A stretch of DNA of 58,599 bases from Ruminiclostridium sp. (GTDB lineage: Bacteria; Bacillota; Clostridia; Oscillospirales; Ruminococcaceae), in assembly GCA_017395555.1 (NCBI GenBank), contig JAFPUE010000136.1, positions 1-58,599 on the forward strand, in the 5' to 3' direction. The number at the start of each line of letters is the position of its first letter. Positions within the stretch are counted from its first letter, which is position 1. The translations under genes were made by a program, and so were the position numbers. The notes under the pieces were generated by a model that did not search any database, was not told the origin of the DNA, and saw nothing but the letters and a program-made list of their open reading frames with translations. Shown one piece after another: positions 1 through 58,599 of this stretch.

Positions 1-253
1 ATAGACGTACGCATCTTGCTTGCATATTATTCCGTCATATTGCACATAAATTTCTTGACTTGCGCCAGCAAGCCTGCGAAATTTCTGTACAATCTGACGA
101 AAAATCTGACTGCGCAATCTCCGCACGCTCTTTGTGCGGTAAAGCCTTAAGAAATGTGTGAACCGTTTGAAAAACTTCCGGATCTCGTCACGATTCAGAT
201 AAGTCCGCGAAGCGGACAACCAAAATTATTCATTATTCATTATTCATTATTCA
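1..253. other. Non-coding left edge
   Basis: I see no gene here. The right part (about 188-263) is a dispersed repeat: a hairpin TGTCCGC-gaa-GCGGACA-like segment near 207, then tandem ATTCATT heptamers reaching the prmC stop. A second hairpin with CGCAC/GTGCG arms lies near 121-139. Any gene to the left lies outside the window. Confidence 0.6.
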
Positions 254-1072
254 CTATTCATTACTTCCGGTCACTACTCTGTCGAGGCCGGAGTAATCCT
301 TGATGATACGGGGTTTGAGGCCTGCCGAGCGCATTATCTCCGACACGGCTTCGCCCTGCGTTTCGCCGATCTCGACAGCAAGCGTGCCGCCGTCCGCGAG
401 CCGTCCTGACCACGCGGGTATTATCCTGCGGTAAAAGTAAAGTCCGTCGCCGCCGCCCGCCAGAGCCGTTTCCGGCTCGAACGCGACTTCCCGCATGAGC
501 GAACGCATCTCGGCTGCCGTCAGATACGGCGGGTTGGAGGTTATCAGGTCAAATCTCATATCCCCGAAAAGCGTTCCGTCGCAGGCATCGGCTTTTACCG
601 CGGTCACGTCCGCGGCATTGAGCGCGATGTTGCGTTCCAGATACGAAAATGCCGCGTCGTAAAGCTCGACGGCATAGCACTTCGCGCCTGTTTTCAGCGC
701 AATGCTCACCGGTATGCAGCCCGTGCCGCTGCAAAGATCGAGCGCCGTGCAGCCATTTCCGAGCCGTTCTGCCGCGATATCGACGAGCAGCTCGGTCTCC
801 GGGCGGGGTATCAGCACGCCTTCCCCGACATAGAACGGATAGCCGTAGAACTCCCACTTTCCGAAAATGTATTGAAGCGGCTCGCCCGTTACACGCCGCG
901 AAACCGCGCTTTCTATTGACGCGAGGGCTTCCGCGGAAAGCTCACCGCCCGTCAGTGCCGCGTTTCCGGCGTACTCGCGCAGTATCTCCCGCGCTTCAAA
1001 CACGGGGTCAAAGACCCCCGCCGAAGCGAGGGTCTTTGTTATTTCATTCATTTTTTCCGATGCTCTTACCAT
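254..1072 (-). CDS. prmC: Peptide chain release factor N5-glutamine methyltransferase
   Basis: 272 aa, the family's usual length. PrmC transfers a methyl group from S-adenosylmethionine to the glutamine of the GGQ motif of release factors in the cytoplasm. Visible are the PrmC N-terminal helical domain, the SAM-binding motif LDLCSGTGCI at residues 111-120, and the diagnostic NPPY motif at 180-183, which contacts the substrate glutamine. I chose the ATG at 1072: it has an AAGGAA site 10 nt upstream and overlaps the stop of the DUF1385 gene (ATGGTAA), so the two are probably translationally coupled. A longer frame back to 1174 would lie wholly inside DUF1385 and looks wrong. DUF1385-prmC pairing is common in Firmicutes. 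Confidence 0.93.
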   Translation of the reverse strand: MVRASEKMNEITKTLASAGVFDPVFEAREILREYAGNAALTGGELSAEALASIESAVSRRVTGEPLQYIFGKWEFYGYPFYVGEGVLIPRPETELLVDIAAERLGNGCTALDLCSGTGCIPVSIALKTGAKCYAVELYDAAFSYLERNIALNAADVTAVKADACDGTLFGDMRFDLITSNPPYLTAAEMRSLMREVAFEPETALAGGGDGLYFYRRIIPAWSGRLADGGTLAVEIGETQGEAVSEIMRSAGLKPRIIKDYSGLDRVVTGSNE

Positions 1073-2061
1073 TTGTCGCTTTCCTTGTCCTCGGGAATTA
1101 CCGCTTTCATTGCGGCTATCGCGGCTTCTATCTCGGAATCGTCCGGTTCCTTTGTTGTAAGGCGCTGGAGCCACAGTCCCGGCGCGGATATTATTTTCGT
1201 GATGATGTTGTCATAGCGTCCCGCGAGGCGTATGACTTCGTAGGAAATGCTCACAATAACGGGCAGGAGCAGTATCTTGCAGGAAACGCGGAGTATCATC
1301 GCAAGTCCCTCCGATACCGCAAATGTGTCAATGAACATCTGGTTTGTTATCGGGAATATAGAGTATATCAGTATGCTTATCAGCAGCACGAGGAAGATGA
1401 AGCTCGTACCGCAGCGCGGGTGGAAGCGGGTCTGCGGCTTTACGTTATCTACCGTGAGATCAAGCCCCTTTTCGTAGCAGAAGATCGTTTTGTGCTCCGC
1501 GCCGTGATATTCGTAGGTGCGCCTGATGCTCTGCGTCTTTGAGACCACCCACATATAGGTGACAAAAATGATTATCTTCAGCACACCCTCAAACAACGAC
1601 TGGAACGGGGAAAGATCGGTTCCCTCGCCCACTATATACTGCAGCAGCATAAAAAGCCATGTCGGAACGAACACGAAAAGCAGTATTGCAAGGGCGATAC
1701 CGAACACCATAGCTATCGTCATAACGATACCCATGATCTTGTCGCCGAACTTGTCGTCCAGCCACTTCTCGAATTTGCTCATTTCCTCCTCACTGTCGTC
1801 GTCCGCCATTCCGGACAGCTCCGCCGAGCGCGACAGGTAGTAATACCCGTCCGACAGCTGTGAAACGAAGTTTATGGTACCTCTGATGAACGGGGCTTTG
1901 TTGTACCACTTTCGCTGCTTGTTCTCTTTTTCTTCTATTGCGATACCGCCGTCTTTTTGCCGGACAGCCATTGCGGTCTTTTCGGGTCCTTTCATCATTA
2001 TGCCCTCTATAAGCGCCTGACCGCCGATCGTTGTCCTGTGCAGTTTTTCTTTCTCGGACAT
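1066..2061 (-). CDS. DUF1385 family membrane protein (YqhQ-like)
   Basis: 331 aa. The N-terminus (GGQALIEGIMMKGP) and the motif YHGAEHK near the middle are hallmarks of DUF1385/YqhQ, an integral membrane family of unknown biochemical role that often precedes prmC in Firmicutes. Three or four hydrophobic segments are visible: about residues 115-145 (two close together), 160-170, and two around 220-275. An AAGGAG site lies just upstream of the ATG. It overlaps prmC by 7 bp, so both should come from one transcript. The family is clear, the function is not known. Confidence 0.88.
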   Translation of the reverse strand: MSEKEKLHRTTIGGQALIEGIMMKGPEKTAMAVRQKDGGIAIEEKENKQRKWYNKAPFIRGTINFVSQLSDGYYYLSRSAELSGMADDDSEEEMSKFEKWLDDKFGDKIMGIVMTIAMVFGIALAILLFVFVPTWLFMLLQYIVGEGTDLSPFQSLFEGVLKIIIFVTYMWVVSKTQSIRRTYEYHGAEHKTIFCYEKGLDLTVDNVKPQTRFHPRCGTSFIFLVLLISILIYSIFPITNQMFIDTFAVSEGLAMILRVSCKILLLPVIVSISYEVIRLAGRYDNIITKIISAPGLWLQRLTTKEPDDSEIEAAIAAMKAVIPEDKESDKW

Positions 2062-2148
2062 CTTATCTCCTTAATTCTGTAATTGCCTGTATCTGACTGA
2101 ATATAGCCTATTATAGCATTTCCGGCTGCGGTTGTCAATATCGGAGGC

Positions 2149-3120
2149 TTATATAAGTCCCTTAACGAAATCCACCGCAAGCTGCGCAGCTTCCCTGAAT
2201 GCCTTTCCGCCAAAGCCGTGACCGGCTTTTTCTATCGTTATGAGCTCCGCGTCCGGGAAGGTCTCCGCCGCACGTTCGGAGTATGACAGCGGCACAAGAT
2301 TGTCGGCGGTGCCGTGGATAAGCAGAACCTTCCCGTCATAATCCGGCAGCATATCATAAATATCGAACGACATGGCATCGTAGTTGTATATCCGTCCCAG
2401 CGTCTTTCCCATTATGTTCATCGTTTCGGGAATATCATTTATATCCGGAGTTCTCTGCCATGAGTCGTCCTGCAGCGAGTAGGCGGGATAAAGCGCGACA
2501 AGCCCGCATATATCATCAGGGCGCGTTGCCGCAACATAGGAAGAAACAAATCCCCCCTGGCTCTCGCCCATAAGAAACATCTTGTCCGGGTCAATGCCGT
2601 CGAGTGCCGCTACCCCGTCAAAAACAACGTTCAGATCCTCCGCCTCGGTCAGCACGGACATTTCCTTCATTTCACCGTCGCTCTGTATGTCATTGCCTCC
2701 GCCGATAAAATCAAAGATATATGCCGCAATTCCCTCATCGGCAAAGGCTTTGGCGTATCCCTCAACATTCGACATATTCGCGCCGAAGCCGTGGCTGAGT
2801 ATCACCGCCGGGAAATTGCCGCTCCCGTTCGGCATGAACAGCTTTCCGGCTATCTTCTTTCCGTCGCGGTAAAATTCTTTCTCCGCTGTCTCATACCCGC
2901 CCGTGAAAACCGGCGCTTCGTCGGCAGTCGTGGTGGTTGTTGTCTCCTCTGTCTCCGGCACTGTCGTTACCTCGCTTTCCGTAGTCTGTTCCTGCGCTGT
3001 CGTCGTGGTCTCCGCGGCAGTCTGTGTGCTCTGTGCCGTCTGCGCGGCGTTTCCGCACGAGCCCGCGATCATAACGCACACCGCAAGCAGCGCGGGAAGA
3101 TATAGCTTTTTGTTTTTCAT
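2149..3120 (-). CDS. Lipoprotein alpha/beta hydrolase
   Basis: 323 aa from the ATG at 3120, chosen because it opens a lipoprotein signal peptide (charged MKNKK, hydrophobic core, Cys22). The lipobox reads AGSC, slightly off consensus. A Thr/Glu-rich linker of about 45 residues follows, then an alpha/beta-hydrolase domain. Catalytic residues can be read: Ser in GESQGG, Asp in HGTADNLVP and His in KAGHGF. The HGFG segment (VILSHGFGANM) fits an oxyanion loop. Such proteins are esterases or acyl hydrolases held on the outside of the membrane; the substrate cannot be told from sequence. It stands alone on its strand, 87 bp upstream of the DUF1385 gene. Confidence 0.85.
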   Translation of the reverse strand: MKNKKLYLPALLAVCVMIAGSCGNAAQTAQSTQTAAETTTTAQEQTTESEVTTVPETEETTTTTTADEAPVFTGGYETAEKEFYRDGKKIAGKLFMPNGSGNFPAVILSHGFGANMSNVEGYAKAFADEGIAAYIFDFIGGGNDIQSDGEMKEMSVLTEAEDLNVVFDGVAALDGIDPDKMFLMGESQGGFVSSYVAATRPDDICGLVALYPAYSLQDDSWQRTPDINDIPETMNIMGKTLGRIYNYDAMSFDIYDMLPDYDGKVLLIHGTADNLVPLSYSERAAETFPDAELITIEKAGHGFGGKAFREAAQLAVDFVKGLI

Positions 3121-3271
3121 AGATGTGCTCCTTTTATTGTAATTTCTCTTATTTGTACTGAATAACAAGTATGATAGATATTATATCACAGTTCGGGCAG
3201 TATTTCAATACCTGCCGACACTTCACCTGCGGCACATAAACGTTTTTCCGTATAAAACATTCTCCGCCTAC

Positions 3272-3300
3272 TTGACATTCTGTTTGGTTTGTGCTATAAT
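3272..3300 (+). promoter_or_regulatory. Consensus sigma-A promoter of the radical SAM gene
   Basis: TTGACA at 3272-3277, a 17-bp spacer and TATAAT at 3295-3300: a perfect match to the vegetative consensus. The leader to the ATG at 3359 is about 52 nt and includes an A/T-rich palindrome (around 3315-3330). Confidence 0.85.
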
Positions 3301-3358
3301 TTAATTGAGCATTATTTAATTTAATTAAATCGTTTTGCTGCTGCATAGGAGAATTGTC

Positions 3359-4456
3359 ATGAAAAATAACATAGAATTACAGGAATACCTTGCTCGCGGA
3401 GTAGAGGGCATCGTCGCGGATTCTCTCCGCGCGGTGATAAAAGACCCGAAGGAAACCGCGTTCATGATGAAATTCGCGGCTGCGAGCAAAAAAGCGTCAA
3501 AACGGAGAATGGAGCTTGAGAAAAACGGCGAGCATATCCCGTCATTCCTCATTGCCAGCATAACCGGGAGCTGCAACCTTAACTGCGCCGGGTGCTATTC
3601 CCGCTGCAGCGCTGCCACTGTTGACACCGAACCCGTCGATCAGCTCACCGCCGAGGAATGGAGCAGGATATTTGCGCAAGCGCAGGAGCTCGGCATAAGC
3701 TACGCGATACTCGCGGGCGGCGAACCTCTGCTAAGACGCGACGTTATCGAAGCCGCGGGCAGTATGCCGGATATCATCTTCCCGGTATTCACGAACGGTA
3801 CCTTTATAAATGACAGGTATTTCGAGCTGTTTGACCGCTGCCGCAACCTCATACCCGTAATGAGCATCGAGGGTGACCGCGAAAGGACCGATAACCGCCG
3901 CGGAAAAGGGATCTATGACCGGCTTATCGCGAATATGGACGAATTCAGCCGCAGGCACCTGATGTTCGGTGCATCGGTCACGGTCACGACTGAGAACATA
4001 CAGTCCGTGCTTTCGGAGGAGTTCATAGATGTACTTGCAAAGCGCGGCTGCCGGCTGATAATTTATGTTGAGTATGTGCCGATGTCCGAGGGTACGGAAA
4101 AGCTCGCACCCACCGACACGGAGCGCGAATACCTGACCGGGCGCATCGCAAAGCTCCGGGAAAGCTATGACGGGGCAATGTTCCTGTCGTTCCCGGGCGA
4201 CGAAAAGGAATCCGGCGGCTGTTTTGCGGCAGGCAGAGCATTTTTCCACATAAACTCGCACGGCGGAGCGGAGCCCTGTCCGTTCTCGCCGTTCTCGGAC
4301 ATAAACGTCCGCGACACCTCACTGCGCGAGGCTGTTAATTCAAGGCTTTTCCGCGAGCTTCGCTCCGGGGATATCCTTACCGCGGAGCACGACGGAGGGT
4401 GTGTACTTTATGAGAAGCGCACACTTGTCGAAGCGTTACTCGCGGGGAATTGCTGA
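3359..4456 (+). CDS. Radical SAM protein
   Basis: 365 aa. The CX3CX2C cluster that binds the SAM-cleaving [4Fe-4S] centre is C72, C76, C79 (SCNLNCAGCY), followed by a glycine-rich GGEPLL SAM-binding motif. The C-terminal part has further cysteines (SGGCF, EPCPFSPFSD, DGGC) that resemble a reduced SPASM or twitch domain binding a second cluster, as in peptide- or protein-modifying radical SAM enzymes. No precursor peptide gene is apparent beside it, so the substrate is unknown. The start at 3359 has an AGGAGA site; an upstream in-frame ATG at 3335 has none. It ends 3 bp from the stop of the convergent dehydrogenase gene with no terminator visible between them. Confidence 0.88.
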   Translation: MKNNIELQEYLARGVEGIVADSLRAVIKDPKETAFMMKFAAASKKASKRRMELEKNGEHIPSFLIASITGSCNLNCAGCYSRCSAATVDTEPVDQLTAEEWSRIFAQAQELGISYAILAGGEPLLRRDVIEAAGSMPDIIFPVFTNGTFINDRYFELFDRCRNLIPVMSIEGDRERTDNRRGKGIYDRLIANMDEFSRRHLMFGASVTVTTENIQSVLSEEFIDVLAKRGCRLIIYVEYVPMSEGTEKLAPTDTEREYLTGRIAKLRESYDGAMFLSFPGDEKESGGCFAAGRAFFHINSHGGAEPCPFSPFSDINVRDTSLREAVNSRLFRELRSGDILTAEHDGGCVLYEKRTLVEALLAGNC

Positions 4457-4459
4457 AAA

Positions 4460-5221
4460 TCATATCGCAGGCATTACGCGTCCCCCGGCAACGGGAATGT
4501 ACGCGCCGGTTGTGAATGACGCAAGATCTGACGCGAGGAATGCCGCCATGTTGGCGATATCAGTGTCGGTTCCGCGTCTCGCCAGCGGCACGGTAGCCAC
4601 ATATTCCGGAGCCGGGTTTATCCCGTTCGCACGCTCCTTGTCGGTTATCGTCCAGCCGGGCGCGATCTGATTAACGGTAATATTGTCCTTTCCGACTTCC
4701 TTCGCGAGCACACGCACTATGCCGTCAAGCCCGCGCTTTGCCGACGTGTAAGCGGAGCAGTTCGGTTCCGCCATGAACGCACATTCGGTATTCATCACGA
4801 CTATCCTGCCGTAGTGCTGCTCCTTCATATACGGAACAAACATCTTCGACATATAGACCATCTGCATAACGCAGCTCTCGAACTGGCTGTAATAATCCCT
4901 GATCTCCTGTTCGAGCAGCGGCTTCCACTCGTACTGGATGACCGCGTTCACGATAAGGATATCCGGCATACCGAAGCCCGCCTCGATATCGTTTTTCATT
5001 TTCGTCACGCTGTCAAGGTTTGTGATATCGGCTTGGAACGCGGCAGCCTGTCTGCCGTTACCGCGGAGCTCGTCAACCAGCTTTTCCGCCGATGCCTTAT
5101 CGGAGTTGTAGTGTATCGCGACATCGGCTCCGCACTCTGCGAGGGTGCGCACTATCGTGCGTCCGAGTCCGCCGCTTCCGCCCGTAACAAGCGCTTTCTT
5201 TCCGCTGAGATCAATATTCAT
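4460..5221 (-). CDS. Short-chain dehydrogenase/reductase (FabG-like)
   Basis: 253 aa, a standard SDR length. The Rossmann cofactor motif is TGGSGGLG at about residues 13-20, and the catalytic YxxxK reads YTSAK. The position 13 residues before the Tyr, normally Ser, is Thr (MNTECAF), which may still work. The end resembles beta-ketoacyl-ACP reductases (ASDLASFTTGAYIPVAGGR), which suggests an NAD(P)H-dependent oxidoreductase; the true substrate is open. The ATG at 5221 has an AAAGGAG site. A longer frame to 5269 would run through the yegP terminator hairpin, so I reject that start. It lies directly downstream of yegP but past its terminator. Confidence 0.85.
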   Translation of the reverse strand: MNIDLSGKKALVTGGSGGLGRTIVRTLAECGADVAIHYNSDKASAEKLVDELRGNGRQAAAFQADITNLDSVTKMKNDIEAGFGMPDILIVNAVIQYEWKPLLEQEIRDYYSQFESCVMQMVYMSKMFVPYMKEQHYGRIVVMNTECAFMAEPNCSAYTSAKRGLDGIVRVLAKEVGKDNITVNQIAPGWTITDKERANGINPAPEYVATVPLARRGTDTDIANMAAFLASDLASFTTGAYIPVAGGRVMPAI

Positions 5222-5237
5222 AGGATACTCCTTTCGC

Positions 5238-5271
5238 AAAAAGTGCCGCTCCGCAAACCGGAACGGCACTT
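5238..5271 (-). terminator. Intrinsic terminator of the YegP-like gene
   Basis: On the minus strand a 12-bp stem with one mismatch (arms 5260-5271 and 5241-5252) is followed by a run of five T. It sits 6 bp after the yegP stop and just upstream of the dehydrogenase ribosome site, so the dehydrogenase is read by leak-through or from a weak promoter I do not see. Confidence 0.8.
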
Positions 5272-5276
5272 GCTGT

Positions 5277-5657
5277 TTACTTTTCTTCCGGCAGTATCAC
5301 CGGCGAATTTACCGAATTCTTCTTGACACTTTCGATACCGTTTTTGCAGTTCGCCTTTGAGGTATAGCCCTCGCTCACCGCTATGACCTGTCCGTTCTTT
5401 GCTTTGAGACGGAAGCGGAATTCTCCTGACTTATCACTGTATATCTCAAATTTCGGATTTTTCTCCGTCTGGTATCCTTCAATTGTATGATCCTCAACGG
5501 CAGCCTCCGGCGCGTTTGTCTCTACGCTTTTAACGCCGTTCTTCACGGAATCGAGGCTCGAATATACCTCGCCGCCCGTAGCGATAACTTCACCGTTCGC
5601 AGCTTTTAAACCGAATGTATAACCCGTTTTAGTTTTGTTTATAATATACTTTCCCAT
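5277..5657 (-). CDS. yegP: YegP family protein, two tandem DUF1508 repeats
   Basis: 126 aa. Two copies of the DUF1508 unit are visible: FGLKAANGEVIATGG..YSSLDSVKNGVKSV and FRLKAKNGQVIAVSEGYTSKANCKNGIESV. YegP proteins are small cytoplasmic proteins of uncertain role; solved members form a compact beta-rich fold. I chose the ATG at 5657, which has an AAAGGAG site; a frame running back to 5774 would start inside the promoter. The gene is a single transcription unit with a perfect promoter and its own terminator, which suggests strong expression. Confidence 0.85.
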   Translation of the reverse strand: MGKYIINKTKTGYTFGLKAANGEVIATGGEVYSSLDSVKNGVKSVETNAPEAAVEDHTIEGYQTEKNPKFEIYSDKSGEFRFRLKAKNGQVIAVSEGYTSKANCKNGIESVKKNSVNSPVILPEEK

Positions 5658-5745
5658 GGCAATACTCCTTTCTGACCGAAGAGATGTGTCGAGGGGCTTG
5701 CTAAGCCTATAATAATTATTAATATACCGTATAGCTGATATAATT

Positions 5746-5774
5746 ATTATACCAACATATTTTGTAATTGTCAA
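5746..5774 (-). promoter_or_regulatory. Consensus sigma-A promoter of the YegP-like gene
   Basis: On the minus strand: TTGACA (5769-5774), 17-bp spacer, TATAAT (5746-5751). The leader to the ATG at 5657 is about 80 nt. Confidence 0.85.
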
Positions 5775-5857
5775 GTGGTATAACCAAAAATAATGTAACT
5801 CTTTTTATACTTTTTGTCGATTATGCCCATTTTCGGCAAGCGGACAAGTCTTTTTGC

Positions 5858-6181
5858 GGTCACATTTGTATGCGCGCATCCTTGCGCGCTTTCGGTGACC
5901 ACTACCAATGCTTCCTGTATTGCCGGGCGGAGAACGCTCCGCTGCGAATGACCGTAACACGGAGATCGGAAAATCTCATAATATAATAAAGAACCGCTGA
6001 ATGTGTAAGCACTCAGCGGTTCCGGTTATTATGATCGGAGTCTTTGCCAACTCCAGCGGCGAACGCGCCGCTCCGAATCCGTAGCGACATTCTTCTAATG
6101 ACAGCCGCAGTCCCTCGGTTAGCTATACCCTGATATTTCAGAAACGGAGTCTTTGCCAACTCCAGCGGCGAACGCGCCGGC
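5858..6181. repeat. Mosaic dispersed repeat downstream of cellobiose phosphorylase
   Basis: There is no gene between 5775 and 6189. Positions 5858-5969 match, inverted, a segment at 48131-48270. Next comes a terminator hairpin (5983-6022). Then a unit of about 35 bp beginning CGGAGTCTTTGCCAACTCCA occurs twice, at about 6039-6073 and 6145-6179. Between them lies GTAGCGACATTCTTC, which recurs near 58393. It belongs to the repeat family described in the findings. Confidence 0.75.
5983..6022 (-). terminator. Terminator of cellobiose phosphorylase, inside repeat
   Basis: A 10-bp stem, GAACCGCTGA (5991-6000) paired with TCAGCGGTTC (6013-6022). On the minus strand it is followed by TTTATTAT. It lies about 170 bp after the stop of the phosphorylase gene. 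Confidence 0.6.
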
Positions 6182-6189
6182 TTCGGCGT

Positions 6190-8691
6190 TTAACCGAGGA
6201 TTACTTCAACCTCGTGTATGCCGTTTGCAAATACTGGGATAAGGTTTCCGTCAACAGCCTTGCCGTCCACGGTCATCGACTTTACGCCGCTGGAAACGTG
6301 ATCGGGGTTCTTGACGCTGATGTTGTAGGTAGCGCCTCTGAACAGTCTCGAAATTGTGAAGCCGTCCCAAGCCTTCGGGATAGAGGGGCTTATCTCAAGT
6401 CCGTCATACTTCGGCTTTACACCGAGGATATACTGCGAGATAGCAACAAAGTTCCACGCAGCCGTACCGGTGAGCCAGCTGTTCTTCGCTTCACCGTGTC
6501 TCGGAGCGTCCTTACCTGCGATCATCTGCGCGTAAACATACGGCTCGGTGCGGTGCAGATCGGAGTGTTCCTCTCTGAAAGCGGGAGCGATCTTTGAATA
6601 GTATTCAAAAGCCTTGTCTCCTCTGCCCACAGCAGCTTCCGCGCACATGATCCACGCGTTGTTGTGGCAGAAGATACCCGCGTTCTCCTTATATCCGCCC
6701 GGATATGTGGAAATTTCGCCGTACTCTTTATAATAGTGTGTGAATGCGGGGTTATTGAGAACAAGACCGTGATCGGAGTTGAGGTACTTGTCAACGCTGT
6801 CGAGAGTCTTGATATCGTCGCCTGTCTCCTTGCCAAGACCCGCAAGAACGCAGAAGCCCTGCGGTTCAATGAAGATCTTGCCTTCCTCGCACTCGTGAGA
6901 GCCAACCTTGTTGCCGTTGTGGTCATAAGCGCGGAGGAACCATTCTCCGTCATATCCGAACTTCATCGTCTGCTCTTTCATCTTCGCAACTTCGGCATCG
7001 GCGCGCTTTGCTTCTTCCTCGTCGCCTTTAAGCCTGCACATAGCCGCGTACTCGGGGCCTATGAAGCAGAACATACCCGCGATCATTACGGATTCCGCGA
7101 TCTGGCTGTAGAACGGCGGATCCTTGAACATTTCCTTGTTGTTGTAGGTCTGGAAGGACTCGCCGGGCTTGTCCGAGAAGCAGGACAGGTTGAGGCAGTC
7201 GTTCCAGTCCGCGCGTCCGCTCAGCGGCAGACCGTGAGGACCGTGCTTGCGTACAACGTGGTCAAACGCTCTCTTCATATGATCGAGCATAGTAGCAGCC
7301 TTGCTGTCGTCGTTCTCGTAAGGAACAACCTCATCGAGAATGGAAACATCGCCTGTCTCCTTGATATATGCGGCAACAGCGAGTATCATCCACAGCGGGT
7401 CATCGTTGAAGTTCGAGCCGAGCTCGTGGTTGCCCTTCTTGGTGAGCGGCTGGTACTGATGATAAGCGCCGCCGTCTTCGAGCATTGTAGCCGCGAGGTC
7501 AATAACACGCTCTCTTGCGCGCTCGGGTATCTGATGAACGAAGCCGAGAAGATCCTGGTTACTGTCGCGGAAGCCCATTCCTCTGCCGATACCGCTCTCG
7601 AAGTAGGAAGCGGAACGCGACATATTGAATGTTACCATACACTGATACTGGTTCCAGATGTTGACCATTCTGTTGACCTTCTCGTCGGGAGATTCAACAT
7701 GGTACTGGCAAAGCAGGGTGTTCCAGTAAGCCTTGAGCTCGTCAAACAGCTTGTCAGCCTTCTCCGCGGTGTCGCACATAGCGATCATCTCGTGAGCCTT
7801 GGTCTTGTTTATGATGTTCTTCTTGGAGTTTGCTGTGGTAATGATCTTATCTTCGGGAGTGAGATCGGGAGCGAACTTCTCCTCGAGCTTGTTCTCAACG
7901 TAGCCGAGCACGAATACGAAATCCTTGCTCTCGCCGGCTTCGAGGGAAACATCGAGGTAGTGTGAAGCGATAGGTGACCAACCGTCCGCAACGGAGTTGT
8001 TGGGCGAGCCCTTCATTACGGTCTGCGGCTCACCGAAGCCGTTGTACAGTCCGAGGAAGCTCTCTCTGTCGGTATCGAAGCCCATGATCTTCGCGTTTAC
8101 GGAGTAGAACGCAAAGTGATCGCGTCTTTCCTTGTATTCGGTCTTGTGGTAGATCGTGCTGCCTTCTATCTCGACTTCGCCGGTATTGAAGTTTCTCTGG
8201 AAGTTGGTGGAATCGTCCTGCGCGTCCCAGAGACACCATTCGAGGAAGCTGAACAGCTTGATGCTCTTGAAAGCGTCGGTCTTGTTGGTGATCGTCACCT
8301 TCTGTATCTCACCGTTGAAATTCTGCGGAACGAAGAAGGTCACCTTAGCCTCGATACCCTTGGACTCGCCCTTAATAATGGTATAGCCCATACCGTGGCG
8401 GCACTCGTAGCTGTCAAGGTCTGCCTTTACGGGAGACCAGCCGGGGTTCCATACATGACCGTCGTCGTTGATGTAGAAATAGCGTCCGCCCATATCCACG
8501 GGAACGTTGTTATAGCGGTAACGTGTAATACGGCGCAGTCTCGCGTCCTTATAGAAGCTGTAACCGCCCGCGGTATTGGAGATAAGCGAGAAAAAGCCCT
8601 GTGTTCCGAGGTAGTTTATCCACGGGTAGGGAGTTTTTGGCGAGGTGATGACGTATTCCTTATTGGCGTCGTCGAAGTAACCGAATTTCAT
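6190..8691 (-). CDS. cbp: Cellobiose phosphorylase (GH94)
   Basis: 833 aa, close to the usual length of about 810. It phosphorolyses cellobiose to alpha-glucose-1-phosphate plus glucose in the cytoplasm; no signal peptide is present. The start ([26 protein letters not shown]) and the segment RYFYINDDG are typical of GH94 cellobiose phosphorylases. The helical-barrel motif [12 protein letters not shown] puts Asp498 at the place of the general acid. The C-terminal jelly-roll end ([17 protein letters not shown]) is also characteristic. An AAAGGA site precedes the ATG. The gene is monocistronic, with promoter and cre-like site upstream and a hairpin downstream. Laminaribiose or cellodextrin phosphorylases are relatives, but cellobiose is the best call. 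Confidence 0.93.
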
Positions 8692-8762
8692 TGGTTTTTA
8701 CCAGTCCTTTCTTTAAAGAAGCCGCAAAAAAGCGTGCGGGCATTCTTTCACATGATATATCA

Positions 8763-8791
8763 ATTATATATTATTTTGTCAAAAATATCAA
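8763..8791 (-). promoter_or_regulatory. Promoter of cellobiose phosphorylase
   Basis: On the minus strand: TTGATA (8786-8791), 17-bp spacer, TATAAT (8763-8768), giving a leader of about 65 nt. Confidence 0.75.
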
Positions 8792-8795
8792 TATC

Positions 8796-8809
8796 TGTAA
8801 ACGTTTCCA
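8796..8809. promoter_or_regulatory. cre-like operator (CcpA/LacI family)
   Basis: TGTAAACGTTTCCA matches the catabolite-response element TGWAANCGNTNWCA at 13 of 14 positions. It begins 4 bp upstream of the cellobiose phosphorylase -35 box. CcpA sites placed there often activate; a dedicated LacI-family repressor is also possible. It is about 80 bp from the plus-strand promoter at 8888. Confidence 0.6.
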
Positions 8810-8887
8810 AAAAATTTTACAATTATTACAACTGTTATCGTTGTTTTTTGTGCAGTATAGACGATAGAAAAAGGACGCCGAATATGA

Positions 8888-8893
8888 TATAAT
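8888..8893 (+). promoter_or_regulatory. -10 box of the structured leader
   Basis: TATAAT at 8888-8893. No good -35 box is seen 17 bp upstream, so it may need an activator. A start point 7 nt on falls at about 8900, exactly at the first base of the long stem described in the next entry. Confidence 0.5.
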
Positions 8894-8899
8894 CAAAAT

Positions 8900-9028
8900 G
8901 CGACATAACACGTTTGAATATTTACAGGATATGCTATGCATATTTTGTCCTAATAGTGTGCATTTTTACCAAGGTAAAGGTGCAAGCTTTTTCGTGTGCA
9001 TTATTAGGACGAAAATGTGTTGTGTCGC
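8900..9028 (+). ncRNA. Long-stem structured 5' leader
   Basis: Positions 8900-8911 (GCGACATAACAC) pair with 9017-9028 (GTGTTGTGTCGC) over 12 bp with one G-U. Inside, 8947-8955 pairs with 9002-9010 (GTCCTAATA/TATTAGGAC), flanked by four further A-T pairs (8943-8946/9012-9015), and a short TTTAC/GTAAA hairpin lies near 8965-8978. A 31-nt unpaired segment sits on the left side. I do not recognise a known riboswitch class. A small palindromic mobile element is an alternative. Confidence 0.45.
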
Positions 9029-9029
9029 A

Positions 9030-9083
9030 GCAATTCAGGCTTGTATTTTTACGGTGCGCGGCTTGAATTGCCGCGCATTTTTA
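9030..9083 (+). promoter_or_regulatory. Putative attenuator: terminator/antiterminator pair
   Basis: The terminator stem is GCGCGGC (9056-9062) with GCCGCGC (9070-9076), 7-nt loop, then ATTTTT. The upstream segment GCAATTCAGGC (9030-9040) can pair with GCTTGAATTGC (9061-9071), 11 pairs with one G-U, destroying the terminator. A third pairing (9051-9059 with 9100-9108) also competes. The gene start follows at 9125. Confidence 0.5.
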
Positions 9084-9124
9084 GTTTGCGGAGATTTAGG
9101 CGCACCGTGGAAAGGGAATATAAT

Positions 9125-10288
9125 ATGAAAAAAGTCAGAAAAATGCTGTCTCTCCTGCTTGTCGGAGTGATAGCGGTAACATCGCTGCTATGCGGAAGCG
9201 TGACGGCGGGGGCGGAGACAAACCCTGCTTATACGGTATGGGGACTCTCCCTTAATGAAGATTTGTATTCAGTGTGCCTTATGGGCATCACTAAGCTGGA
9301 GATGAATAGTGTATTTCAAACTATAAAAAGAAATAATAATACCAAAGACAACGTCTATGCCTTTCTTGGTCGTACAGATATACGTTTTGGTGAGATTTGT
9401 CTTTTTGCAGAATTTGCTCTGGATGAAAAAGATCAAATTCAGAGACGAGGTCAAATAGTGTGGGGAGAAGAATATATAGATATTGCCGGCGTAGACATTA
9501 CGGCTGTTGGCGGAGACCAAACGAAGGTCGTTAACGCGCTGGACGATTTTCCGGACAATGCTTCGTCTTATATGGTTTCGATCCATCTTAGCACCAACAA
9601 CGAAAAGCACAAAAAAATAATAGAAGAAATACAAAAGTATAATAAAGCAACTTGGGCAGGCTTCGGTGTTATAAATAACAATAATCTGTTGGGTTTTTAC
9701 GATACAACCTTAGATTATTGGACGCAAGACGTAGATGCGTTTATGGGTACTAATTCCAAAACCGATTCAAATAAAGTCGCCGTGATCTCCTTCTCAAAGA
9801 GCATCTCCTCGCTCTCCTTCTCCTCCATTTCCTCCAAAGCATACACCGGCAAGGCTATAAAGCCCTCTGTTATCGTTAAGGACGGCACCAAGACCCTTGT
9901 AAAAGGAACCGACTACACCCTTTCCTACAAGAACAACAAGAACATAGGTACTGCAACAGTAACTATTACCGGAAAAGGAAGCTACACCGGCACAAAATCG
10001 CTCACATTCAAGATAATCCCCGCTAAAACCACCCTTACCGCAAAGAAGTCGAACGGCAAATACGCTCTTTCGTGGAAGAAAGTTACGGGGATAACCAAGT
10101 ATCAGATTCAGTATTCCACCGACAGCGGCAAGACATATAAAACTGCGGGAACGGTTTCCTCCGGCAAGACAAGCGCGACATTAAAACTTGACACAAGCAA
10201 GTCTTATACATTCAGAATACGCTCCTATAAGACTGTTGACGGTAAAAAATATTACAGCAGCTGGTCAAAGGTTGTTAGCGTGAAATAG
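9125..10288 (+). CDS. Secreted protein with Ig-like and Fn3-like C-terminal domains
   Basis: 387 aa. The ATG at 9125 has an AAGGGA site and opens a Sec signal peptide (MKKVRKMLSLLLVGVIAVTS, probable cleavage after AGA). Residues about 35-215 form an A/T-rich, unrecognised domain. Residues about 230-300 are an Ig-like wall-protein module (YTGKAIKPSVIVKDGTKTLVKGTDYTLSY..NIGTATVTITGKGSYTG), common in secreted Firmicutes proteins. The last 85 residues resemble a fibronectin type III domain (ISWKKVTGITKYQIQYSTDS-like). No LPXTG or other sorting signal is present, so it is probably released or held non-covalently. Expression appears controlled by the leader and attenuator upstream. The function is unknown. 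Confidence 0.75.
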   Translation: MKKVRKMLSLLLVGVIAVTSLLCGSVTAGAETNPAYTVWGLSLNEDLYSVCLMGITKLEMNSVFQTIKRNNNTKDNVYAFLGRTDIRFGEICLFAEFALDEKDQIQRRGQIVWGEEYIDIAGVDITAVGGDQTKVVNALDDFPDNASSYMVSIHLSTNNEKHKKIIEEIQKYNKATWAGFGVINNNNLLGFYDTTLDYWTQDVDAFMGTNSKTDSNKVAVISFSKSISSLSFSSISSKAYTGKAIKPSVIVKDGTKTLVKGTDYTLSYKNNKNIGTATVTITGKGSYTGTKSLTFKIIPAKTTLTAKKSNGKYALSWKKVTGITKYQIQYSTDSGKTYKTAGTVSSGKTSATLKLDTSKSYTFRIRSYKTVDGKKYYSSWSKVVSVK

Positions 10289-10326
10289 CGTTATCCTCAA
10301 TAAATCAACAAAACAGTAACCGTTTC

Positions 10327-10371
10327 GCCCCGGATTTTGTAAGTTTTTACAAATTTCGGGGCTATTTTTTT
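10327..10371 (+). terminator. Terminator of the secreted-protein gene
   Basis: GCCCCG (10327-10332) pairs with CGGGGC (10357-10362), with an inner TTTGTAA/TTACAAA stem, followed by ATTTTTTT. Confidence 0.85.
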
Positions 10372-10383
10372 ATTTCCGCGATA

Positions 10384-10412
10384 TTGCAATATATTTAACA
10401 ATGTGATATACT
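10384..10412 (+). promoter_or_regulatory. Promoter of the phosphoribosyltransferase-like gene
   Basis: TTGCAA (10384-10389), 17-bp spacer, TATACT (10407-10412). Confidence 0.7.
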
Positions 10413-10459
10413 AAAGAGTACAAATACGGTCGGTCGTTCCACAGAAAACGGAGGACATT

Positions 10460-11098
10460 ATGGAAAGCAGAAAAAAACTGATAACAGCCAAAGGAAACAA
10501 ACAGATTCACATGGGTATCATTCCCGGTCATTTTGCCACGAACCATTCCCACATCAACCACTACGTTGATCTGAACTCGATAAAGACGAGCTTCAGAATG
10601 GCTCGCGAGACTGCAAAGATGATCGCGGAGAAATATAACGCAGTGCAGATCGACACGATCATCTGCCTTGAAGGCACGGAGACCCTCGGCGCATACGTTG
10701 CGCAGGAGCTTGCGGATTCCGGCATAGCTTCCGTAAATTCCGGCAAGGATATTGATATCCTCACACCCGAGATCAACTCCAACGGTCAGATGATATTCCG
10801 CGACGACGCACAGAAGAAGATCTGGAACAAGCAGATACTCCTGCTCATCTCGTCCGCATCTACCGGTTGGTCTATTGAGCGCTTCGCACGCTGCCTCGAT
10901 TATTACAGCGGCAAGCTCGTCGGCGCGTGCGCACTGTTCAGCGCTATCGACGAGATAATCGGGATCAAGGTTGATTCAATCTTTACCGAGGAGGATATCC
11001 CGGATTACCATACCTACGCGGCATCGGAATGCCCGATGTGCAAGGCAAAGCAGAAGATCGACGCGCTGGTTAATGCGTTCGGGTATTCAAAGCTGTAA
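10460..11098 (+). CDS. Orotate phosphoribosyltransferase-like protein
   Basis: 212 aa, with a strong GGAGG site before the ATG. The order of elements (KTSFRMARETAKMIA helix, then DTIICLEGTETLGAYVAQEL) resembles type I phosphoribosyltransferases of the PyrE kind. However, the PRPP loop, normally two acidic residues followed by TTG, reads LLLISSASTGWS, so both acidic residues are missing. The end carries CPMCKAK, a possible metal-binding knuckle. It could be a divergent enzyme or a regulatory relative that has lost catalysis. It is monocistronic, between its own promoter and a GC-rich terminator. Confidence 0.65.
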   Translation: MESRKKLITAKGNKQIHMGIIPGHFATNHSHINHYVDLNSIKTSFRMARETAKMIAEKYNAVQIDTIICLEGTETLGAYVAQELADSGIASVNSGKDIDILTPEINSNGQMIFRDDAQKKIWNKQILLLISSASTGWSIERFARCLDYYSGKLVGACALFSAIDEIIGIKVDSIFTEEDIPDYHTYAASECPMCKAKQKIDALVNAFGYSKL

Positions 11099-11107
11099 AC
11101 AGCAGTA

Positions 11108-11142
11108 AAAATCCCCCGCCGGCGGCGGGGGTTGTTTATTTT
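11108..11142. terminator. Bidirectional terminator
   Basis: The stem CCCCCGCC (11113-11120) / GGCGGGGG (11124-11131) has A-rich sequence on the left and T-rich on the right, so it can stop transcription from both convergent neighbours. It overlaps the stop of the four-helix-bundle gene on the minus strand. Confidence 0.8.
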
Positions 11143-11492
11143 GTGTTTTTGACGGTTTTGGGAGAAGCGATGAGCATTTTCTTTATTTCAAGACAATCGT
11201 TAAGCATTGATTCGCCGTGATCTTTCTCGATATATTCGGATAAGATAAGCAGCTTAAGCCAGTATTCGGTCTCGGCGGTCTCTTTTAGTGATATCTGCAG
11301 TTTGGCGATAAAATCGCCCTTGCTGACACCGTAAGCGGCTTCATTGGCGTTTGCGCCTATTGAGGTACCGCTTCTTATTATTTGCTTTGATATGATAGTT
11401 TCTTTCTTCTCTTGTATAAGATATTGGTGCAGTTTAACTATTCTTGCGGCAAATTTAAGAGATTTGTCGAGTATTGCGTTATCGGAATACAT
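11136..11492 (-). CDS. Four-helix bundle protein (S23/IVP family)
   Basis: 118 aa. The signature RSGTSIGANANEA and the tail helix (AETEYWLKLLILSEYI) define the family first described as proteins encoded in 23S rRNA intervening sequences (TIGR02436). Members form a four-helix bundle, often a ring-like pentamer; the role is not settled. Here it is free-standing, not inside an rRNA gene. Its neighbours are a heptamer-repeat palindrome upstream and the shared terminator downstream. Confidence 0.88.
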   Translation of the reverse strand: MYSDNAILDKSLKFAARIVKLHQYLIQEKKETIISKQIIRSGTSIGANANEAAYGVSKGDFIAKLQISLKETAETEYWLKLLILSEYIEKDHGESMLNDCLEIKKMLIASPKTVKNTK

Positions 11493-11586
11493 TTTGTATT
11501 CTCCCTTTTATGTATAATAGAGTCGTTCGCACGAATGTTTTATAACGGATCTGTGCCGTACTCTGAGTCTCTGTGCTGCCTTTTTT

Positions 11587-11715
11587 AATGAATAATGAAA
11601 AATGAATAGTGAATAATGAATAATACAGAAACGCCGCAGAGACTTTCTGCGCTTTTTATTATAAATTATTCATTATTCACTATTCATTATTCATTGAGCC
11701 GCCGTCAGGCGGCGT
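11587..11715. repeat. Inverted pair of A/T heptamer repeats plus GC hairpin
   Basis: The left arm 11587-11624 (AATGAATAATGA units) is the inverse of the right arm 11665-11695 (ATTATTCATTATTCAC units). The centre holds a terminator-like CGCAG/CTGCG hairpin with CTTTTTATT. A GCCGCC-gtca-GGCGGC hairpin follows at 11698-11714. The same kind of heptamer run with a GC hairpin occurs at 188-263, 26904-26978 and 42345-42410. No gene is seen in 11493-11718. Confidence 0.75.
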
Positions 11716-11718
11716 TTC

Positions 11719-11794
11719 TGGTTGCGGTGCAGGGATTTGAACCCCGGAAATGCCTGAGTCAGAGTCAGGTGCCTTACCGCTTGGCTACACCGCA
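11719..11794 (-). tRNA. tRNA-Gln (CUG)
   Basis: On the minus strand a full cloverleaf folds: 7-bp acceptor TGCGGTG/CACCGCA, D-arm GCC..GGC, anticodon stem CCTGA/TCAGG with loop CTCTGAC (anticodon CTG), and T-arm CGGGG-TTCAAAT-CCCTG. The 3' CCA is encoded. It is transcribed from its own promoter. Confidence 0.95.
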
Positions 11795-11814
11795 ATATTC
11801 AATTCAGCTTTTCA

Positions 11815-11843
11815 ATTTTACCACATCGCGCTCGATTTGTCAA
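11815..11843 (-). promoter_or_regulatory. Promoter of tRNA-Gln
   Basis: On the minus strand: TTGACA (11838-11843), 17-bp spacer, TAAAAT (11815-11820). Confidence 0.75.
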
Positions 11844-11891
11844 GGCTTTTTTTATTTTTTTCCGCTTTTTTATGTTTTTTTGATATTTCGG

Positions 11892-11920
11892 TTGTAAATT
11901 TACGGTTTTTATGTTAAAAT
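11892..11920 (+). promoter_or_regulatory. Promoter of purB
   Basis: TTGTAA (11892-11897), 17-bp spacer ending TTTTTATGT, TAAAAT (11915-11920). The same spacer end and -10 box occur before nrdR. Confidence 0.7.
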
Positions 11921-11996
11921 ATCTATGTCGCACATATCTTTTCCCTCCCCGGCGGAAAAGATAACATAATACAAAACAATACAACGGAGGCACAAA

Positions 11997-13433
11997 ATGA
12001 GTAAATACGACACATACGAAAGCCCGTTCTGTACACGATACGCAAGCGAAGAGATGCAGTATGTCTTTTCCGCACAGAAGAAGTTCTCAACTTTCCGCAG
12101 ACTGTGGACTGCGCTTGCCCGCGCCGAAATGAAGCTCGGGCTCGATATCACCGAGGAGCAGGTTGCGGAGCTTGAAGCCAATATCGACAACATAGATTTC
12201 GCTGCTGCGGAAGCGCGCGAAAAGGAAGTCCGCCACGATGTAATGTCTCACGTTTACGCTTACGGGCTTGTCTGCCCGAACGCAAAGGGCATAATCCACC
12301 TCGGCGCAACATCGTGCTATGTGGGCGACAACACGGACGTTATCATTATGCGCGACGCGTTGAAAATAATACACAGAAAGCTCGTGAACGTCATCGCAAA
12401 CCTCGCGGACTTCGCAAACAAGTACAAGAATATGCCCTGTCTCGCGTACACGCACCTCCAGCCCGCACAGCTCACCACTGTCGGCAAGCGTGCCACCCTC
12501 TGGACGCAGGAGCTGCTCATGGATCTTGAGGAGATAGAGTACAGGATAAGCAGCTTAAAGCTGCTCGGTCAGAAAGGCACTACCGGCACACAGGCGAGCT
12601 TTGTCGAGCTGTTCGACGGCGACAGTGAGAAGATCAAGAAGCTCGAACAGATGATAGCAGAAGAAATGGGATTTGAGAAATGCTTCGCGGTAAGCGGTCA
12701 GACCTACCCGAGAAAGCTCGATTATCAGGTGGTATCGGCACTCGCGGGACTCGCGGAGAGCTGCTCGAAGTTCAGCTATGATATACGTCTGCTTCAGAAT
12801 TTCAAGGAGATCGAGGAGCCGTTCGAGAAGAACCAGATAGGCTCGTCGGCAATGGCATACAAGCGCAACCCGATGCGCTCCGAGCGTATCACGGCGCTTT
12901 CGAGATACGTCATGATCGACGTTCTCAACCCCGCGTTCACTGCGGGAACACAGTGGTTCGAGCGCACTCTCGACGACAGTGCAAACAAGCGTATCGCGGT
13001 CGCGGAGGCATTCCTTGCGGCGGACGCTATACTCAACATAATGCTCAATGTCACAAGCGGGCTCGTTGTCTATGACAAGGTGGTAAGGCAGCGCGTTATG
13101 AAGGAGCTCCCGTTCATGGCGACGGAGAACATCATAATGCAGGCGGTAAAGAAGGGCGGAGACAGGCAGGTTCTCCACGAGCATATCAGAGTACACAGCA
13201 TGGCTGCCGGCAGGATAGTAAAGGAAGAAGGCGGCGAGAACGATCTTGTTGACCGTATCGCGAACGATCCGATCTTCGGCATCACAAAGGACGAGATTCT
13301 CGCAACGCTCCAGCCCGAGCATTTCACCGGACGCGCTCCCGAACAGGTCACGGAGTTCATCGCGGAATGTGTAAGACCCGTTCTGAACGCGAACAAGGAT
13401 GTCCTCGGCGAGAAGGCGGAGCTTTCCGTATAA
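11997..13433 (+). CDS. purB: Adenylosuccinate lyase
   Basis: 478 aa, a normal length. It releases fumarate from SAICAR and from adenylosuccinate in purine and AMP synthesis. The superfamily signature is SSAMAYKRNPMRSERI (usually SSAMPYKRNP; the Pro is Ala here). LGATSCYVGDN and TYPRKLDYQV are further conserved lyase blocks. A GGAGG site precedes the ATG. It stands alone between its promoter and a weak hairpin downstream; no other purine genes are nearby. Confidence 0.95.
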   Translation: MSKYDTYESPFCTRYASEEMQYVFSAQKKFSTFRRLWTALARAEMKLGLDITEEQVAELEANIDNIDFAAAEAREKEVRHDVMSHVYAYGLVCPNAKGIIHLGATSCYVGDNTDVIIMRDALKIIHRKLVNVIANLADFANKYKNMPCLAYTHLQPAQLTTVGKRATLWTQELLMDLEEIEYRISSLKLLGQKGTTGTQASFVELFDGDSEKIKKLEQMIAEEMGFEKCFAVSGQTYPRKLDYQVVSALAGLAESCSKFSYDIRLLQNFKEIEEPFEKNQIGSSAMAYKRNPMRSERITALSRYVMIDVLNPAFTAGTQWFERTLDDSANKRIAVAEAFLAADAILNIMLNVTSGLVVYDKVVRQRVMKELPFMATENIIMQAVKKGGDRQVLHEHIRVHSMAAGRIVKEEGGENDLVDRIANDPIFGITKDEILATLQPEHFTGRAPEQVTEFIAECVRPVLNANKDVLGEKAELSV

Positions 13434-13453
13434 GCCAAAGTTGAACAAAATAT

Positions 13454-13485
13454 GTCTGTTACAGCGTCCTTCGGGGCGCTGTAAT
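13454..13485 (+). terminator. Weak hairpin after purB
   Basis: TTACAGCG pairs with CGCTGTAA around a short loop. There is only a loose T-rich stretch afterwards, so termination may be partial. Confidence 0.45.
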
Positions 13486-13537
13486 GTGCATTTTGACGAT
13501 TTATCGGCAGTTTCCGGGGATAAATGAAAGAAAATGC

Positions 13538-13566
13538 TTGACTTATTTATAAATATGCACTATAAT
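13538..13566 (+). promoter_or_regulatory. Promoter of secD-secF
   Basis: TTGACT (13538-13543), 17-bp spacer, TATAAT (13561-13566). Confidence 0.8.
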
Positions 13567-13611
13567 ATTATAGTATTTCTATTTGCAAAAGAAACGGAGT
13601 GAAAACATCAA

Positions 13612-15033
13612 TTGAAACAAGTTAAAAAACCGGTGTTTTTTATCGTTTTCATACTGATCGCGGTATTCACATACTTTGCAATTGCGGGATTCAGCACCTA
13701 CTACGGCGACGTGGAAACAGTCCATGTCAGAGGCGTGAAGGATATCCGCTGGGGTATTGATATCCGCGGAGGCGTTGACGTAACATTCACGCCCTCCGAG
13801 GAAGCGACAGATGTTACAAACGATGACCTTGAAGGCGCTCGCGCAATGATCGAGACGCGTATGGTCGCAAAGAACATCACAGACTACGAAATTTACGTTG
13901 ACCTCAACAGCAAGAGAATAATCTGCCGCTTCCCGTGGCAGTCGGGCGACGACAGCTTCGATCCCGAACAGGCGGTAAAGGAGCTCGGCGAAACAGCGCT
14001 GCTCACATTCCGCAAGGGCTACAGCGGTGAACTCTCCGGAGATCAGACCTATGAGGATCTGACCCTCGTGCTTTCCGGCTCCGATGTTGCGAAGGCTTCT
14101 CCCGCTTACGATCAGAACGATCATCAGTGGATCGTATCCCTCGAACTCAACGAGAGCGGAAAGAACGCATTCAAGGAAGCTACCGAGGAAGCATACAACA
14201 ACGGCAGCAGAATATCCATCTGGATGGATGATGTTGAGATATCCGCACCGTCCGTAAGCGCAGTTATCTACGACGGCCGCGCTACGATATCCGGCGGATT
14301 CGAGGACGCAGACGAGGCAAAGGCTCTCGCGGACAAGATAAACGGAGGCTCCCTCCCGTTCAAGCTCGTTACCGACAGCTTCAGCACGATCTCGCCTACC
14401 CTCGGTACAGGCGCTCGTGACGCTATGGCAGTTGCGGGACTTATCGCTTTCGCACTTATCGCGATAATAGTTATTGCAATGTACAGACTCCCCGGCATCA
14501 TGGCGGTAATATCGCTTGCCGGACAGGTTGCCGGAACTTTCGCGGCGATCACCGGATTCTTCGCCTTTAACGACAGCTTCACCCTCACCATACCGGGTAT
14601 CGCGGGTATCATACTTGCGGTAGGTATGGGTGTTGACGCGAACGTTATCACAAACGAGCGCATCAAAGAGGAGCTCAGAGCGGGCAAGACGATCGACGGT
14701 TCGCTGTATATCGGCTTCAAGCGTGCATTCTCCGCTATCTTCGACGGCAACATCACGATGCTTATAATCGCTGTCATCTTAATGGGCGCGTTCGGCACTC
14801 CCGACAGCTGGGCATCTATCATACTCACTCCGATATTCACATGGTTCGGCGTATCGACAGCCGGCTCGATCTACGCGTTCGGCTATACGCTCGCAGTCGG
14901 AGTTGTTCTGAACTTCCTCTTCGGTATCCTCACGACAAGACTTATGACTATGTCGATATCGAGATTCAAGGCTTTCAGAAATCCCGCATTCTACGGCGGA
15001 AAGAAGAAGGAGGTACAGACAAATGGAAAATAA
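13612..15033 (+). CDS. secD: Protein translocase subunit SecD
   Basis: 473 aa. SecD works with SecF and SecYEG and uses the proton gradient to pull proteins out of the translocon. Seen are an N-terminal membrane segment (PVFFIVFILIAVFTYFAIAGF), the RGGVDVTF signature of SecD, a large external domain, and five membrane helices from about residue 260 to 455 including GMGVDANVITNERIKEE. The start is TTG at 13612 with a CGGAG site; no in-frame ATG lies nearby. The end overlaps secF by 11 bp. Confidence 0.93.
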   Translation: MKQVKKPVFFIVFILIAVFTYFAIAGFSTYYGDVETVHVRGVKDIRWGIDIRGGVDVTFTPSEEATDVTNDDLEGARAMIETRMVAKNITDYEIYVDLNSKRIICRFPWQSGDDSFDPEQAVKELGETALLTFRKGYSGELSGDQTYEDLTLVLSGSDVAKASPAYDQNDHQWIVSLELNESGKNAFKEATEEAYNNGSRISIWMDDVEISAPSVSAVIYDGRATISGGFEDADEAKALADKINGGSLPFKLVTDSFSTISPTLGTGARDAMAVAGLIAFALIAIIVIAMYRLPGIMAVISLAGQVAGTFAAITGFFAFNDSFTLTIPGIAGIILAVGMGVDANVITNERIKEELRAGKTIDGSLYIGFKRAFSAIFDGNITMLIIAVILMGAFGTPDSWASIILTPIFTWFGVSTAGSIYAFGYTLAVGVVLNFLFGILTTRLMTMSISRFKAFRNPAFYGGKKKEVQTNGK

Positions 15034-15958
15034 TAAGTTTGACTTCCTCAAAAACAAGAAGATATTCTTTATTATCCCGATAGTAATTGCAATAATCACT
15101 ATCGCTACCGCATTCATTATCGGCGTTCCGGTAGATATCGAGTTCAAGGGCGGTACAATGCTGACATACAGCTACACCGGCTCTATCGACGTGAACGCGG
15201 TAAAGGCAAAGGTCGAATCCATGAACCTCGGTACCGTAGGTGTCACCACGGGTTCCGCGTTCGGCTCGGATCTCGAAACGGTACAGGTTTCCTTCGCTTC
15301 CGACGAGGGACTTACCGCAGAGGTACAGGCAAACGTCACAAACGATCTTCAGACGGAATTTGCTTCCAACAGCCTCACCCTTGTAAACAGCCAGGACGTT
15401 AAGCCGAGCGCAGGCTTCTCGTTCTTCCTCAAGTGCTTTGTCGCTGTAATGTTCTCGTTCCTGCTGCTCATAATATATATAGCGGTAAGATTCAAGAACA
15501 TCGGCGGCTGGTCTGCAGGCGCATTCGCTCTCGTGGCACTCGCAAACGACGTATTCATGGTATTCGCGACATTCGTGTTCATGAGACTTCCTATCGACGC
15601 AAACTTCATGGCGGTAATACTCACCATACTCGGTTACTCGATAAACAACACGATCGTTCTTTACGACCGTGTCCGTGAGAACCGCAAGCTCTACGGCAAG
15701 AAGCTCACTATCGACGAGCTCGTGAACGGAAGCATCAATCAGTCGCTTTCACGTTCCATAAAGACAACAGTCACAACAGCCGTAGCGGTACTTTCGATGT
15801 GTGTTGTAGCGCTTATCTGCGGCGTTGAGTCCATTGTCAGCTTCGTATTCCCGATGTTTGTCGGACTTATTGCAGGCTGCTACTCTTCGATATTCATTGC
15901 CGGTCCCGCATGGACGGTATGGAAGAACGCACACCCCGATAAGAAAAAGGCTGCGTAA
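15023..15958 (+). CDS. secF: Protein translocase subunit SecF
   Basis: 311 aa. The partner of SecD, with one N-terminal membrane segment, an external domain starting DIEFKGGTMLTYSYTG, and five C-terminal helices including GYSINNTIVLYDRVREN, the SecF hallmark. AAGGAGG precedes the ATG, which lies inside the secD end, so the pair is translationally coupled. The operon ends at the strong hairpin 23 bp downstream. Confidence 0.94.
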   Translation: MENNKFDFLKNKKIFFIIPIVIAIITIATAFIIGVPVDIEFKGGTMLTYSYTGSIDVNAVKAKVESMNLGTVGVTTGSAFGSDLETVQVSFASDEGLTAEVQANVTNDLQTEFASNSLTLVNSQDVKPSAGFSFFLKCFVAVMFSFLLLIIYIAVRFKNIGGWSAGAFALVALANDVFMVFATFVFMRLPIDANFMAVILTILGYSINNTIVLYDRVRENRKLYGKKLTIDELVNGSINQSLSRSIKTTVTTAVAVLSMCVVALICGVESIVSFVFPMFVGLIAGCYSSIFIAGPAWTVWKNAHPDKKKAA

Positions 15959-15980
15959 AAGCTAAAATACGGTTTAAACA

Positions 15981-16034
15981 ATCCGCTGCCGCGGTGCCGG
16001 ATCACAGATCCCTTTGCGGCAGCGGATATTTTTC
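15981..16034 (+). terminator. Terminator of secDF
   Basis: ATCCGCTGCCG (15981-15991) pairs with CGGCAGCGGAT (16017-16027), with an inner GGATC/GATCC stem, then ATTTTTC. Confidence 0.85.
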
Positions 16035-16061
16035 TGAAACAGACGAAAGGAGTAGAGGTAA

Positions 16062-16850
16062 ATGATCGCGGGAGTTTCTACCGCTTCGCTTTATCCTATG
16101 CAGACGGAAGACGCAGTGCGCAAGCTCGGTGAGCTTGGCGTCCGCAACGCCGAGATATTCGTGAACGATATTTCCGAGACGGACGGTATTGTATTCAAAG
16201 ATATAATGTCCGCGATACGGGAATACGGGCTGAACATCGTGTCGGTACACCCGTTCATGTCGCCTATGGAGACGCTGTTCCTCTTCTCCGATTACCCGAG
16301 GCGCGTGCAGACTATCATAGATATCTACAAACGTTTCTTCGAGTTCACGCAGGCTGTGGGAGCACGGCTTTTCGTGCTGCACGGCGCAGACATAAAGGCG
16401 AGATGCACGGAAGAGGTGTATGTCGAAAGATTTATGAAGCTGTGCGACATTGCGGAGTCTTACGGCGCGGTGATTGCGCAGGAAAACGTGCATTACTGCA
16501 AGAGCGGGAATATAGAGTTTCTGAAAATGCTGAAAAGAGAGTGCGGCGAACGCGCGAGATTCGTCCTTGACATAAAGCAGGCGGTGCGTGCGGGATATGA
16601 CCCGCTCGAGATCGCGGACGCTATCGGCGATAAGGTTGTACACCTCCACATCAGCGACAACCGGGAGGATGCGGACTGCGTTCCCGTAGGCAGGGGAAAT
16701 TACGACATTGCGGCGCTTATAAAGCGCCTGCACGGGCTCGGATTTGACGGCGCGGCTTTTGTGGAGCTGTACCGCGGCAATTACAATGACCCCGTCGAGC
16801 TTAAAGAAAGTGCAGATATACTCGAAAAAATCATAAAAGAAATAAAATAA
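16062..16850 (+). CDS. Sugar phosphate isomerase/epimerase family protein (TIM barrel)
   Basis: 262 aa with an AAAGGAG site. The fold is that of xylose-isomerase-like TIM barrels (AP endonuclease 2 family). Candidate metal-binding residues are in AQENVHY, FVLDIKQAVRAG, VVHLHISDN and AFVELYRGNY. Such proteins isomerise or epimerise sugars or cyclitols; the substrate cannot be read from sequence. It lies between the secDF terminator and the nrdR promoter and seems a single gene; no promoter of its own is evident. Confidence 0.8.
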   Translation: MIAGVSTASLYPMQTEDAVRKLGELGVRNAEIFVNDISETDGIVFKDIMSAIREYGLNIVSVHPFMSPMETLFLFSDYPRRVQTIIDIYKRFFEFTQAVGARLFVLHGADIKARCTEEVYVERFMKLCDIAESYGAVIAQENVHYCKSGNIEFLKMLKRECGERARFVLDIKQAVRAGYDPLEIADAIGDKVVHLHISDNREDADCVPVGRGNYDIAALIKRLHGLGFDGAAFVELYRGNYNDPVELKESADILEKIIKEIK

Positions 16851-16884
16851 TAAGCAGAAAATTGTGCAAATGTGAAAAAATTTC

Positions 16885-16913
16885 TTGCATTTTGGCGATT
16901 TTTATGTTAAAAT
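16885..16913 (+). promoter_or_regulatory. Promoter of nrdR-HIT operon
   Basis: TTGCAT (16885-16890), 17-bp spacer ending TTTTTATGT, TAAAAT (16908-16913), very like the purB promoter. Confidence 0.7.
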
Positions 16914-16964
16914 AATAAGGTAAGAATTTTTGCGGCATAGTTCGTTAACGGAAGGAGAGCTATT

Positions 16965-17405
16965 ATGAGATGCCCCGAATGCGGATTTGAAGACAGCAAG
17001 GTAATTGATTCCCGCCCCACGGACGGCAGGATACGCAGAAGGCGCGAATGTCTTTCCTGCAAATGCCGTTTCACCACATACGAGATCGTGGAGAATATCC
17101 CGCTTATGGTGGTGAAGAAGGATCATTCGATAGAGCCGTTTGACCCGGTGAAGCTTGCGGAGCGCATAAGACGCGCCACGATAAAGCGTCCCGTTTCCTA
17201 CGAGACGATAGAGTCTATGGTTGACGATATCGAAGCCGAGCTCAAGAACAATCTCCAGAAGGAGGTATCCTCCGAGCAGATCGGAGACATGGTGCTTGAC
17301 AAGCTGAAAAAGACCGATCATGTCGCATACATACGCTTTGCGTCCGTTTACAAGGACTTCAACGACGCGCAGAGCTTTATCAGCATTATTTCAGAGCTTG
17401 AATAA
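16965..17405 (+). CDS. nrdR: Ribonucleotide reductase repressor NrdR
   Basis: 146 aa. NrdR represses ribonucleotide reductase genes in response to ATP and dATP. The N-terminal zinc ribbon has Cys3, Cys6, Cys29 and Cys32 (MRCPECGF..RRRECLSC), followed by RFTTYE. An ATP-cone domain fills the rest (VVKKDHSIEPFDPVKLAERIRRA). A GGAAGGAG site precedes the ATG. No reductase gene is in the window. The HIT gene follows after 12 bp, so they form an operon. Confidence 0.95.
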   Translation: MRCPECGFEDSKVIDSRPTDGRIRRRRECLSCKCRFTTYEIVENIPLMVVKKDHSIEPFDPVKLAERIRRATIKRPVSYETIESMVDDIEAELKNNLQKEVSSEQIGDMVLDKLKKTDHVAYIRFASVYKDFNDAQSFISIISELE

Positions 17406-17417
17406 AGGAGAAGAACG

Positions 17418-17759
17418 ATGAACGACTGCTTATTCTGCAAAATAGCCGCGGGCGAGATACCGTCCACGAAGGTTTACGAGGACGACAAGCTGCTTGCATT
17501 CAAGGATATCAACCCGCAGGCACCGGTGCATATTCTTATAATCCCGAAAGCGCACTATACAAGCGTTGATGCGCTTGACGAGAGTTCCGCTCCCGTTGTC
17601 GGCGACATTATGCTCGCCGCAAAGAAGATTGCCGCGGAGCAGGGTCTCACAAACGGATACCGCCTGCTGACCAACATCGGCGAAGACGGCGGTCAGACCG
17701 TTAAGCACCTCCACTTCCACCTCATCGGCGGCGTAAAGCTCAGCGAGAAGATGGTATAA
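17418..17759 (+). CDS. hinT: HIT family nucleotide-binding protein (HinT-like)
   Basis: 113 aa, the usual HinT size. The histidine triad HLHFHLIGG near the C-terminus and the N-terminal CLFCKIAAGEIPSTKVYEDD are diagnostic. HinT-type proteins hydrolyse nucleoside phosphoramidates or acyl-adenylates. AAAGGAG lies before the ATG. It is the second and last gene of the nrdR operon; the 3' end runs into the large repeat. Confidence 0.92.
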   Translation: MNDCLFCKIAAGEIPSTKVYEDDKLLAFKDINPQAPVHILIIPKAHYTSVDALDESSAPVVGDIMLAAKKIAAEQGLTNGYRLLTNIGEDGGQTVKHLHFHLIGGVKLSEKMV

Positions 17760-17764
17760 GAGAG

Positions 17765-18345
17765 ATTTTAGAGACTTTCAAGAGATTTCGAGAGCTTTAA
17801 GACGGGGGCGCTGCCCCTGCGACCCCGACTTCTGTCGGTCAGCCCCTCTGGCAGCAAGTTGCCACCTCCCCGTTTGCGGGGAGACACCCCTTTGGAAAAG
17901 TGGGCTTGACACCCTACGGCACGATGCCGTATGGAAGTTTCCAAAAGCGCGCACGATGCGCGCATTAAAGAAACTTCCGATAAACCTAATGCAGTATTTC
18001 AGAGTTCCTTCTATGGACGGCTCTCATAGAAATGCAGTGGGGCTGGCGATATATCATTCAAGAATAACAAAAGACCGTTGACACTGTTAGTTTCAACGGT
18101 CTTTTTTGTTCAAAACTCTGTAATCTTTTTCCCCATTGATGTGAGCTGAATAGTAGAAACAGAGTTATAATAAGAAGAGAGCAGTCAATGAGTCGCCGCC
18201 TGTGCAATTCTTGTCCCTCAAACCTCACTTGTGCGGCGGATTTGTTTAGGGGGTCCAGCCCCCTTTTCCAAAGGGGGACTGGCGGGGTCCGGGGCGGCGT
18301 CCCGTCTCAAAAATCTCAAAAAAGTCTCAAAGCTCTCTACACGCC
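17765..18345. repeat. Large dispersed repeat, copy A (inverted to 33100-33613)
   Basis: The reverse complement of this stretch matches 33100-33613. From the CCGGACCCC block near 18295 back to the central hairpin (about 240 bp) I count only about four single-base differences. The other half is clearly related but diverged, with an extra segment near 17885-17910. It contains the bidirectional terminator at 18069-18105, a GC-rich palindrome near 17870-17890 and short open frames that I regard as non-coding. It lies between convergent genes (HIT and fliJ). Confidence 0.9.
18069..18105. terminator. Bidirectional terminator in repeat copy A
   Basis: AAAAGACCGTTGA (18069-18081) pairs perfectly with TCAACGGTCTTTT (18093-18105); T runs face both ways. 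Confidence 0.8.
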
Positions 18346-18347
18346 TC

Positions 18348-18800
18348 TCACTCTGCGTGGGATTTACGCCAATCTGCGTTGGAGACGAACTCTTCGATGA
18401 ACTGCTCGGTCTCCTTCTGCTCGGCGGCTTTGTAGTCCTCCAGCTGGTGCTCTTCGAGCTTTTCGAGCTTGGAGACTTCCTTCGTCGCGTCTATGACCGC
18501 TTGGAGCTGCGCTTCGATCTTGCGGTTCTGCATCAATATCCGATGCCGCATCTGGTGAAGCTCCTGCTGCTTGGCGTTTATGTAGCGCTTGTGCACCGAA
18601 ATGTCGTTCGCTGTGGTACCCTTCGCGTACAGCGCAAGCAGATCGCGGTTCAGCTTCGCAAGCTCTTCGAGGATATGCTCAAGCTCCGCTTCCATTTGCA
18701 CCAGCTCCGCCCGTAGCTCCGCAAGCGTGCCTTTCTCGCTGTCAAGCGTCTGCTCGCGGTACTCCTTTAAGCTCTGGAGCGTGAACACGAATTTTTTCAA
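18348..18800 (-). CDS. fliJ: Flagellar protein FliJ
   Basis: 150 aa, a predicted continuous coiled coil rich in Glu, Leu, Lys and Gln (LQSLKEYREQTLDSEKGTLAELRAEL at the start), the usual size and form of FliJ. FliJ couples the FliI ATPase ring to the export gate and helps chaperone recycling. The start is a TTG at 18800 with a GGAGGG site 8 nt upstream. It is the last gene of the flagellar operon and is separated from fliI by the membrane sulfatase gene. The identification leans on position and coiled-coil form as well as sequence. Confidence 0.82.
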   Translation of the reverse strand: MKKFVFTLQSLKEYREQTLDSEKGTLAELRAELVQMEAELEHILEELAKLNRDLLALYAKGTTANDISVHKRYINAKQQELHQMRHRILMQNRKIEAQLQAVIDATKEVSKLEKLEEHQLEDYKAAEQKETEQFIEEFVSNADWRKSHAE

Positions 18801-18838
18801 CCGGCATACCCTCCTTTCGTATAAAGATCGCTAGGCTG

Positions 18839-20920
18839 TTATGCTCCGTAACTTTCAACAATAGTACATACCGTATCCGGCGGTGATGTCAGCTCCTTCT
18901 CCATCAATGTATTCCTGTCTCCCGTATAATAATAGCCCCATAGAATATCATTGATATCCGGATTGTCATAGGGGACTCCATCTCCTACGATAGAAAAGTC
19001 ATTTCTCTGATATACAAGGCGTTCCCTTTCCTCGTCTTCTCCTATTTCAAACACAGAGCGTCCGAACAGCTCATCATCGCCGTCTTCGGAAAGCCCGAGC
19101 GCTTCTATACACGTCGCCTGGAAATCCAAAAGATGTATGGGCGCATGGTTGATCTGTACCTGATCGTGCTTCTCACCCGCTGTCTTAATAAAGAATACGG
19201 GAATGCCGTCCGGCTCCATATGTATGCCGTGATCGGCGGTAATCACTATGACCGCGTCATCATAAACGCCGAGCTGTTTAAGCTGTTCAATATAACCGCC
19301 GAGTATCTCTACCGTCTGATCCATAGAACCTTCGGGACCGGCAGTCCACCAATTTATCCATTGCATACCCATTATATGCTCAACTATGAAATAATTGCTG
19401 TCATTTTCTGCTTTGCTTAACTGCATACCATCAAGAAAAGACTCATTGGTGAATACATACCTTTTTTCCAGCTCGAATCCAAAGTTCACGGAATTCCAGT
19501 TCGGCTCCGTGAATCTTTTAAGCAGAATGGGAGCGTACCTGTACCTTGACATGCTGTCTATACTCTCGAACATCAGCCTGTTTATTCTGAATTTTTTCTG
19601 AACCTTTTCTACGTTATCTGCTTTTCCCTCCAGATCCTTATAGTCGTATTGGAATTCACCTATAATATTTACTTTGTAGTTGTTTTCATGGAGCCTTGAA
19701 TAAAATTCGTTGCTCCTTTCGGTGTTCCATACCTGCTCATACCAATCCTCCATAGTCTGCGAATCATATATCGATTCTCCCGTAAGCATACTCGGAATAG
19801 AAACGAATGTTGAGTCGCAAAGCATACAACAGTTATCATAATATGTAAAGTCATTAAGGAATGACATAGCTTCCGGATCTTCTTTCATTCTTTTCTCAAA
19901 AAATTTTACATCACCCATATCCACTATGAATGTTATCATGTTCTTTTTTCCGGAGACAACATACTGTTCGTCGGTTGTAATAAGATCTATCATACCGTGA
20001 CTTACCAGATCCGCTTCCGTGGTAAAAATCATAGCAACGAGTGTCACAAGCTCAATAGCACCGAGGAATCCGCTCGCGTAAAAGGACGAACGGGAAATGA
20101 TATCCTTTGCTGACTGAGATTTGACTTTTTTAGATATCAGATATGCCGCGAAAGGAAGCATGAGCACCACCGCCCATACTATAGCATTGAATATGCCTTT
20201 TTCGGTAAGGCTGTCCCATTCCACCGGTTTTCCGCCGTGCGAGCGTATATCAGAATTAAAGAACATATACTGTACATAAACACACAGCATTGCTCCCGAT
20301 GCGATACGAACAATGACGTCGAAGAGCTTTTTTCTGAATGTGCAGATGACCGATGCAAACACAACCGAATAGATTATTGTTCTGACTAGCAGGAACGGAG
20401 CGAAGTCAATATAACTGTAAAGAAAATCCCTGTAGCTTCCGAAGTATGTCTCCGAAGGAAGATAAACATTCACCGTGAAAAACAGCGGAACCAAAACCAT
20501 AAACGCCCACTTTAAATTTTCGGGGTGATCGCCGTCCTTGTCGGCAAGCAGCATTATCAGTCTGAATACTACCTCAATCGCCAAAAACAGCAGTATCGAG
20601 CGCGAGATAAATACAAGAACCATTCCTATTTGAGTATCGAATTCATTCGGGGTTATAAGGTGCGATGATATCAAAAGGGCGTAGATAAGTGCCCCGATAT
20701 GTACGGGAAGGATATTACCGAAGTATATCCTGTACATCTTGAAATATCCGAAAAGCACTGCCATAAGGACAAATGCCACACCGGATATGATAATATTTCT
20801 GTCGACACCGGAAGTATAAGATATCACCGCTCCGGAAAACGCATTTATTACCGCGATGATCCAGCCGACTATCTTTTCGGTCCGCTCGGAAGGTTTGAAA
20901 CGCTTTAATAGAATATTCAT
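18839..20920 (-). CDS. Membrane-anchored sulfatase/alkaline phosphatase superfamily protein
   Basis: 693 aa. The N-terminal half has about eight hydrophobic segments up to residue ~305. The C-terminal half is a sulfatase-fold domain: FIVDMGD (metal ligand region), CDSTFVSIPSMLTG (probable nucleophile Ser/Thr) and VIVITADHGIHMEPDG (metal-binding Asp-His). This layout resembles phosphoglycerol or phosphoethanolamine transferases and lipoteichoic-acid-synthase-like enzymes that modify surface polymers; the substrate is unknown. It is set inside the flagellar operon, 26 bp after fliI and 38 bp before fliJ, and is richer in A/T than its neighbours, which suggests insertion. It is not a normal flagellar gene. 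Confidence 0.82.
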   Translation of the reverse strand: MNILLKRFKPSERTEKIVGWIIAVINAFSGAVISYTSGVDRNIIISGVAFVLMAVLFGYFKMYRIYFGNILPVHIGALIYALLISSHLITPNEFDTQIGMVLVFISRSILLFLAIEVVFRLIMLLADKDGDHPENLKWAFMVLVPLFFTVNVYLPSETYFGSYRDFLYSYIDFAPFLLVRTIIYSVVFASVICTFRKKLFDVIVRIASGAMLCVYVQYMFFNSDIRSHGGKPVEWDSLTEKGIFNAIVWAVVLMLPFAAYLISKKVKSQSAKDIISRSSFYASGFLGAIELVTLVAMIFTTEADLVSHGMIDLITTDEQYVVSGKKNMITFIVDMGDVKFFEKRMKEDPEAMSFLNDFTYYDNCCMLCDSTFVSIPSMLTGESIYDSQTMEDWYEQVWNTERSNEFYSRLHENNYKVNIIGEFQYDYKDLEGKADNVEKVQKKFRINRLMFESIDSMSRYRYAPILLKRFTEPNWNSVNFGFELEKRYVFTNESFLDGMQLSKAENDSNYFIVEHIMGMQWINWWTAGPEGSMDQTVEILGGYIEQLKQLGVYDDAVIVITADHGIHMEPDGIPVFFIKTAGEKHDQVQINHAPIHLLDFQATCIEALGLSEDGDDELFGRSVFEIGEDEERERLVYQRNDFSIVGDGVPYDNPDINDILWGYYYTGDRNTLMEKELTSPPDTVCTIVESYGA

Positions 20921-20946
20921 TGTCTTGTCTCCTGTTTATGTTTATA

Positions 20947-22254
20947 TCAATTAACCGCTTCTTTGAGCAGTCTTATTGTCTCATCGAGCGAAAAGCTCTC
21001 GTCCGTTCGCTGGCACAGAAAGCCGTTTATCTTGTCTATCTTGCTGACCGCCTCGTCGAGCTTCGGGTTTGTTCCCGCTTTATACGCACCGATCGAGATA
21101 AGGTCAAGGTTTGAATTATAGAGTGCCTGCAAATTACGCAGCTTGCTCGCGGCAGCCTTGTGATCCTCACTGCAGATCATTGACATAAGACGGGAAACGC
21201 TTACGGAAATGTCGATAGCGGGGTAGTGGTTCTGTGCGGCGATCTTTCTTGAAAGCACGATATGTCCGTCGATGATACCGCGGACAGTATCGGCTATCGG
21301 CTCGTTCGTATCGTCGCCCTCAACGAGTACCGCGTATATGCCCGTTATGCTGCCCTTTTCAAAGCAGCCCGCGCGTTCGAGCAGCTTCGGCATCTGCGCA
21401 TATATCGACGGCGTATAGCCTCGCGCGATAGGCGGCTCGCCTATGGAAAGTCCGACCTCGCGATTCGCCATAGCGAAACGGGTGAGATTATCCATCATCA
21501 GCAGAACGTCCTTGCCCTGCGACATAAAATATTCGGCAACAGCCGTTGCGGTCATCGGGCATTTATAGCGCATCATCGCGGGCTGATCAGACGTTGCGAC
21601 GACTACCACCGAGCGCGCCATTCCCTCGTCGCCGAGATCGTTCTCCATGAACTCGCGCACCTCTCTGCCACGCTCTCCGACGAGTGCGATCACGTTTATA
21701 TCAGCCTTTACCTTACGCGCTATCATACCCATGAGCGTCGATTTTCCGACACCGGAGCCCGCGAAAATGCCGATACGCTGACCCTTACCGAGCGTTAAAA
21801 TACCGTCTATCGCCTTTACTCCGAGCTCTATCGGCTCGGCTATCTTCGGACGGGTGAGGGGATTCGTCGGCATACCGGAGATTGATATGCTTCCGGTATA
21901 GTTTATCTCGCCCTTGCCGTCTATCGGCTCGCCTATCGCGTTGATTATGCGTCCTATCATAGCATCGCCGGTCTTGACGCGCAGCTTGTCGCCGGTGTTG
22001 TCAACAATACTTCCCGGGCCTATTCCCTCTATGTCGGTGTACGGCATCAGCAGCACCTTCTCCGACTGGAAGCCGACGACTTCGGCGTATATGAAATGTT
22101 CTCTGTCCTCTTTTGAATATATGCGGCATATATCCCCGATACTGCATTCCGGACCCGTAGATTCTATCGTCATTCCGACGATCTTCTCTATCTTGCCCAT
22201 ATAGCGGTACATATCGAGTCCGCCGATCTCGGCTCTGAAGCCTCGAAGATCCAT
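20947..22254 (-). CDS. fliI: Flagellum-specific ATPase FliI
   Basis: 435 aa, the usual FliI length. The Walker A motif is GSGVGKST in GIFAGSGVGKSTLMGM, Walker B is VLLMMDNLTRFA, and the family block LSIGEPPIARGYTPSIYAQMPKLLERAG is present. FliI energises substrate unloading at the type III flagellar export gate, with FliH and FliJ. A GGAGGT site precedes the ATG. It is downstream of fliH with a 172-bp gap that holds a hairpin and A/T repeats, longer than the other gaps in this operon. Confidence 0.95.
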   Translation of the reverse strand: MDLRGFRAEIGGLDMYRYMGKIEKIVGMTIESTGPECSIGDICRIYSKEDREHFIYAEVVGFQSEKVLLMPYTDIEGIGPGSIVDNTGDKLRVKTGDAMIGRIINAIGEPIDGKGEINYTGSISISGMPTNPLTRPKIAEPIELGVKAIDGILTLGKGQRIGIFAGSGVGKSTLMGMIARKVKADINVIALVGERGREVREFMENDLGDEGMARSVVVVATSDQPAMMRYKCPMTATAVAEYFMSQGKDVLLMMDNLTRFAMANREVGLSIGEPPIARGYTPSIYAQMPKLLERAGCFEKGSITGIYAVLVEGDDTNEPIADTVRGIIDGHIVLSRKIAAQNHYPAIDISVSVSRLMSMICSEDHKAAASKLRNLQALYNSNLDLISIGAYKAGTNPKLDEAVSKIDKINGFLCQRTDESFSLDETIRLLKEAVN

Positions 22255-22426
22255 ATTCCGATGACCTCCGTTAATACATAATATCCCGCCGCGGAGCTTA
22301 TGACGCTTAACGGCGGGGAGCTTGAATTCAGTTTACAATTTACAGGTTACTGTTTACGGTTGCGGAGCGCGCAAAGCGCATATCCGGATCGCGACGAGAT
22401 ACGATATTCTCAGATAACTTACAGTA
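22255..22426. other. fliH-fliI gap with hairpins and TTTACAG-type repeats
   Basis: No gene seen. A CCCGCCG/CGGCGGG-type hairpin lies near 22288-22318. A loose TTTACA tandem lies near 22329-22360, like one at 35163-35185. A CGCGC/GCGCG hairpin lies near 22367-22380. It may tune fliI expression. Confidence 0.45.
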
Positions 22427-23587
22427 CTAATCGACTTCGGCATCTTCACCGCTGCCGGTCTTGGTATATACGACATCGGGCAGCTCGCCCTCATCGCCCT
22501 CTTCCGCGGGAGCCGCGGCTTCCTCTTCCTTCGCGGCAGCCTTCTTTTTCCCTGCCGTTTTCTTGGCGGCTTTTGCCGCACGGCTCTCCTGAAGCATCTC
22601 GGTGATGTTCTTGTCGCGGTACTTGCCCTTTCCGAGCTGCTCCACCATTTTGAGCTGCGTCATAACGCTCGCATCGGTGATCTCGGTGCCATCGTCTATC
22701 ATAAGCGTACCGGACGGCGCGTCATCGAGTATCTCAACATCGACATTCTCACAGTTACGGAACACGCTTTTGAGAAGCTGTTCGTCTATCTCCGCCTCGT
22801 CGCTCACATCGAGCTTCGAGAGCGTTATCTTTACGGTCTTGCTCGCCTTGTATTTCTTTCCGGCTTCCTGTATCATACGGGTTATTACGCCCTTGTCCTT
22901 CTGTCCGAGAGCACCGAGCGTAACGCGCTGCGCAATATCGAATATCGTATCGAACAGCTGGCGTTCATACTGCATCAGAAGCTCGCTCTTTTCCTCGGTC
23001 ACCTGCGCGGCAAGCTCCTTGAGCTCAACGAGACTGTCCTTGCACTTTTTCAGCGCCTTGACATATCCCTCATCGTAACCCTGCTTCACGCCCTCGTTAT
23101 ATCCCTGCTGCTTTGAGGAATCTCCGAGCCTTACGGCTTCCTCCTTCGCGGCTTTCAATATTCCGGCAGCTTCGTCTCTGGCTTCCTGCACGGTCTTCTG
23201 CGCTATTTCCTTTGTCTGCTCATATATCTCGGTAGCCTTTGACCTTGCCCGGAGTACGAATTCCTCGGACTCCTTCTCATATTTTACTCTTATAGCTTCA
23301 TATTCCGCGATCAGCTTTTCGCGCTCTATGCGGGCTTCCTCCGCGGCGACTGTGTCCTTTTCCTTCTCCGCTTCGTCAATCTCGTCGTCATCATCGGTTC
23401 CCGCAAGCAGCCTCTCGACTGCCGCTATCGCCTTTTCCTGACGGCTGTTGAGCTTCGCGATCTCCGCGAGCTTCTCCGCTGTGGGGCTCTTGCCGTAGAC
23501 GGTCTTCATGACGGGCTCGTCGGTATCGAAATTATTGACATAAACATAGCCGGTGCCGATACCGCCCTTGATAACTCCGCCTGCCAT
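22427..23587 (-). CDS. fliH: Flagellar assembly protein FliH
   Basis: 386 aa. FliH regulates FliI and docks it to the C-ring. A long central Glu/Ala/Lys-rich coiled coil (about residues 90-220) is followed by the conserved C-terminal domain (SELLMQYERQLFDTIFDIAQRVTLGALGQKD..). An extra tail of about 60 residues is very rich in Lys, Ala and Glu (AAKKTAGKKKAAAKEEE) and looks disordered. This makes the protein longer than the usual 230-270. A GGAGGTG site precedes the ATG. It lies between fliG and fliI. Confidence 0.88.
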   Translation of the reverse strand: MAGGVIKGGIGTGYVYVNNFDTDEPVMKTVYGKSPTAEKLAEIAKLNSRQEKAIAAVERLLAGTDDDDEIDEAEKEKDTVAAEEARIEREKLIAEYEAIRVKYEKESEEFVLRARSKATEIYEQTKEIAQKTVQEARDEAAGILKAAKEEAVRLGDSSKQQGYNEGVKQGYDEGYVKALKKCKDSLVELKELAAQVTEEKSELLMQYERQLFDTIFDIAQRVTLGALGQKDKGVITRMIQEAGKKYKASKTVKITLSKLDVSDEAEIDEQLLKSVFRNCENVDVEILDDAPSGTLMIDDGTEITDASVMTQLKMVEQLGKGKYRDKNITEMLQESRAAKAAKKTAGKKKAAAKEEEAAAPAEEGDEGELPDVVYTKTGSGEDAEVD

Positions 23588-23632
23588 TTCCGCGGCTCAC
23601 CTCCGTGTCTGCTTTCGCAGAAATACTTGTGC

Positions 23633-24664
23633 TTACGCGATGATCTCGTCGTCTCCGCCCTTGGATATAGTCAGCTTACCCTCGTCCTCAAGGCGGCGTA
23701 TGATAGCGACGATACGCTGCTGCGCTTCCTCAACGTCACGCATACGGACATTATGCAGATATTCGACATCCGTCTGTGTGGACTCTTTGTTTCTTGTGGA
23801 CATATTCGCGTAGATAACGTCCGCGACTTCCGCAGTGGAGCCCTTGATCGCGACTGCGAGATCCTTCGGATCGACTTCGGATATGAATGCCTGTATCGAC
23901 ATAGAATCGAGATTGACGATATCCTCAAATACGAACATTCTCGAACGTATCTCGTCCGCGAGCTTCGGGTCACGAAGATTGAGCTCGTCGAATATGTATT
24001 TTTCCGTCGAACGATCGACTTTATTCAGTACGTCCGCTATGTAGTTTACACCGCCGACTTCCATATTCTCCGTCGTGACGATGTTCGCGAACTTCTTTTC
24101 AAGCGTGTTTTCAAGGCTCTTTACAACGTCCGGGGACGCTGACTCCATTTTCGCTATACGCTCAACTACCTCGATACGCATCTCCTTCGGAAGCTCGGCA
24201 AGTATCGCCGATGCCTGATCGCTTCTCGCGTAGGAGAGTATCAGCGCGATAGTCTGCGGGTGCTCGTTCTGCACGATAGCGAGCAGGTTCTTATAGTCCG
24301 CCTTGCGCACGAACGCGAAGGACTTGGATTTGAGCTGCTTGGTTATCTTGTCGAACAGAGTAGCCGCCGCCTGCGGACCGAATGCCTTTTCAAGTATCTC
24401 CTTGGCATACTCGATACCACCCTCGGAAATTACCTTCTGCGTAAGGCAGACCTCATAGAAGTCGTTAAGGACATCGGTAACGACTTCCGCCGGCCAGTAG
24501 TCCATTTTCGCGACTTCAAGCGTTATCTTCTCTATCTCTTCATCGGTAAAATATTTGAATACCTTTGACGCGTTCTCGGAACCGATAGCGGAAATGACCA
24601 TGGCCACCTTCTGCATCACATTGACTTCCGAACCGCCCGACGCTGTCTGCTGCGCATCAGCCAC
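23633..24664 (-). CDS. fliG: Flagellar motor switch protein FliG
   Basis: 343 aa, a normal length. FliG forms the rotor ring that interacts with stators. Recognisable are the N-terminal FliF-binding domain (KVAMVISAIGSENASKVFKYFTDEEIEKI), the middle EHPQTIALILSY motif, and the C-terminal torque domain with charged helix (LNLRDPKLADEIRSRMFVFEDIVNLD). The start codon is GTG at 24664, with GGGGAG upstream. It is operon-embedded between fliF and fliH. Confidence 0.96.
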   Translation of the reverse strand: MADAQQTASGGSEVNVMQKVAMVISAIGSENASKVFKYFTDEEIEKITLEVAKMDYWPAEVVTDVLNDFYEVCLTQKVISEGGIEYAKEILEKAFGPQAAATLFDKITKQLKSKSFAFVRKADYKNLLAIVQNEHPQTIALILSYARSDQASAILAELPKEMRIEVVERIAKMESASPDVVKSLENTLEKKFANIVTTENMEVGGVNYIADVLNKVDRSTEKYIFDELNLRDPKLADEIRSRMFVFEDIVNLDSMSIQAFISEVDPKDLAVAIKGSTAEVADVIYANMSTRNKESTQTDVEYLHNVRMRDVEEAQQRIVAIIRRLEDEGKLTISKGGDDEIIA

Positions 24665-24705
24665 TCAAAAGCTCCCCTTTCTTTGGGCATCACACCCGGC
24701 AAGTA

Positions 24706-26394
24706 TCATTCCTCGCCCTTTATCCAATTTCTGATAAGCTGTGCGACGATCTCCGGGTTGGAAGTCGAGAAGTCGCGTATCTCTTTCTTAAGGAGCGCAT
24801 CTCTCGAGGTTTCGTCCTCTTCACCGGAAAGGCTCTGTATCTCAAATTCGTAGCCGTCGCCGCCGTCCTCGGGTCTCATTGTACGTCTTCCCATTTCGTC
24901 CTCATCATAACTCGAAAGATTTGCCGCCGTCAGGGGGCTCGACGATGCGGACGATGCCGCAACCGCCGCCGCGCGTCTTGCCTTCATACGCTTCTTGTTG
25001 GAGCCTGCCGCGATAAGAGCCGTGACAAGCAGCACTATCAGCATTATACCGAGCGCTATGATTATGAATACCAGCGTATTGTTGCCGCCCTGAACGATAA
25101 CTCCGCCGTCGCCCGCGCTCTCGCCCGTTCTGTCAAGGGTGAAGTTCGTCGGAATGAACGATACTTTGTCGGACGAGGTTCCTATCGCGTCCGCAATCAG
25201 CTTCTGCCAATCCTCGATATTCGCCTGCGTGAAGTTTTCGGGATCGCCGTCAACTATGACAGACGCGGAGATATTATCGAAGCTGTATCCGTCTTTTTCA
25301 ACCTGTGTTATTTCCTCATTTACGAGGTAATTTATCTCCTTCTGCGTTTCGTAGTAGAACTCGTCGCCCTCGCCGATACGAAGCGTCGGGTAATCCGGCG
25401 AGATATCCGCGTTTACGGTTGTACCGACAAGTCCGCCCTCTTCCGCGTTTCCGCCGCCCGCAGAAACATACTTTTCGTTCTGCACCATACCGCCGCGGGT
25501 GCCTTCCGACTCGACGGAGGGTGTATATTCCTTGATCTGCTTGACCGTCGGATCGTAGTTGAGGCGAACGTCAACGCCTATCCTGTAATCCGGGAATACC
25601 TTTTTAAGCAGCTCGCCGAGCTTGTCGTCGAGTATCTTGATTATGTTGTTCTGGAATTCGAGACGCTTGTAGTAGAGCACGGTCTCGTCCTCTTCCTCAA
25701 GTGCCTTTGCAACTTTATCTGTGGTGAGCAGCTCACCCGTACCGTCCGTGACGGTTATGTTCTCCTCTTTAAGTCCCTTTACGGCAGTCCTAATGAGGTG
25801 GTATATACCCTCGACTGTGCTTACGCTGAGCGTGTGGCTCGTATTTACGACTACCGAAGCGCTCGGCTCGTCACGCGTAACCGAAAGAACATAGTTGTTA
25901 TCCGCAGGGATATTGAGTATTACTATCGCGGATTCCACTCCGTCGAACATCGCGAGCGTCGCGCGCAGGTTTTCCTGTAACTGCTGCTTTTCCTTGACGC
26001 GCTTGTCCGACTCGGTTGAGAACATACCGATGCCGTTGTCCCATATATCGTAGTTGAAGGTGGTCTTGGGGTAGCCCTTGACGCTGAGCTGTGCGCGCAG
26101 CGTTTCGAGTCGGTTCGCGGGAACGAGGATATCACCGTTGTTATCCACGCGGACATCCGTCTCGCCGAGCTCGCCCTGCAGCACCGTGATTATCTCCGCA
26201 GTCTCCTCCGGGGAAGCGCCGCTGTAAAGCACTGCATAACGCGTTATGGAATTTATGATGATAAGGACGATAAGCGACACGACGATTACCGACGCGACCG
26301 CTATTATTATGATCCTTATTGTCCTGTTGAGAGCCTCCCAACGCGTTTTTATCGCGCCGGTTATCTTCCCGAGTATTTCTTTTACTTTATCCAT
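24706..26394 (-). CDS. fliF: Flagellar MS-ring protein FliF
   Basis: 562 aa. FliF builds the membrane MS ring that seeds the basal body. There is a membrane segment at residues ~25-50 (IIIIAVASVIVVSLIVLIIINS), the YscJ-like ring domain (LYSGASPEETAEIITVL), a large periplasm-side domain, a second membrane segment near 445-470, and a cytoplasmic tail (REIRDFSTSNPEIVAQLIRNWIKGE) that binds FliG. No ribosome site lies next to the ATG. A GAGGGAG at 26423-26429 is separated from it by a small hairpin. Confidence 0.95.
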   Translation of the reverse strand: MDKVKEILGKITGAIKTRWEALNRTIRIIIIAVASVIVVSLIVLIIINSITRYAVLYSGASPEETAEIITVLQGELGETDVRVDNNGDILVPANRLETLRAQLSVKGYPKTTFNYDIWDNGIGMFSTESDKRVKEKQQLQENLRATLAMFDGVESAIVILNIPADNNYVLSVTRDEPSASVVVNTSHTLSVSTVEGIYHLIRTAVKGLKEENITVTDGTGELLTTDKVAKALEEEDETVLYYKRLEFQNNIIKILDDKLGELLKKVFPDYRIGVDVRLNYDPTVKQIKEYTPSVESEGTRGGMVQNEKYVSAGGGNAEEGGLVGTTVNADISPDYPTLRIGEGDEFYYETQKEINYLVNEEITQVEKDGYSFDNISASVIVDGDPENFTQANIEDWQKLIADAIGTSSDKVSFIPTNFTLDRTGESAGDGGVIVQGGNNTLVFIIIALGIMLIVLLVTALIAAGSNKKRMKARRAAAVAASSASSSPLTAANLSSYDEDEMGRRTMRPEDGGDGYEFEIQSLSGEEDETSRDALLKKEIRDFSTSNPEIVAQLIRNWIKGEE

Positions 26395-26404
26395 TTATGT
26401 TTAT

Positions 26405-26429
26405 GCCCGTATCCGGGCGTCACTCCCTC
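26405..26429 (-). promoter_or_regulatory. Displaced ribosome site with hairpin before fliF
   Basis: On the minus strand GAGGGAG (26423-26429) is followed by the hairpin GCCCG-GATA-CGGGC (26405-26418) and then the fliF ATG (26394). The hairpin could shorten the effective spacing; this is inference. Confidence 0.35.
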
Positions 26430-26484
26430 GCTTTACGGAAACGTGATCGTTACGGCATTTATGCCGTTTTAATTATCAATTAAC

Positions 26485-26829
26485 TCAGATGCTCATTCTC
26501 ATTATTTCGTTGTACGCGTCAACGACAGCGTTCTTTACGTTTACGAGCAGCTCTGTCGCGATCTCCGCTTTGGCTATGTTCATCTGCATAGTTTCAAGCC
26601 CCTCGGTATCGCCGAGCATAATATTCATCATATCTTCGCTTTTCTGCGCCTGCGCCTCGGCAGCCTGATCCCACAGCCCCGTAAGCGCGTCGAGGAACGT
26701 CCCCGTCTTGGGCATACCGTTGTCATCGGCAGCTCCGGTCACGCTGTTAAGTGTGGCGGCTTCGTCGCCGAATGCACGGTCCGCCGCGGCTATTGTATGT
26801 ATTGTCGGTGACATGGGTATTATCTGCAT
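26485..26829 (-). CDS. fliE: Flagellar hook-basal body protein FliE
   Basis: 114 aa, the usual FliE size. FliE links the MS ring and the rod. The C-terminal half (EDMMNIMLGDTEGLETMQMNIAKAEIATELLVNVKNAVVDAYNEIMRMSI) is typical of the family, ending in the conserved YNEIMRM. An AAAGGA site precedes the ATG. It lies between flgC and fliF, with a 149-bp gap holding a heptamer repeat on the flgC side. Confidence 0.95.
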   Translation of the reverse strand: MQIIPMSPTIHTIAAADRAFGDEAATLNSVTGAADDNGMPKTGTFLDALTGLWDQAAEAQAQKSEDMMNIMLGDTEGLETMQMNIAKAEIATELLVNVKNAVVDAYNEIMRMSI

Positions 26830-26903
26830 ACGTCATTTCCTTTCATATCATACAGCAAAATAATCACAATTTATCGGAAGGAAAACATAACTCCTTCCTT
26901 CGT

Positions 26904-26978
26904 CACGATTCAGATATGTCCGCGAAGCGGACAAACAAAATTATTCATTATTCATTATTCACTATTCATTATTCATTC
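26904..26978. repeat. Dispersed hairpin plus ATTCATT heptamer repeat
   Basis: It matches 188-263 almost base for base: CGTCACGATTCAGATA, then the hairpin TGTCCGC-gaa-GCGGACA, then ATTATTCATTATTCAC units. Here it lies inside the flagellar operon between flgC and fliE. Confidence 0.85.
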
Positions 26979-27482
26979 TTACTGCTTCCCGATGGTAAGC
27001 GCCTTGTTCGCGATGGATTTAAGGCTGTTGAATATCGTAAGGTTCGCGGAATACGACTGCGTCGCCGCGAGCATATCTATCTCTTCCTCCGCAACGTCAA
27101 CGTTCGGCAGATAGTAGTATCCGTCCTCGTCGGCATCGGGGTGCGTCGGATCATAAACCGGCGTGGGCGGAGTCTGATCCTCCACGACTTCGGTAAGGAG
27201 CACGCCCTCAAAGGTCTGCGTTCTTCCGCGTCCGGCAAGCCCTCTGTATTCTTCGAGGCGCTTTCCGAGCACCGTAGCGAACTCTATCGAGGTAAGGCTG
27301 ACATCGGGAGCGCGGCGGTATGTCCTGTTCTCGGTGAACACGACGTTCTGACGCACATAGGGTCCGCCCTTCGCTGTTCTCGTGGTGTCCGCATTCGCGA
27401 CGTTCTGCGCGATAACGTCCATTCTCGCGCGTTCCGCGATCATTCCGGAAACGGATATGTCAAGATTGCTTAAAAATGCCAT
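26979..27482 (-). CDS. flgC: Flagellar basal-body rod protein FlgC
   Basis: 167 aa, slightly longer than the usual ~140-150. Proximal rod protein. The N-terminal rod motif (LDISVSGMIAERARMDVIAQNVANADTTRT) and the C-terminal helix (LPNVDVAEEEIDMLAATQSYSANLTIFNSLKSIANKALTIGKQ) are diagnostic. An AAAGGAG site precedes the ATG. The gap to flgB is 19 bp. Confidence 0.95.
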   Translation of the reverse strand: MAFLSNLDISVSGMIAERARMDVIAQNVANADTTRTAKGGPYVRQNVVFTENRTYRRAPDVSLTSIEFATVLGKRLEEYRGLAGRGRTQTFEGVLLTEVVEDQTPPTPVYDPTHPDADEDGYYYLPNVDVAEEEIDMLAATQSYSANLTIFNSLKSIANKALTIGKQ

Positions 27483-27501
27483 TTACTGCTCCTTTCCCGG
27501 T

Positions 27502-27873
27502 TTACGATTTTCTCATAGCCGTTCTCATCATGGTGAACTCGGAGTTTATCTGATTGATGAGAGCCTCGTACTGTATGGCGTTCTTCGCGAAAAGAGCCTC
27601 CTGCGTATCCGCGTCAACGTTATTGCCGTCGGGCTGGTCGGCGACCGTCTCGTCCGTATGTATGACCGACGCAAGCTCAAGACGCTTCACACCCGTCTTC
27701 TGTCCCGCCTCGTCCAGCTTGTCTTTCAGCACGCCGGCAAAGTACAGGTATTTCGCCTTGTAATCGGGCGTGTCCTGATTCGCGATATTCTGGGCGATCA
27801 CCGCCTGCTGCTTTGATAGGAGCGAGAGCCCCTGTTCCGCTATGCGGAAGGAATTGGTGTCGAACAGTGCCAT
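27502..27873 (-). CDS. flgB: Flagellar basal-body rod protein FlgB
   Basis: 123 aa. Proximal rod protein and first gene of the operon. SLLSKQQAVIAQNIANQDTPDYKAKYLYF is the conserved N-terminal rod segment. I chose the ATG at 27873, which has a GGAGGT site and gives the family's usual start; the frame extends to 27936 without one. A promoter is not evident in the ~130 bp upstream apart from A/T-rich sequence. Confidence 0.94.
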   Translation of the reverse strand: MALFDTNSFRIAEQGLSLLSKQQAVIAQNIANQDTPDYKAKYLYFAGVLKDKLDEAGQKTGVKRLELASVIHTDETVADQPDGNNVDADTQEALFAKNAIQYEALINQINSEFTMMRTAMRKS

Positions 27874-28004
27874 TTTGACCTCCGTTGCCGTGCAGATGTG
27901 ATACTTCGGCAGAAAACACAGCCGATTGTACCGCATATAGAACTATTATACTACATATCGTGATTATTTTCAACACATTTCGCGTATTTTTTTGCTTTTT
28001 CCGT

Positions 28005-28727
28005 TCATTTCCAGCTTCGACTAAAATCGAAATCGTCCGGCATTGCCCGCTTCTTCGGTCTGCGCCTTACGAAATCGGCTTCGCGGAAAACGTGCTTTCT
28101 CGGCGGCGGTATCTCGTCGAACCGCTTTTTCGCCTCCGTAAGCGACTTACAGAGCCGTTCCGGCTTCCCGAAGCAGGCGGGTATCACCGCCTCGTTCATC
28201 TCCTCAAAGCCGGAGGCATTCAGCAGCATACTGTCAAATTCGCAGTCACCGCCTCGAATGTGATAGCCGAGGAAATCGCTGTCCATGAAGTATCTCCGTA
28301 TCTTCCCGCGGATTATTATTTTTTTGCCGTTCTCGTCGGGAGCGGCGGAAACAAAGGAACCGAACGGTATAACATAGAGCTCTCGGAATATGGTATTGAA
28401 CCCGTTTATGCGCATCTCGCCCGCGTACAGGCTGACCGCCGCGAATTTCAGCTGGATATCCGCGTAGGTGTATCTGCTGTGACGCGCTGTCTTTCTGTCC
28501 GCCGAAAACGCGGTAAGAAGGCACAGGGCGAGTCCCGCAGTGACCGAACCCGCAGCCGCATAAAGAAGAACGGGTGACGGCGAGGAATTCTCCGAGCCGA
28601 ACATTCCGAAGAACAGGATAATGAACGATATAAACGCGGCTTCGGCGAACACCGAGCCCGTCAGAGTGAGCCACACAGCCTTTCTGCGAGCGAAGCGGAA
28701 GGTCTGGCAGTGAAAGTATGAACGCAC
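28005..28727 (-). CDS. Uncharacterised two-helix membrane protein
   Basis: 240 aa from a GTG at 28727, preceded by a G-rich site; an ATG at 28775 is in frame but overlaps a TATAAT-like box, so I prefer the GTG. Two membrane helices are near residues 17-45 and 53-77. The rest is soluble, with a possible PH-like part (IFRELYVIPFGSFVSAAPDENGKKIIIRGKIRRYFMD) and a basic tail (VRRRPKKR). I do not recognise the family. It sits upstream of flgB on the same strand with a ~130-bp gap. Confidence 0.65.
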   Translation of the reverse strand: MRSYFHCQTFRFARRKAVWLTLTGSVFAEAAFISFIILFFGMFGSENSSPSPVLLYAAAGSVTAGLALCLLTAFSADRKTARHSRYTYADIQLKFAAVSLYAGEMRINGFNTIFRELYVIPFGSFVSAAPDENGKKIIIRGKIRRYFMDSDFLGYHIRGGDCEFDSMLLNASGFEEMNEAVIPACFGKPERLCKSLTEAKKRFDEIPPPRKHVFREADFVRRRPKKRAMPDDFDFSRSWK

Positions 28728-28946
28728 AGCCGCACCCCCGTTCCGGAATATACCTATATTTAATATATTATACAATTTTTTCGTCCGTTTGTACAGCGTT
28801 TTTAAAAATTTTTATTTCTTTAAGCAATTTCAACAAATATTTTCTTGATTTCGACTTGCGGATAAAGAAAAAATTGGTTAATATGACGAATATTCTGTAA
28901 CATATGACGGTTTTTCAATCAAACTCAAAAAAATCGCACTCGGCTA

Positions 28947-28976
28947 TTGACTTTTTTGTGCATATTAATGTATAAT
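28947..28976 (+). promoter_or_regulatory. Promoter of the PilZ-DGC-ParA-ComFB operon
   Basis: TTGACT (28947-28952), 18-bp spacer, TATAAT (28971-28976). A CCCGCAT-gactt-ATGCGGG hairpin (28995-29013) lies in the leader. Confidence 0.75.
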
Positions 28977-29045
28977 TAATAATAAGCGATTGTGCCCGCA
29001 TGACTTATGCGGGTGCAACTTGAGTGCGCGGAAGGAGGGATGCGC

Positions 29046-29726
29046 ATGCTTGATACGACCGGGATAGTCAAGGTTCGCATAACAGGTCTTGACGGCCGGC
29101 TGATGCTCGAAACAGACAGTGAGCATTTCTCCTTTCCGAGAGTTTTCGTGCACGATGTTCCCGTAAACAATATCATCATGATCAAAGGCAAGGATATGCC
29201 CGAGTACGACGCAGACCTCGGAGTGTATGTAATAGCTTACATGAAGAACGGTGATCGTATCAGATATATGGGACGTGTCAAGATGTCTCTGGACAATCAG
29301 CTCAATGTCCAGATCAGAGACGACACAAGCACGATAATGGAGGAACGCCGCAAATACTTCAAGGTCAAGTCAGATCTGCGGTGTGTGATCAGCGGCTATG
29401 AACGTGACGGTATGGCGTTCGAGCTCGAATCTCCGATGCTCGCGACAATAAAAAATGTCAGCATCGGCGGAGTTTTCATAGAGGGTACGGATCCGCCCTT
29501 CCGCAAGGACGATCTGCTGCTGCTCAACCTGAAGGTGGAGCACGAGATCATAAGCGCGGTGGCAAAGGTCCTGCGCCTGCAGCTGTACTATGACGGACGC
29601 CTCGAAGGTTACGGCTGCGAATTCACCAACGTCGATAAAAAAATGGAAGGGCTTCTCGCAAAGCTCGTCTATAATATTCAGCTTCAGCAGCGTCAGGAAA
29701 AGCAGGATAAGAATTTCCGGCGGTGA
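29046..29726 (+). CDS. PilZ domain protein (YcgR-like c-di-GMP receptor)
   Basis: 226 aa. An N-terminal YcgR-like domain (residues 1-95) is followed by a PilZ domain with the two c-di-GMP motifs: ERRKYFKV (RxxxR type, here RRKYFKV) and NVSIGG (D/NxSxxG). Such proteins bind cyclic di-GMP and can brake the flagellar motor. I chose the ATG at 29046, 7 nt after AGGAGG; the ATG at 29040 is too close to that site. It is the first gene of a plus-strand operon with a diguanylate cyclase, starting next to the divergent flagellar operon. Confidence 0.88.
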   Translation: MLDTTGIVKVRITGLDGRLMLETDSEHFSFPRVFVHDVPVNNIIMIKGKDMPEYDADLGVYVIAYMKNGDRIRYMGRVKMSLDNQLNVQIRDDTSTIMEERRKYFKVKSDLRCVISGYERDGMAFELESPMLATIKNVSIGGVFIEGTDPPFRKDDLLLLNLKVEHEIISAVAKVLRLQLYYDGRLEGYGCEFTNVDKKMEGLLAKLVYNIQLQQRQEKQDKNFRR

Positions 29727-29816
29727 ATGACGCAAAGAAGCGGATAAAAGGCCCACAGAAAACCCGTGAGCCTGTACGGCGAAAGCCAAATACAACACGA
29801 TAGGAATGGTATAGGT

Positions 29817-31778
29817 ATGAATATCAAAGTAAAAACCGCCCTCAGGGCAATCCTTATCGGTACTACTGTTCTGCCGCTCATAATTCTGGCGGTGGTTGCC
29901 TCCACACAGATCTTCGGTTTCTCAAGAACGGTGATCGGTGACGAGGCGGCAACGGCAGGAGCCGCACAAAGCGCGGCGATCGCGAACATAGCCGGTGAGT
30001 ATATGAGCGACGCGGCGGGATTTGCCGGAATGAACGTGTTCAATTCTTCTGACATGAACAGCGCCAAGGCAGACCTCGACACTATCAGCGCTGCCGCAAA
30101 GGCAGGCGGCTCCGTTCTTGACGTAGTAGTCAGCGGAAAGGACGGCAGCGTGCTTTACAGCTCCGGCGCAGCGGCTGTCGGTTCGCGTTTCTTTGCGATA
30201 GATGACAGCGCGGCTTCCAAGACCTCTGCGTTTGTTTCCAAGTTCTTCCTGAACGAAGCAACATACAAGAAGAATGTATTTGCCGCAACAGCTCCCCTGA
30301 CAAACGGCGAAGGCTTTGTATCCATAGTTGTTGACACTGCCAAGATCACCGATATAATCAGCGCTTCCTCCTTCCTCGGCAACGGATATCTCGTTGTGGC
30401 AGACAAGGACACGGCACTTAACTTCGGCGGAAATATCTCGACTTCCAGCGGTGACCTCTCCGCATATATACAGCCCGACGTATCGACAATGCTCGCAACA
30501 TCTGTGGGCGATGCGGGCGAAAAGCTCTACGACGGTCAGTACCTCGGAGCTTTCGGTCATGTCAACGGTACATCGTGGGTATGGATCTCCCTCTATCCCG
30601 CTTCCGAAGCAACAAACTCGGTAATGCTCGTATTCATCGTGGGCATGGTTATAATCGCGGCGCTTATCCTCGTATGCGTGCTCGTAATGGTAATAGCAAC
30701 ACAGAAGGTAATCGACCCGATGCTCGGAATGCTCGCAACCATGAAGGAAATTAACGCCGGCAACCACACCGAGCGTATCAATACCGAAGGAATGGGCAAG
30801 GAGTTCGCGGGAATGTCCAACATCTTCAACGAGATGATGGATGAGTCGATGATGAGCGAAGAGCTCCACAGAACAGTATCGGATATTTCCGACAATATGC
30901 TGTTTGAATGGGATTTCGCGAAGGAATCCATGTTCGTTTCCGACAACTTCAAGGAGAAGATCGGTCTCAACGTGAGCGGCGTTACGCTCAACAACGGTAA
31001 GTTCCTCGATTCACTCATGGACGAGGAGGATTCCGAGAAGTACAAGAGAGACATGAACACGCTCTTCAAGGACAAGGGCGACATAGGCGGAGAGTACAAG
31101 ATCAAGAACGCATCCGGTCAGGATATGTGGGTGTCCATGAGAGCACGCTGCATAACAGACCGTCTCGGCGAGGTACTCAGAGTTATCGGAGTCCTTACGG
31201 ATATCACAAGCGAGAAGAACGCAACACTCAAACTCGCGGAACGCGCGAGCTTCGACTTCCTCTCGCAGCTGTACAACAGAAACACCTTCGAGCGCGAATT
31301 TGCGGCTGAGCTTGAAAGAAGCACCGGCAAGAAGATCGCTGCGCTGTTCATAGACGTCGATGACTTCAAGTTCATCAATGACCGTTACAGCCACGCTGTC
31401 GGCGATGAGGTAATCAGATTCGTTGCGGACACGATCAAGAGCAAGACCGGCGAGTCCGGATTTGCGGGACGTTTCGGCGGAGACGAGTTCGTTCTCTGTG
31501 TACCCGATCCCAACATGGTAGAGAATGTGGAAGTCCTTTCTATGGATATCATAGACGATCTTTACAACGGATATTACTCCAAGTCCGTTGATACGACGCT
31601 CAACATCAAGGCAAGTATCGGTATCGCTATCTATCCCGATCACAGCACCGACGGCAAGGAGCTTGTCGGCTGCGCGGACGCGGCTATGTACTTCGTTAAG
31701 AAGAACGGTAAAGCGAACTACCATATCTACCAGCCCGAGGACAGCAACCTCGAAGGAAACTTCACATCTTCGCTTTAA
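29817..31778 (+). CDS. Diguanylate cyclase with extracellular sensor, PAS and GGDEF domains
   Basis: 653 aa. It has a membrane helix near residues 8-30, an extracellular Cache-like sensor (~35-265), a second helix (~275-300), a HAMP-like linker, a PAS domain (~350-470; FEWDFAKESMFVSDNF..) and a C-terminal GGDEF domain with an intact GGDEF at 554-558 (GRFGGDEFVL). It should make c-di-GMP from GTP in response to an outside signal. The RxxD inhibitory site normally five residues before GGDEF is not seen, so product inhibition may be absent. The ATG at 29817 opens the membrane segment. It is 90 bp after the PilZ gene. Confidence 0.9.
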   Translation: MNIKVKTALRAILIGTTVLPLIILAVVASTQIFGFSRTVIGDEAATAGAAQSAAIANIAGEYMSDAAGFAGMNVFNSSDMNSAKADLDTISAAAKAGGSVLDVVVSGKDGSVLYSSGAAAVGSRFFAIDDSAASKTSAFVSKFFLNEATYKKNVFAATAPLTNGEGFVSIVVDTAKITDIISASSFLGNGYLVVADKDTALNFGGNISTSSGDLSAYIQPDVSTMLATSVGDAGEKLYDGQYLGAFGHVNGTSWVWISLYPASEATNSVMLVFIVGMVIIAALILVCVLVMVIATQKVIDPMLGMLATMKEINAGNHTERINTEGMGKEFAGMSNIFNEMMDESMMSEELHRTVSDISDNMLFEWDFAKESMFVSDNFKEKIGLNVSGVTLNNGKFLDSLMDEEDSEKYKRDMNTLFKDKGDIGGEYKIKNASGQDMWVSMRARCITDRLGEVLRVIGVLTDITSEKNATLKLAERASFDFLSQLYNRNTFEREFAAELERSTGKKIAALFIDVDDFKFINDRYSHAVGDEVIRFVADTIKSKTGESGFAGRFGGDEFVLCVPDPNMVENVEVLSMDIIDDLYNGYYSKSVDTTLNIKASIGIAIYPDHSTDGKELVGCADAAMYFVKKNGKANYHIYQPEDSNLEGNFTSSL

Positions 31779-31857
31779 TAGCAATTGGCACAAACCGCGG
31801 CTGTGTGAGAGCGCAGCCGCTTGTGTTTTATAACACGACGGACATTGAGAGGATATT

Positions 31858-32682
31858 ATGGCAAAAGTCATCACGTTCACAAATCAGAAGGGCGGAGTCG
31901 GAAAGACCACGACTTGTGCGGGGCTCTGCGGCTGCCTTTCGAGAATGGGCAAGAAGGTGCTTGCACTTGACCTTGACCCGCAGGGAAACCTGAGCTTCAG
32001 CCTCGGCGCGGACACGGACTCGTCATACACGATATATGACGTATTCAAGAGCCGCGCGGATATTTACGACACGGTGCAGCACTGCAGCACCTGTGACGTT
32101 GTACCGGCGAATATACTGTTGTCCGGCGTGGAGCTTGAGCTTACATCGGTGGGACGTGAGTATATCCTCAAGGAGCATCTTTCCACGATATCGGACGAGT
32201 ATGACTATGTGCTGGTGGACACACCGCCGGCGCTGTCGATACTTACGATAAACGCATATGCGGTATCCAATCAGCTCGTGATACCGATGGTGCCGGAGAT
32301 ACTTTCGCTGCAGGGAATAGCGCAGCTGAAAGAGACGATTTTTGCGGTAAAGAAATACTACAATCCGGTACTTGAAATAAGGGGGATACTGCTGAACAAA
32401 TACTCGCCGAGGCTTGTGCTGACGAAGGAGGTCGAGGAGCTTGCGAACATCATCGCGGAGCAGCTTGACACGGACGTATTTGACCAGAAGATAAGCGGAA
32501 GCGTAATTATTGCGGAGGCTCCGGCGCACGCAAAGACGATAATCGAGTATGCGCCGCGCTCGAAATCCGCACGGGAGTACATGGATCTTACATACGAGAT
32601 ACTCGGGCTTGAGAAGCCCAAGCGCAACGAGCAGAAGCTCGGGCGCGGCAGACCTCCCAAGAACAGACCGGTACAGATCTGA
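31858..32682 (+). CDS. ParA/Soj-like ATPase
   Basis: 274 aa. The deviant Walker A is QKGGVGKTTT (residues ~10-19), and DLDPQGNLSFSLG and VLVDTPPALSILT follow as in ParA/Soj. There is a basic tail (KPKRNEQKLGRGRPPKNRPVQI) that could bind DNA. No parB or parS-like cluster is present, so chromosome partition is less likely than positioning of another cargo. It sits between the diguanylate cyclase and the ComFB-like gene, 10 bp before the latter. GAGAGGA precedes the ATG. Confidence 0.88.
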   Translation: MAKVITFTNQKGGVGKTTTCAGLCGCLSRMGKKVLALDLDPQGNLSFSLGADTDSSYTIYDVFKSRADIYDTVQHCSTCDVVPANILLSGVELELTSVGREYILKEHLSTISDEYDYVLVDTPPALSILTINAYAVSNQLVIPMVPEILSLQGIAQLKETIFAVKKYYNPVLEIRGILLNKYSPRLVLTKEVEELANIIAEQLDTDVFDQKISGSVIIAEAPAHAKTIIEYAPRSKSAREYMDLTYEILGLEKPKRNEQKLGRGRPPKNRPVQI

Positions 32683-32692
32683 GGAGAAATGA

Positions 32693-33091
32693 ATGGCACA
32701 CACGGCAAAGACGGGCAAGGTGCTCGGACTTTTTGACGGCACAAAAGAGCAGGCACAGCTTACAAATCCCGCATTCAAGGCACCCGAAAGGGAAGCGGTG
32801 CCGACTGTATTCGTAAAATCGGAGAACGGCACGCAGTTCGTGAATGTCGCGTTTCTGCTGATAAACGAGCAGATAGGCGGCATAATGGAGCGCTTTCACT
32901 GTTGCACCTGCGACACCTGCATATCCGCGGTCACGGCGGAGAGCCTTAAAAACCTCCCGGAAAAGGTCATCCGCGCCAAGCGGAAATCCGATGCCAACGA
33001 GGTCAACCGTGCCGCCGCCGATCTGCGCAGCGACGCTATCCGCGTCATCACCAAAGCTGTCATGTTCGTCAAATCCAATCCCAGACATTAG
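32693..33091 (+). CDS. ComFB-like protein (candidate cyclic dinucleotide receptor)
   Basis: 132 aa. The core (NVAFLLINEQIGGIMERFHCCTCDTCISAVTAESLKNLPEK) fits the ComFB family pattern of a helix, then CTCxxC, then a helix ending in LxxLP. ComFB was named for the Bacillus competence operon; some members have been reported to bind cyclic di-GMP. The CCTCDTC cysteines may bind zinc. It follows the ParA-like gene by 10 bp and shares the operon with a diguanylate cyclase and a PilZ protein, which supports a c-di-GMP role here (inference). GAGGAGA precedes the ATG. The 3' end runs into repeat copy B. Confidence 0.72.
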   Translation: MAHTAKTGKVLGLFDGTKEQAQLTNPAFKAPEREAVPTVFVKSENGTQFVNVAFLLINEQIGGIMERFHCCTCDTCISAVTAESLKNLPEKVIRAKRKSDANEVNRAAADLRSDAIRVITKAVMFVKSNPRH

Positions 33092-33099
33092 TAGAGTTT

Positions 33100-33613
33100 T
33101 TGAGACTTTTTGAGAGCTTTAAGACGGGGGCGCTGCCCCGGACCCCGCCAGTCCCCCCTTTGGAAAAGGGGGCTGGACCCCCTAAACAAATCCGCCGCAC
33201 AAGTGAGGTTTGAGGGACAAGAATTGCACAGGCGGCGACTCATTGACCGCTCTCTTCTTACTATAACTCTGTTTCTACTATTAAGCTCACATCAATGGGG
33301 AAAAAGATTACAGAGTTTTGAACAAAAAAGACCGTTGACACTGTTAGTTTCAACGGTCTTTTGTTATTCTTGAATGATATATCGCCAACCCCACTGCATT
33401 TCTATGCGAGTCACCCATAGCAGAACGCTCTGAAATACTGCATTAGGTTTATCGGAAGTTTATTTAATGCACTCATCGTGCGCGCTTATGGAAACTTCCT
33501 TACGGCATCGTGCCGTAGGGTGTCTCCCCGAACACGGGGAGGTGATGTTTTCGCTTGCGAAAACGGCAGAGGGGCTGACCGACAGACTCAGAGCCCCCTC
33601 TCTGAAATCTCAT
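33100..33613. repeat. Large dispersed repeat, copy B (inverted to 17765-18345)
   Basis: Inverse partner of copy A. It holds GC-rich palindromes (GGGGGCGCTGCCCC-like near 33123), a CGCCGC/GCGGCG stem near 33192-33236, the central terminator hairpin and, near 33517-33587, the module GTGTCTCCCCGAACACGGGG with TTTTCGCTTGCGAAAA that recurs at 45240-45330 and 51265-51335. It lies between the convergent comFB-like and spoIID-like genes. No real gene is seen. Confidence 0.9.
33326..33362. terminator. Bidirectional terminator in repeat copy B
   Basis: AAAAGACCGTTGA (33326-33338) pairs with TCAACGGTCTTTT (33350-33362); T runs face both ways. Confidence 0.8.
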
Positions 33614-33622
33614 GAAAGTCTC

Positions 33623-35158
33623 TTAATGAATCTCTGCGCCGGGGTAGTAGAAGGCGAGGATCCGGTCATAGGTGTAGCCGTACTGGGAGGCGAGGATGTT
33701 GGCACCGTGCTGGCTCAGACCGACGCAGTGGCCGTAGCCGTAGGTCGTGATCGTGAACTCGTCGGTTGACGCGTCGTAGCTTATATCGAAGCACGCCGAG
33801 CGGATATCAAAGTCCATGATCGTTTCGCGGAATACGCGTCCGGTTATCTTGACATCGCGTGTGCCGTTGTTGTAGGTCTTATTGCCGCCAACCGTCATCT
33901 GTCCGACAAATATCTCGTCGGTGTACGACTCGATCGTGAACCACTCCGACGGATCGCCCGTAAGCTCAATGCCGGTGCTGTTCAGTACATACTCCTTCAT
34001 CTTCTCGGAGCTGAATGTCGCCTTCCTGCCGTAGTTTATGTCATATTCCTTGTCTATAAACCCGGTGTCTATGCTCGGCAGATACGGGTAGTCTATGCCC
34101 CATACATTCTTCGACGATGCGGTGCGTCCCGCTGTCGATGCCGTATATACAGCCTGTATCAGTGACCCGTTGTAGTAAAGCCCCTTGCCAATGACCTGAC
34201 TTACAAGATCCTTGACCCTCTTGCTCGGCGTGGATTTCGCAATATACGCGTTCTGATGATTGAGATTGTAATACTTGATATAAGTGTAAGCGGCTATCGC
34301 CTGCGCCTTTATCGCTTCGTCGTCAAATACGTCGCTTATCTCCGCCATTACCGCCGCGGATACAATATTCAGTGCAGTGTCGGTGATTATCGTGCCGTTC
34401 GCGTTCACCGTAAATATCTCGTTGTTCGCGGAAACGTCGGAGCCGGTAGTTTCGGCTTCCTCCTTCTCGCTGACGGTAGTCGTCTCGGCAGGTTCCGTTG
34501 TCGTTACCACGGTAACTTCGCCGCCGTCAACATCGTCCTCCGCTTCGTCTTCCTCGACTTCTTCAACAACGTCGCCCTCTTCGGTCTCCTCCGCGTCCTC
34601 GATGTCATCTTCGTCCTCGGCTTCGGATACGGGAGGAACCGTCGTCGTCTCGGAGGAAACCTCCGCTGCGGCAGTGACCGGTGCAGCCGTTGTCGTCGTT
34701 TCGGGGGGAACCGTTGTAGTAGCTTCGGTTGTCGCTTCCGTTACGGGAGCAGTGGTTGTCGTAGTCACGGGGACTGTGTAATTGAGATCGTCGCCGCTCA
34801 TCACGAAATCGGCAGTGTCGGTCACAGCCGTAGTCACCGCGCCCGTCGTATCGTCCTCGGACGGTATCAGCAGCATGGTCTCCGTTCTTGTGTAATCGGC
34901 AAGCCCGGGCTTTTTCGCGTTGACTACGTTCAGCCGTGTCGCGTATGTATATACCGCCATGCCCTCTTCGTTGACACCCGATGTGACTGCGGGAGCGGAT
35001 ATCTTTATCTCGCTCGGCGGAGCCTCCGCTTCAATGCTCACGTCAATGCTGTCAATAGTTCCCATTATCCCGAACAGGAACACATACAGGCAGATTATCA
35101 TAAGCGCTATGGTTATTTTAATGACAGAGCCCTTTTCCGTAGTCTCACCTCCGAACAC
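33623..35158 (-). CDS. SpoIID-like peptidoglycan lytic transglycosylase
   Basis: 511 aa. It has an N-terminal membrane anchor (ITIALMIICLYVFLFGIMG), a low-complexity Thr/Glu/Asp linker (about 120-255), then a SpoIID domain. The likely catalytic Glu is in VMAEISDVFDDEAIKAQAIAAYTYIK, matching the SpoIID block ExP..LKAQALAARTY. QAVYTASTAGRTASSKNVWG and YGHCVGLSQHGANILA are also conserved. SpoIID cuts glycan strands during engulfment, but the long linker and three adjacent sortases hint at a surface role. The start is a GTG at 35158 with no clear ribosome site; GGAGGTG lies inside the frame just after it, so the true start is uncertain. Confidence 0.83.
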   Translation of the reverse strand: MFGGETTEKGSVIKITIALMIICLYVFLFGIMGTIDSIDVSIEAEAPPSEIKISAPAVTSGVNEEGMAVYTYATRLNVVNAKKPGLADYTRTETMLLIPSEDDTTGAVTTAVTDTADFVMSGDDLNYTVPVTTTTTAPVTEATTEATTTVPPETTTTAAPVTAAAEVSSETTTVPPVSEAEDEDDIEDAEETEEGDVVEEVEEDEAEDDVDGGEVTVVTTTEPAETTTVSEKEEAETTGSDVSANNEIFTVNANGTIITDTALNIVSAAVMAEISDVFDDEAIKAQAIAAYTYIKYYNLNHQNAYIAKSTPSKRVKDLVSQVIGKGLYYNGSLIQAVYTASTAGRTASSKNVWGIDYPYLPSIDTGFIDKEYDINYGRKATFSSEKMKEYVLNSTGIELTGDPSEWFTIESYTDEIFVGQMTVGGNKTYNNGTRDVKITGRVFRETIMDFDIRSACFDISYDASTDEFTITTYGYGHCVGLSQHGANILASQYGYTYDRILAFYYPGAEIH

Positions 35159-35214
35159 ACAAGTTTACAGTTTACAGTTACGGTGCCGCCTCCGGCGGTT
35201 ATTATAGGATAGTT

Positions 35215-36330
35215 TTATTCTTCCTTAAAGTCCTTGATGTAGGAGCGATCCCATTTTCTTCCCGCCCATTCGCAGGCGTAATTCCTGTAATACGCGTCAA
35301 ACATCTTGCGCTTTACGTTGCCGTTCTCGTCAAAGCCGGAATTGTCTATGAATGTTGATGTATCGAGCGTCAGACCCTCGTTGTCGCGCACCTTTCTTGC
35401 CATTACGACAAGGCGCATATCGTTGAACATCGAGAAGTCACAGGTGGAGAGCGTTATAAGCTCGTCGCCGTATTCAAGATCGACTCCGGTGTAGAAGTAG
35501 CTTCTGTCGAGACATTCCGCGACAAAATTGTCGAAATCGGACTTGGACGAGAAGTTTATCTTGTTCCAGTATCTGAACACCTCGCCGTGCTGCTCGTTCG
35601 TGTTGGTAAGGAATACCGAGAATACGAAATAGCGGTTGCGGTTATAGAGGGTATCGAACTGGATAAGGTAGTTGTGCTTCAGGAACTCCATGCCTTCCTT
35701 ACGGTAGTGGGAAAGCGGCTGGAAGAAGTTGTTGGTTATAAGGTTATGTCCGTAAAGCAGCAGGTTTCCGGGCATCTGATCGGCGGTTATCTTTCCCTGA
35801 TAATCGGCAAAGATCGTTCCGTTCTCATTCGGACCCCCGTCAAAGTTGTGGTGCAGATAATACTCGTTGTCGGTGTACTGAACCACCGGCATCTGTATGT
35901 ACGGGTACAGCTCTATCCAGCCAACGAAATCGTTGTTGCGGTCATAGAAAGACTTGTACTCCGCGAGTATCTCGACTTTCTTCTTTTCGCTCGTGCCGTT
36001 CTCGGAGGTATCGTCGTCGTCCGTGTCCATTATGACGGTTATTACATCATCGGACGCGTTCTCCTCCTTCTGTTCGGCGTAGCTCTGGACTTCCTGATTA
36101 TTCCTGCTGTCGCGGAAAATATAGAAATCGAGCATTATAAAGCCGGCTGTAAAGAGGACGATAACGGACACAAGAAGCACGATCTTGCGGACAGCCTCAC
36201 CCGCGGAATCTCCCTTCCACGGGAAAATGCCGCTTAAAAAAGTCTCGACAGGCCCCATTTTCTTCCGCTTTTTGGGCGGACGGCGATTTACGGGAGCTTT
36301 CTTGTTTGATGACAGATCAAGTTCGGGCAT
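35215..36330 (-). CDS. Class B sortase (third of three)
   Basis: 371 aa. A single membrane segment near residues 45-70 is followed by an extracytoplasmic linker and a class B sortase domain with catalytic His in LLLYGHNL and Cys297 in ITLSTCDF, then Arg in VVMARKV. Sortases cleave a C-terminal signal of secreted proteins and join them to wall precursors. The C-terminus has CEWAGRKWDRS, shared with the other two. The ATG lies 8 bp after the stop of sortase two, so translation is coupled. No substrate with a sorting signal is found in the window. Confidence 0.9.
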   Translation of the reverse strand: MPELDLSSNKKAPVNRRPPKKRKKMGPVETFLSGIFPWKGDSAGEAVRKIVLLVSVIVLFTAGFIMLDFYIFRDSRNNQEVQSYAEQKEENASDDVITVIMDTDDDDTSENGTSEKKKVEILAEYKSFYDRNNDFVGWIELYPYIQMPVVQYTDNEYYLHHNFDGGPNENGTIFADYQGKITADQMPGNLLLYGHNLITNNFFQPLSHYRKEGMEFLKHNYLIQFDTLYNRNRYFVFSVFLTNTNEQHGEVFRYWNKINFSSKSDFDNFVAECLDRSYFYTGVDLEYGDELITLSTCDFSMFNDMRLVVMARKVRDNEGLTLDTSTFIDNSGFDENGNVKRKMFDAYYRNYACEWAGRKWDRSYIKDFKEE

Positions 36331-36338
36331 TCAATTCA

Positions 36339-37460
36339 TCAACCTTCTGTGCTCGCAGTTGTCTCGTGCGATTTATAGTACTCCTCAAAGCCCTTTATCT
36401 TGAGGTGTGTCTTTGTGGCGTCGGTGCTGTCGGGGTCAGCATCCCAGTTTCTGCCCTTCCACGAACCGCCGTTCATCTTGTAGTAGGTGTCAAAGTAAAG
36501 CGGGTTGGAGTTCTCGACTGCCTTCGAGGTATCTACTTCCTCGCTCTCGCCGTCTCTAACTCTTCTTGCGAAAACGACAAATCTTGTATCGGCAGCTTCC
36601 TTGGTGAGCGGGTAGTAGCAGGTGGAGAGTGTGAGCAGCTCGTCGCCGTATTCAAGGTCAACATCCGTGAAGAACAGGCTTCTGTCCATTATGTTTCCGA
36701 TGTAGTCAAAGAACTCACCCTCGTTGGCAATAGTTCTCTGCTTGTAGTACTTGAACACTTCGCCGTTTCTTTCCTCGGTATTTACGAATATAGCCGCGAA
36801 TACCTTGTATGTACCCTTCTCCCATACCGTGTCGAATGTAACGGTAGGAGCGGCGGTGTACTGGCTGAGACCGAGTCTCGCGCCGGTTATCTTGCTGGTG
36901 TTCCACGTGCAGTATCTCGTGAGCTTTGCGAAGCTCTTGCCGGAAGCCATATTATGACCGTAGAGGATAATGTTCGCGGGTCTTGTTCTGGTGGTGAACG
37001 CGCACTTGAAGTCCGCGAAGATAGCGCCCTCCTTTACCTCGGTGCCGAGGAAGTCATGCGTCAGATAGTAGGTGTTGTCCTCGCTCTGAACAACAGGCTC
37101 GTTGATGTCGTTCTCATTGGGGATATAGATGTTGATCCAGCCTACCATATCGTTGTTGATATTGTAGTAATCCTCAAATGTCTTGGGACTGCCCACCGAC
37201 GCAAAATCCGTGTTCTCCGCGGGTACCTCGTCCGACATTACCGGCAGGGGAGCGGGAGTTGTTGTGGTGGTAGTGGTAACGAGCGGGACTTTGGATGTCT
37301 GTGCCTCGGTGGTGGTCTCCTCGGGAGTCGTCTCACTTACCGCAGCGGTCTCGGTGGTCTGCTCCGGCTGAGTGCTCTCGCCGCAGGCACCGACTGCCGT
37401 TATCATGCACGCGGCAGCGGCAAATGCCGCTATTCTTTTGATTTTAGCTGATCTTGACAT
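36339..37460 (-). CDS. Class B sortase, lipoprotein-anchored (second of three)
   Basis: 373 aa. Unlike most sortases it starts with a lipoprotein signal: a basic N-terminus, an Ala-rich core and the lipobox VGAC with Cys26. A Thr-rich linker leads to the sortase domain (PVVQSEDNTYYLTHDF, IILYGHNM, LLTLSTCYYP with Cys281, and Arg in VFARRV). The C-terminal motif is GSWKGRNWD. Lipid anchoring of a sortase is unusual. It lies 68 bp after sortase one. An AAAGGA site is upstream of the ATG. Confidence 0.88.
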   Translation of the reverse strand: MSRSAKIKRIAAFAAAACMITAVGACGESTQPEQTTETAAVSETTPEETTTEAQTSKVPLVTTTTTTTPAPLPVMSDEVPAENTDFASVGSPKTFEDYYNINNDMVGWINIYIPNENDINEPVVQSEDNTYYLTHDFLGTEVKEGAIFADFKCAFTTRTRPANIILYGHNMASGKSFAKLTRYCTWNTSKITGARLGLSQYTAAPTVTFDTVWEKGTYKVFAAIFVNTEERNGEVFKYYKQRTIANEGEFFDYIGNIMDRSLFFTDVDLEYGDELLTLSTCYYPLTKEAADTRFVVFARRVRDGESEEVDTSKAVENSNPLYFDTYYKMNGGSWKGRNWDADPDSTDATKTHLKIKGFEEYYKSHETTASTEG

Positions 37461-37528
37461 AATTTTTACTCATTCCTTTTATATTCTTGTTTCTTATCGG
37501 ATATGCCGCTGCTGCGGCTTCTCCGTTC

Positions 37529-38836
37529 TTAACCGTTATAGCTGAGCAGCTTCGAGCTGTCCCATTTTCGTCCGCCCCACGAGCCGCCGTGAACGCGGTA
37601 CTCATACGCGAACATGAGCGGATCCGGGTTGCGCATAGCCTTCGATACATCGACTTCCGCGCTCTCGCCCTCTCTTACCTTCCTTGCGAACACGGCTACG
37701 CGCGTATCGGCGTTTTCCTTGCCGTAGGGGTAGTAGCAAGTCGAAAGTGTGAGGATATTGTCGCCGTATTGCAGGTCAACGTCCGTCCACATCACGCTTC
37801 TGTCCATTATATCGAGGATAAATGTGTTGAATTCGTCGGCATTCGCGAAATCCCTGACATTGATATAGGGATAGACCTCGCCGAGCTCCTCCTGCGTGTT
37901 GAACAGAACACAGGCAAACACCTTCCACTGCGCATTCTCATACAGCGTATCGAACTCGATCGTCGGGTGGTTGCGGTAGAACTCCATATAGTCCTTCGTC
38001 TCTCCCTTGGGAACGCCGCCGTCGTAGTAGCGGGACAGCTTCGCGAACATCGTGTCACCCGTCCACATATTGTGTCCGTACAGCACCGTGTTGCCCGAAA
38101 GCTCGCCGTTGTTGAACTTGTTCCTGTAATCCGCAAATATCGCGCCGCGGGGAGCTTCCTCACGCTTGAAGTTATGCGTCAGGTAGTAATCGTTGTCCTC
38201 CGCCTGCACTACGGGATAGTCGATATTGACGATCTTGTCGTTTTCGCTGCCGAGATGTATCCAGCCCACGATATCGGAGTTCTGCGAGTACAGGCCGAGG
38301 AAATCCACCTGTATTCCGGGCTTTTCCTTCTTGATGCTCTCGACTTCCGCGTCGGAGATATTGACCTTTCCCTGTATTATCTTTATCTTCTCTTCCTCGG
38401 TTTTGTCTTCGCCGCCCGTGTCGTGGAGATCGGATATCTCCTTGTCAACGATTATCACATTTCCGGCTTCATTCAGCACATCGTGCAGCACCGAGCCGCC
38501 CGTGATGATAAACGCCACTACCGCGATATCGAAAATGATCTTGCGCACCGACTCGCCCACGCCGTCGCCCTTTACGGGGAATATCGCGTGCAACGCGCGG
38601 ACAAAGATATTCGGCTTTTTCTTTTCCTCAAATTCGTCGTCGTCATCATAGACAGTTCTGCGTTTTCTGCCCCTTTTCCGCGTATCGGGAAGGTCATCGT
38701 CATCGTCGTCCCCGAACAGTCCGGGCGTTATATAGCTGACGCTGTTCTCCTCCTTGTCGTCGGGCATCTCGAATTTCTTCTCCGTGCCGACATGACCGCT
38801 TGCTTTTCTGTGCGGTCTTTTTGCAAAGCCTGCCAT
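37529..38836 (-). CDS. Class B sortase with long cytoplasmic N-terminus (first of three)
   Basis: 435 aa. About 95 residues of charged, acidic and basic sequence (GDDDDDDLPDTRKRGRKRR) precede the membrane segment at ~98-122, giving a cytoplasmic tail of unknown use. The sortase domain has VVQAEDNDYYLTHNF, VLYGHNM, ILTLSTCYYP (Cys367) and VFARKV. It ends with GSWGGRKWDSS. An AAAGGAG site precedes the ATG. It lies 19 bp after pncC and heads the sortase run. Confidence 0.9.
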   Translation of the reverse strand: MAGFAKRPHRKASGHVGTEKKFEMPDDKEENSVSYITPGLFGDDDDDDLPDTRKRGRKRRTVYDDDDEFEEKKKPNIFVRALHAIFPVKGDGVGESVRKIIFDIAVVAFIITGGSVLHDVLNEAGNVIIVDKEISDLHDTGGEDKTEEEKIKIIQGKVNISDAEVESIKKEKPGIQVDFLGLYSQNSDIVGWIHLGSENDKIVNIDYPVVQAEDNDYYLTHNFKREEAPRGAIFADYRNKFNNGELSGNTVLYGHNMWTGDTMFAKLSRYYDGGVPKGETKDYMEFYRNHPTIEFDTLYENAQWKVFACVLFNTQEELGEVYPYINVRDFANADEFNTFILDIMDRSVMWTDVDLQYGDNILTLSTCYYPYGKENADTRVAVFARKVREGESAEVDVSKAMRNPDPLMFAYEYRVHGGSWGGRKWDSSKLLSYNG

Positions 38837-38855
38837 AACCTGCTCCTTTGTTCTA

Positions 38856-39368
38856 TCACTTTTTCTCTGTTTCTCTTATTACTATGTTAAGCGCATTGTA
38901 CGCCGTTTCGTATCTTATCGCCTCACGGCTGTCCGCCGCCTCGGGGAAGCCTCTCCCCGTGAACAGGTATCTGTCCGCATACACGGTCTTGTCCGACGCA
39001 AAGCCGATATATACCGTTCCTACCGGCTTTTCGGGCGTTCCGCCGCCCGGACCGGCTATGCCGGTAACAGATATCCCTATATCCGCGCCCGAGAGCTTCC
39101 GCACGCCGACAGCCATCTGTATCGCTGTCTCCTCGGACACCGCGCCGACGGAAGCGAGCGTTTCCGCCTTAACGCCGAGCAGCTTCATCTTCGCCTCGTT
39201 CGCGTAGGTGCAGACACCGAAGCCGAACACCTCGGACGAGCCCGACACAGACGTTATCTCCGCGGATATCAGTCCGCCCGTGCAGCTCTCCGCCGTAGCG
39301 AGCCAAAGTCCGCGCTCCTTTAGTAATTGTACTACATATTGTGCTGTTTTGTCAAGTTTTGTTACCAT
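38856..39368 (-). CDS. pncC: Nicotinamide-nucleotide amidohydrolase (CinA C-terminal domain)
   Basis: 170 aa. It recycles nicotinamide mononucleotide to nicotinate mononucleotide plus ammonia. AESCTGG with the reactive Ser, YANEAKMKLLGV and SVTGIAGPGGGTPEKPVGTVYIG are the CinA_C/PncC hallmarks. Only the C-terminal domain is present, as in free-standing PncC. The ATG lacks a good ribosome site; A/T-rich sequence lies upstream. It is the first gene before the sortases, 19 bp away. Confidence 0.92.
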   Translation of the reverse strand: MVTKLDKTAQYVVQLLKERGLWLATAESCTGGLISAEITSVSGSSEVFGFGVCTYANEAKMKLLGVKAETLASVGAVSEETAIQMAVGVRKLSGADIGISVTGIAGPGGGTPEKPVGTVYIGFASDKTVYADRYLFTGRGFPEAADSREAIRYETAYNALNIVIRETEKK

Positions 39369-39468
39369 ATTGTAATAATTTTCACTTTAAAATTTGTTTA
39401 TTTTGACAAATCCCCGCTTGTTTGCGGTTCCGTATCCGTCATCATAAAATGACAGATCATGCTCTCTG

Positions 39469-40602
39469 TCATTTTATGCGCATCGGTTCGGATATTATTT
39501 CCTTCATTGTGCGCTTTTTCTTATACATCATATCGTCCGCGACTTTATATACCTCGGTGAACGTCTTTCCGTCGCCCCATTCGGCATATCCCACCGCGCA
39601 GGAGTATCCCGCTTCGTCAACGTGCGAATACATCGCAGCCACGATCGCCTCAACCTCGGCATCGGTCTTGTGCCTGCACAGCGCCGCGAACTCGTCGCCG
39701 CCCACGCGGTAAACGCAGCACTTGTCCGGACAGGCGTTTTCGAGAGCCTTCGCGATCGCTTTCAGCGCCTTGTCGCCCTCCTCGTGACCGAAGATGTCGT
39801 TCAGCTGCTTGAGGTTGTTCAGGTCAATGCTCATTATATGCGAGATCTCGCTGCTGCCGAATTTATCCACGTCTGCGTTGAAGGCATCGCGGTTGAATAC
39901 GCCCGTAAGCGCGTCAAAACGGAAATGCTCTATGTGCAGATACAGATAGTAGAACGTTATTTCGAGCGCCACCACGCCTATCAGTATGCCTCTCAGCGAG
40001 AACAGGAACTCCGCGAGGAAGCCCAGTATCGTAAGCAATCCGCACAGCGCGAGTATCTCCATTTCGCTCTGCTTTCCCTTTTTCCTGCACAGGTGTGCAA
40101 GTACAAACAGGAACAGCATGTAGAACACGGACAATATGTGCGGCTCGTAGGCAAGTGGACCCCGCCCGATAGTGCCGTCGGGATAGTAGTAGAAGAACAG
40201 ATCCGTAAACAGGCACGGCAGCAGCAAAACTATGTTCACAAGCGCGGGCAGATAGGTGAAAAGCACCGTGCTTTTATGCCCGATCACTCTTTTCGCCGCT
40301 ATCGAGATAAGGCTCGCCATAAGCGTAATGCGCAGGTCATAGCCCAGCATTGCCGCAACGCGGTGGAGCACATCGAGTCCGCTCGTATATATTGCTGCAT
40401 CCACCGTAGCGTCCGCGGCGTAATAATCTATGTTATCCGTAATTATCAACGCCAGCAGCAGCACAATCGACGGTATGAACAGCTTTGTAAGTGCTTTTTC
40501 GTATCGGTAGTTTATTTTGAGGAAGAATACAAGGAAGATGATTATCAGTACAGGTATGCAGTTGAGCTGCACAAGGTTCTGTAAAAACTCGTCCTTTATC
40601 AA
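39469..40602 (-). CDS. Membrane GGDEF diguanylate cyclase
   Basis: 377 aa. Six or seven membrane helices fill residues 10-220, like a MASE-type sensor. A C-terminal GGDEF domain follows (FDALTGVFNRDAF...YRVGGDEFAAL) with the GGDEF motif intact. It should make c-di-GMP. The start is TTG (TTG-ATA-AAG) at 40602 with GGAGG upstream. It lies between thiI and pncC on the minus strand, 40 bp after thiI, so it may be read through from there. No extra signalling domain is seen. Confidence 0.88.
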   Translation of the reverse strand: MIKDEFLQNLVQLNCIPVLIIIFLVFFLKINYRYEKALTKLFIPSIVLLLALIITDNIDYYAADATVDAAIYTSGLDVLHRVAAMLGYDLRITLMASLISIAAKRVIGHKSTVLFTYLPALVNIVLLLPCLFTDLFFYYYPDGTIGRGPLAYEPHILSVFYMLFLFVLAHLCRKKGKQSEMEILALCGLLTILGFLAEFLFSLRGILIGVVALEITFYYLYLHIEHFRFDALTGVFNRDAFNADVDKFGSSEISHIMSIDLNNLKQLNDIFGHEEGDKALKAIAKALENACPDKCCVYRVGGDEFAALCRHKTDAEVEAIVAAMYSHVDEAGYSCAVGYAEWGDGKTFTEVYKVADDMMYKKKRTMKEIISEPMRIK

Positions 40603-40642
40603 ATTTTTCCGCCTCCGGGATATTTCATTGTATTTTGCTCGT

Positions 40643-41815
40643 TCAGAGCTTGAAATCTTTTATCTCTATGCCCTCTATCGCTTTCTGTATAAGCGGCTCA
40701 AAGTCAAATCGCGCTTCAGCTCTCTCTACCTCCGCGAGGACAGGCTTTGTGCGCGGATGCTTCGGGGTAAATACCGTGCAGCAGTCCTCATACGGCTGTA
40801 TCGAAGTCTCGAATGTGCCGATCTTCCGCGCGATCTCCGTTATTTCCTTCTTGTCCATTCCGATAACGGGACGGAAAACGGGATAATCCGCGGCCTTGTC
40901 GGTGCAGCCGAGCGCCATTATCGTCTGGCTTGCTACCTGTCCGACGCTCTCGCCGGTTATTATAGCCTTGTAATCGTGCGCCTCGCAGATACGGTTGGTT
41001 ATCTTTATCATAAGCCTGCGCATTATGACCGTGAAATATTCTTCAGGGCAGTTGTCGCGCAGTGCCTCCTGTATCTCGGTGAACGGCACGATGTAAAATC
41101 TTATATCGCCGCAGTACGGCACGAGCTCGGTGCAGAGCTCCTCGACTTTCATAAGCGCACGCTCCGATGTGTACGGCGGGCTCTGGAAATGGATAGCGTC
41201 AACGCCGATACCGCGCTTTGCCATCATATACGCGGCTACGGGGCTGTCGATACCGCCGGAGAGCAGGAGCAGCGCGGTACCGCTGCTGCCGACAGGGATA
41301 CCGCCTACGCCGATTATGCGCTCGGCGTTGAGATAGGCGTTTGTGTCGCGTATCTCGCAGAGCACGGTCACATCGGGCTCGTGTACATCCACCGTCAGGT
41401 GCGGGTAGGCTTCGAGTATCGCCGCGCCCAGCTCACGCTGGATATCCGGCGTTTTGAGCGGGAACTTCTTATCCGAACGCTTCGCATCGACTTTGAATGT
41501 CTTTGCCGCGGAAAGCGCATCTTCGAGATAGGGCATACCCTGCTTCACGATCTCATCGAAATCCTTCGGGAGCACCGCGGCACGCTGTACAGCCGCGACA
41601 CCGAATGTTTTCGATACCCATTCCACCGCCTTTTCCATATCCGCGCCGTCGTTCTCGGGGGATATGTAGATCGTGGACTGGTTGCGGGTGATGTGGAACT
41701 CGCCGCAGTTCTTTATCCTGCGCTTTATATTTCTGACGAGCAGATCCTCAAAGGTGTTCTTGTTCAGACCTTTGAGCGCTATCTCGCCGTATTTTGCCAT
41801 TATTACTTCCTGCAT
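40643..41815 (-). CDS. thiI: tRNA 4-thiouridine synthase ThiI
   Basis: 390 aa, the length of the form without a rhodanese domain. It adds sulfur to U8 of tRNA and takes part in thiamine thiazole synthesis. The ferredoxin-like start KYGEIALKGLN, a THUMP domain, and the PP-loop LLLSGGIDSPVAAYM are present. The CxxxC-rhodanese tail of the enterobacterial enzyme is absent, as usual in Firmicutes, where a cysteine desulfurase gene next door supplies sulfur. That partner is two genes upstream here. Confidence 0.94.
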   Translation of the reverse strand: MQEVIMAKYGEIALKGLNKNTFEDLLVRNIKRRIKNCGEFHITRNQSTIYISPENDGADMEKAVEWVSKTFGVAAVQRAAVLPKDFDEIVKQGMPYLEDALSAAKTFKVDAKRSDKKFPLKTPDIQRELGAAILEAYPHLTVDVHEPDVTVLCEIRDTNAYLNAERIIGVGGIPVGSSGTALLLLSGGIDSPVAAYMMAKRGIGVDAIHFQSPPYTSERALMKVEELCTELVPYCGDIRFYIVPFTEIQEALRDNCPEEYFTVIMRRLMIKITNRICEAHDYKAIITGESVGQVASQTIMALGCTDKAADYPVFRPVIGMDKKEITEIARKIGTFETSIQPYEDCCTVFTPKHPRTKPVLAEVERAEARFDFEPLIQKAIEGIEIKDFKL

Positions 41816-41836
41816 TTTTGTTTCTCCGTTTCTCTT

Positions 41837-42328
41837 TTATCCGGGAATATTTATCAATTTCACGGTGGAAAGCTCGATATAGAGCCACATAAATATCATT
41901 AAAAAGTACAGTATCGGTGTTGACAGAAACGCCGTGAACCACTTCGATACCCGCTTGTCATCGGCTGAAAATATTTTTCCGTAGGTTATCCCTGCCGCCG
42001 TGAGGAATCCGATCGGTATTGCCAACACTACGAAAATGCCTGCCCACGGTGTATAGGGAGGGATCAGAGTGCAAATAACAAACCCGGCAGTTATCACCAC
42101 CGCTGCCGCTGCCGTAAAAAGTCCCTGCCACTTTACGATCGGTGATATGTCCGTTTTTCCGAATATTACCGATAAGAGCGGGAAAACTCCTGCCGCCGCG
42201 CAGAGAGATCCGAATATGACCCGCAAGACCGACGGCTCGCCCAAAAACGACAAAAACAGCAGTATGCCCCCGCATAAAAAGCAGATCACCGGAAAAATCA
42301 GCGACAATACAAGGTTTTTGGTTTTCAT
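41837..42328 (-). CDS. Uncharacterised small membrane protein
   Basis: 163 aa with about five hydrophobic segments (LVLSLIFPVICFLCGGILLFLSF at the start, and ILYFLMIFMWLYI at the end). I do not recognise a family. It lies between the cysteine desulfurase and thiI, 21 bp before thiI, and has a GAGGAAAT site. A role with its neighbours is not evident. Confidence 0.7.
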   Translation of the reverse strand: MKTKNLVLSLIFPVICFLCGGILLFLSFLGEPSVLRVIFGSLCAAAGVFPLLSVIFGKTDISPIVKWQGLFTAAAAVVITAGFVICTLIPPYTPWAGIFVVLAIPIGFLTAAGITYGKIFSADDKRVSKWFTAFLSTPILYFLMIFMWLYIELSTVKLINIPG

Positions 42329-42344
42329 TTAATTTCCTCTTTTT

Positions 42345-42407
42345 AATCCGTCGCCGCAAGGCGACACCTCAACTATTCATTATTCATTATTCACTTTTCA
42401 CTATTCA
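42345..42407. repeat. Heptamer repeat with GC hairpin
   Basis: GTCGCC-gcaa-GGCGAC (about 42350-42365) is followed by TATTCATTATTCATTATTCAC-type units to about 42407. Same type as at 188-263, 11587-11715 and 26904-26978. Confidence 0.7.
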
Positions 42408-43517
42408 TTATCTCCTGAACCTCTTTATCCCGTCTTCTATTCCCTGAATGAGCGCGTCGATGTCGATCTCCGACGTAAACGGGGAGAAGCTCGCGCGTAT
42501 CGCGCAGTCCGCGTCCCTGTCCGAAACTCCGAACTCGGCAAGAACTCCGCTCGTCTTGCCCTTTGAGCAGGCGGAGCCGCTTGACACATATATCTCACGC
42601 TCTTCGAGGAAATGCAGCATTATCTCGCTGCGCACCCCGCGAACCGAGAAATTCAGTATATTCTTCGCATTATTATAGCTGTTTATTCCGATATCCGGCA
42701 GCTCCGAGAGCTTTGACACAAGCCTCTCGTTCAGCGCGGCGTACTTTTCCGTGCAGTCCGGATAGCTGCGCACCGCCTCGGCGAATCCTGCTATCAGGTC
42801 TATCGGCTCGGTACCGGAGCGCAGGTTTTTCTGCTGCCCGCCGCCGTACAGGAGCGGCTCGAAGCGCACTCCCTTTGCGCAGTACAGTGCGCCCATGCCC
42901 TTCACACCGTGTATCTTGTGCGCGGAAAGGCTGATAAGATCGGCTTTGAGCATCTTTGACGGCAGCTTGCAGAAGCCCTGGACCGCGTCAACGTGAACTA
43001 TTGTTTTCGGGTTTGCGCGCTTGACTGCGGCGTACAGCTTTGCGGTGTCGGTAATGAAGCCGGTCTCGTTGTTGACCCACATCACGCTCACCATAAGCGT
43101 GTCCGCGTTTACGGCAGACGCTATGCGCTGCTCAAAGTCCTGCGGCTCGTCACGCTTCGGCGGCTTTACGCGCACAACCTCGTATCCGGCTTCCTCCAGC
43201 TTTTTCAGCGGGTTTTCAACGCTCGGATGCTCAAAAGACGTGGAAACTATGCGCTTTCCGTTATGCTTATATGCTTTCGGTATGCCGGACAGCGCGGTGT
43301 TGTTGCTTTCCGTCGCACCGGACGTAAAATACAGATCTCCGTCAGCGCCGAGCTTCCCGAGTATGGTCTTTTTCGCTTCTTTCAGAACCTTCTCGGCATT
43401 CACACCCATTCTGTGCAGCGAGGACGCGTTGCCGAAATTGTCCGCCATATTGTCCGATACGGCTTTTATCACGCTGTCAAACGGTCTTGTAGTCGCCGAA
43501 TTATCAAGATATATCAT
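42408..43517 (-). CDS. Cysteine desulfurase (NifS/IscS-like)
   Basis: 369 aa. It removes sulfur from cysteine as a persulfide for tRNA thiolation or Fe-S clusters, using pyridoxal phosphate. Seen: YLDNSATT start, PLP region TSGATESNN, Lys in SLSAHKIHGVKG, and the persulfide Cys in YVSSGSACSKGK. I chose the ATG at 43517, which matches the family start; an in-frame ATG upstream at 43571 falls in the promoter region. With thiI downstream it most resembles the dedicated NifZ/IscS-ThiI pair of Firmicutes. Confidence 0.92.
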   Translation of the reverse strand: MIYLDNSATTRPFDSVIKAVSDNMADNFGNASSLHRMGVNAEKVLKEAKKTILGKLGADGDLYFTSGATESNNTALSGIPKAYKHNGKRIVSTSFEHPSVENPLKKLEEAGYEVVRVKPPKRDEPQDFEQRIASAVNADTLMVSVMWVNNETGFITDTAKLYAAVKRANPKTIVHVDAVQGFCKLPSKMLKADLISLSAHKIHGVKGMGALYCAKGVRFEPLLYGGGQQKNLRSGTEPIDLIAGFAEAVRSYPDCTEKYAALNERLVSKLSELPDIGINSYNNAKNILNFSVRGVRSEIMLHFLEEREIYVSSGSACSKGKTSGVLAEFGVSDRDADCAIRASFSPFTSEIDIDALIQGIEDGIKRFRR

Positions 43518-43633
43518 TGTATCACTCTTTGAATAATATAAATATAGTATAGTTATAATATTATACCACAAATTGTAAAAAAGTTAAATAGCATATTCCA
43601 CGAAAATTTGCACAAAAATATCGGTAAGGAAAT

Positions 43634-43803
43634 GCAAATAATACTAATTTCAAATCAAGATGCAGACAAAATGGCGAGATAAAATTTTGTCAGACAAGGA
43701 ACCCGAACGCAGGCTTGCCGGCGCAAGTCAAGAGAGGGTAACGCAGTCTGACGGAATTTTAGCCGTCAGTTTGACTGCAGATTGGTTTGAATTTAGTATA
43801 AGC
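43634..43803. mobile_element. MITE-like palindrome between cysteine desulfurase and ypeB
   Basis: 170 bp with terminal inverted repeats: left 43634-43665 and right 43775-43803, matching at 22 of 27 aligned positions. An inner 15-bp stem (43681-43695 with 43746-43760, two G-T) and a GGCTTGC/GCAAGTC hairpin make it almost one long hairpin. Each end holds a promoter-like pair facing outward: TTGACT-17-TAGTAT at 43771-43799 on plus, and TTGTCT-17-TAGTAT near the left end on minus. No transposase is present. It could also act as a structured RNA. Confidence 0.6.
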
Positions 43804-43834
43804 AAAGCCTTGAACAAAAGAAAGGATAATAAAA

Positions 43835-45178
43835 ATGGCAAATGTAACGATGTCAAAGCGCGCGCTCGTAAGGATCATAACCTTTTCGCTCGCTGTCATA
43901 CTCACGCTCGCGATTTTTGCGGTAAGCTACGCCGGACGTGCCGTAAAAGCCGAAAGAGCCGTCGAAAACGGCTATATGCACGCTATTGAGGAGCTTTCCC
44001 TCGATCTTGACAACATAAAGAACAATCTGCAAAAAGGAATGTACACCAACAGCATATCCATGCTCTCCGATCTGTCGGAGAAGCTGTGCAGCGATGCCGC
44101 GGACGCGAAGAACTCGCTTTCCCGCCTGCCGGTAAAGGAGCTCGATCTCACCGAGACCTACCGCTTTCTGTCACAGGTGGGCAATTACTCGAAATCCCTC
44201 GCGGAGAAATGCGCCGAGGGCGGAAGCCTGACCTCCGAGGAGCGCAAGAATATTGCCGCTCTGCACGACTACGCGCAGAAGATCAGCGGCAGTATGTGGG
44301 ATATCGAGCAGCGCATCGGCAGCGGTGAGATCACGCTTTCCGACACGATAAACGCCGCGTCGGACATCAAGGCGGACGGGCTCGTGACCGTTACCGACGG
44401 CTTCAACGATCTCGCAACGAGCGACGAGACCTTCCCGACGCTGATATATGACGGTCCTTATTCGGATCATATAATGAACAAGTCGCCGCTCATGCTCAAA
44501 AACGAGAAAAAGATAGACGAAGCGGAAGCGCTTCGCATAGCGAAGAAGCTCGCCGACGGGAACGAGCTCCGGCTGCTGACGCAGGAGGAAGGCAAGATGC
44601 CGTCCTACGTTTTCACGGACGGAAACCGCACGATCGCGGTAACAAAGGCGGGCGGAATGTACTCGTATATGCTGTCCTCCCGCAATACCGGCAAGCAGAC
44701 CATAACGGCGAAGGAAGCCGTGATACGCGCCGAAGAATTTCTTGCGGTGCTCGGCATACGCGGGCTAACCGACTCATACTATGAGATAAGGAACGGTATC
44801 TGCGTAGTCAACCTTGCCGCCGAGCAGAACGGGATAACGATGTACACCGATCTGATAAAGGTAGGCGTCGCCCTTGACAACGGCGAGGTGCTGTCATTCG
44901 ATATGCGCGGCTATCTCACGAACCACACTATACGCGAGCTCCCGCCGCCCAAAATATCCGGCGAATACGCAAAAACTCTCGTTTCCGGCAGCCTTGACCC
45001 CATATCATCCAAGCTCTGCGTTATCCCCTCCGGCGGCAAAAACGAGATATTCTGCTACGAGGTGCGCTGCACCGGCTCCGAGGGCGAAAATATCCTCGTC
45101 TATCTCAACGCCGTCACCGGCCGTGAAGAACAGATCTTAATATTAAAGATAGGCAGCGGCGGCGTGCTGACAGTATGA
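43835..45178 (+). CDS. ypeB: Germination protein YpeB
   Basis: 447 aa, the usual length. One N-terminal membrane helix (IITFSLAVILTLAIFAVSYAG), then the YpeB helical region (ENGYMHAIEELSLDLDNIKNNLQKGMY) and PepSY-like repeats in the second half (KEAVIRAEEFLAVLGIRGL). YpeB stabilises and inhibits the spore cortex-lytic enzyme SleB. No sleB gene is next to it, although sleB-ypeB pairing is usual. AAAGGAT precedes the ATG. The promoter may come from the palindrome just upstream; a sporulation sigma motif is not clear to me. Confidence 0.9.
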   Translation: MANVTMSKRALVRIITFSLAVILTLAIFAVSYAGRAVKAERAVENGYMHAIEELSLDLDNIKNNLQKGMYTNSISMLSDLSEKLCSDAADAKNSLSRLPVKELDLTETYRFLSQVGNYSKSLAEKCAEGGSLTSEERKNIAALHDYAQKISGSMWDIEQRIGSGEITLSDTINAASDIKADGLVTVTDGFNDLATSDETFPTLIYDGPYSDHIMNKSPLMLKNEKKIDEAEALRIAKKLADGNELRLLTQEEGKMPSYVFTDGNRTIAVTKAGGMYSYMLSSRNTGKQTITAKEAVIRAEEFLAVLGIRGLTDSYYEIRNGICVVNLAAEQNGITMYTDLIKVGVALDNGEVLSFDMRGYLTNHTIRELPPPKISGEYAKTLVSGSLDPISSKLCVIPSGGKNEIFCYEVRCTGSEGENILVYLNAVTGREEQILILKIGSGGVLTV

Positions 45179-45199
45179 GAGTCTTGTGCTGCCTGCGCT

Positions 45200-45350
45200 G
45201 ACGCGCGTCTTCGCAGACGGCGCCGGGGCTGCGCGCCCCCGTCCCGCGCAAGGGCAGAGTCTGTCGGTCAGCCCCTCTGCCGTTTTCGCAAGCGAAAACA
45301 TCACCTCCCCGTGTTCGGGGAGACACCCTTGACCCAAATGCCGTAATACG
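45200..45350. repeat. Dispersed repeat module (inverted to 51239-51345)
   Basis: It contains TCTGTCGGTCAGCCCCTCTG, TTTTCGCAAGCGAAAA, the CCCCGTGTTCGGGG palindrome and GACACCCTTGACCC, the exact inverse of 51255-51345. It lies just after ypeB. The 863 bp between ypeB and the phosphoglucomutase gene hold this repeat, the small RNA candidate and three partial terminator copies; no protein gene is seen. Confidence 0.8.
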
Positions 45351-45418
45351 GAAATTAAAAAGACAGCAAACCATTCGTCTTTTCGGCAAATTACAAATTG
45401 TAATCAATTCCCCGGAAA

Positions 45419-45451
45419 TTGTAACCGGATAGTAACCGCATTGTAACCGGT
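45419..45451 (+). promoter_or_regulatory. Three tandem 11-bp direct repeats
   Basis: TTGTAACCGGA, TAGTAACCGCA and TTGTAACCGGT lie end to end at 45419, 45430 and 45441, one helical turn apart, 7 bp before the -35 box at 45458. This geometry is that of binding sites for OmpR/PhoB-type response regulators (inference). Confidence 0.6.
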
Positions 45452-45457
45452 TTGTTG

Positions 45458-45486
45458 TTGTATTCTGTAAAAAAACGTGATATAAT
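45458..45486 (+). promoter_or_regulatory. Promoter of the small RNA candidate
   Basis: TTGTAT (45458-45463), 17-bp spacer, TATAAT (45481-45486). The weak -35 box and operator repeats suggest activation. Confidence 0.65.
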
Positions 45487-45492
45487 ACAGAC

Positions 45493-45758
45493 AGAAAGAG
45501 GGAAACAGAGAAAGAAAAACAGAAGTAAACAGCGGAGCAGACGGCTTGACCGAATTAATATAAAAACGTATGTCTGTCAATGTCCTCCTTACTGCCGGAA
45601 CAACACACCGGCAGACCAAATGCCATTTTGTCATTACCACGGTGCCCTCCCTTGTACGGTCACGCCGCCTCCCGCTTTATATAAACAGCGATAATATATA
45701 CCCTCCTTACCCCTTTCGTATGACCGCAGCCCCGGCACAACGGCTGCGGTCTTTTTTT
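45493..45758 (+). ncRNA. Candidate C-rich small RNA, ~270 nt
   Basis: It runs from the predicted start to a strong terminator. No credible protein frame with ribosome site is present. The first 60 nt are purine-rich. The rest holds four CCUCC-type motifs (near 45583, 45647, 45668 and 45703) that could pair with ribosome-binding sites, and a CTGCCGG/CCGGCAG hairpin at 45591-45613. ACAGAC near the 5' end can pair with GTCTGT near 45571. I do not recognise a known RNA family. The downstream gene has its own promoter, so this is a separate unit. Confidence 0.55.
45722..45758 (+). terminator. Strong terminator of the small RNA candidate
   Basis: GACCGCAGCC (45722-45731) pairs with GGCTGCGGTC (45742-45751), then seven T. 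The 3' arm plus T run, CTGCGGTCTTTTTTT, recurs at about 45770 and 45866 without a 5' arm beside it. Confidence 0.9.
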
Positions 45759-45916
45759 GCTTCGGCACCTGCGGTCTTTTTTTTGCAATTCTCTGCGTTT
45801 CCCACAAGGCGTTCCCATTGATGTGACTTTGAAATACTGCTGTCGCCCGTGCCGGCTTCGGCACCTGCGGTCTTTTTTTGCGGTTCGGCACCTGCAATAA
45901 AAATTTGATATGAATA

Positions 45917-45945
45917 TTGCAATTTTCTGTTGGTTATGATATAAT
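45917..45945 (+). promoter_or_regulatory. Promoter of phosphoglucomutase
   Basis: TTGCAA (45917-45922), 17-bp spacer, TATAAT (45940-45945). The leader to the ATG is about 90 nt. Confidence 0.75.
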
Positions 45946-46041
45946 AGAAATGATTGGTAAGCAAATGCTTATTTTGCAGGTGTACCGGCAGAAAAGTTCC
46001 GGTATGCTGTGCCGGTACCGCCCGGCGGAAAGGACAATACT

Positions 46042-47760
46042 ATGGACATAAATGCACTTTATCAGCTCTGGCTCGAAAAAGCAGTAAAAGACCCGGATCT
46101 TAAAAAAGAACTCGAATCCGTAAAGGGCAACACGGAAGAGATAAACGACAGATTCTACCGTGAGCTCGAATTCGGCACCGGCGGTCTGCGAGGCGTTATC
46201 GGTGCGGGAACCAACCGCATGAACTATTACACCGTGTGCAAGGCTACACAGGGACTTGCTTCCTATCTTATGAAGATAAAGCCCGAGGGCGCTTCCGTTG
46301 CCGTGTCCTACGACAGCCGCATAAAGTCGTCTTATTTCGCCGAGTCCGTTGCGGGCGTTCTCTCCGCAAACGGCATACAGGTATTCATCTACAACGAGCT
46401 TATGCCTACACCTATGCTCTCGTGGGCAGTAAGATATCATAAATGCGACGCGGGCGTTATGGTAACGGCTTCGCACAACCCCGCAAAGTACAACGGCTAC
46501 AAGGTTTACGGTCCCGACGGCTGTCAGCTCACTATCGACGCGGCAAATGCTGTTCTTGACGAGATCAACAAGACCGACGTATTCGAGGGTATCAAGGCTA
46601 TTTCCTTCGAGGAAGGCAAAAAGAGCGGTCTTATAAAGTATATCGACGACAAGTGCATCGACGATTATATGGCAGAGGTCAGAAAGCAGTCCATTCACCC
46701 CGAGGTATGCGCGGGCGCTGGTCTGAAGGTTGTATATACTCCCCTTAACGGAACCGGCAACAAGCCCGTTCGCCGTATCCTGAAAGAGATCGGAATAAAG
46801 GAAGTCGTTGTCGTTCCGGAGCAGGAAAATCCCGACGGCAACTTCACCACCTGCCCGTATCCGAACCCCGAATTCAAAGAGGCTCTGCAGAAGGGACTTG
46901 AGCTTTGCCGCAAGGAAAAGCCCGATCTCCTGCTCGCAACCGATCCCGACGCTGACCGTGTCGGTATCGCGGTGCCGGACGGCGATGATTACGCGCTGTT
47001 CACGGGCAACGAGGTAGGCTCGCTGCTTCTTGAATATGTTGCACGCGAGAGAAAAGCTCTCGGCACACTGCCCAAGGATCCCGTAGCGGTAAAGACAATA
47101 GTTACCACGGAGCTCACACGCGCTATCGCGAAGAAATACGGCATAGAGCTTATCGAAGTTCTCACCGGCTTCAAATTTATCGGCGAGCAGATAGGCTTCC
47201 TCGAAAAGAAGGGCGAAACAGACCGCTATATCTTCGGCTTTGAGGAGAGCTACGGCTATCTTGCGGGCGGATATGTACGCGACAAGGACGCTGTTGTTGC
47301 ATCAATGCTGATCTGCGAAATGGCTGCGTTCTACCGCGCACAGGGAATTTCTCTGATCGAAGCGAGAAAGAGAATGTACGAGGAGTACGGCTGCTACTGC
47401 AATAAGCTCGACAACTTCGCATTTGAAGGTGCCAGCGGAATGGCGAAGATGCAGGAGATAATGACAAGCATTCGCACGAACGTTCCGAAGGATATCGCGG
47501 GAACAAAGGTTGTTGCGTTTGCGGACTATGAGGCAAGTGAAAAGACCGATGTTGCTACCGGCGAAAAGACGAAGATAGATCTGCCGAAGTCCAACGTTAT
47601 CACGCTGTATCTTGACGGCGGCGCAAGCCTTATTATCCGTCCGTCCGGCACGGAGCCCAAGATCAAGATCTACTACACCACTATCGGCAAGACCAATGAA
47701 GAAGCCGCCGCTATTCAGGCAAAGTACGCAGAAGCGTTTACAAAATTAGTAAAAGGCTAA
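46042..47760 (+). CDS. pgcA: Alpha-phosphoglucomutase (phospho-sugar mutase)
   Basis: 572 aa, the length of PgcA-type enzymes. It interconverts glucose-1-phosphate and glucose-6-phosphate. FGTGGLRGVIGAGTNRMN at the start, the catalytic phosphoserine Ser144 in TASHNPAKYNGYK, the metal loop DPDADRVG, the sugar loop GFEESYGYL and the phosphate loop RPSGTEPKIK are all visible. The ATG at 46042 has an AAAGGA site; an ATG at 46009 does not. It would take glucose-1-phosphate from cellobiose phosphorylase. The small membrane gene follows after 31 bp. Confidence 0.94.
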   Translation: MDINALYQLWLEKAVKDPDLKKELESVKGNTEEINDRFYRELEFGTGGLRGVIGAGTNRMNYYTVCKATQGLASYLMKIKPEGASVAVSYDSRIKSSYFAESVAGVLSANGIQVFIYNELMPTPMLSWAVRYHKCDAGVMVTASHNPAKYNGYKVYGPDGCQLTIDAANAVLDEINKTDVFEGIKAISFEEGKKSGLIKYIDDKCIDDYMAEVRKQSIHPEVCAGAGLKVVYTPLNGTGNKPVRRILKEIGIKEVVVVPEQENPDGNFTTCPYPNPEFKEALQKGLELCRKEKPDLLLATDPDADRVGIAVPDGDDYALFTGNEVGSLLLEYVARERKALGTLPKDPVAVKTIVTTELTRAIAKKYGIELIEVLTGFKFIGEQIGFLEKKGETDRYIFGFEESYGYLAGGYVRDKDAVVASMLICEMAAFYRAQGISLIEARKRMYEEYGCYCNKLDNFAFEGASGMAKMQEIMTSIRTNVPKDIAGTKVVAFADYEASEKTDVATGEKTKIDLPKSNVITLYLDGGASLIIRPSGTEPKIKIYYTTIGKTNEEAAAIQAKYAEAFTKLVKG

Positions 47761-47791
47761 AATGAGATAAAGCAGCGGAAAAGAGGACAAT

Positions 47792-48064
47792 ATGGCAGGC
47801 TTCGGAATATCAATGTTAGGAATGACAGCCGCAGCGGCAGTCCAATTCTTTATACCTTTGTGTGTACTTGCGGCAATAGGCTCGACGGGGCTTTTCCTGC
47901 TTCCGGCAGCGCTTATACGCAGAGCTAACGCAAAGCGTGAAGGACGGGTCATACCGAATAAAATGTATGTAACGAGTCTTATATTTACTGCCTTGCCGCA
48001 GGCGGTGATAACTGTTTTCCTGTGGGTCTATGCAATTTTCCTGCTTAATCAATATACCGTCTGA
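47792..48064 (+). CDS. Small two-helix membrane protein
   Basis: 90 aa with membrane helices near residues 15-42 and 63-86 and a basic loop (RRANAKREGR) between. A GAGGA site precedes the ATG. I do not recognise a family. It follows the mutase gene closely and ends at a terminator, so both are likely on one transcript. Confidence 0.7.
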   Translation: MAGFGISMLGMTAAAAVQFFIPLCVLAAIGSTGLFLLPAALIRRANAKREGRVIPNKMYVTSLIFTALPQAVITVFLWVYAIFLLNQYTV

Positions 48065-48069
48065 AATAC

Positions 48070-48118
48070 AATAAAAACTGCTTGTTGCTGATTAACAACA
48101 AGCAGTTTTTGTTATTTT
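48070..48118. terminator. Terminator after the small membrane gene
   Basis: AAAAACTGCTTGTTG pairs with CAACAAGCAGTTTTT-like sequence around a short loop; T runs face both ways, so it also serves the convergent GH74 gene. The right flank TTGTTATTTTTGAA matches other members of the repeat family. Confidence 0.8.
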
Positions 48119-48130
48119 TGAAGTGAGTTC

Positions 48131-48270
48131 CTGATCTCCGTGGTACGGTCATCGGGTCCGGCGTCACGTCGGCGCGATCCGGCTGCGTAAGTCATCACCG
48201 TCCGGCAATGCAGGAAACATTGGTAGTGGTAACCAAAAGTGCGCAAGGATGCGCGCATACAAACGTGACC
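48131..48270. repeat. Dispersed repeat module (inverted to 5858-5969)
   Basis: It contains CTCCGTGGTACGGTCAT, GGCAATGCAGGAAACATTGG and GCGCAAGGATGCGCGCATAC, all matched in inverse order at 5858-5969. It lies between convergent genes. Confidence 0.8.
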
Positions 48271-48312
48271 ACAAAAGGACGAAGGCGCGTCAGCGCTTTA
48301 GCACAGATTCTC

Positions 48313-50562
48313 TTACCCCTTGAGCCGGCCCATGATGATACCACGCCCGTTGGTGCCGAAGTAGATCTGACCGTAGGTGCGCAGGTCTGCGGCGAGAGAG
48401 CCGCCGGTCACGCCGAACTGGTGGTTATCGTCGTTAATGCGTTCCCATGTGTCGCCGCTGTCGAGCGAGCGCCACACTCCGTAGGTGTCGTCGTTCGTGC
48501 CGAGCGCGTACAGCGTCATCGGGCTGTTTTCGTCCTTTGCCGCGCCTATGGCGAACGCCTTTGCCGCCTGTATGTTCTTTCGTTCGAGAGTTCCTTTTCC
48601 GTAGTCGCGAAGCAGGTAAACGCCGCCCATTGCGGTGTTGAGCCATACATCGCCCTCTTTTTCGGGGCTCGCTGTGGGTATGCAGCCGTCGGGTATGAAC
48701 TGATCGACAGATTTGAACGTTGTTCCGCCGTCGGTGGTTATATAAAGTCCCGTTCCCGTGTAAACGTAGAGAATATCCTCGTTGAAGCAGTCGGCTGCAA
48801 TTTTCGGTGCCGCAAACGCTTTTTCAAAGCGCTCCCATGTCGCGCCGTCGTCCTTGGTGTAGTATATCGCCGCTGCGGACGAGTTCGTCCAGTAGATTAT
48901 ATTGCCGTTGCAGCTCACCTCGACTGTGCCGCAGTCGCCGCCGACTTCCTTCGGCTTGCGCACGTCCTTCCATGTCTCGCCGCCGTCTCGCGTTATCGAG
49001 ATCGGACAGTTGCCCTCGCCCGTTCTTGCCGCAACCTCGGGTGCGTTGTACGCGCAGGCTATGCTGAGCGTCTTGGTCATGGAGCCGTTGCCGTTCATGT
49101 GGCTCGGCGCTTTGTCAACATCACGGTGCGTGAAGCCGTCGATATCCCACATTCCCGAGTACAGTCTGATCTCGTCGGAGTTTGCCGCTTTTACGACATT
49201 AACCGCGGTCTCTTCAAGCCCCTCGCACTTTACCTCGACATTTATCGTCTCCTTGCCCCAATCGGTAAGGTTCGTCGTGTGGAATACAGTCGCGCCCGTT
49301 CCGTACATTATCTCGTTGCTGTCGAACGGGTTTATCTCGATATCTCCGATCATCCAGCCGAGCATTGCGTTTCCGCGTCCCCAGTCGAGCCACGGTGCCG
49401 CGGAATAGTCGAGTTTGAACAGGCGGTCTGTGTCGTCCGAGCCGCCGAAGATGCCCTCCCACGTCGCGCCGCCGTCCGTCGAGCGGAAGATGTTGTCGTC
49501 CTCGTTCGCCGAGTATCTGCCCATGGTGCTGACATACAGCGTATCCGCATCATTCGGGTCTATCGCGATATCTCCCCAGCCGTGTCCGGTGTCGTCCGGC
49601 GTGATGTCCGTCCATTCGCCCGTCTTGGAGTTGTACTTTCTTATTGCACCCTTTTTCGGAGTGTAGGGGTTCGCTACGCCGGTAAACGCGAAGTAAACAT
49701 AGTCGCCGCTGACATAGATGTGCGAAGCGAGGAAGGATTTGGGCGCACCTTCAAGCTCCTGCCATGTCTCGCCCGCGTCGTGCGACACATACATCACTCT
49801 GTCGCCCGTGCCGACATATATCGTCTTACAAGGCTCGCCGTCCGAGGACGAAGCCGGGTCAAACGCTATCGCGGTAACTCCGAAGGTGTAGCCGTCCTCG
49901 GAATAGCCCTTGCCGTCCGTCGGGAAGCTCGCCACCTTCGTGAAGGATGCTCCGCTGTCACGGCTCACCCAAAGTCCGTCGTGGCGGGAACCGAGATACA
50001 GCACCGAGCTGTCGTTCGGGTCAAGCTCCAGACGGTTCGCCTGTCTGTGGGGCTCGTTGCCGCCCATGTTGAATTCAAGCGGGGTTATGCTCCAGTGATC
50101 GCCGTAGTCGTCCGAGCAGAGCACCGCGGCTTCCATATTGCTGTACATTCCCACAAGCGCATATACCTTGTTCGGGGATTTCGCGTCGGAAGCCACACCC
50201 TCAATGCCGTAGAAGCTGTAACGGTCATTGCCGAACATATCAGTGAGCGGCTTCCACTTGCCGCCGGTGTTTTTGTCCATGCGGTAAAGTCCGCCGATAT
50301 CGGTCTTGGCATACACAAGACCCTCTTCGCCCTTGCCATAGATTATTCCGGTGGTATATCCGCCGCCGACTATCTGAACATTGCCCCATTCGTACTCGGC
50401 GGCCGCTCCGGTAAGAGCCGGCTCCTGCGCAGGTTCCGTCTGCGCGGCTTCGGTATTTTCGGCGCTCGTTGTATCGGCGGGTGTGTCGGTGCCGGTATTT
50501 CCGCCGCAGCCGGATATGATCATTGCCGCGGCAAGCAGCGGCGCCAGCGATCTTTTCTTCAT
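48313..50562 (-). CDS. GH74 family xyloglucanase/beta-glucanase lipoprotein
   Basis: 749 aa. Lipoprotein signal with lipobox ISGC (Cys19) and a Thr/Ala/Glu linker. The GH74 start is clear: YEWGNVQIVGGGYTTGIIYGKGEEGLVYAKTDIGGLYRMD, with Asp of KTDIGG at the place of a catalytic acid. Many BNR-type repeats (SRDSGASFTKV, SHDAGETWQEL, STDGGATWEGI, TRDGGETWKDV, TKDDGATWERF) form the two seven-bladed propellers. It would cut xyloglucan or related beta-1,4-glucans at the cell surface. The second catalytic Asp is probably near GDCGTVEV but I cannot fix it. It follows the ThyX-like gene by 12 bp. Confidence 0.88.
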   Translation of the reverse strand: MKKRSLAPLLAAAMIISGCGGNTGTDTPADTTSAENTEAAQTEPAQEPALTGAAAEYEWGNVQIVGGGYTTGIIYGKGEEGLVYAKTDIGGLYRMDKNTGGKWKPLTDMFGNDRYSFYGIEGVASDAKSPNKVYALVGMYSNMEAAVLCSDDYGDHWSITPLEFNMGGNEPHRQANRLELDPNDSSVLYLGSRHDGLWVSRDSGASFTKVASFPTDGKGYSEDGYTFGVTAIAFDPASSSDGEPCKTIYVGTGDRVMYVSHDAGETWQELEGAPKSFLASHIYVSGDYVYFAFTGVANPYTPKKGAIRKYNSKTGEWTDITPDDTGHGWGDIAIDPNDADTLYVSTMGRYSANEDDNIFRSTDGGATWEGIFGGSDDTDRLFKLDYSAAPWLDWGRGNAMLGWMIGDIEINPFDSNEIMYGTGATVFHTTNLTDWGKETINVEVKCEGLEETAVNVVKAANSDEIRLYSGMWDIDGFTHRDVDKAPSHMNGNGSMTKTLSIACAYNAPEVAARTGEGNCPISITRDGGETWKDVRKPKEVGGDCGTVEVSCNGNIIYWTNSSAAAIYYTKDDGATWERFEKAFAAPKIAADCFNEDILYVYTGTGLYITTDGGTTFKSVDQFIPDGCIPTASPEKEGDVWLNTAMGGVYLLRDYGKGTLERKNIQAAKAFAIGAAKDENSPMTLYALGTNDDTYGVWRSLDSGDTWERINDDNHQFGVTGGSLAADLRTYGQIYFGTNGRGIIMGRLKG

Positions 50563-50574
50563 TCGCGTTCTCCT

Positions 50575-51153
50575 TTACTTTTCGGTTTCCTTTGTTTTTC
50601 CGACAATAAGCTCCTTCGCGTAGGGGAGCTTCTCGATCTCGGCGCAGAACTCGCGCCATTCAGGGAGCCGGTGGTTCTTACGCTGGGAGTAAATGGTCTT
50701 GAGCGCGCGGTAATTCGTGGTAAGGCGCGCAGTCAGCTCAAATCCGCACGGGTTGCTGTACAGCAGACGCAGATAGTCCTCGGGATCCTGCGTCTCGTTG
50801 TAGCGGTCTTTGAGCTCGTTCATTATCTCGATCATGCGCGGATCGACGTACTTGCAGTACTGCTTCGACAGATCGAATTTCGCGATACGGTGCATGGTGG
50901 ACTGGCTCGACACAAATTCGAGGAAGCGGTAACGTTCCGCCTCCGTCCACGCCTTTACGGTGAATGTGAGATCGAACGCCACGCGTATTCCGGTCATGAA
51001 CTGGTCATGACCCTCGCCCTTGCCGGACTGGGCAAGGCTTATGATACGATCGGTGATCTCGCCGTTTACCGCGCCGGTATCGACTGCCATGGGGTATTTG
51101 CTCGCTTTGAAGCATTCTTCGAGGTCATAGACTTTGATGTTTTCGAGCTTCAT
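50575..51153 (-). CDS. ThyX-like fold protein of unknown function
   Basis: 192 aa. The order of elements (GHDQFMTGIRVAFDLTFTVKAW, then RYRFLEFVSSQSTMHRIAKFDLS, then TARLTTNYRALKTIYSQRKNHRLPEWREFCAEI) resembles the flavin-dependent thymidylate synthase fold seen in many phage and Clostridia hypothetical proteins with an STMH motif. The RHRxxS motif of true ThyX is not seen, so thymidylate synthesis is doubtful. It lies 12 bp before the GH74 gene, an odd pairing. An AAGGAG site precedes the ATG. Confidence 0.55.
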   Translation of the reverse strand: MKLENIKVYDLEECFKASKYPMAVDTGAVNGEITDRIISLAQSGKGEGHDQFMTGIRVAFDLTFTVKAWTEAERYRFLEFVSSQSTMHRIAKFDLSKQYCKYVDPRMIEIMNELKDRYNETQDPEDYLRLLYSNPCGFELTARLTTNYRALKTIYSQRKNHRLPEWREFCAEIEKLPYAKELIVGKTKETEK

Positions 51154-51238
51154 TTTGTTCTCCTTCTACAAATTTCCCCCGCTGTACTGCGGGGGAATCA
51201 TGTTTGTTTTCAATCTTTTCAGAGACTTTTCAAGTTCC

Positions 51239-51345
51239 GTGTTACGGTCATTGGGTCAAGGGTGTCTCCCCGAACACGGGGAGGTGATGTTTTCGCTTGC
51301 GAAAACGGCAGAGGGGCTGACCGACAGACTTTGCCCTTGCGCGGT
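51239..51345. repeat. Dispersed repeat module (inverted to 45200-45350)
   Basis: CCGTGTTACGGTCATTGGGT, GGGTGTCTCCCC-gaacac-GGGGAGG, TTTTCGC-tt-GCGAAAA and GGGGCTGACCGACAGACT follow each other. It lies between lysC (upstream) and the ThyX-like gene. Confidence 0.8.
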
Positions 51346-51369
51346 CCAGCCGCGTAAGCTCAGACGAGC

Positions 51370-52686
51370 TTATTCCTGAAGCATGAACATATTGTAGATA
51401 ACGCGGATAGCCTCGTCGAAATCTTCTTCTCTGATACCGATGATGATATTAAGCTCGGAGGAGCCCTGATCTATCATCTTTATGTTTATGTTCGCGTGCG
51501 AGAGAGCCGCGAAGATACGGGTAGCGGTACCCTTCGTAGCCTTCATTCCGCGTCCTACGACTGCGATAAGCGCGAGGTGTTCTTCGATCTCGATGTGGTT
51601 GGGGTTGGATACTTCCTTGACGCGCTCAACAAAATTCGGGTGCGCTTTGAGATCGTCGCTGTCGATGATGAGCGTCATGGTGTCGATACCGGTAGGGATA
51701 TGCTCGAAGTTGATCTTCTCAACGTCCATGAGCGTGAGTATGCGGCGCAGGAAGCCGATCTCGCCGTTCATCTCGTCCTTTTCTATCGCAACGGCACTGA
51801 AATTCTTCTTGCCGGCGATACCGGTGATGATATGCTCGTTCTTGCCGTCGGGTGCCTCGGGGACTATCATCGTTCCCTTTGCCGCCGGGTCATTGGTGTT
51901 CTTGATATTTATCGGGATCTTCGCGTTTCTTACGGGGAAGATAGCGTCCTGATGCAGTACGGTAGCACCCATATACGAAAGCTCGCGGAGCTCTCTGTAT
52001 GTGATAACGTCGATAAACTCGGGATCCTTTACGATACGAGGGTCAGCTACCGCGAAGCCGGGAACGTCCGTCCAGTTCTCGTACATCTCCGCGCCGATAG
52101 CCTTTGCGACTACCGAGCCGGTGAAGTCGCTGCCGCCGCGGGAGAATGTGCGTATCGAGCCGTCGGGGTTAGCGCCGTAGAAGCCCGGGATAACCGCGCA
52201 GTCATAGCCTTCGAGGATAGAAGCGAGGGTAGCGTCGGTGAGCTCCGCGTCGAACTCGCCGTTCGGCTTGAAGAAGATGCCCTTTGCCGCGTCAACGAAA
52301 TTGAAGCCGAGGTAGTTAGCGAGGATTATGCCATTCAGATACTCGCCGCGGCTTGCCGCGTAGTCTCTGCCGGCGCGTCTGGTGAAATTCTCTGTGATCT
52401 CCTCAAACTCACTGTCAAGCGAGATCGTAAGTCCGAGATCGCTTATAATGCCGTTGTAGCGCTCCGCGATCGGGAGGAATGACGCTACCGCGTTTGCTCC
52501 CGCGCATACCTCGTCGTAGCACTTATAGAGCATATCCGTAACCTTTGTGTCATCGGAGAAACGCTTTCCGGGTGCGCTCGGTACCACATATCTTCGCTCC
52601 TTGTCGCTCCTGATGATCTCCGCGACTTTGCGGAACTGATTAGCGTCGGCGAGCGAGCTTCCTCCGAATTTAACTACTTTTGCCAT
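51370..52686 (-). CDS. lysC: Aspartate kinase
   Basis: 438 aa. It phosphorylates aspartate at the start of lysine, threonine and methionine synthesis. VVKFGGSSLAD at the N-terminus and FSRGGSDFTGSVVA are the kinase hallmarks. Two ACT domains at the C-terminus (SAVAIEKDEMNGEIGFLRRILTLMDVEKINFEHIPTGID and IAVVGRGMKATKGTATRIFAALSHANINIKMIDQGSSELNIIIGI) bind the feedback amino acid. AAAGGA lies before the ATG. It is only 41 bp after the HD-GYP gene, so no lysine riboswitch fits there, and both genes probably share a promoter. Confidence 0.95.
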   Translation of the reverse strand: MAKVVKFGGSSLADANQFRKVAEIIRSDKERRYVVPSAPGKRFSDDTKVTDMLYKCYDEVCAGANAVASFLPIAERYNGIISDLGLTISLDSEFEEITENFTRRAGRDYAASRGEYLNGIILANYLGFNFVDAAKGIFFKPNGEFDAELTDATLASILEGYDCAVIPGFYGANPDGSIRTFSRGGSDFTGSVVAKAIGAEMYENWTDVPGFAVADPRIVKDPEFIDVITYRELRELSYMGATVLHQDAIFPVRNAKIPINIKNTNDPAAKGTMIVPEAPDGKNEHIITGIAGKKNFSAVAIEKDEMNGEIGFLRRILTLMDVEKINFEHIPTGIDTMTLIIDSDDLKAHPNFVERVKEVSNPNHIEIEEHLALIAVVGRGMKATKGTATRIFAALSHANINIKMIDQGSSELNIIIGIREEDFDEAIRVIYNMFMLQE

Positions 52687-52727
52687 TGTCTTGTTGTTCC
52701 TTTCTTTGTATATGTTGGTTTAATTGT

Positions 52728-53831
52728 TTACTCATATATTCCGTCCTTGTCGAGCGACTTTATCGACAGGGTAAGGTATTTGAAGTTGTTGTACAGGTCT
52801 ATGACCTCGCCGTCGTCTCCGTCGTCCGTCAGCCTGATGACCGGGCGCAGTACATTCGAGTTATTGCTGACAACCACCGCGTGCCTGCCGTCGCTGAGTA
52901 TAACCTTCTCGCCGACGGGATAAGGAGCGAAAGCGTTTAAGAACGCCATGATTATCTCGTAATCGAAATGCGTGTTCGCGCCGCCCATCATGAACTCTTC
53001 CGCTTCGGCAACGCTCCACGGCTGGCGGTACGGTCTGTTGGATGTGAGCGCGTCGTACACGTCCGCGACGGTGATTATCCTCGAAAGGTAGGTTATCTGC
53101 GAGCCCTTGAGACCGAGCGGGTAGCCCGTCCCGTCGAACTTCTCGTGGTGCATGAGCACGGCGTTCATGATCTCCTCGGAGTAGCCGCCGTTCTTTCGCA
53201 GCAGGATATATCCGTTCTGCGGGTGCTTCTTTATCGCGGCAAACTCGTCGTCCGTAAGTCGTCCGGGCTTTCGGATTATATCTATGTCTATGGTACGCTT
53301 GCCTATGTCGTGAAGGAGTGCCGCCTCGCACAGCTCGCGCATCTTGTTGCGCGGCATGTCAAGGCTCTTGCCGATAGTGACGGACATCATAGCGACACGA
53401 AGGCAGTGCTTGTAGGTATAGTCGTCGTATGACTGGAGCTGGTGCATCTTCAACAGTATGTTGTCATCCGCGTAAAGGCTTGTGATAAGCTCGTTGGCGA
53501 CATTGGATATCTGCTGCGACGCTTCCTTTGTGAGTTCTCTGATCGGCTTTTCGTCGTCCGAGCCGAAAATGCTTTTGAGCGTGTTGAGAGACTGGTGTAT
53601 ATCTATTTCGGCGCGCATTTCCGCCGAGATCGTGGAAGCGCTGAAATTCTTCTTTATCAGCACATCTCCGACATTGTAACGCTCCTTTAAGTTAAAGATC
53701 ATTACGCTGTCAAGGGTAGTGCCTTTCAGGAGCAGGACTCTGTCCGTTCCCGGCTCGATCACGTTGTCGGCCGTGACCATTCCGGACTCGAGCTCTTCGA
53801 CTTTTATCTTCATGAAAGAAGATTCTGCCAT
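52728..53831 (-). CDS. HD-GYP cyclic di-GMP phosphodiesterase
   Basis: 367 aa. The HD motif ALLHDIGKR and the later HHEKFDGTGYP (GYP) motif define the HD-GYP family, which hydrolyses c-di-GMP to GMP. An N-terminal domain (~1-110, with VEELESGMVTADNVIEPGT) and a C-terminal beta-rich tail (VGEKVILSDGRHAVVVSNNSNVLRPVIRL) are typical. I chose the ATG at 53831 with an AGGGGTG site; the in-frame ATG at 53894 has none. There is no membrane segment. It opposes the two GGDEF proteins in this window. Confidence 0.93.
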   Translation of the reverse strand: MAESSFMKIKVEELESGMVTADNVIEPGTDRVLLLKGTTLDSVMIFNLKERYNVGDVLIKKNFSASTISAEMRAEIDIHQSLNTLKSIFGSDDEKPIRELTKEASQQISNVANELITSLYADDNILLKMHQLQSYDDYTYKHCLRVAMMSVTIGKSLDMPRNKMRELCEAALLHDIGKRTIDIDIIRKPGRLTDDEFAAIKKHPQNGYILLRKNGGYSEEIMNAVLMHHEKFDGTGYPLGLKGSQITYLSRIITVADVYDALTSNRPYRQPWSVAEAEEFMMGGANTHFDYEIIMAFLNAFAPYPVGEKVILSDGRHAVVVSNNSNVLRPVIRLTDDGDDGEVIDLYNNFKYLTLSIKSLDKDGIYE

Positions 53832-53895
53832 ACCGTCACCCCTCTGCTGCTCAATGATTTGTATGTCTGCCGAAGCGGCAAATAACACACACAAT

Positions 53896-53926
53896 TATTA
53901 TAACATATTTATGCAAAAAAATCAAT
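53896..53926 (-). promoter_or_regulatory. Promoter of the HD-GYP gene
   Basis: On the minus strand: TTGATT, 17-bp spacer, TATAAT, within 53896-53926. The leader to the ATG at 53831 is about 60 nt. Confidence 0.75.
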
Positions 53927-53939
53927 GGTGAAATAAAAT

Positions 53940-53975
53940 TAAAAAACAGCCGTTGCCGGCCGGGGAGGATCGGGG
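53940..53975 (-). other. GC-rich hairpin with T tract
   Basis: On the minus strand GCCGGCAACGGC-like sequence is followed by TGTTTTTTAA; this looks like a weak terminator before the HD-GYP promoter. The 422 bp from 53832 to 54253 also hold the three-way junction below and no gene. Confidence 0.4.
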
Positions 53976-54108
53976 GCGCGGGCTCCGCGCTTATAACATA
54001 TTTTTTTCGTTTTGTCACCTGTTTTGTGTAATTTTTTTTCGCACATACACAAAATATAGTAAAAAAAGGGACAAGACACACTAAAAGCCGTTCTGCATAT
54101 AATGGTAA

Positions 54109-54195
54109 AAAGCGGAAAACACCGGGGTAGCGCTCGCGCTCATGAACAGCCCCGGTGCGGCCATGTCCCGGGACCATAACCGGCTTTTCCGCTTT
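54109..54195. ncRNA. Three-way-junction candidate RNA
   Basis: P1: AAAGCGGAAAA (54109-54119) with TTTTCCGCTTT (54185-54195). P2: CACCGGGG (54120-54127) with CCCCGGTG (54150-54157), capped by an AGCG/CGCT hairpin. P3: CGG (54158-54160) with CCG (54180-54182) plus an inner GTC/GAC stem. On plus, TATAAT at 54098-54103 would start the RNA at P1. On minus, P1 is followed by TTTTT, as a terminator would be. The strand is undecided. It does not match SRP RNA or the riboswitch consensus sequences I know. Confidence 0.45.
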
Positions 54196-54197
54196 AT

Positions 54198-54235
54198 ATA
54201 AAAGGAAGCGTGCAGCTTTTTCGGCTACACGCTTC
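54198..54235 (-). terminator. Terminator of the XRE gene
   Basis: On the minus strand GAAGCGTG and CACGCTTC arms (54228-54235 and 54205-54212) enclose a GC/GC inner stem, followed by CTTTTATATA. It is 18 bp after the stop. Confidence 0.75.
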
Positions 54236-54253
54236 TGTCATTGTTCCCATTTG

Positions 54254-54781
54254 TCACAGCTTTTCGGCAAGCGAGCTGATAAGGAGGACTGCCGACGCGC
54301 GCACGTCCCGTTTTGCGAAAATACCCAGCGCGGCATACTTCTCGGCGTTTTCTGCCAGCCCGATGCCCTTTTTCGGGTCACTTTCGGCTTTCGCAAGCGC
54401 AAGATACGACATTGCCGCCACGGAACAAGCCTCATCGTAGATTATGCTGCCGCTTTCGGTATAGGGCAGGGCAAGCTCCGCCGCAAGCGCGTAGTCCCCG
54501 CGCCCGAACGCGCTCTTCATCCGGATAAGCGCGTCAAGATCCTTTATCGCGGCGTTCTCGCTGTCATCGTAGGTTTCGAGCTCGTCCGGCAGCAGATAGT
54601 TCACCGGGAGCTGCAGCACCTTCGCAAGATAAGTGAGCGTCTTTACCGAGGGGTTTGCCGTACCGCTCTCTATCTGGCTGAGCATATTTCGTGTGATGAA
54701 GTCGCCCACCACGTCCGCCTGCGTCATCTTTCGCGCAAGACGGGCTTCTTTTATTCTTTTACCGAGCTCTACGGGATCCAT
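54254..54781 (-). CDS. XRE-family transcriptional regulator with TPR-like C-terminus
   Basis: 175 aa. A helix-turn-helix of the Cro/CI type fills residues 5-62 (LGKRIKEARLARKMTQADVVGDFITRNMLSQIESGTANPSVKTLTYLAKVL). The rest is helical and alanine-rich, like TPR arms that sense peptides or proteins. An AAAGGAG site precedes the ATG. It lies 46 bp after ybjQ on the same strand, with a TATAAT-like box between, and may regulate ybjQ and the divergent flotillin operon (inference). Confidence 0.85.
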   Translation of the reverse strand: MDPVELGKRIKEARLARKMTQADVVGDFITRNMLSQIESGTANPSVKTLTYLAKVLQLPVNYLLPDELETYDDSENAAIKDLDALIRMKSAFGRGDYALAAELALPYTESGSIIYDEACSVAAMSYLALAKAESDPKKGIGLAENAEKYAALGIFAKRDVRASAVLLISSLAEKL

Positions 54782-54827
54782 AGGCGCTTTCTCCTTTCAT
54801 TATATATAATAGGGATATGACCGCATT

Positions 54828-55142
54828 TCAGCGTACTATCTTTACAGCCGTGCCGTATGCCATTACCTCCGCGGCGCTCGCCATTATAGCGGAAGTCGTG
54901 TATCGCACACCCACGATAGCATCCGCGCCCATGGAGCTCGCTTCTATCACCATTCTGTCTGTTGCTATCTTGCGCGCGGTGTCCATCATCTCGGTGTAGT
55001 TCTTAAGCTCGCCGCCGACAATGGTTTTGAGGCTTGCGCCGAAATCGCGTATGGCGTTGACAGTCTGTATCGTGCTTCCCTTTACGAGCCCGATCATTTG
55101 AATATTGACTCCGGCAATAAACTCGGTGGTAACTAAAAGCAT
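54828..55142 (-). CDS. YbjQ family (UPF0145) protein
   Basis: 104 aa, the normal size. VTTEFIAGVNIQMIGLVKGSTIQTVNAIRDFGASLKTIVGGELKNYTEMM and GADAIVGVRYTTSAIM are the family's conserved blocks. Members form pentamers, and a heavy-metal-binding role has been proposed but not shown. AAAGGAG precedes the ATG. It is divergent from the NfeD-flotillin operon, with shared GTAAAT/ATTTAC motifs between. Confidence 0.9.
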   Translation of the reverse strand: MLLVTTEFIAGVNIQMIGLVKGSTIQTVNAIRDFGASLKTIVGGELKNYTEMMDTARKIATDRMVIEASSMGADAIVGVRYTTSAIMASAAEVMAYGTAVKIVR

Positions 55143-55173
55143 ATCGCTGCTCCTTTCGCCCGAATGACATTAT

Positions 55174-55378
55174 ATTTACAATATAGTAAATCTTATTTAC
55201 TTACGATTTTATCACACAAATCCAAAAATTGCAATAGTTTTTAAGGCAATTTTTGATTTTCGGCACTTTGCTTAAATTTATGAAGGCTCATTGTGCAGTA
55301 TCACGATTTTGAAAAATCGTTCGATTAATTATTGACACCGGGCAAAAATGTGGTATAATTATAGTAAATTACATTTAC
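55174..55378. promoter_or_regulatory. Repeated GTAAAT/ATTTAC operator-like motifs between ybjQ and NfeD genes
   Basis: ATTTAC occurs at 55174, 55195 and 55373, and GTAAAT at 55186 and 55364. Pairs 55174-55191 and 55364-55378 are inverted repeats. The first abuts the probable ybjQ -10 box (minus, 55169-55174). The second lies at the start point of the flotillin promoter. This looks like one regulator acting on both sides. Confidence 0.45.
55332..55359 (+). promoter_or_regulatory. Promoter of the NfeD-flotillin operon
   Basis: TTGACA (55332-55337), 16-bp spacer, TATAAT (55354-55359). Confidence 0.8.
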
Positions 55379-55421
55379 ACAATTGTTCCATTGGTTCATT
55401 TTCGTGAAAGGAAGTGTTTAT

Positions 55422-56126
55422 ATGGAATGGTTCAATAGCTGGTGGAATACACTGGAGCTGTTCGAGCAGATACTGTACTGCGTGGCGATACCGTCAACAC
55501 TCATTCTGCTGATACAGACGATAATGCTGATACTCGGATTCGGACACAGCGGCGCGGGCGTGAACCCGAGCGACACCTCCGGTTTTGACGGCGGCTCGGA
55601 TATGGACTTCGACGCGGGCGGCGCGGATACCGACTTCGGCGGTGATACGGGAGCCGACGGCGCGGACGGAGACTCTGCCGACGTTGATTACGGCGACGGA
55701 AGCAACCCTTCCGATGTCGGAACTCTCAACTTCTTCACGGTACAGGGAATAATCACATTTCTCTGCGTGTTCGGCTGGGCCGGCATAGTTACATATACGC
55801 TCACCAAAATTGCCATAATAGCAGTGATCGTCGGATTTGTCCTCGGTCTTGCGGCAATGTACGGAGTAGCCAAGCTCATGCAGCTTTCAAGAAAGCTCGC
55901 GCAGAACGGTACTCTCAATGTAAGGAACCTGCTCGGAGCGAACGGGACTGTATATCTTATAGTACCCGCCGACGGAAAGGGCAAGGGAAAGGTCAATGTC
56001 ACAAGCGGCGAAAGGCTTGTTGAGTATGACGCGATAACAGACGGGAACGAAGAGCTTCCCGACGGAACGCAGATCAGGGTAATAGATATCAGAAGCGACA
56101 ACGTGCTCGTTGTCGAAAAAGTCTGA
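55422..56126 (+). CDS. NfeD-like membrane protein
   Basis: 234 aa. A first membrane helix (residues ~15-40), a Gly/Asp-rich disordered segment (~48-105), two more helices (~108-160), then a C-terminal OB-like domain (ANGTVYLIVPADGKGKGKVNVTSGERLVEYDAITDG) as in NfeD proteins, which are partners of flotillins. The ATG at 55422 has an AAAGGAAG site; an upstream in-frame ATG at 55383 overlaps the promoter region. The next gene starts 13 bp on. It probably acts with the flotillin in membrane microdomains. Confidence 0.82.
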   Translation: MEWFNSWWNTLELFEQILYCVAIPSTLILLIQTIMLILGFGHSGAGVNPSDTSGFDGGSDMDFDAGGADTDFGGDTGADGADGDSADVDYGDGSNPSDVGTLNFFTVQGIITFLCVFGWAGIVTYTLTKIAIIAVIVGFVLGLAAMYGVAKLMQLSRKLAQNGTLNVRNLLGANGTVYLIVPADGKGKGKVNVTSGERLVEYDAITDGNEELPDGTQIRVIDIRSDNVLVVEKV

Positions 56127-56139
56127 ACGGAGGCGGAAT

Positions 56140-56700
56140 ATGGAGCTGCAAACGATAGATTACATCTTCTGGGGATTTATAACGCTTGTTGTGCTCGGCG
56201 GCGTAGGCTGTCTGATCGTATTTCTGCCGAAGGAACACGAGCTGGAGGAACAAACCGCGGACTGCTACCGTATAGTGTACCGCGACGGAGTTTATGCGAT
56301 AAGCCCCCATAAGGCGAGCTACGGCGAGAACGTCTATTCCCTGCGGAGCAAGTTCTTCTATATAAAGAAGGTACCTTTCCATGCCGAGGCGTTCTGCGAC
56401 GAGGCAGTCGGGAAGGACGGAAAAAAATACCGCGCCGTGGCAACACTTACGGTGTATTTCCCGGAGGATAAGCTGCAGGTCTTTGCACCTACCTTCCACG
56501 GCTCGTCACACGAGGCTGTCGAGGAAACGGTGGGCGAAACGGTATCCGCGGGTCTTACGGAGGCTATGGAGGATTACGAGGAGACTGTTGACAAGGAGCT
56601 TTTTACCGAATTTATCAAGCATAAGATATCGGAAAAGCTGGAGATCTTCGGGCTCATACTTATATCCATGCCCGATCTTAAAATAACGGAAAACAAATAA
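56140..56700 (+). CDS. Small membrane protein with SPFH-like segment
   Basis: 186 aa. One N-terminal membrane helix (IFWGFITLVVLGGVGCLIVFL), then a soluble part whose second half (RAVATLTVYFPEDKLQVFAP..HEAVEETVGETVSAGLTEAMEDY..FTEFIKHKISEKLEIFGLILISMPDLKI) resembles part of an SPFH domain, without the long coiled coil of a flotillin. This is inference from pattern; it may be a flotillin accessory protein. The ATG at 56140 has GGAGGCGG. It sits between the NfeD and flotillin genes. Confidence 0.65.
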   Translation: MELQTIDYIFWGFITLVVLGGVGCLIVFLPKEHELEEQTADCYRIVYRDGVYAISPHKASYGENVYSLRSKFFYIKKVPFHAEAFCDEAVGKDGKKYRAVATLTVYFPEDKLQVFAPTFHGSSHEAVEETVGETVSAGLTEAMEDYEETVDKELFTEFIKHKISEKLEIFGLILISMPDLKITENK

Positions 56701-56757
56701 CGGTATATTTGCAGAAAACTGCATTATATAAATGGAATACCAAAGGAGGAATATTTT

Positions 56758-58356
56758 ATGGATCCTATCATTATCGTTGCAATAGCGGTTGGCGTGATAA
56801 TTCTTTTCGCGCTGTTCGGCGGAATACTCTCCCGCTACCGCAAATGCCCGTCCGACAAGATACTCGTTATCTACGGTAAGGTTGGCAGCGACAAGAGCGG
56901 TCAGGCTCGCAGCGCACGCTGCATACACGGCGGCGCGGCATTCATCGTGCCGATAATCCAGTCATACCAGTACATGGATCTTACGCCTATCTCGATCAAT
57001 GTCGATCTGCGCAACGCGCTCTCGAAGCAGAACATTCGTGTTGACGTACCTTCGAGCTTCACAGTCGGCATTTCCACCGAACCCGGCGTAATGCAGAATG
57101 CGGCGGAGAGACTGCTCGGACTCAAAATGCAGCAGGTACAGGAGCTCGCAAAGGATATCATCTTCGGTCAGCTGCGTCTCGTTATCGCGACAATGGAGAT
57201 CGAGGAGATCAACACAGACCGTGACAAGTTCCTTATCGCAGTATCAAACAACGTTGAGATCGAGCTCCGCAAGATCGGTCTTCGTCTCATCAACGTAAAC
57301 GTAACGGATATCCGCGACGAGTCCGGATATATCGAGGCTCTCGGTAAGGAAGCGGCTGCAAAGGCTATCAACGACGCGAAGAAATCCGTTGCGGAAAAGA
57401 ACCGTGACGGTGCTATCGGTGAAGCTAACGCGAACCGTGACCAGCGTATCCAGGTTGCTGCTGCGAACGCAAGCGCTATCGACGGTGAAAACGCAGCCAA
57501 GGTTGAGATCGCACAGTCCGAGGCATCGAGAAGATTCCGTGAGGCGGAAGCAGACGCAAAGGCTGCAAACGATGCTAAGGTAGCGATCGCGCAGACCGGC
57601 AGAGACGGTGAGATCGGACAGGCAAACGCTATGCGCGAGCAGCGTATAGAGGTTGCAGCAGCGAACGCGAAGGCTGTCGAGGGTGAAAACTCGGCGAAGA
57701 TCGCAATAGCACAGTCCGACGCACAGAGACGTGAGAAAGAAGCGGAAGCCCTGAAGCTCGCAACGGCAGCCGAGGCTGTACAGGCAGCAAAGGCGCGCGA
57801 GGAAGCATACGCTGCCCAGAAGCTCGCAGAGCAGCAGCGTGCTCAGCTCGAAATGGCAACGCAGCAGGCGGACGTTATCGTAAAGGCACAGATAGCGAAG
57901 GAGCAGGCTCAGATAGCTGCGGAGGCGGAAGCAGAGGTTATCCGCCGCAAGGCAAAAGGTGAAGCGGACGCTATTTTCGCGAAAATGGAAGCACAGGCAA
58001 ACGGTATGCGTGAGATGCTCCAGAAGCAGGCGGAAGGTATGCGTGAACTCGTCAACACGGCAGGTACCGCAGACGACGCAGTTAAGCTCATACTTGCTGA
58101 CAAGATGGAAGACCTCCTGCGCATTCAGGTGGATGCTATCAAGAATATCAAGATCGACAAGGTCACTGTCTGGGACGGCGGCTCAAAGGGCGGCGACGGC
58201 AAGAACTCCACTGCGGACTTTATCAGCGGTCTGTTCAAGTCTGTTCCCCCGCTCGGTGAAATGTTCGATCAGGCAGGCATGAAGCTCCCGGATTACCTCG
58301 GGACACCTGTGGCTCCCGCAGAAGAGACGGTTCAGGAGACGTCGGAAGAAGTTTAA
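56758..58356 (+). CDS. floT: Flotillin-like SPFH protein
   Basis: 532 aa. An N-terminal membrane helix (IIIVAIAVGVIILFALFGGI), an SPFH domain (residues ~30-200, with MDLTPISINVDLRNALSKQNIRVDVPSSFTVGIS), and a long Ala/Glu coiled coil. Flotillins scaffold membrane microdomains. The coiled coil contains a tandem duplication of about 66 residues: GAIGEANANRDQRIQVAAAN from residue 218 and GEIGQANAMREQRIEVAAAN from 284. An AAAGGAGG site precedes the ATG. It is the last gene of its operon, with a hairpin about 100 bp downstream. Confidence 0.93.
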   Translation: MDPIIIVAIAVGVIILFALFGGILSRYRKCPSDKILVIYGKVGSDKSGQARSARCIHGGAAFIVPIIQSYQYMDLTPISINVDLRNALSKQNIRVDVPSSFTVGISTEPGVMQNAAERLLGLKMQQVQELAKDIIFGQLRLVIATMEIEEINTDRDKFLIAVSNNVEIELRKIGLRLINVNVTDIRDESGYIEALGKEAAAKAINDAKKSVAEKNRDGAIGEANANRDQRIQVAAANASAIDGENAAKVEIAQSEASRRFREAEADAKAANDAKVAIAQTGRDGEIGQANAMREQRIEVAAANAKAVEGENSAKIAIAQSDAQRREKEAEALKLATAAEAVQAAKAREEAYAAQKLAEQQRAQLEMATQQADVIVKAQIAKEQAQIAAEAEAEVIRRKAKGEADAIFAKMEAQANGMREMLQKQAEGMRELVNTAGTADDAVKLILADKMEDLLRIQVDAIKNIKIDKVTVWDGGSKGGDGKNSTADFISGLFKSVPPLGEMFDQAGMKLPDYLGTPVAPAEETVQETSEEV

Positions 58357-58371
58357 GAGACTTTTGAGGCG

Positions 58372-58599
58372 GCGGACGCGCCGCGGCGAAATGCGTAGCG
58401 ACATTCTTCAATGGGCGGGTGCGCCACCTCGGTTAGGTATATTCATCAGATTAAAAACAGCTTGCAGTGATTGTCTCTGCAAGCTGTTTTCTTGTTATTT
58501 TCTGAATGGAGTCTCCACCAGCCCCACTGCATTTCAGTCAGCATTCGTCCATAGCTGTGCGTTCTGAAATACTGCATCAGTTTAGGGTGTCCAGCCCCC
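58372..58599. repeat. Dispersed repeat family member at the right edge
   Basis: It contains GTAGCGACATTCTTC and CCTCGGTTAG as at 6075-6120, then the hairpin 58454-58490, then TTGTTATTTTCTGAATGGAGTC and CCAGCCCCACTGCATTTC, matching copies A and B. It continues past the window edge. Confidence 0.8.
58454..58490. terminator. Terminator after the flotillin gene
   Basis: AAAACAGCTTGCAG (58454-58467) pairs perfectly with CTGCAAGCTGTTTT (58477-58490). T runs face both ways. Confidence 0.75.

Follow-up and report, generated by a model that had tools for sequence, protein, structure and literature searches.

Between a ypeB-like gene and a phosphoglucomutase gene (pgm), the 58,599-nt stretch of DNA analysed here (the window) carries a tandem array of 11-bp repeats followed by a promoter and an intrinsic terminator. 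Does this unit encode a regulatory RNA, and if so, which regulator would control it and what would the RNA do? A sequence-only reading had proposed a small RNA (sRNA) with CCUCC motifs behind an operator of the OmpR/PhoB type. Comparison with related genomes supports a candidate sRNA gene behind such an operator, because the promoter is conserved, terminator-like stems are present, a shared reading frame is absent, the main hairpin shows compensatory changes, and CCUCC-type motifs are in excess in all eight copies of the type found in the window (type A). We think it probable that 45419–45758 is a free-standing gene whose product, a trans-acting sRNA, belongs to a WalR-like envelope regulon and blocks the sites at which translation starts.

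Architecture of the locus

The elements of the locus are collected in Table 1. The three 11-mers lie end to end as claimed, and the weak −35 element with TATAAT (45481–45486) after a 17-bp spacer was confirmed by coordinates, whereas the gap between the array and the −35 element, given earlier as 7 bp, measures 6 bp. The strong terminator described about 270 nt further on is also present: its stem and T7 tract yield an RNA of ~266 nt if transcription starts near 45493. The next gene has, as proposed, a promoter-like site of its own, and pgm is preceded by a similar promoter in relatives (by eye). A consensus promoter and terminator scan missed both the sRNA promoter and the sRNA terminator of the window; the −35 element is too weak for the scan rule.

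The operator–promoter region aligns without gaps over 67 bp at 16 loci from 15 genomes, and in this alignment the TG and TATAA of the extended −10 element are invariant or nearly so. Half-sites similar to the possible distal one precede related copies (by eye). An array of three copies at an 11-bp step, each matching TGTAAC at five or more of its six positions, occurs once in the window. Across the own genome of the window (2.6 Mb, 137 contigs, 87% complete), a two-repeat pattern without mismatch was found at this site only, and a looser three-repeat pattern with one mismatch at this site and two others, with none in the reversed control.

Two families of repeats flank the unit. A dispersed intergenic repeat lies just 5' of the operator (45244–45362) and elsewhere in the window (51226–51344, 33517–33589 and 17831–17889), with likenesses of 119 bp at 94% identity, 73 bp at 100% and 69 aligned positions at 74%. 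It contains a CTCCCCG...CGGGGAG hairpin, and a similar CTCCCC...GGGGGAG hairpin is found within the sRNAs of several relatives. Right after the sRNA terminator, an exact direct repeat, CTTCGGCACCTGCGGTCTTTTTTT, occupies 45760–45783 and 45856–45879, with a partial third copy at 45884; it resembles copies of a terminator half.

Table 1 Features of the locus in the window and, in the last row, of a second RNA in the same genome
Feature	Position	Strand	Basis or remark
ypeB-like gene, 5' of sRNA	43835–45178	+	Pfam YPEB_PepSY1-2 and YPEB_N
Possible distal operator half-site, ATTGTAATCAAT, ~21 bp 5' of array	45397–45408	+	Sequence
Operator repeat 1, TTGTAACCGGA	45419–45429	+	Sequence, operator–promoter alignment
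Operator repeat 2, TAGTAACCGCA	45430–45440	+	Sequence, operator–promoter alignment
Operator repeat 3, TTGTAACCGGT	45441–45451	+	Sequence, operator–promoter alignment
Imperfect repeat 4, TTGTTGTTGTA, in register, overlapping −35	45452–45462	+	Sequence, alignment
−35 element, TTGTAT	45458–45463	+	Sequence
Extended −10 element (TG-A-TATAAT), TGATATAAT	45478–45486	+	Sequence, alignment
Predicted sRNA, ~266 nt	45493–45758	+	Computed; start inferred 7 nt after −10
Closing hairpin, 5' arm	45531–45552	+	Cognate versus swapped arm tests
CCTCC-containing loop motif (anti-SD), mostly unpaired in the predicted fold	45578–45590	+	Fold prediction
Inner hairpin, CTGCCGG...CCGGCAG	45592–45614	+	Sequence; identical in G034, changed in G058
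Second anti-SD loop, CCCTCCCTT	45645–45653	+	Fold prediction
Closing hairpin, 3' arm, holding the third CCTCC (paired)	45657–45677	+	Arm-swap tests
Pre-terminator anti-SD region	45698–45708	+	Sequences read, fold prediction
Intrinsic terminator, 10-bp GC-rich stem (45722–45751), then T7	45722–45758	+	Sequence, terminator scan
Promoter-like site of pgm, separate from sRNA promoter	45917–45945	+	Promoter scan
Phosphoglucomutase/phosphomannomutase gene	46042–47760	+	Pfam PGM_PMM domains; 3' of all 8 type A copies
Short terminated RNA with near-invariant ATCCTGAGTTATCCTTCCATAA and TGTAAC-type operator	G000:C100:11100–11220	−	Loci L099, L207

Distribution among relatives

A blastn search found matches in 34 of 149 related genomes, own included, strongest over the operator and promoter and near full-length in only two relatives (80% and 74%). 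When the loci were read, the same kind of unit was recognised in 15 of the 71 genus genomes, so the search of relatives for the same repeats and terminator, suggested earlier as a check, finds the unit conserved. The other blastn matches, mostly short and promoter-like, were excluded from this count; several lead into proteins or other RNAs. Eight copies are of type A (window, G058, G034, G011, G002, G038, G051 and G043). Six are of type B (G039, G007, G053, G048, G061 and G068), with promoter and hairpin as in type A, and a single shorter one (G059) is of type C. The terminator scan picked out the expected terminator in five type A copies; in the remaining three (G034, G038 and G051), an interrupted T tract follows a strong stem (by eye).

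Eleven named contigs that carry a strict version of the promoter belong to metagenome-assembled genomes (MAGs): five bear the label Ruminiclostridium sp., four uncultured Clostridia, one Ruminococcus and one Ruminococcaceae, and the rumen is named for three. A YpeB match is present in 63 genus genomes, and 30 of these were placed in a YpeB tree, from which G059, whose match is truncated, is absent. The other 14 bearers of the long RNA, together with G024, which has only the short RNA described below, fall into one 16-genome clade (support 100/100), and the sole member with neither RNA is G063. The presence label costs two changes on this tree, for example a single gain together with one loss or gap in an assembly. 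Most of the genomes are incomplete drafts. The eight type A genomes form one clade nested within the larger one (support 97/97).

Predicted fold and covariation

The closing hairpin covaries: across the eight type A copies, it retains pairing while its arms diverge, the outcome of the covariance check that the earlier reading had called for. With arms read by hand, cognate pairs averaged −28.5 kcal/mol versus −20.5 kcal/mol for swapped pairs, and 5 of 40320 permutations were as stable; fixed 26-nt windows, which include an inner CGCTT in G058 and G051, gave −28.0 versus −20.8 kcal/mol (9 of 40320). The corresponding values for hand-read arms of type B (n = 6) were −28.0 versus −24.3 kcal/mol, with 3 of 720 permutations as stable. 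Some 5' arms form a more stable duplex with one or more foreign 3' arms than with their own, namely two of eight in type A when read by hand (G034 and G051) and five of eight in fixed windows, and the covariation evidence therefore rests on the whole set rather than on single rows. RNAalifold on a MAFFT alignment of type A found almost nothing (about −0.08) because the loops do not align, and the arm-swap tests were used instead.

CCUCC-type motifs

The window transcript does contain the four CCUCC-like stretches that had been described (CCTCC or CCCTCC starting at 45584, 45645, 45668 and 45701). Their predicted unpaired fractions of 0.83, 0.80, 0.20 and 0.50 correspond to two loops, one stem and one linker, so that the third, predicted to lie in the stem of the closing hairpin, would not be in an accessible loop. 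Matches to CCTCC, CTCCT or CTCCC number eight against a shuffle mean of 0.76, and none of 1000 shuffles scored as high; in the seven remaining type A transcripts, between 0 and 57 of 1000 did. All type A copies have a TACC(C)TCCTT-type motif ahead of the terminator stem, and predicted motif openness exceeds the transcript mean in six of the eight, the exceptions being G038 and G051. No enrichment was found in type B (n = 6; 147 to 1000 of 1000 shuffles as high) or type C (n = 1; 226 of 1000). The result for type B weakens the idea of a single common mechanism; these RNAs may work through other motifs, ATCCTTCC being present in five of the six.

We infer that the motifs may act by blocking ribosome sites. 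A 10-base run matching a 16S-tail string occurs in G002, G038, G051, G043 and G059 (0 to 3 of 1000 shuffles), and the longest such match in the window, seven bases, is unremarkable (113 of 1000). CAU or CAUGAU stands 5' of the anti-Shine-Dalgarno (anti-SD) motif in six genomes (the same five and G011); no clear anti-AUG was seen in the loops of the window copy. The target prediction that had been recommended, carried out as two narrow pattern searches, gave no target. The type A anti-start motif (21-letter pattern, up to three mismatches) matched 16 times in nine genomes and once in the reversed control, with only two matches (G058 and G043) before the same gene and no target common to more than two genomes. 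The sole exact match was the G051 sRNA locus read backwards; four matches precede exported-looking proteins (by eye). The second loop, conserved in the window, G058 and G034, matched the three sRNA loci themselves and one G034 site with three mismatches, and its reversed control matched three times.

Candidate regulator and regulon

The 11-bp step of the repeats bears out the OmpR/PhoB-type spacing noted earlier, and the repeats match the WalR consensus, TGTWAH-N5-TGTWAH (PMC9210968). The window operator, TGTAAC/AGTAAC/TGTAAC with N5 spacing, comprises two exact copies and one with one mismatch, that is, one mismatch per adjacent pair; G058 has three exact TGTAAC copies in register. Four OmpR-type response regulators were found in the own genome (87% complete). 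None reaches the NCBIfam YycF cut-off, the closest being L102 (205 versus 340 bits), whose DNA-binding domain has RegX3 as its nearest structure, followed by WalR and VicR. By these comparisons, L102 would be the best regulator candidate.

An operator–promoter model, made from sequence only, has one or more sites in 61 of 71 genus genomes (E ≤ 0.01), its 16 best matches being its own seeds. Similar operators in the own genome precede a PP2C phosphatase gene with a kinase-like ORF after it (kinase by eye), a gene whose 162-aa product has a hydrophobic N-terminus and matches nothing in Pfam, and a terminated RNA of short length; in relatives, they precede lipoprotein-like, vWA and NlpC/P60 genes. 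The PP2C operator site lies at G000:C70:8006–8033 (−) (loci L097 and L111), and the same gene start stands behind the operator in G053 and G034. The recognisable co-regulated genes, most of their products judged by eye, appear to be envelope or signalling genes, with no phosphate gene among them, and the operator sites fit a WalR-type envelope regulon. Given the fit to the WalR consensus and this gene content, envelope stress is therefore a better test condition than phosphate limitation.

The short RNA, recognised by ATCCTGAGTTATCCTTCCATAA with up to two mismatches, is a single-copy feature of 15 of the 71 genus genomes, and 14 of these also carry the long RNA. Its TGTAAC-type operator and a terminator-like stem were seen in all 13 genomes inspected for them (the 15 less G058 and G024), and its length is roughly 95–120 nt where folded. 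At four other loci (L025, L026, L027 and L049, in G031, G009, G036 and G018), a similar operator is followed, from locus position ~1500, by a long stretch that appears non-coding and closes with a terminator-like stem; TTTCTCCTCTTT comes before that stem in three of the four. This is perhaps a further sRNA type.

A hydrolase gene at the same position outside the clade

We surveyed the neighbourhood of ypeB at 12 of 14 outgroup and 15 of 16 clade loci (L091, L096 and L079 were left out). An NlpC/P60 gene lies ~0.1 to 0.7 kb 3' of ypeB on the same strand in 11 of the 12 outgroup loci, and in five of these, one weakly, the operator stands between the two genes. L022, L023, L083, L086 and L094 are loci of relatives outside the clade with NlpC/P60 behind the operator directly 3' of ypeB. 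No NlpC/P60 gene was found beside ypeB at any of the 15 clade loci, of which L072, L076 and L077 have less than 250 nt of downstream sequence. In searches of whole genomes at E ≤ 1e-5, this gene went undetected in nine of nine clade genomes and was detected in three of three outgroup genomes.

The most economical account is loss of the hydrolase gene and retention of its promoter to drive an RNA. The alternative origin, arrival of the sRNA unit from elsewhere, is suggested by G011, G002, G038 and G051, where the unit is near pgm yet away from ypeB. We propose, tentatively and with somewhat more doubt than belief, that the sRNA gene arose in the lost NlpC/P60 slot and took over an envelope-stress operator, that the short sRNA was gained at about the same point of the tree, and that the clade thereby moved part of its envelope response from protein to RNA. 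If so, the signal that used to call for a wall-cutting enzyme would now yield a ribosome-blocking RNA.

Alternative readings

The same neighbourhoods would suit a plain relic, in which the promoter of the lost hydrolase gene still fires and gives a terminated, functionless RNA: outside the clade, the NlpC/P60 gene follows ypeB in 11 of 12 loci examined, in five of them behind the operator, and it is undetected in the nine clade genomes tested. However, a relic should decay, whereas the hairpin carries compensatory changes across eight type A species, CCUCC-type motifs are in excess in every one of them, and the unit stands away from ypeB in several genomes. We therefore regard a relic as improbable. 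Somewhat less so, though still unlikely, is an sRNA gene whose operator is served by a phosphate regulator of the PhoB/PhoP type. PhoB sites are also 11-bp direct repeats, and a gene for a PhoB-like regulator adjoins a sensor-kinase-like ORF in the own genome (PhoB model, 234.6 bits versus a cut-off of 296.2), but the repeat core TGTAAC fits the WalR consensus, and the recognised products behind the operator, most of them judged by eye, include no phosphate gene.

The position of all eight type A copies directly 5' of pgm could mean that the RNA is a leader or attenuator of that gene rather than a free sRNA. We hold this to be very improbable: a terminator and a separate pgm promoter lie between the two in the window, at the loci examined, pgm was not found beside type B copies, and in G059 the copy and pgm are divergently oriented. 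A small protein encoded on either strand is the least credible reading of all, although ATGTCTGTCAATGTC opens an 83-codon frame, the longest in the window transcript. That frame runs past the terminator, has no SD by eye, and stops in relatives after 25 codons (G058), 22 (G034) or four (G038); its ATG is TTG in G051, which lacks any ORF of 20 codons. Among 15 transcripts, a single one combines an ORF of at least 20 codons with an SD-like sequence (the minus strand was judged by eye, in part). For the transcript tests, the L012 transcript end was placed by hand at 495 nt, and L039, a second G059 copy whose promoter leads into an ORF (by eye), was left out. The transcript has no conserved reading frame, in agreement with the original claim that it holds no good protein frame, and the small-protein reading was dropped on these grounds.

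Proposed mechanism and comparison with known systems

For the sRNA of a WalR-like regulon, we infer regulator identity, sign of control, expression, SD blocking and targets as follows. A response regulator of the OmpR/PhoB family, most likely WalR-like, would bind three to four head-to-tail 11-bp sites and thereby control the extended −10 promoter, with activation likelier than repression, since the array extends to the −35 element. The ~266-nt RNA would consist of a single large hairpin, a linker and then the terminator, with CCUCC/ACCUCCUU stretches exposed in the apical region of the hairpin and in the linker. The CAU a few bases 5' of the anti-SD in several relatives would make this segment the reverse complement of a Shine-Dalgarno sequence plus start codon. 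The sRNA would most likely repress mRNAs with a strong SD, probably those of envelope genes, while the envelope regulon is on.

To our knowledge, the envelope-stress sRNAs described so far under two-component control come chiefly from streptococci, Listeria and Gram-negatives. Rfam contains an LhrC family; cmscan of the window at the gathering score returned one tRNA and nothing at the sRNA locus, and at E ≤ 5 seven related loci gave seven weak matches to other families, all below the gathering score. A phage collection gave no match. Among the literature matches listed, the titles and abstract openings, with subscription papers mostly outside their scope, contained no description of such an RNA and no WalR-controlled sRNA of this kind.

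The WalRK regulon of Firmicutes has the operator consensus matched here, and similar operators in the present genomes stand before PP2C phosphatase, lipoprotein-like and, in relatives, NlpC/P60 genes. The csRNAs of streptococci, controlled by CiaRH, have direct repeats of 11-bp period before the promoter and several RNAs per regulon; CiaR sites read TTTAAG-N5-TTTAAG, and the RNAs are 51–202 nt long (PMC3091779). The unit in the window is alike in its 11-bp repeats, in being intergenic with a promoter and then an intrinsic terminator, and in belonging to a regulon with several RNAs. It differs in its TGTAAC-N5-TGTAAC operator, its longer RNA with a large covarying hairpin, and its different bacterial hosts. 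Assignment to CiaR was rejected, since the repeat core (TGTAAC/AGTAAC/TGTAAC) is not TTTAAG.

LhrC1-5 of Listeria monocytogenes are induced through LisRK on cell-envelope stress and block the SD with redundant C-rich (UCCC) motifs in loops and a linker (PMC4132741). They share with the RNA described here a two-component-type operator, C-rich motifs predicted to be mostly unpaired, and a free terminated transcript. The present system departs from LhrC in its regulator and in that most genomes have a single copy of the long RNA, with the short sRNA encoded separately. The two sRNA genes are confined to almost the same genomes, and the outgroups reveal what follows the operator there, so that the origin of an sRNA gene from an inherited promoter can be put to the test. 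Homologous to neither csRNAs nor LhrC by any test made, the sRNA is on our best reading one that would work like both, and it offers a candidate case in uncultured clostridia together with the outline of a regulon.
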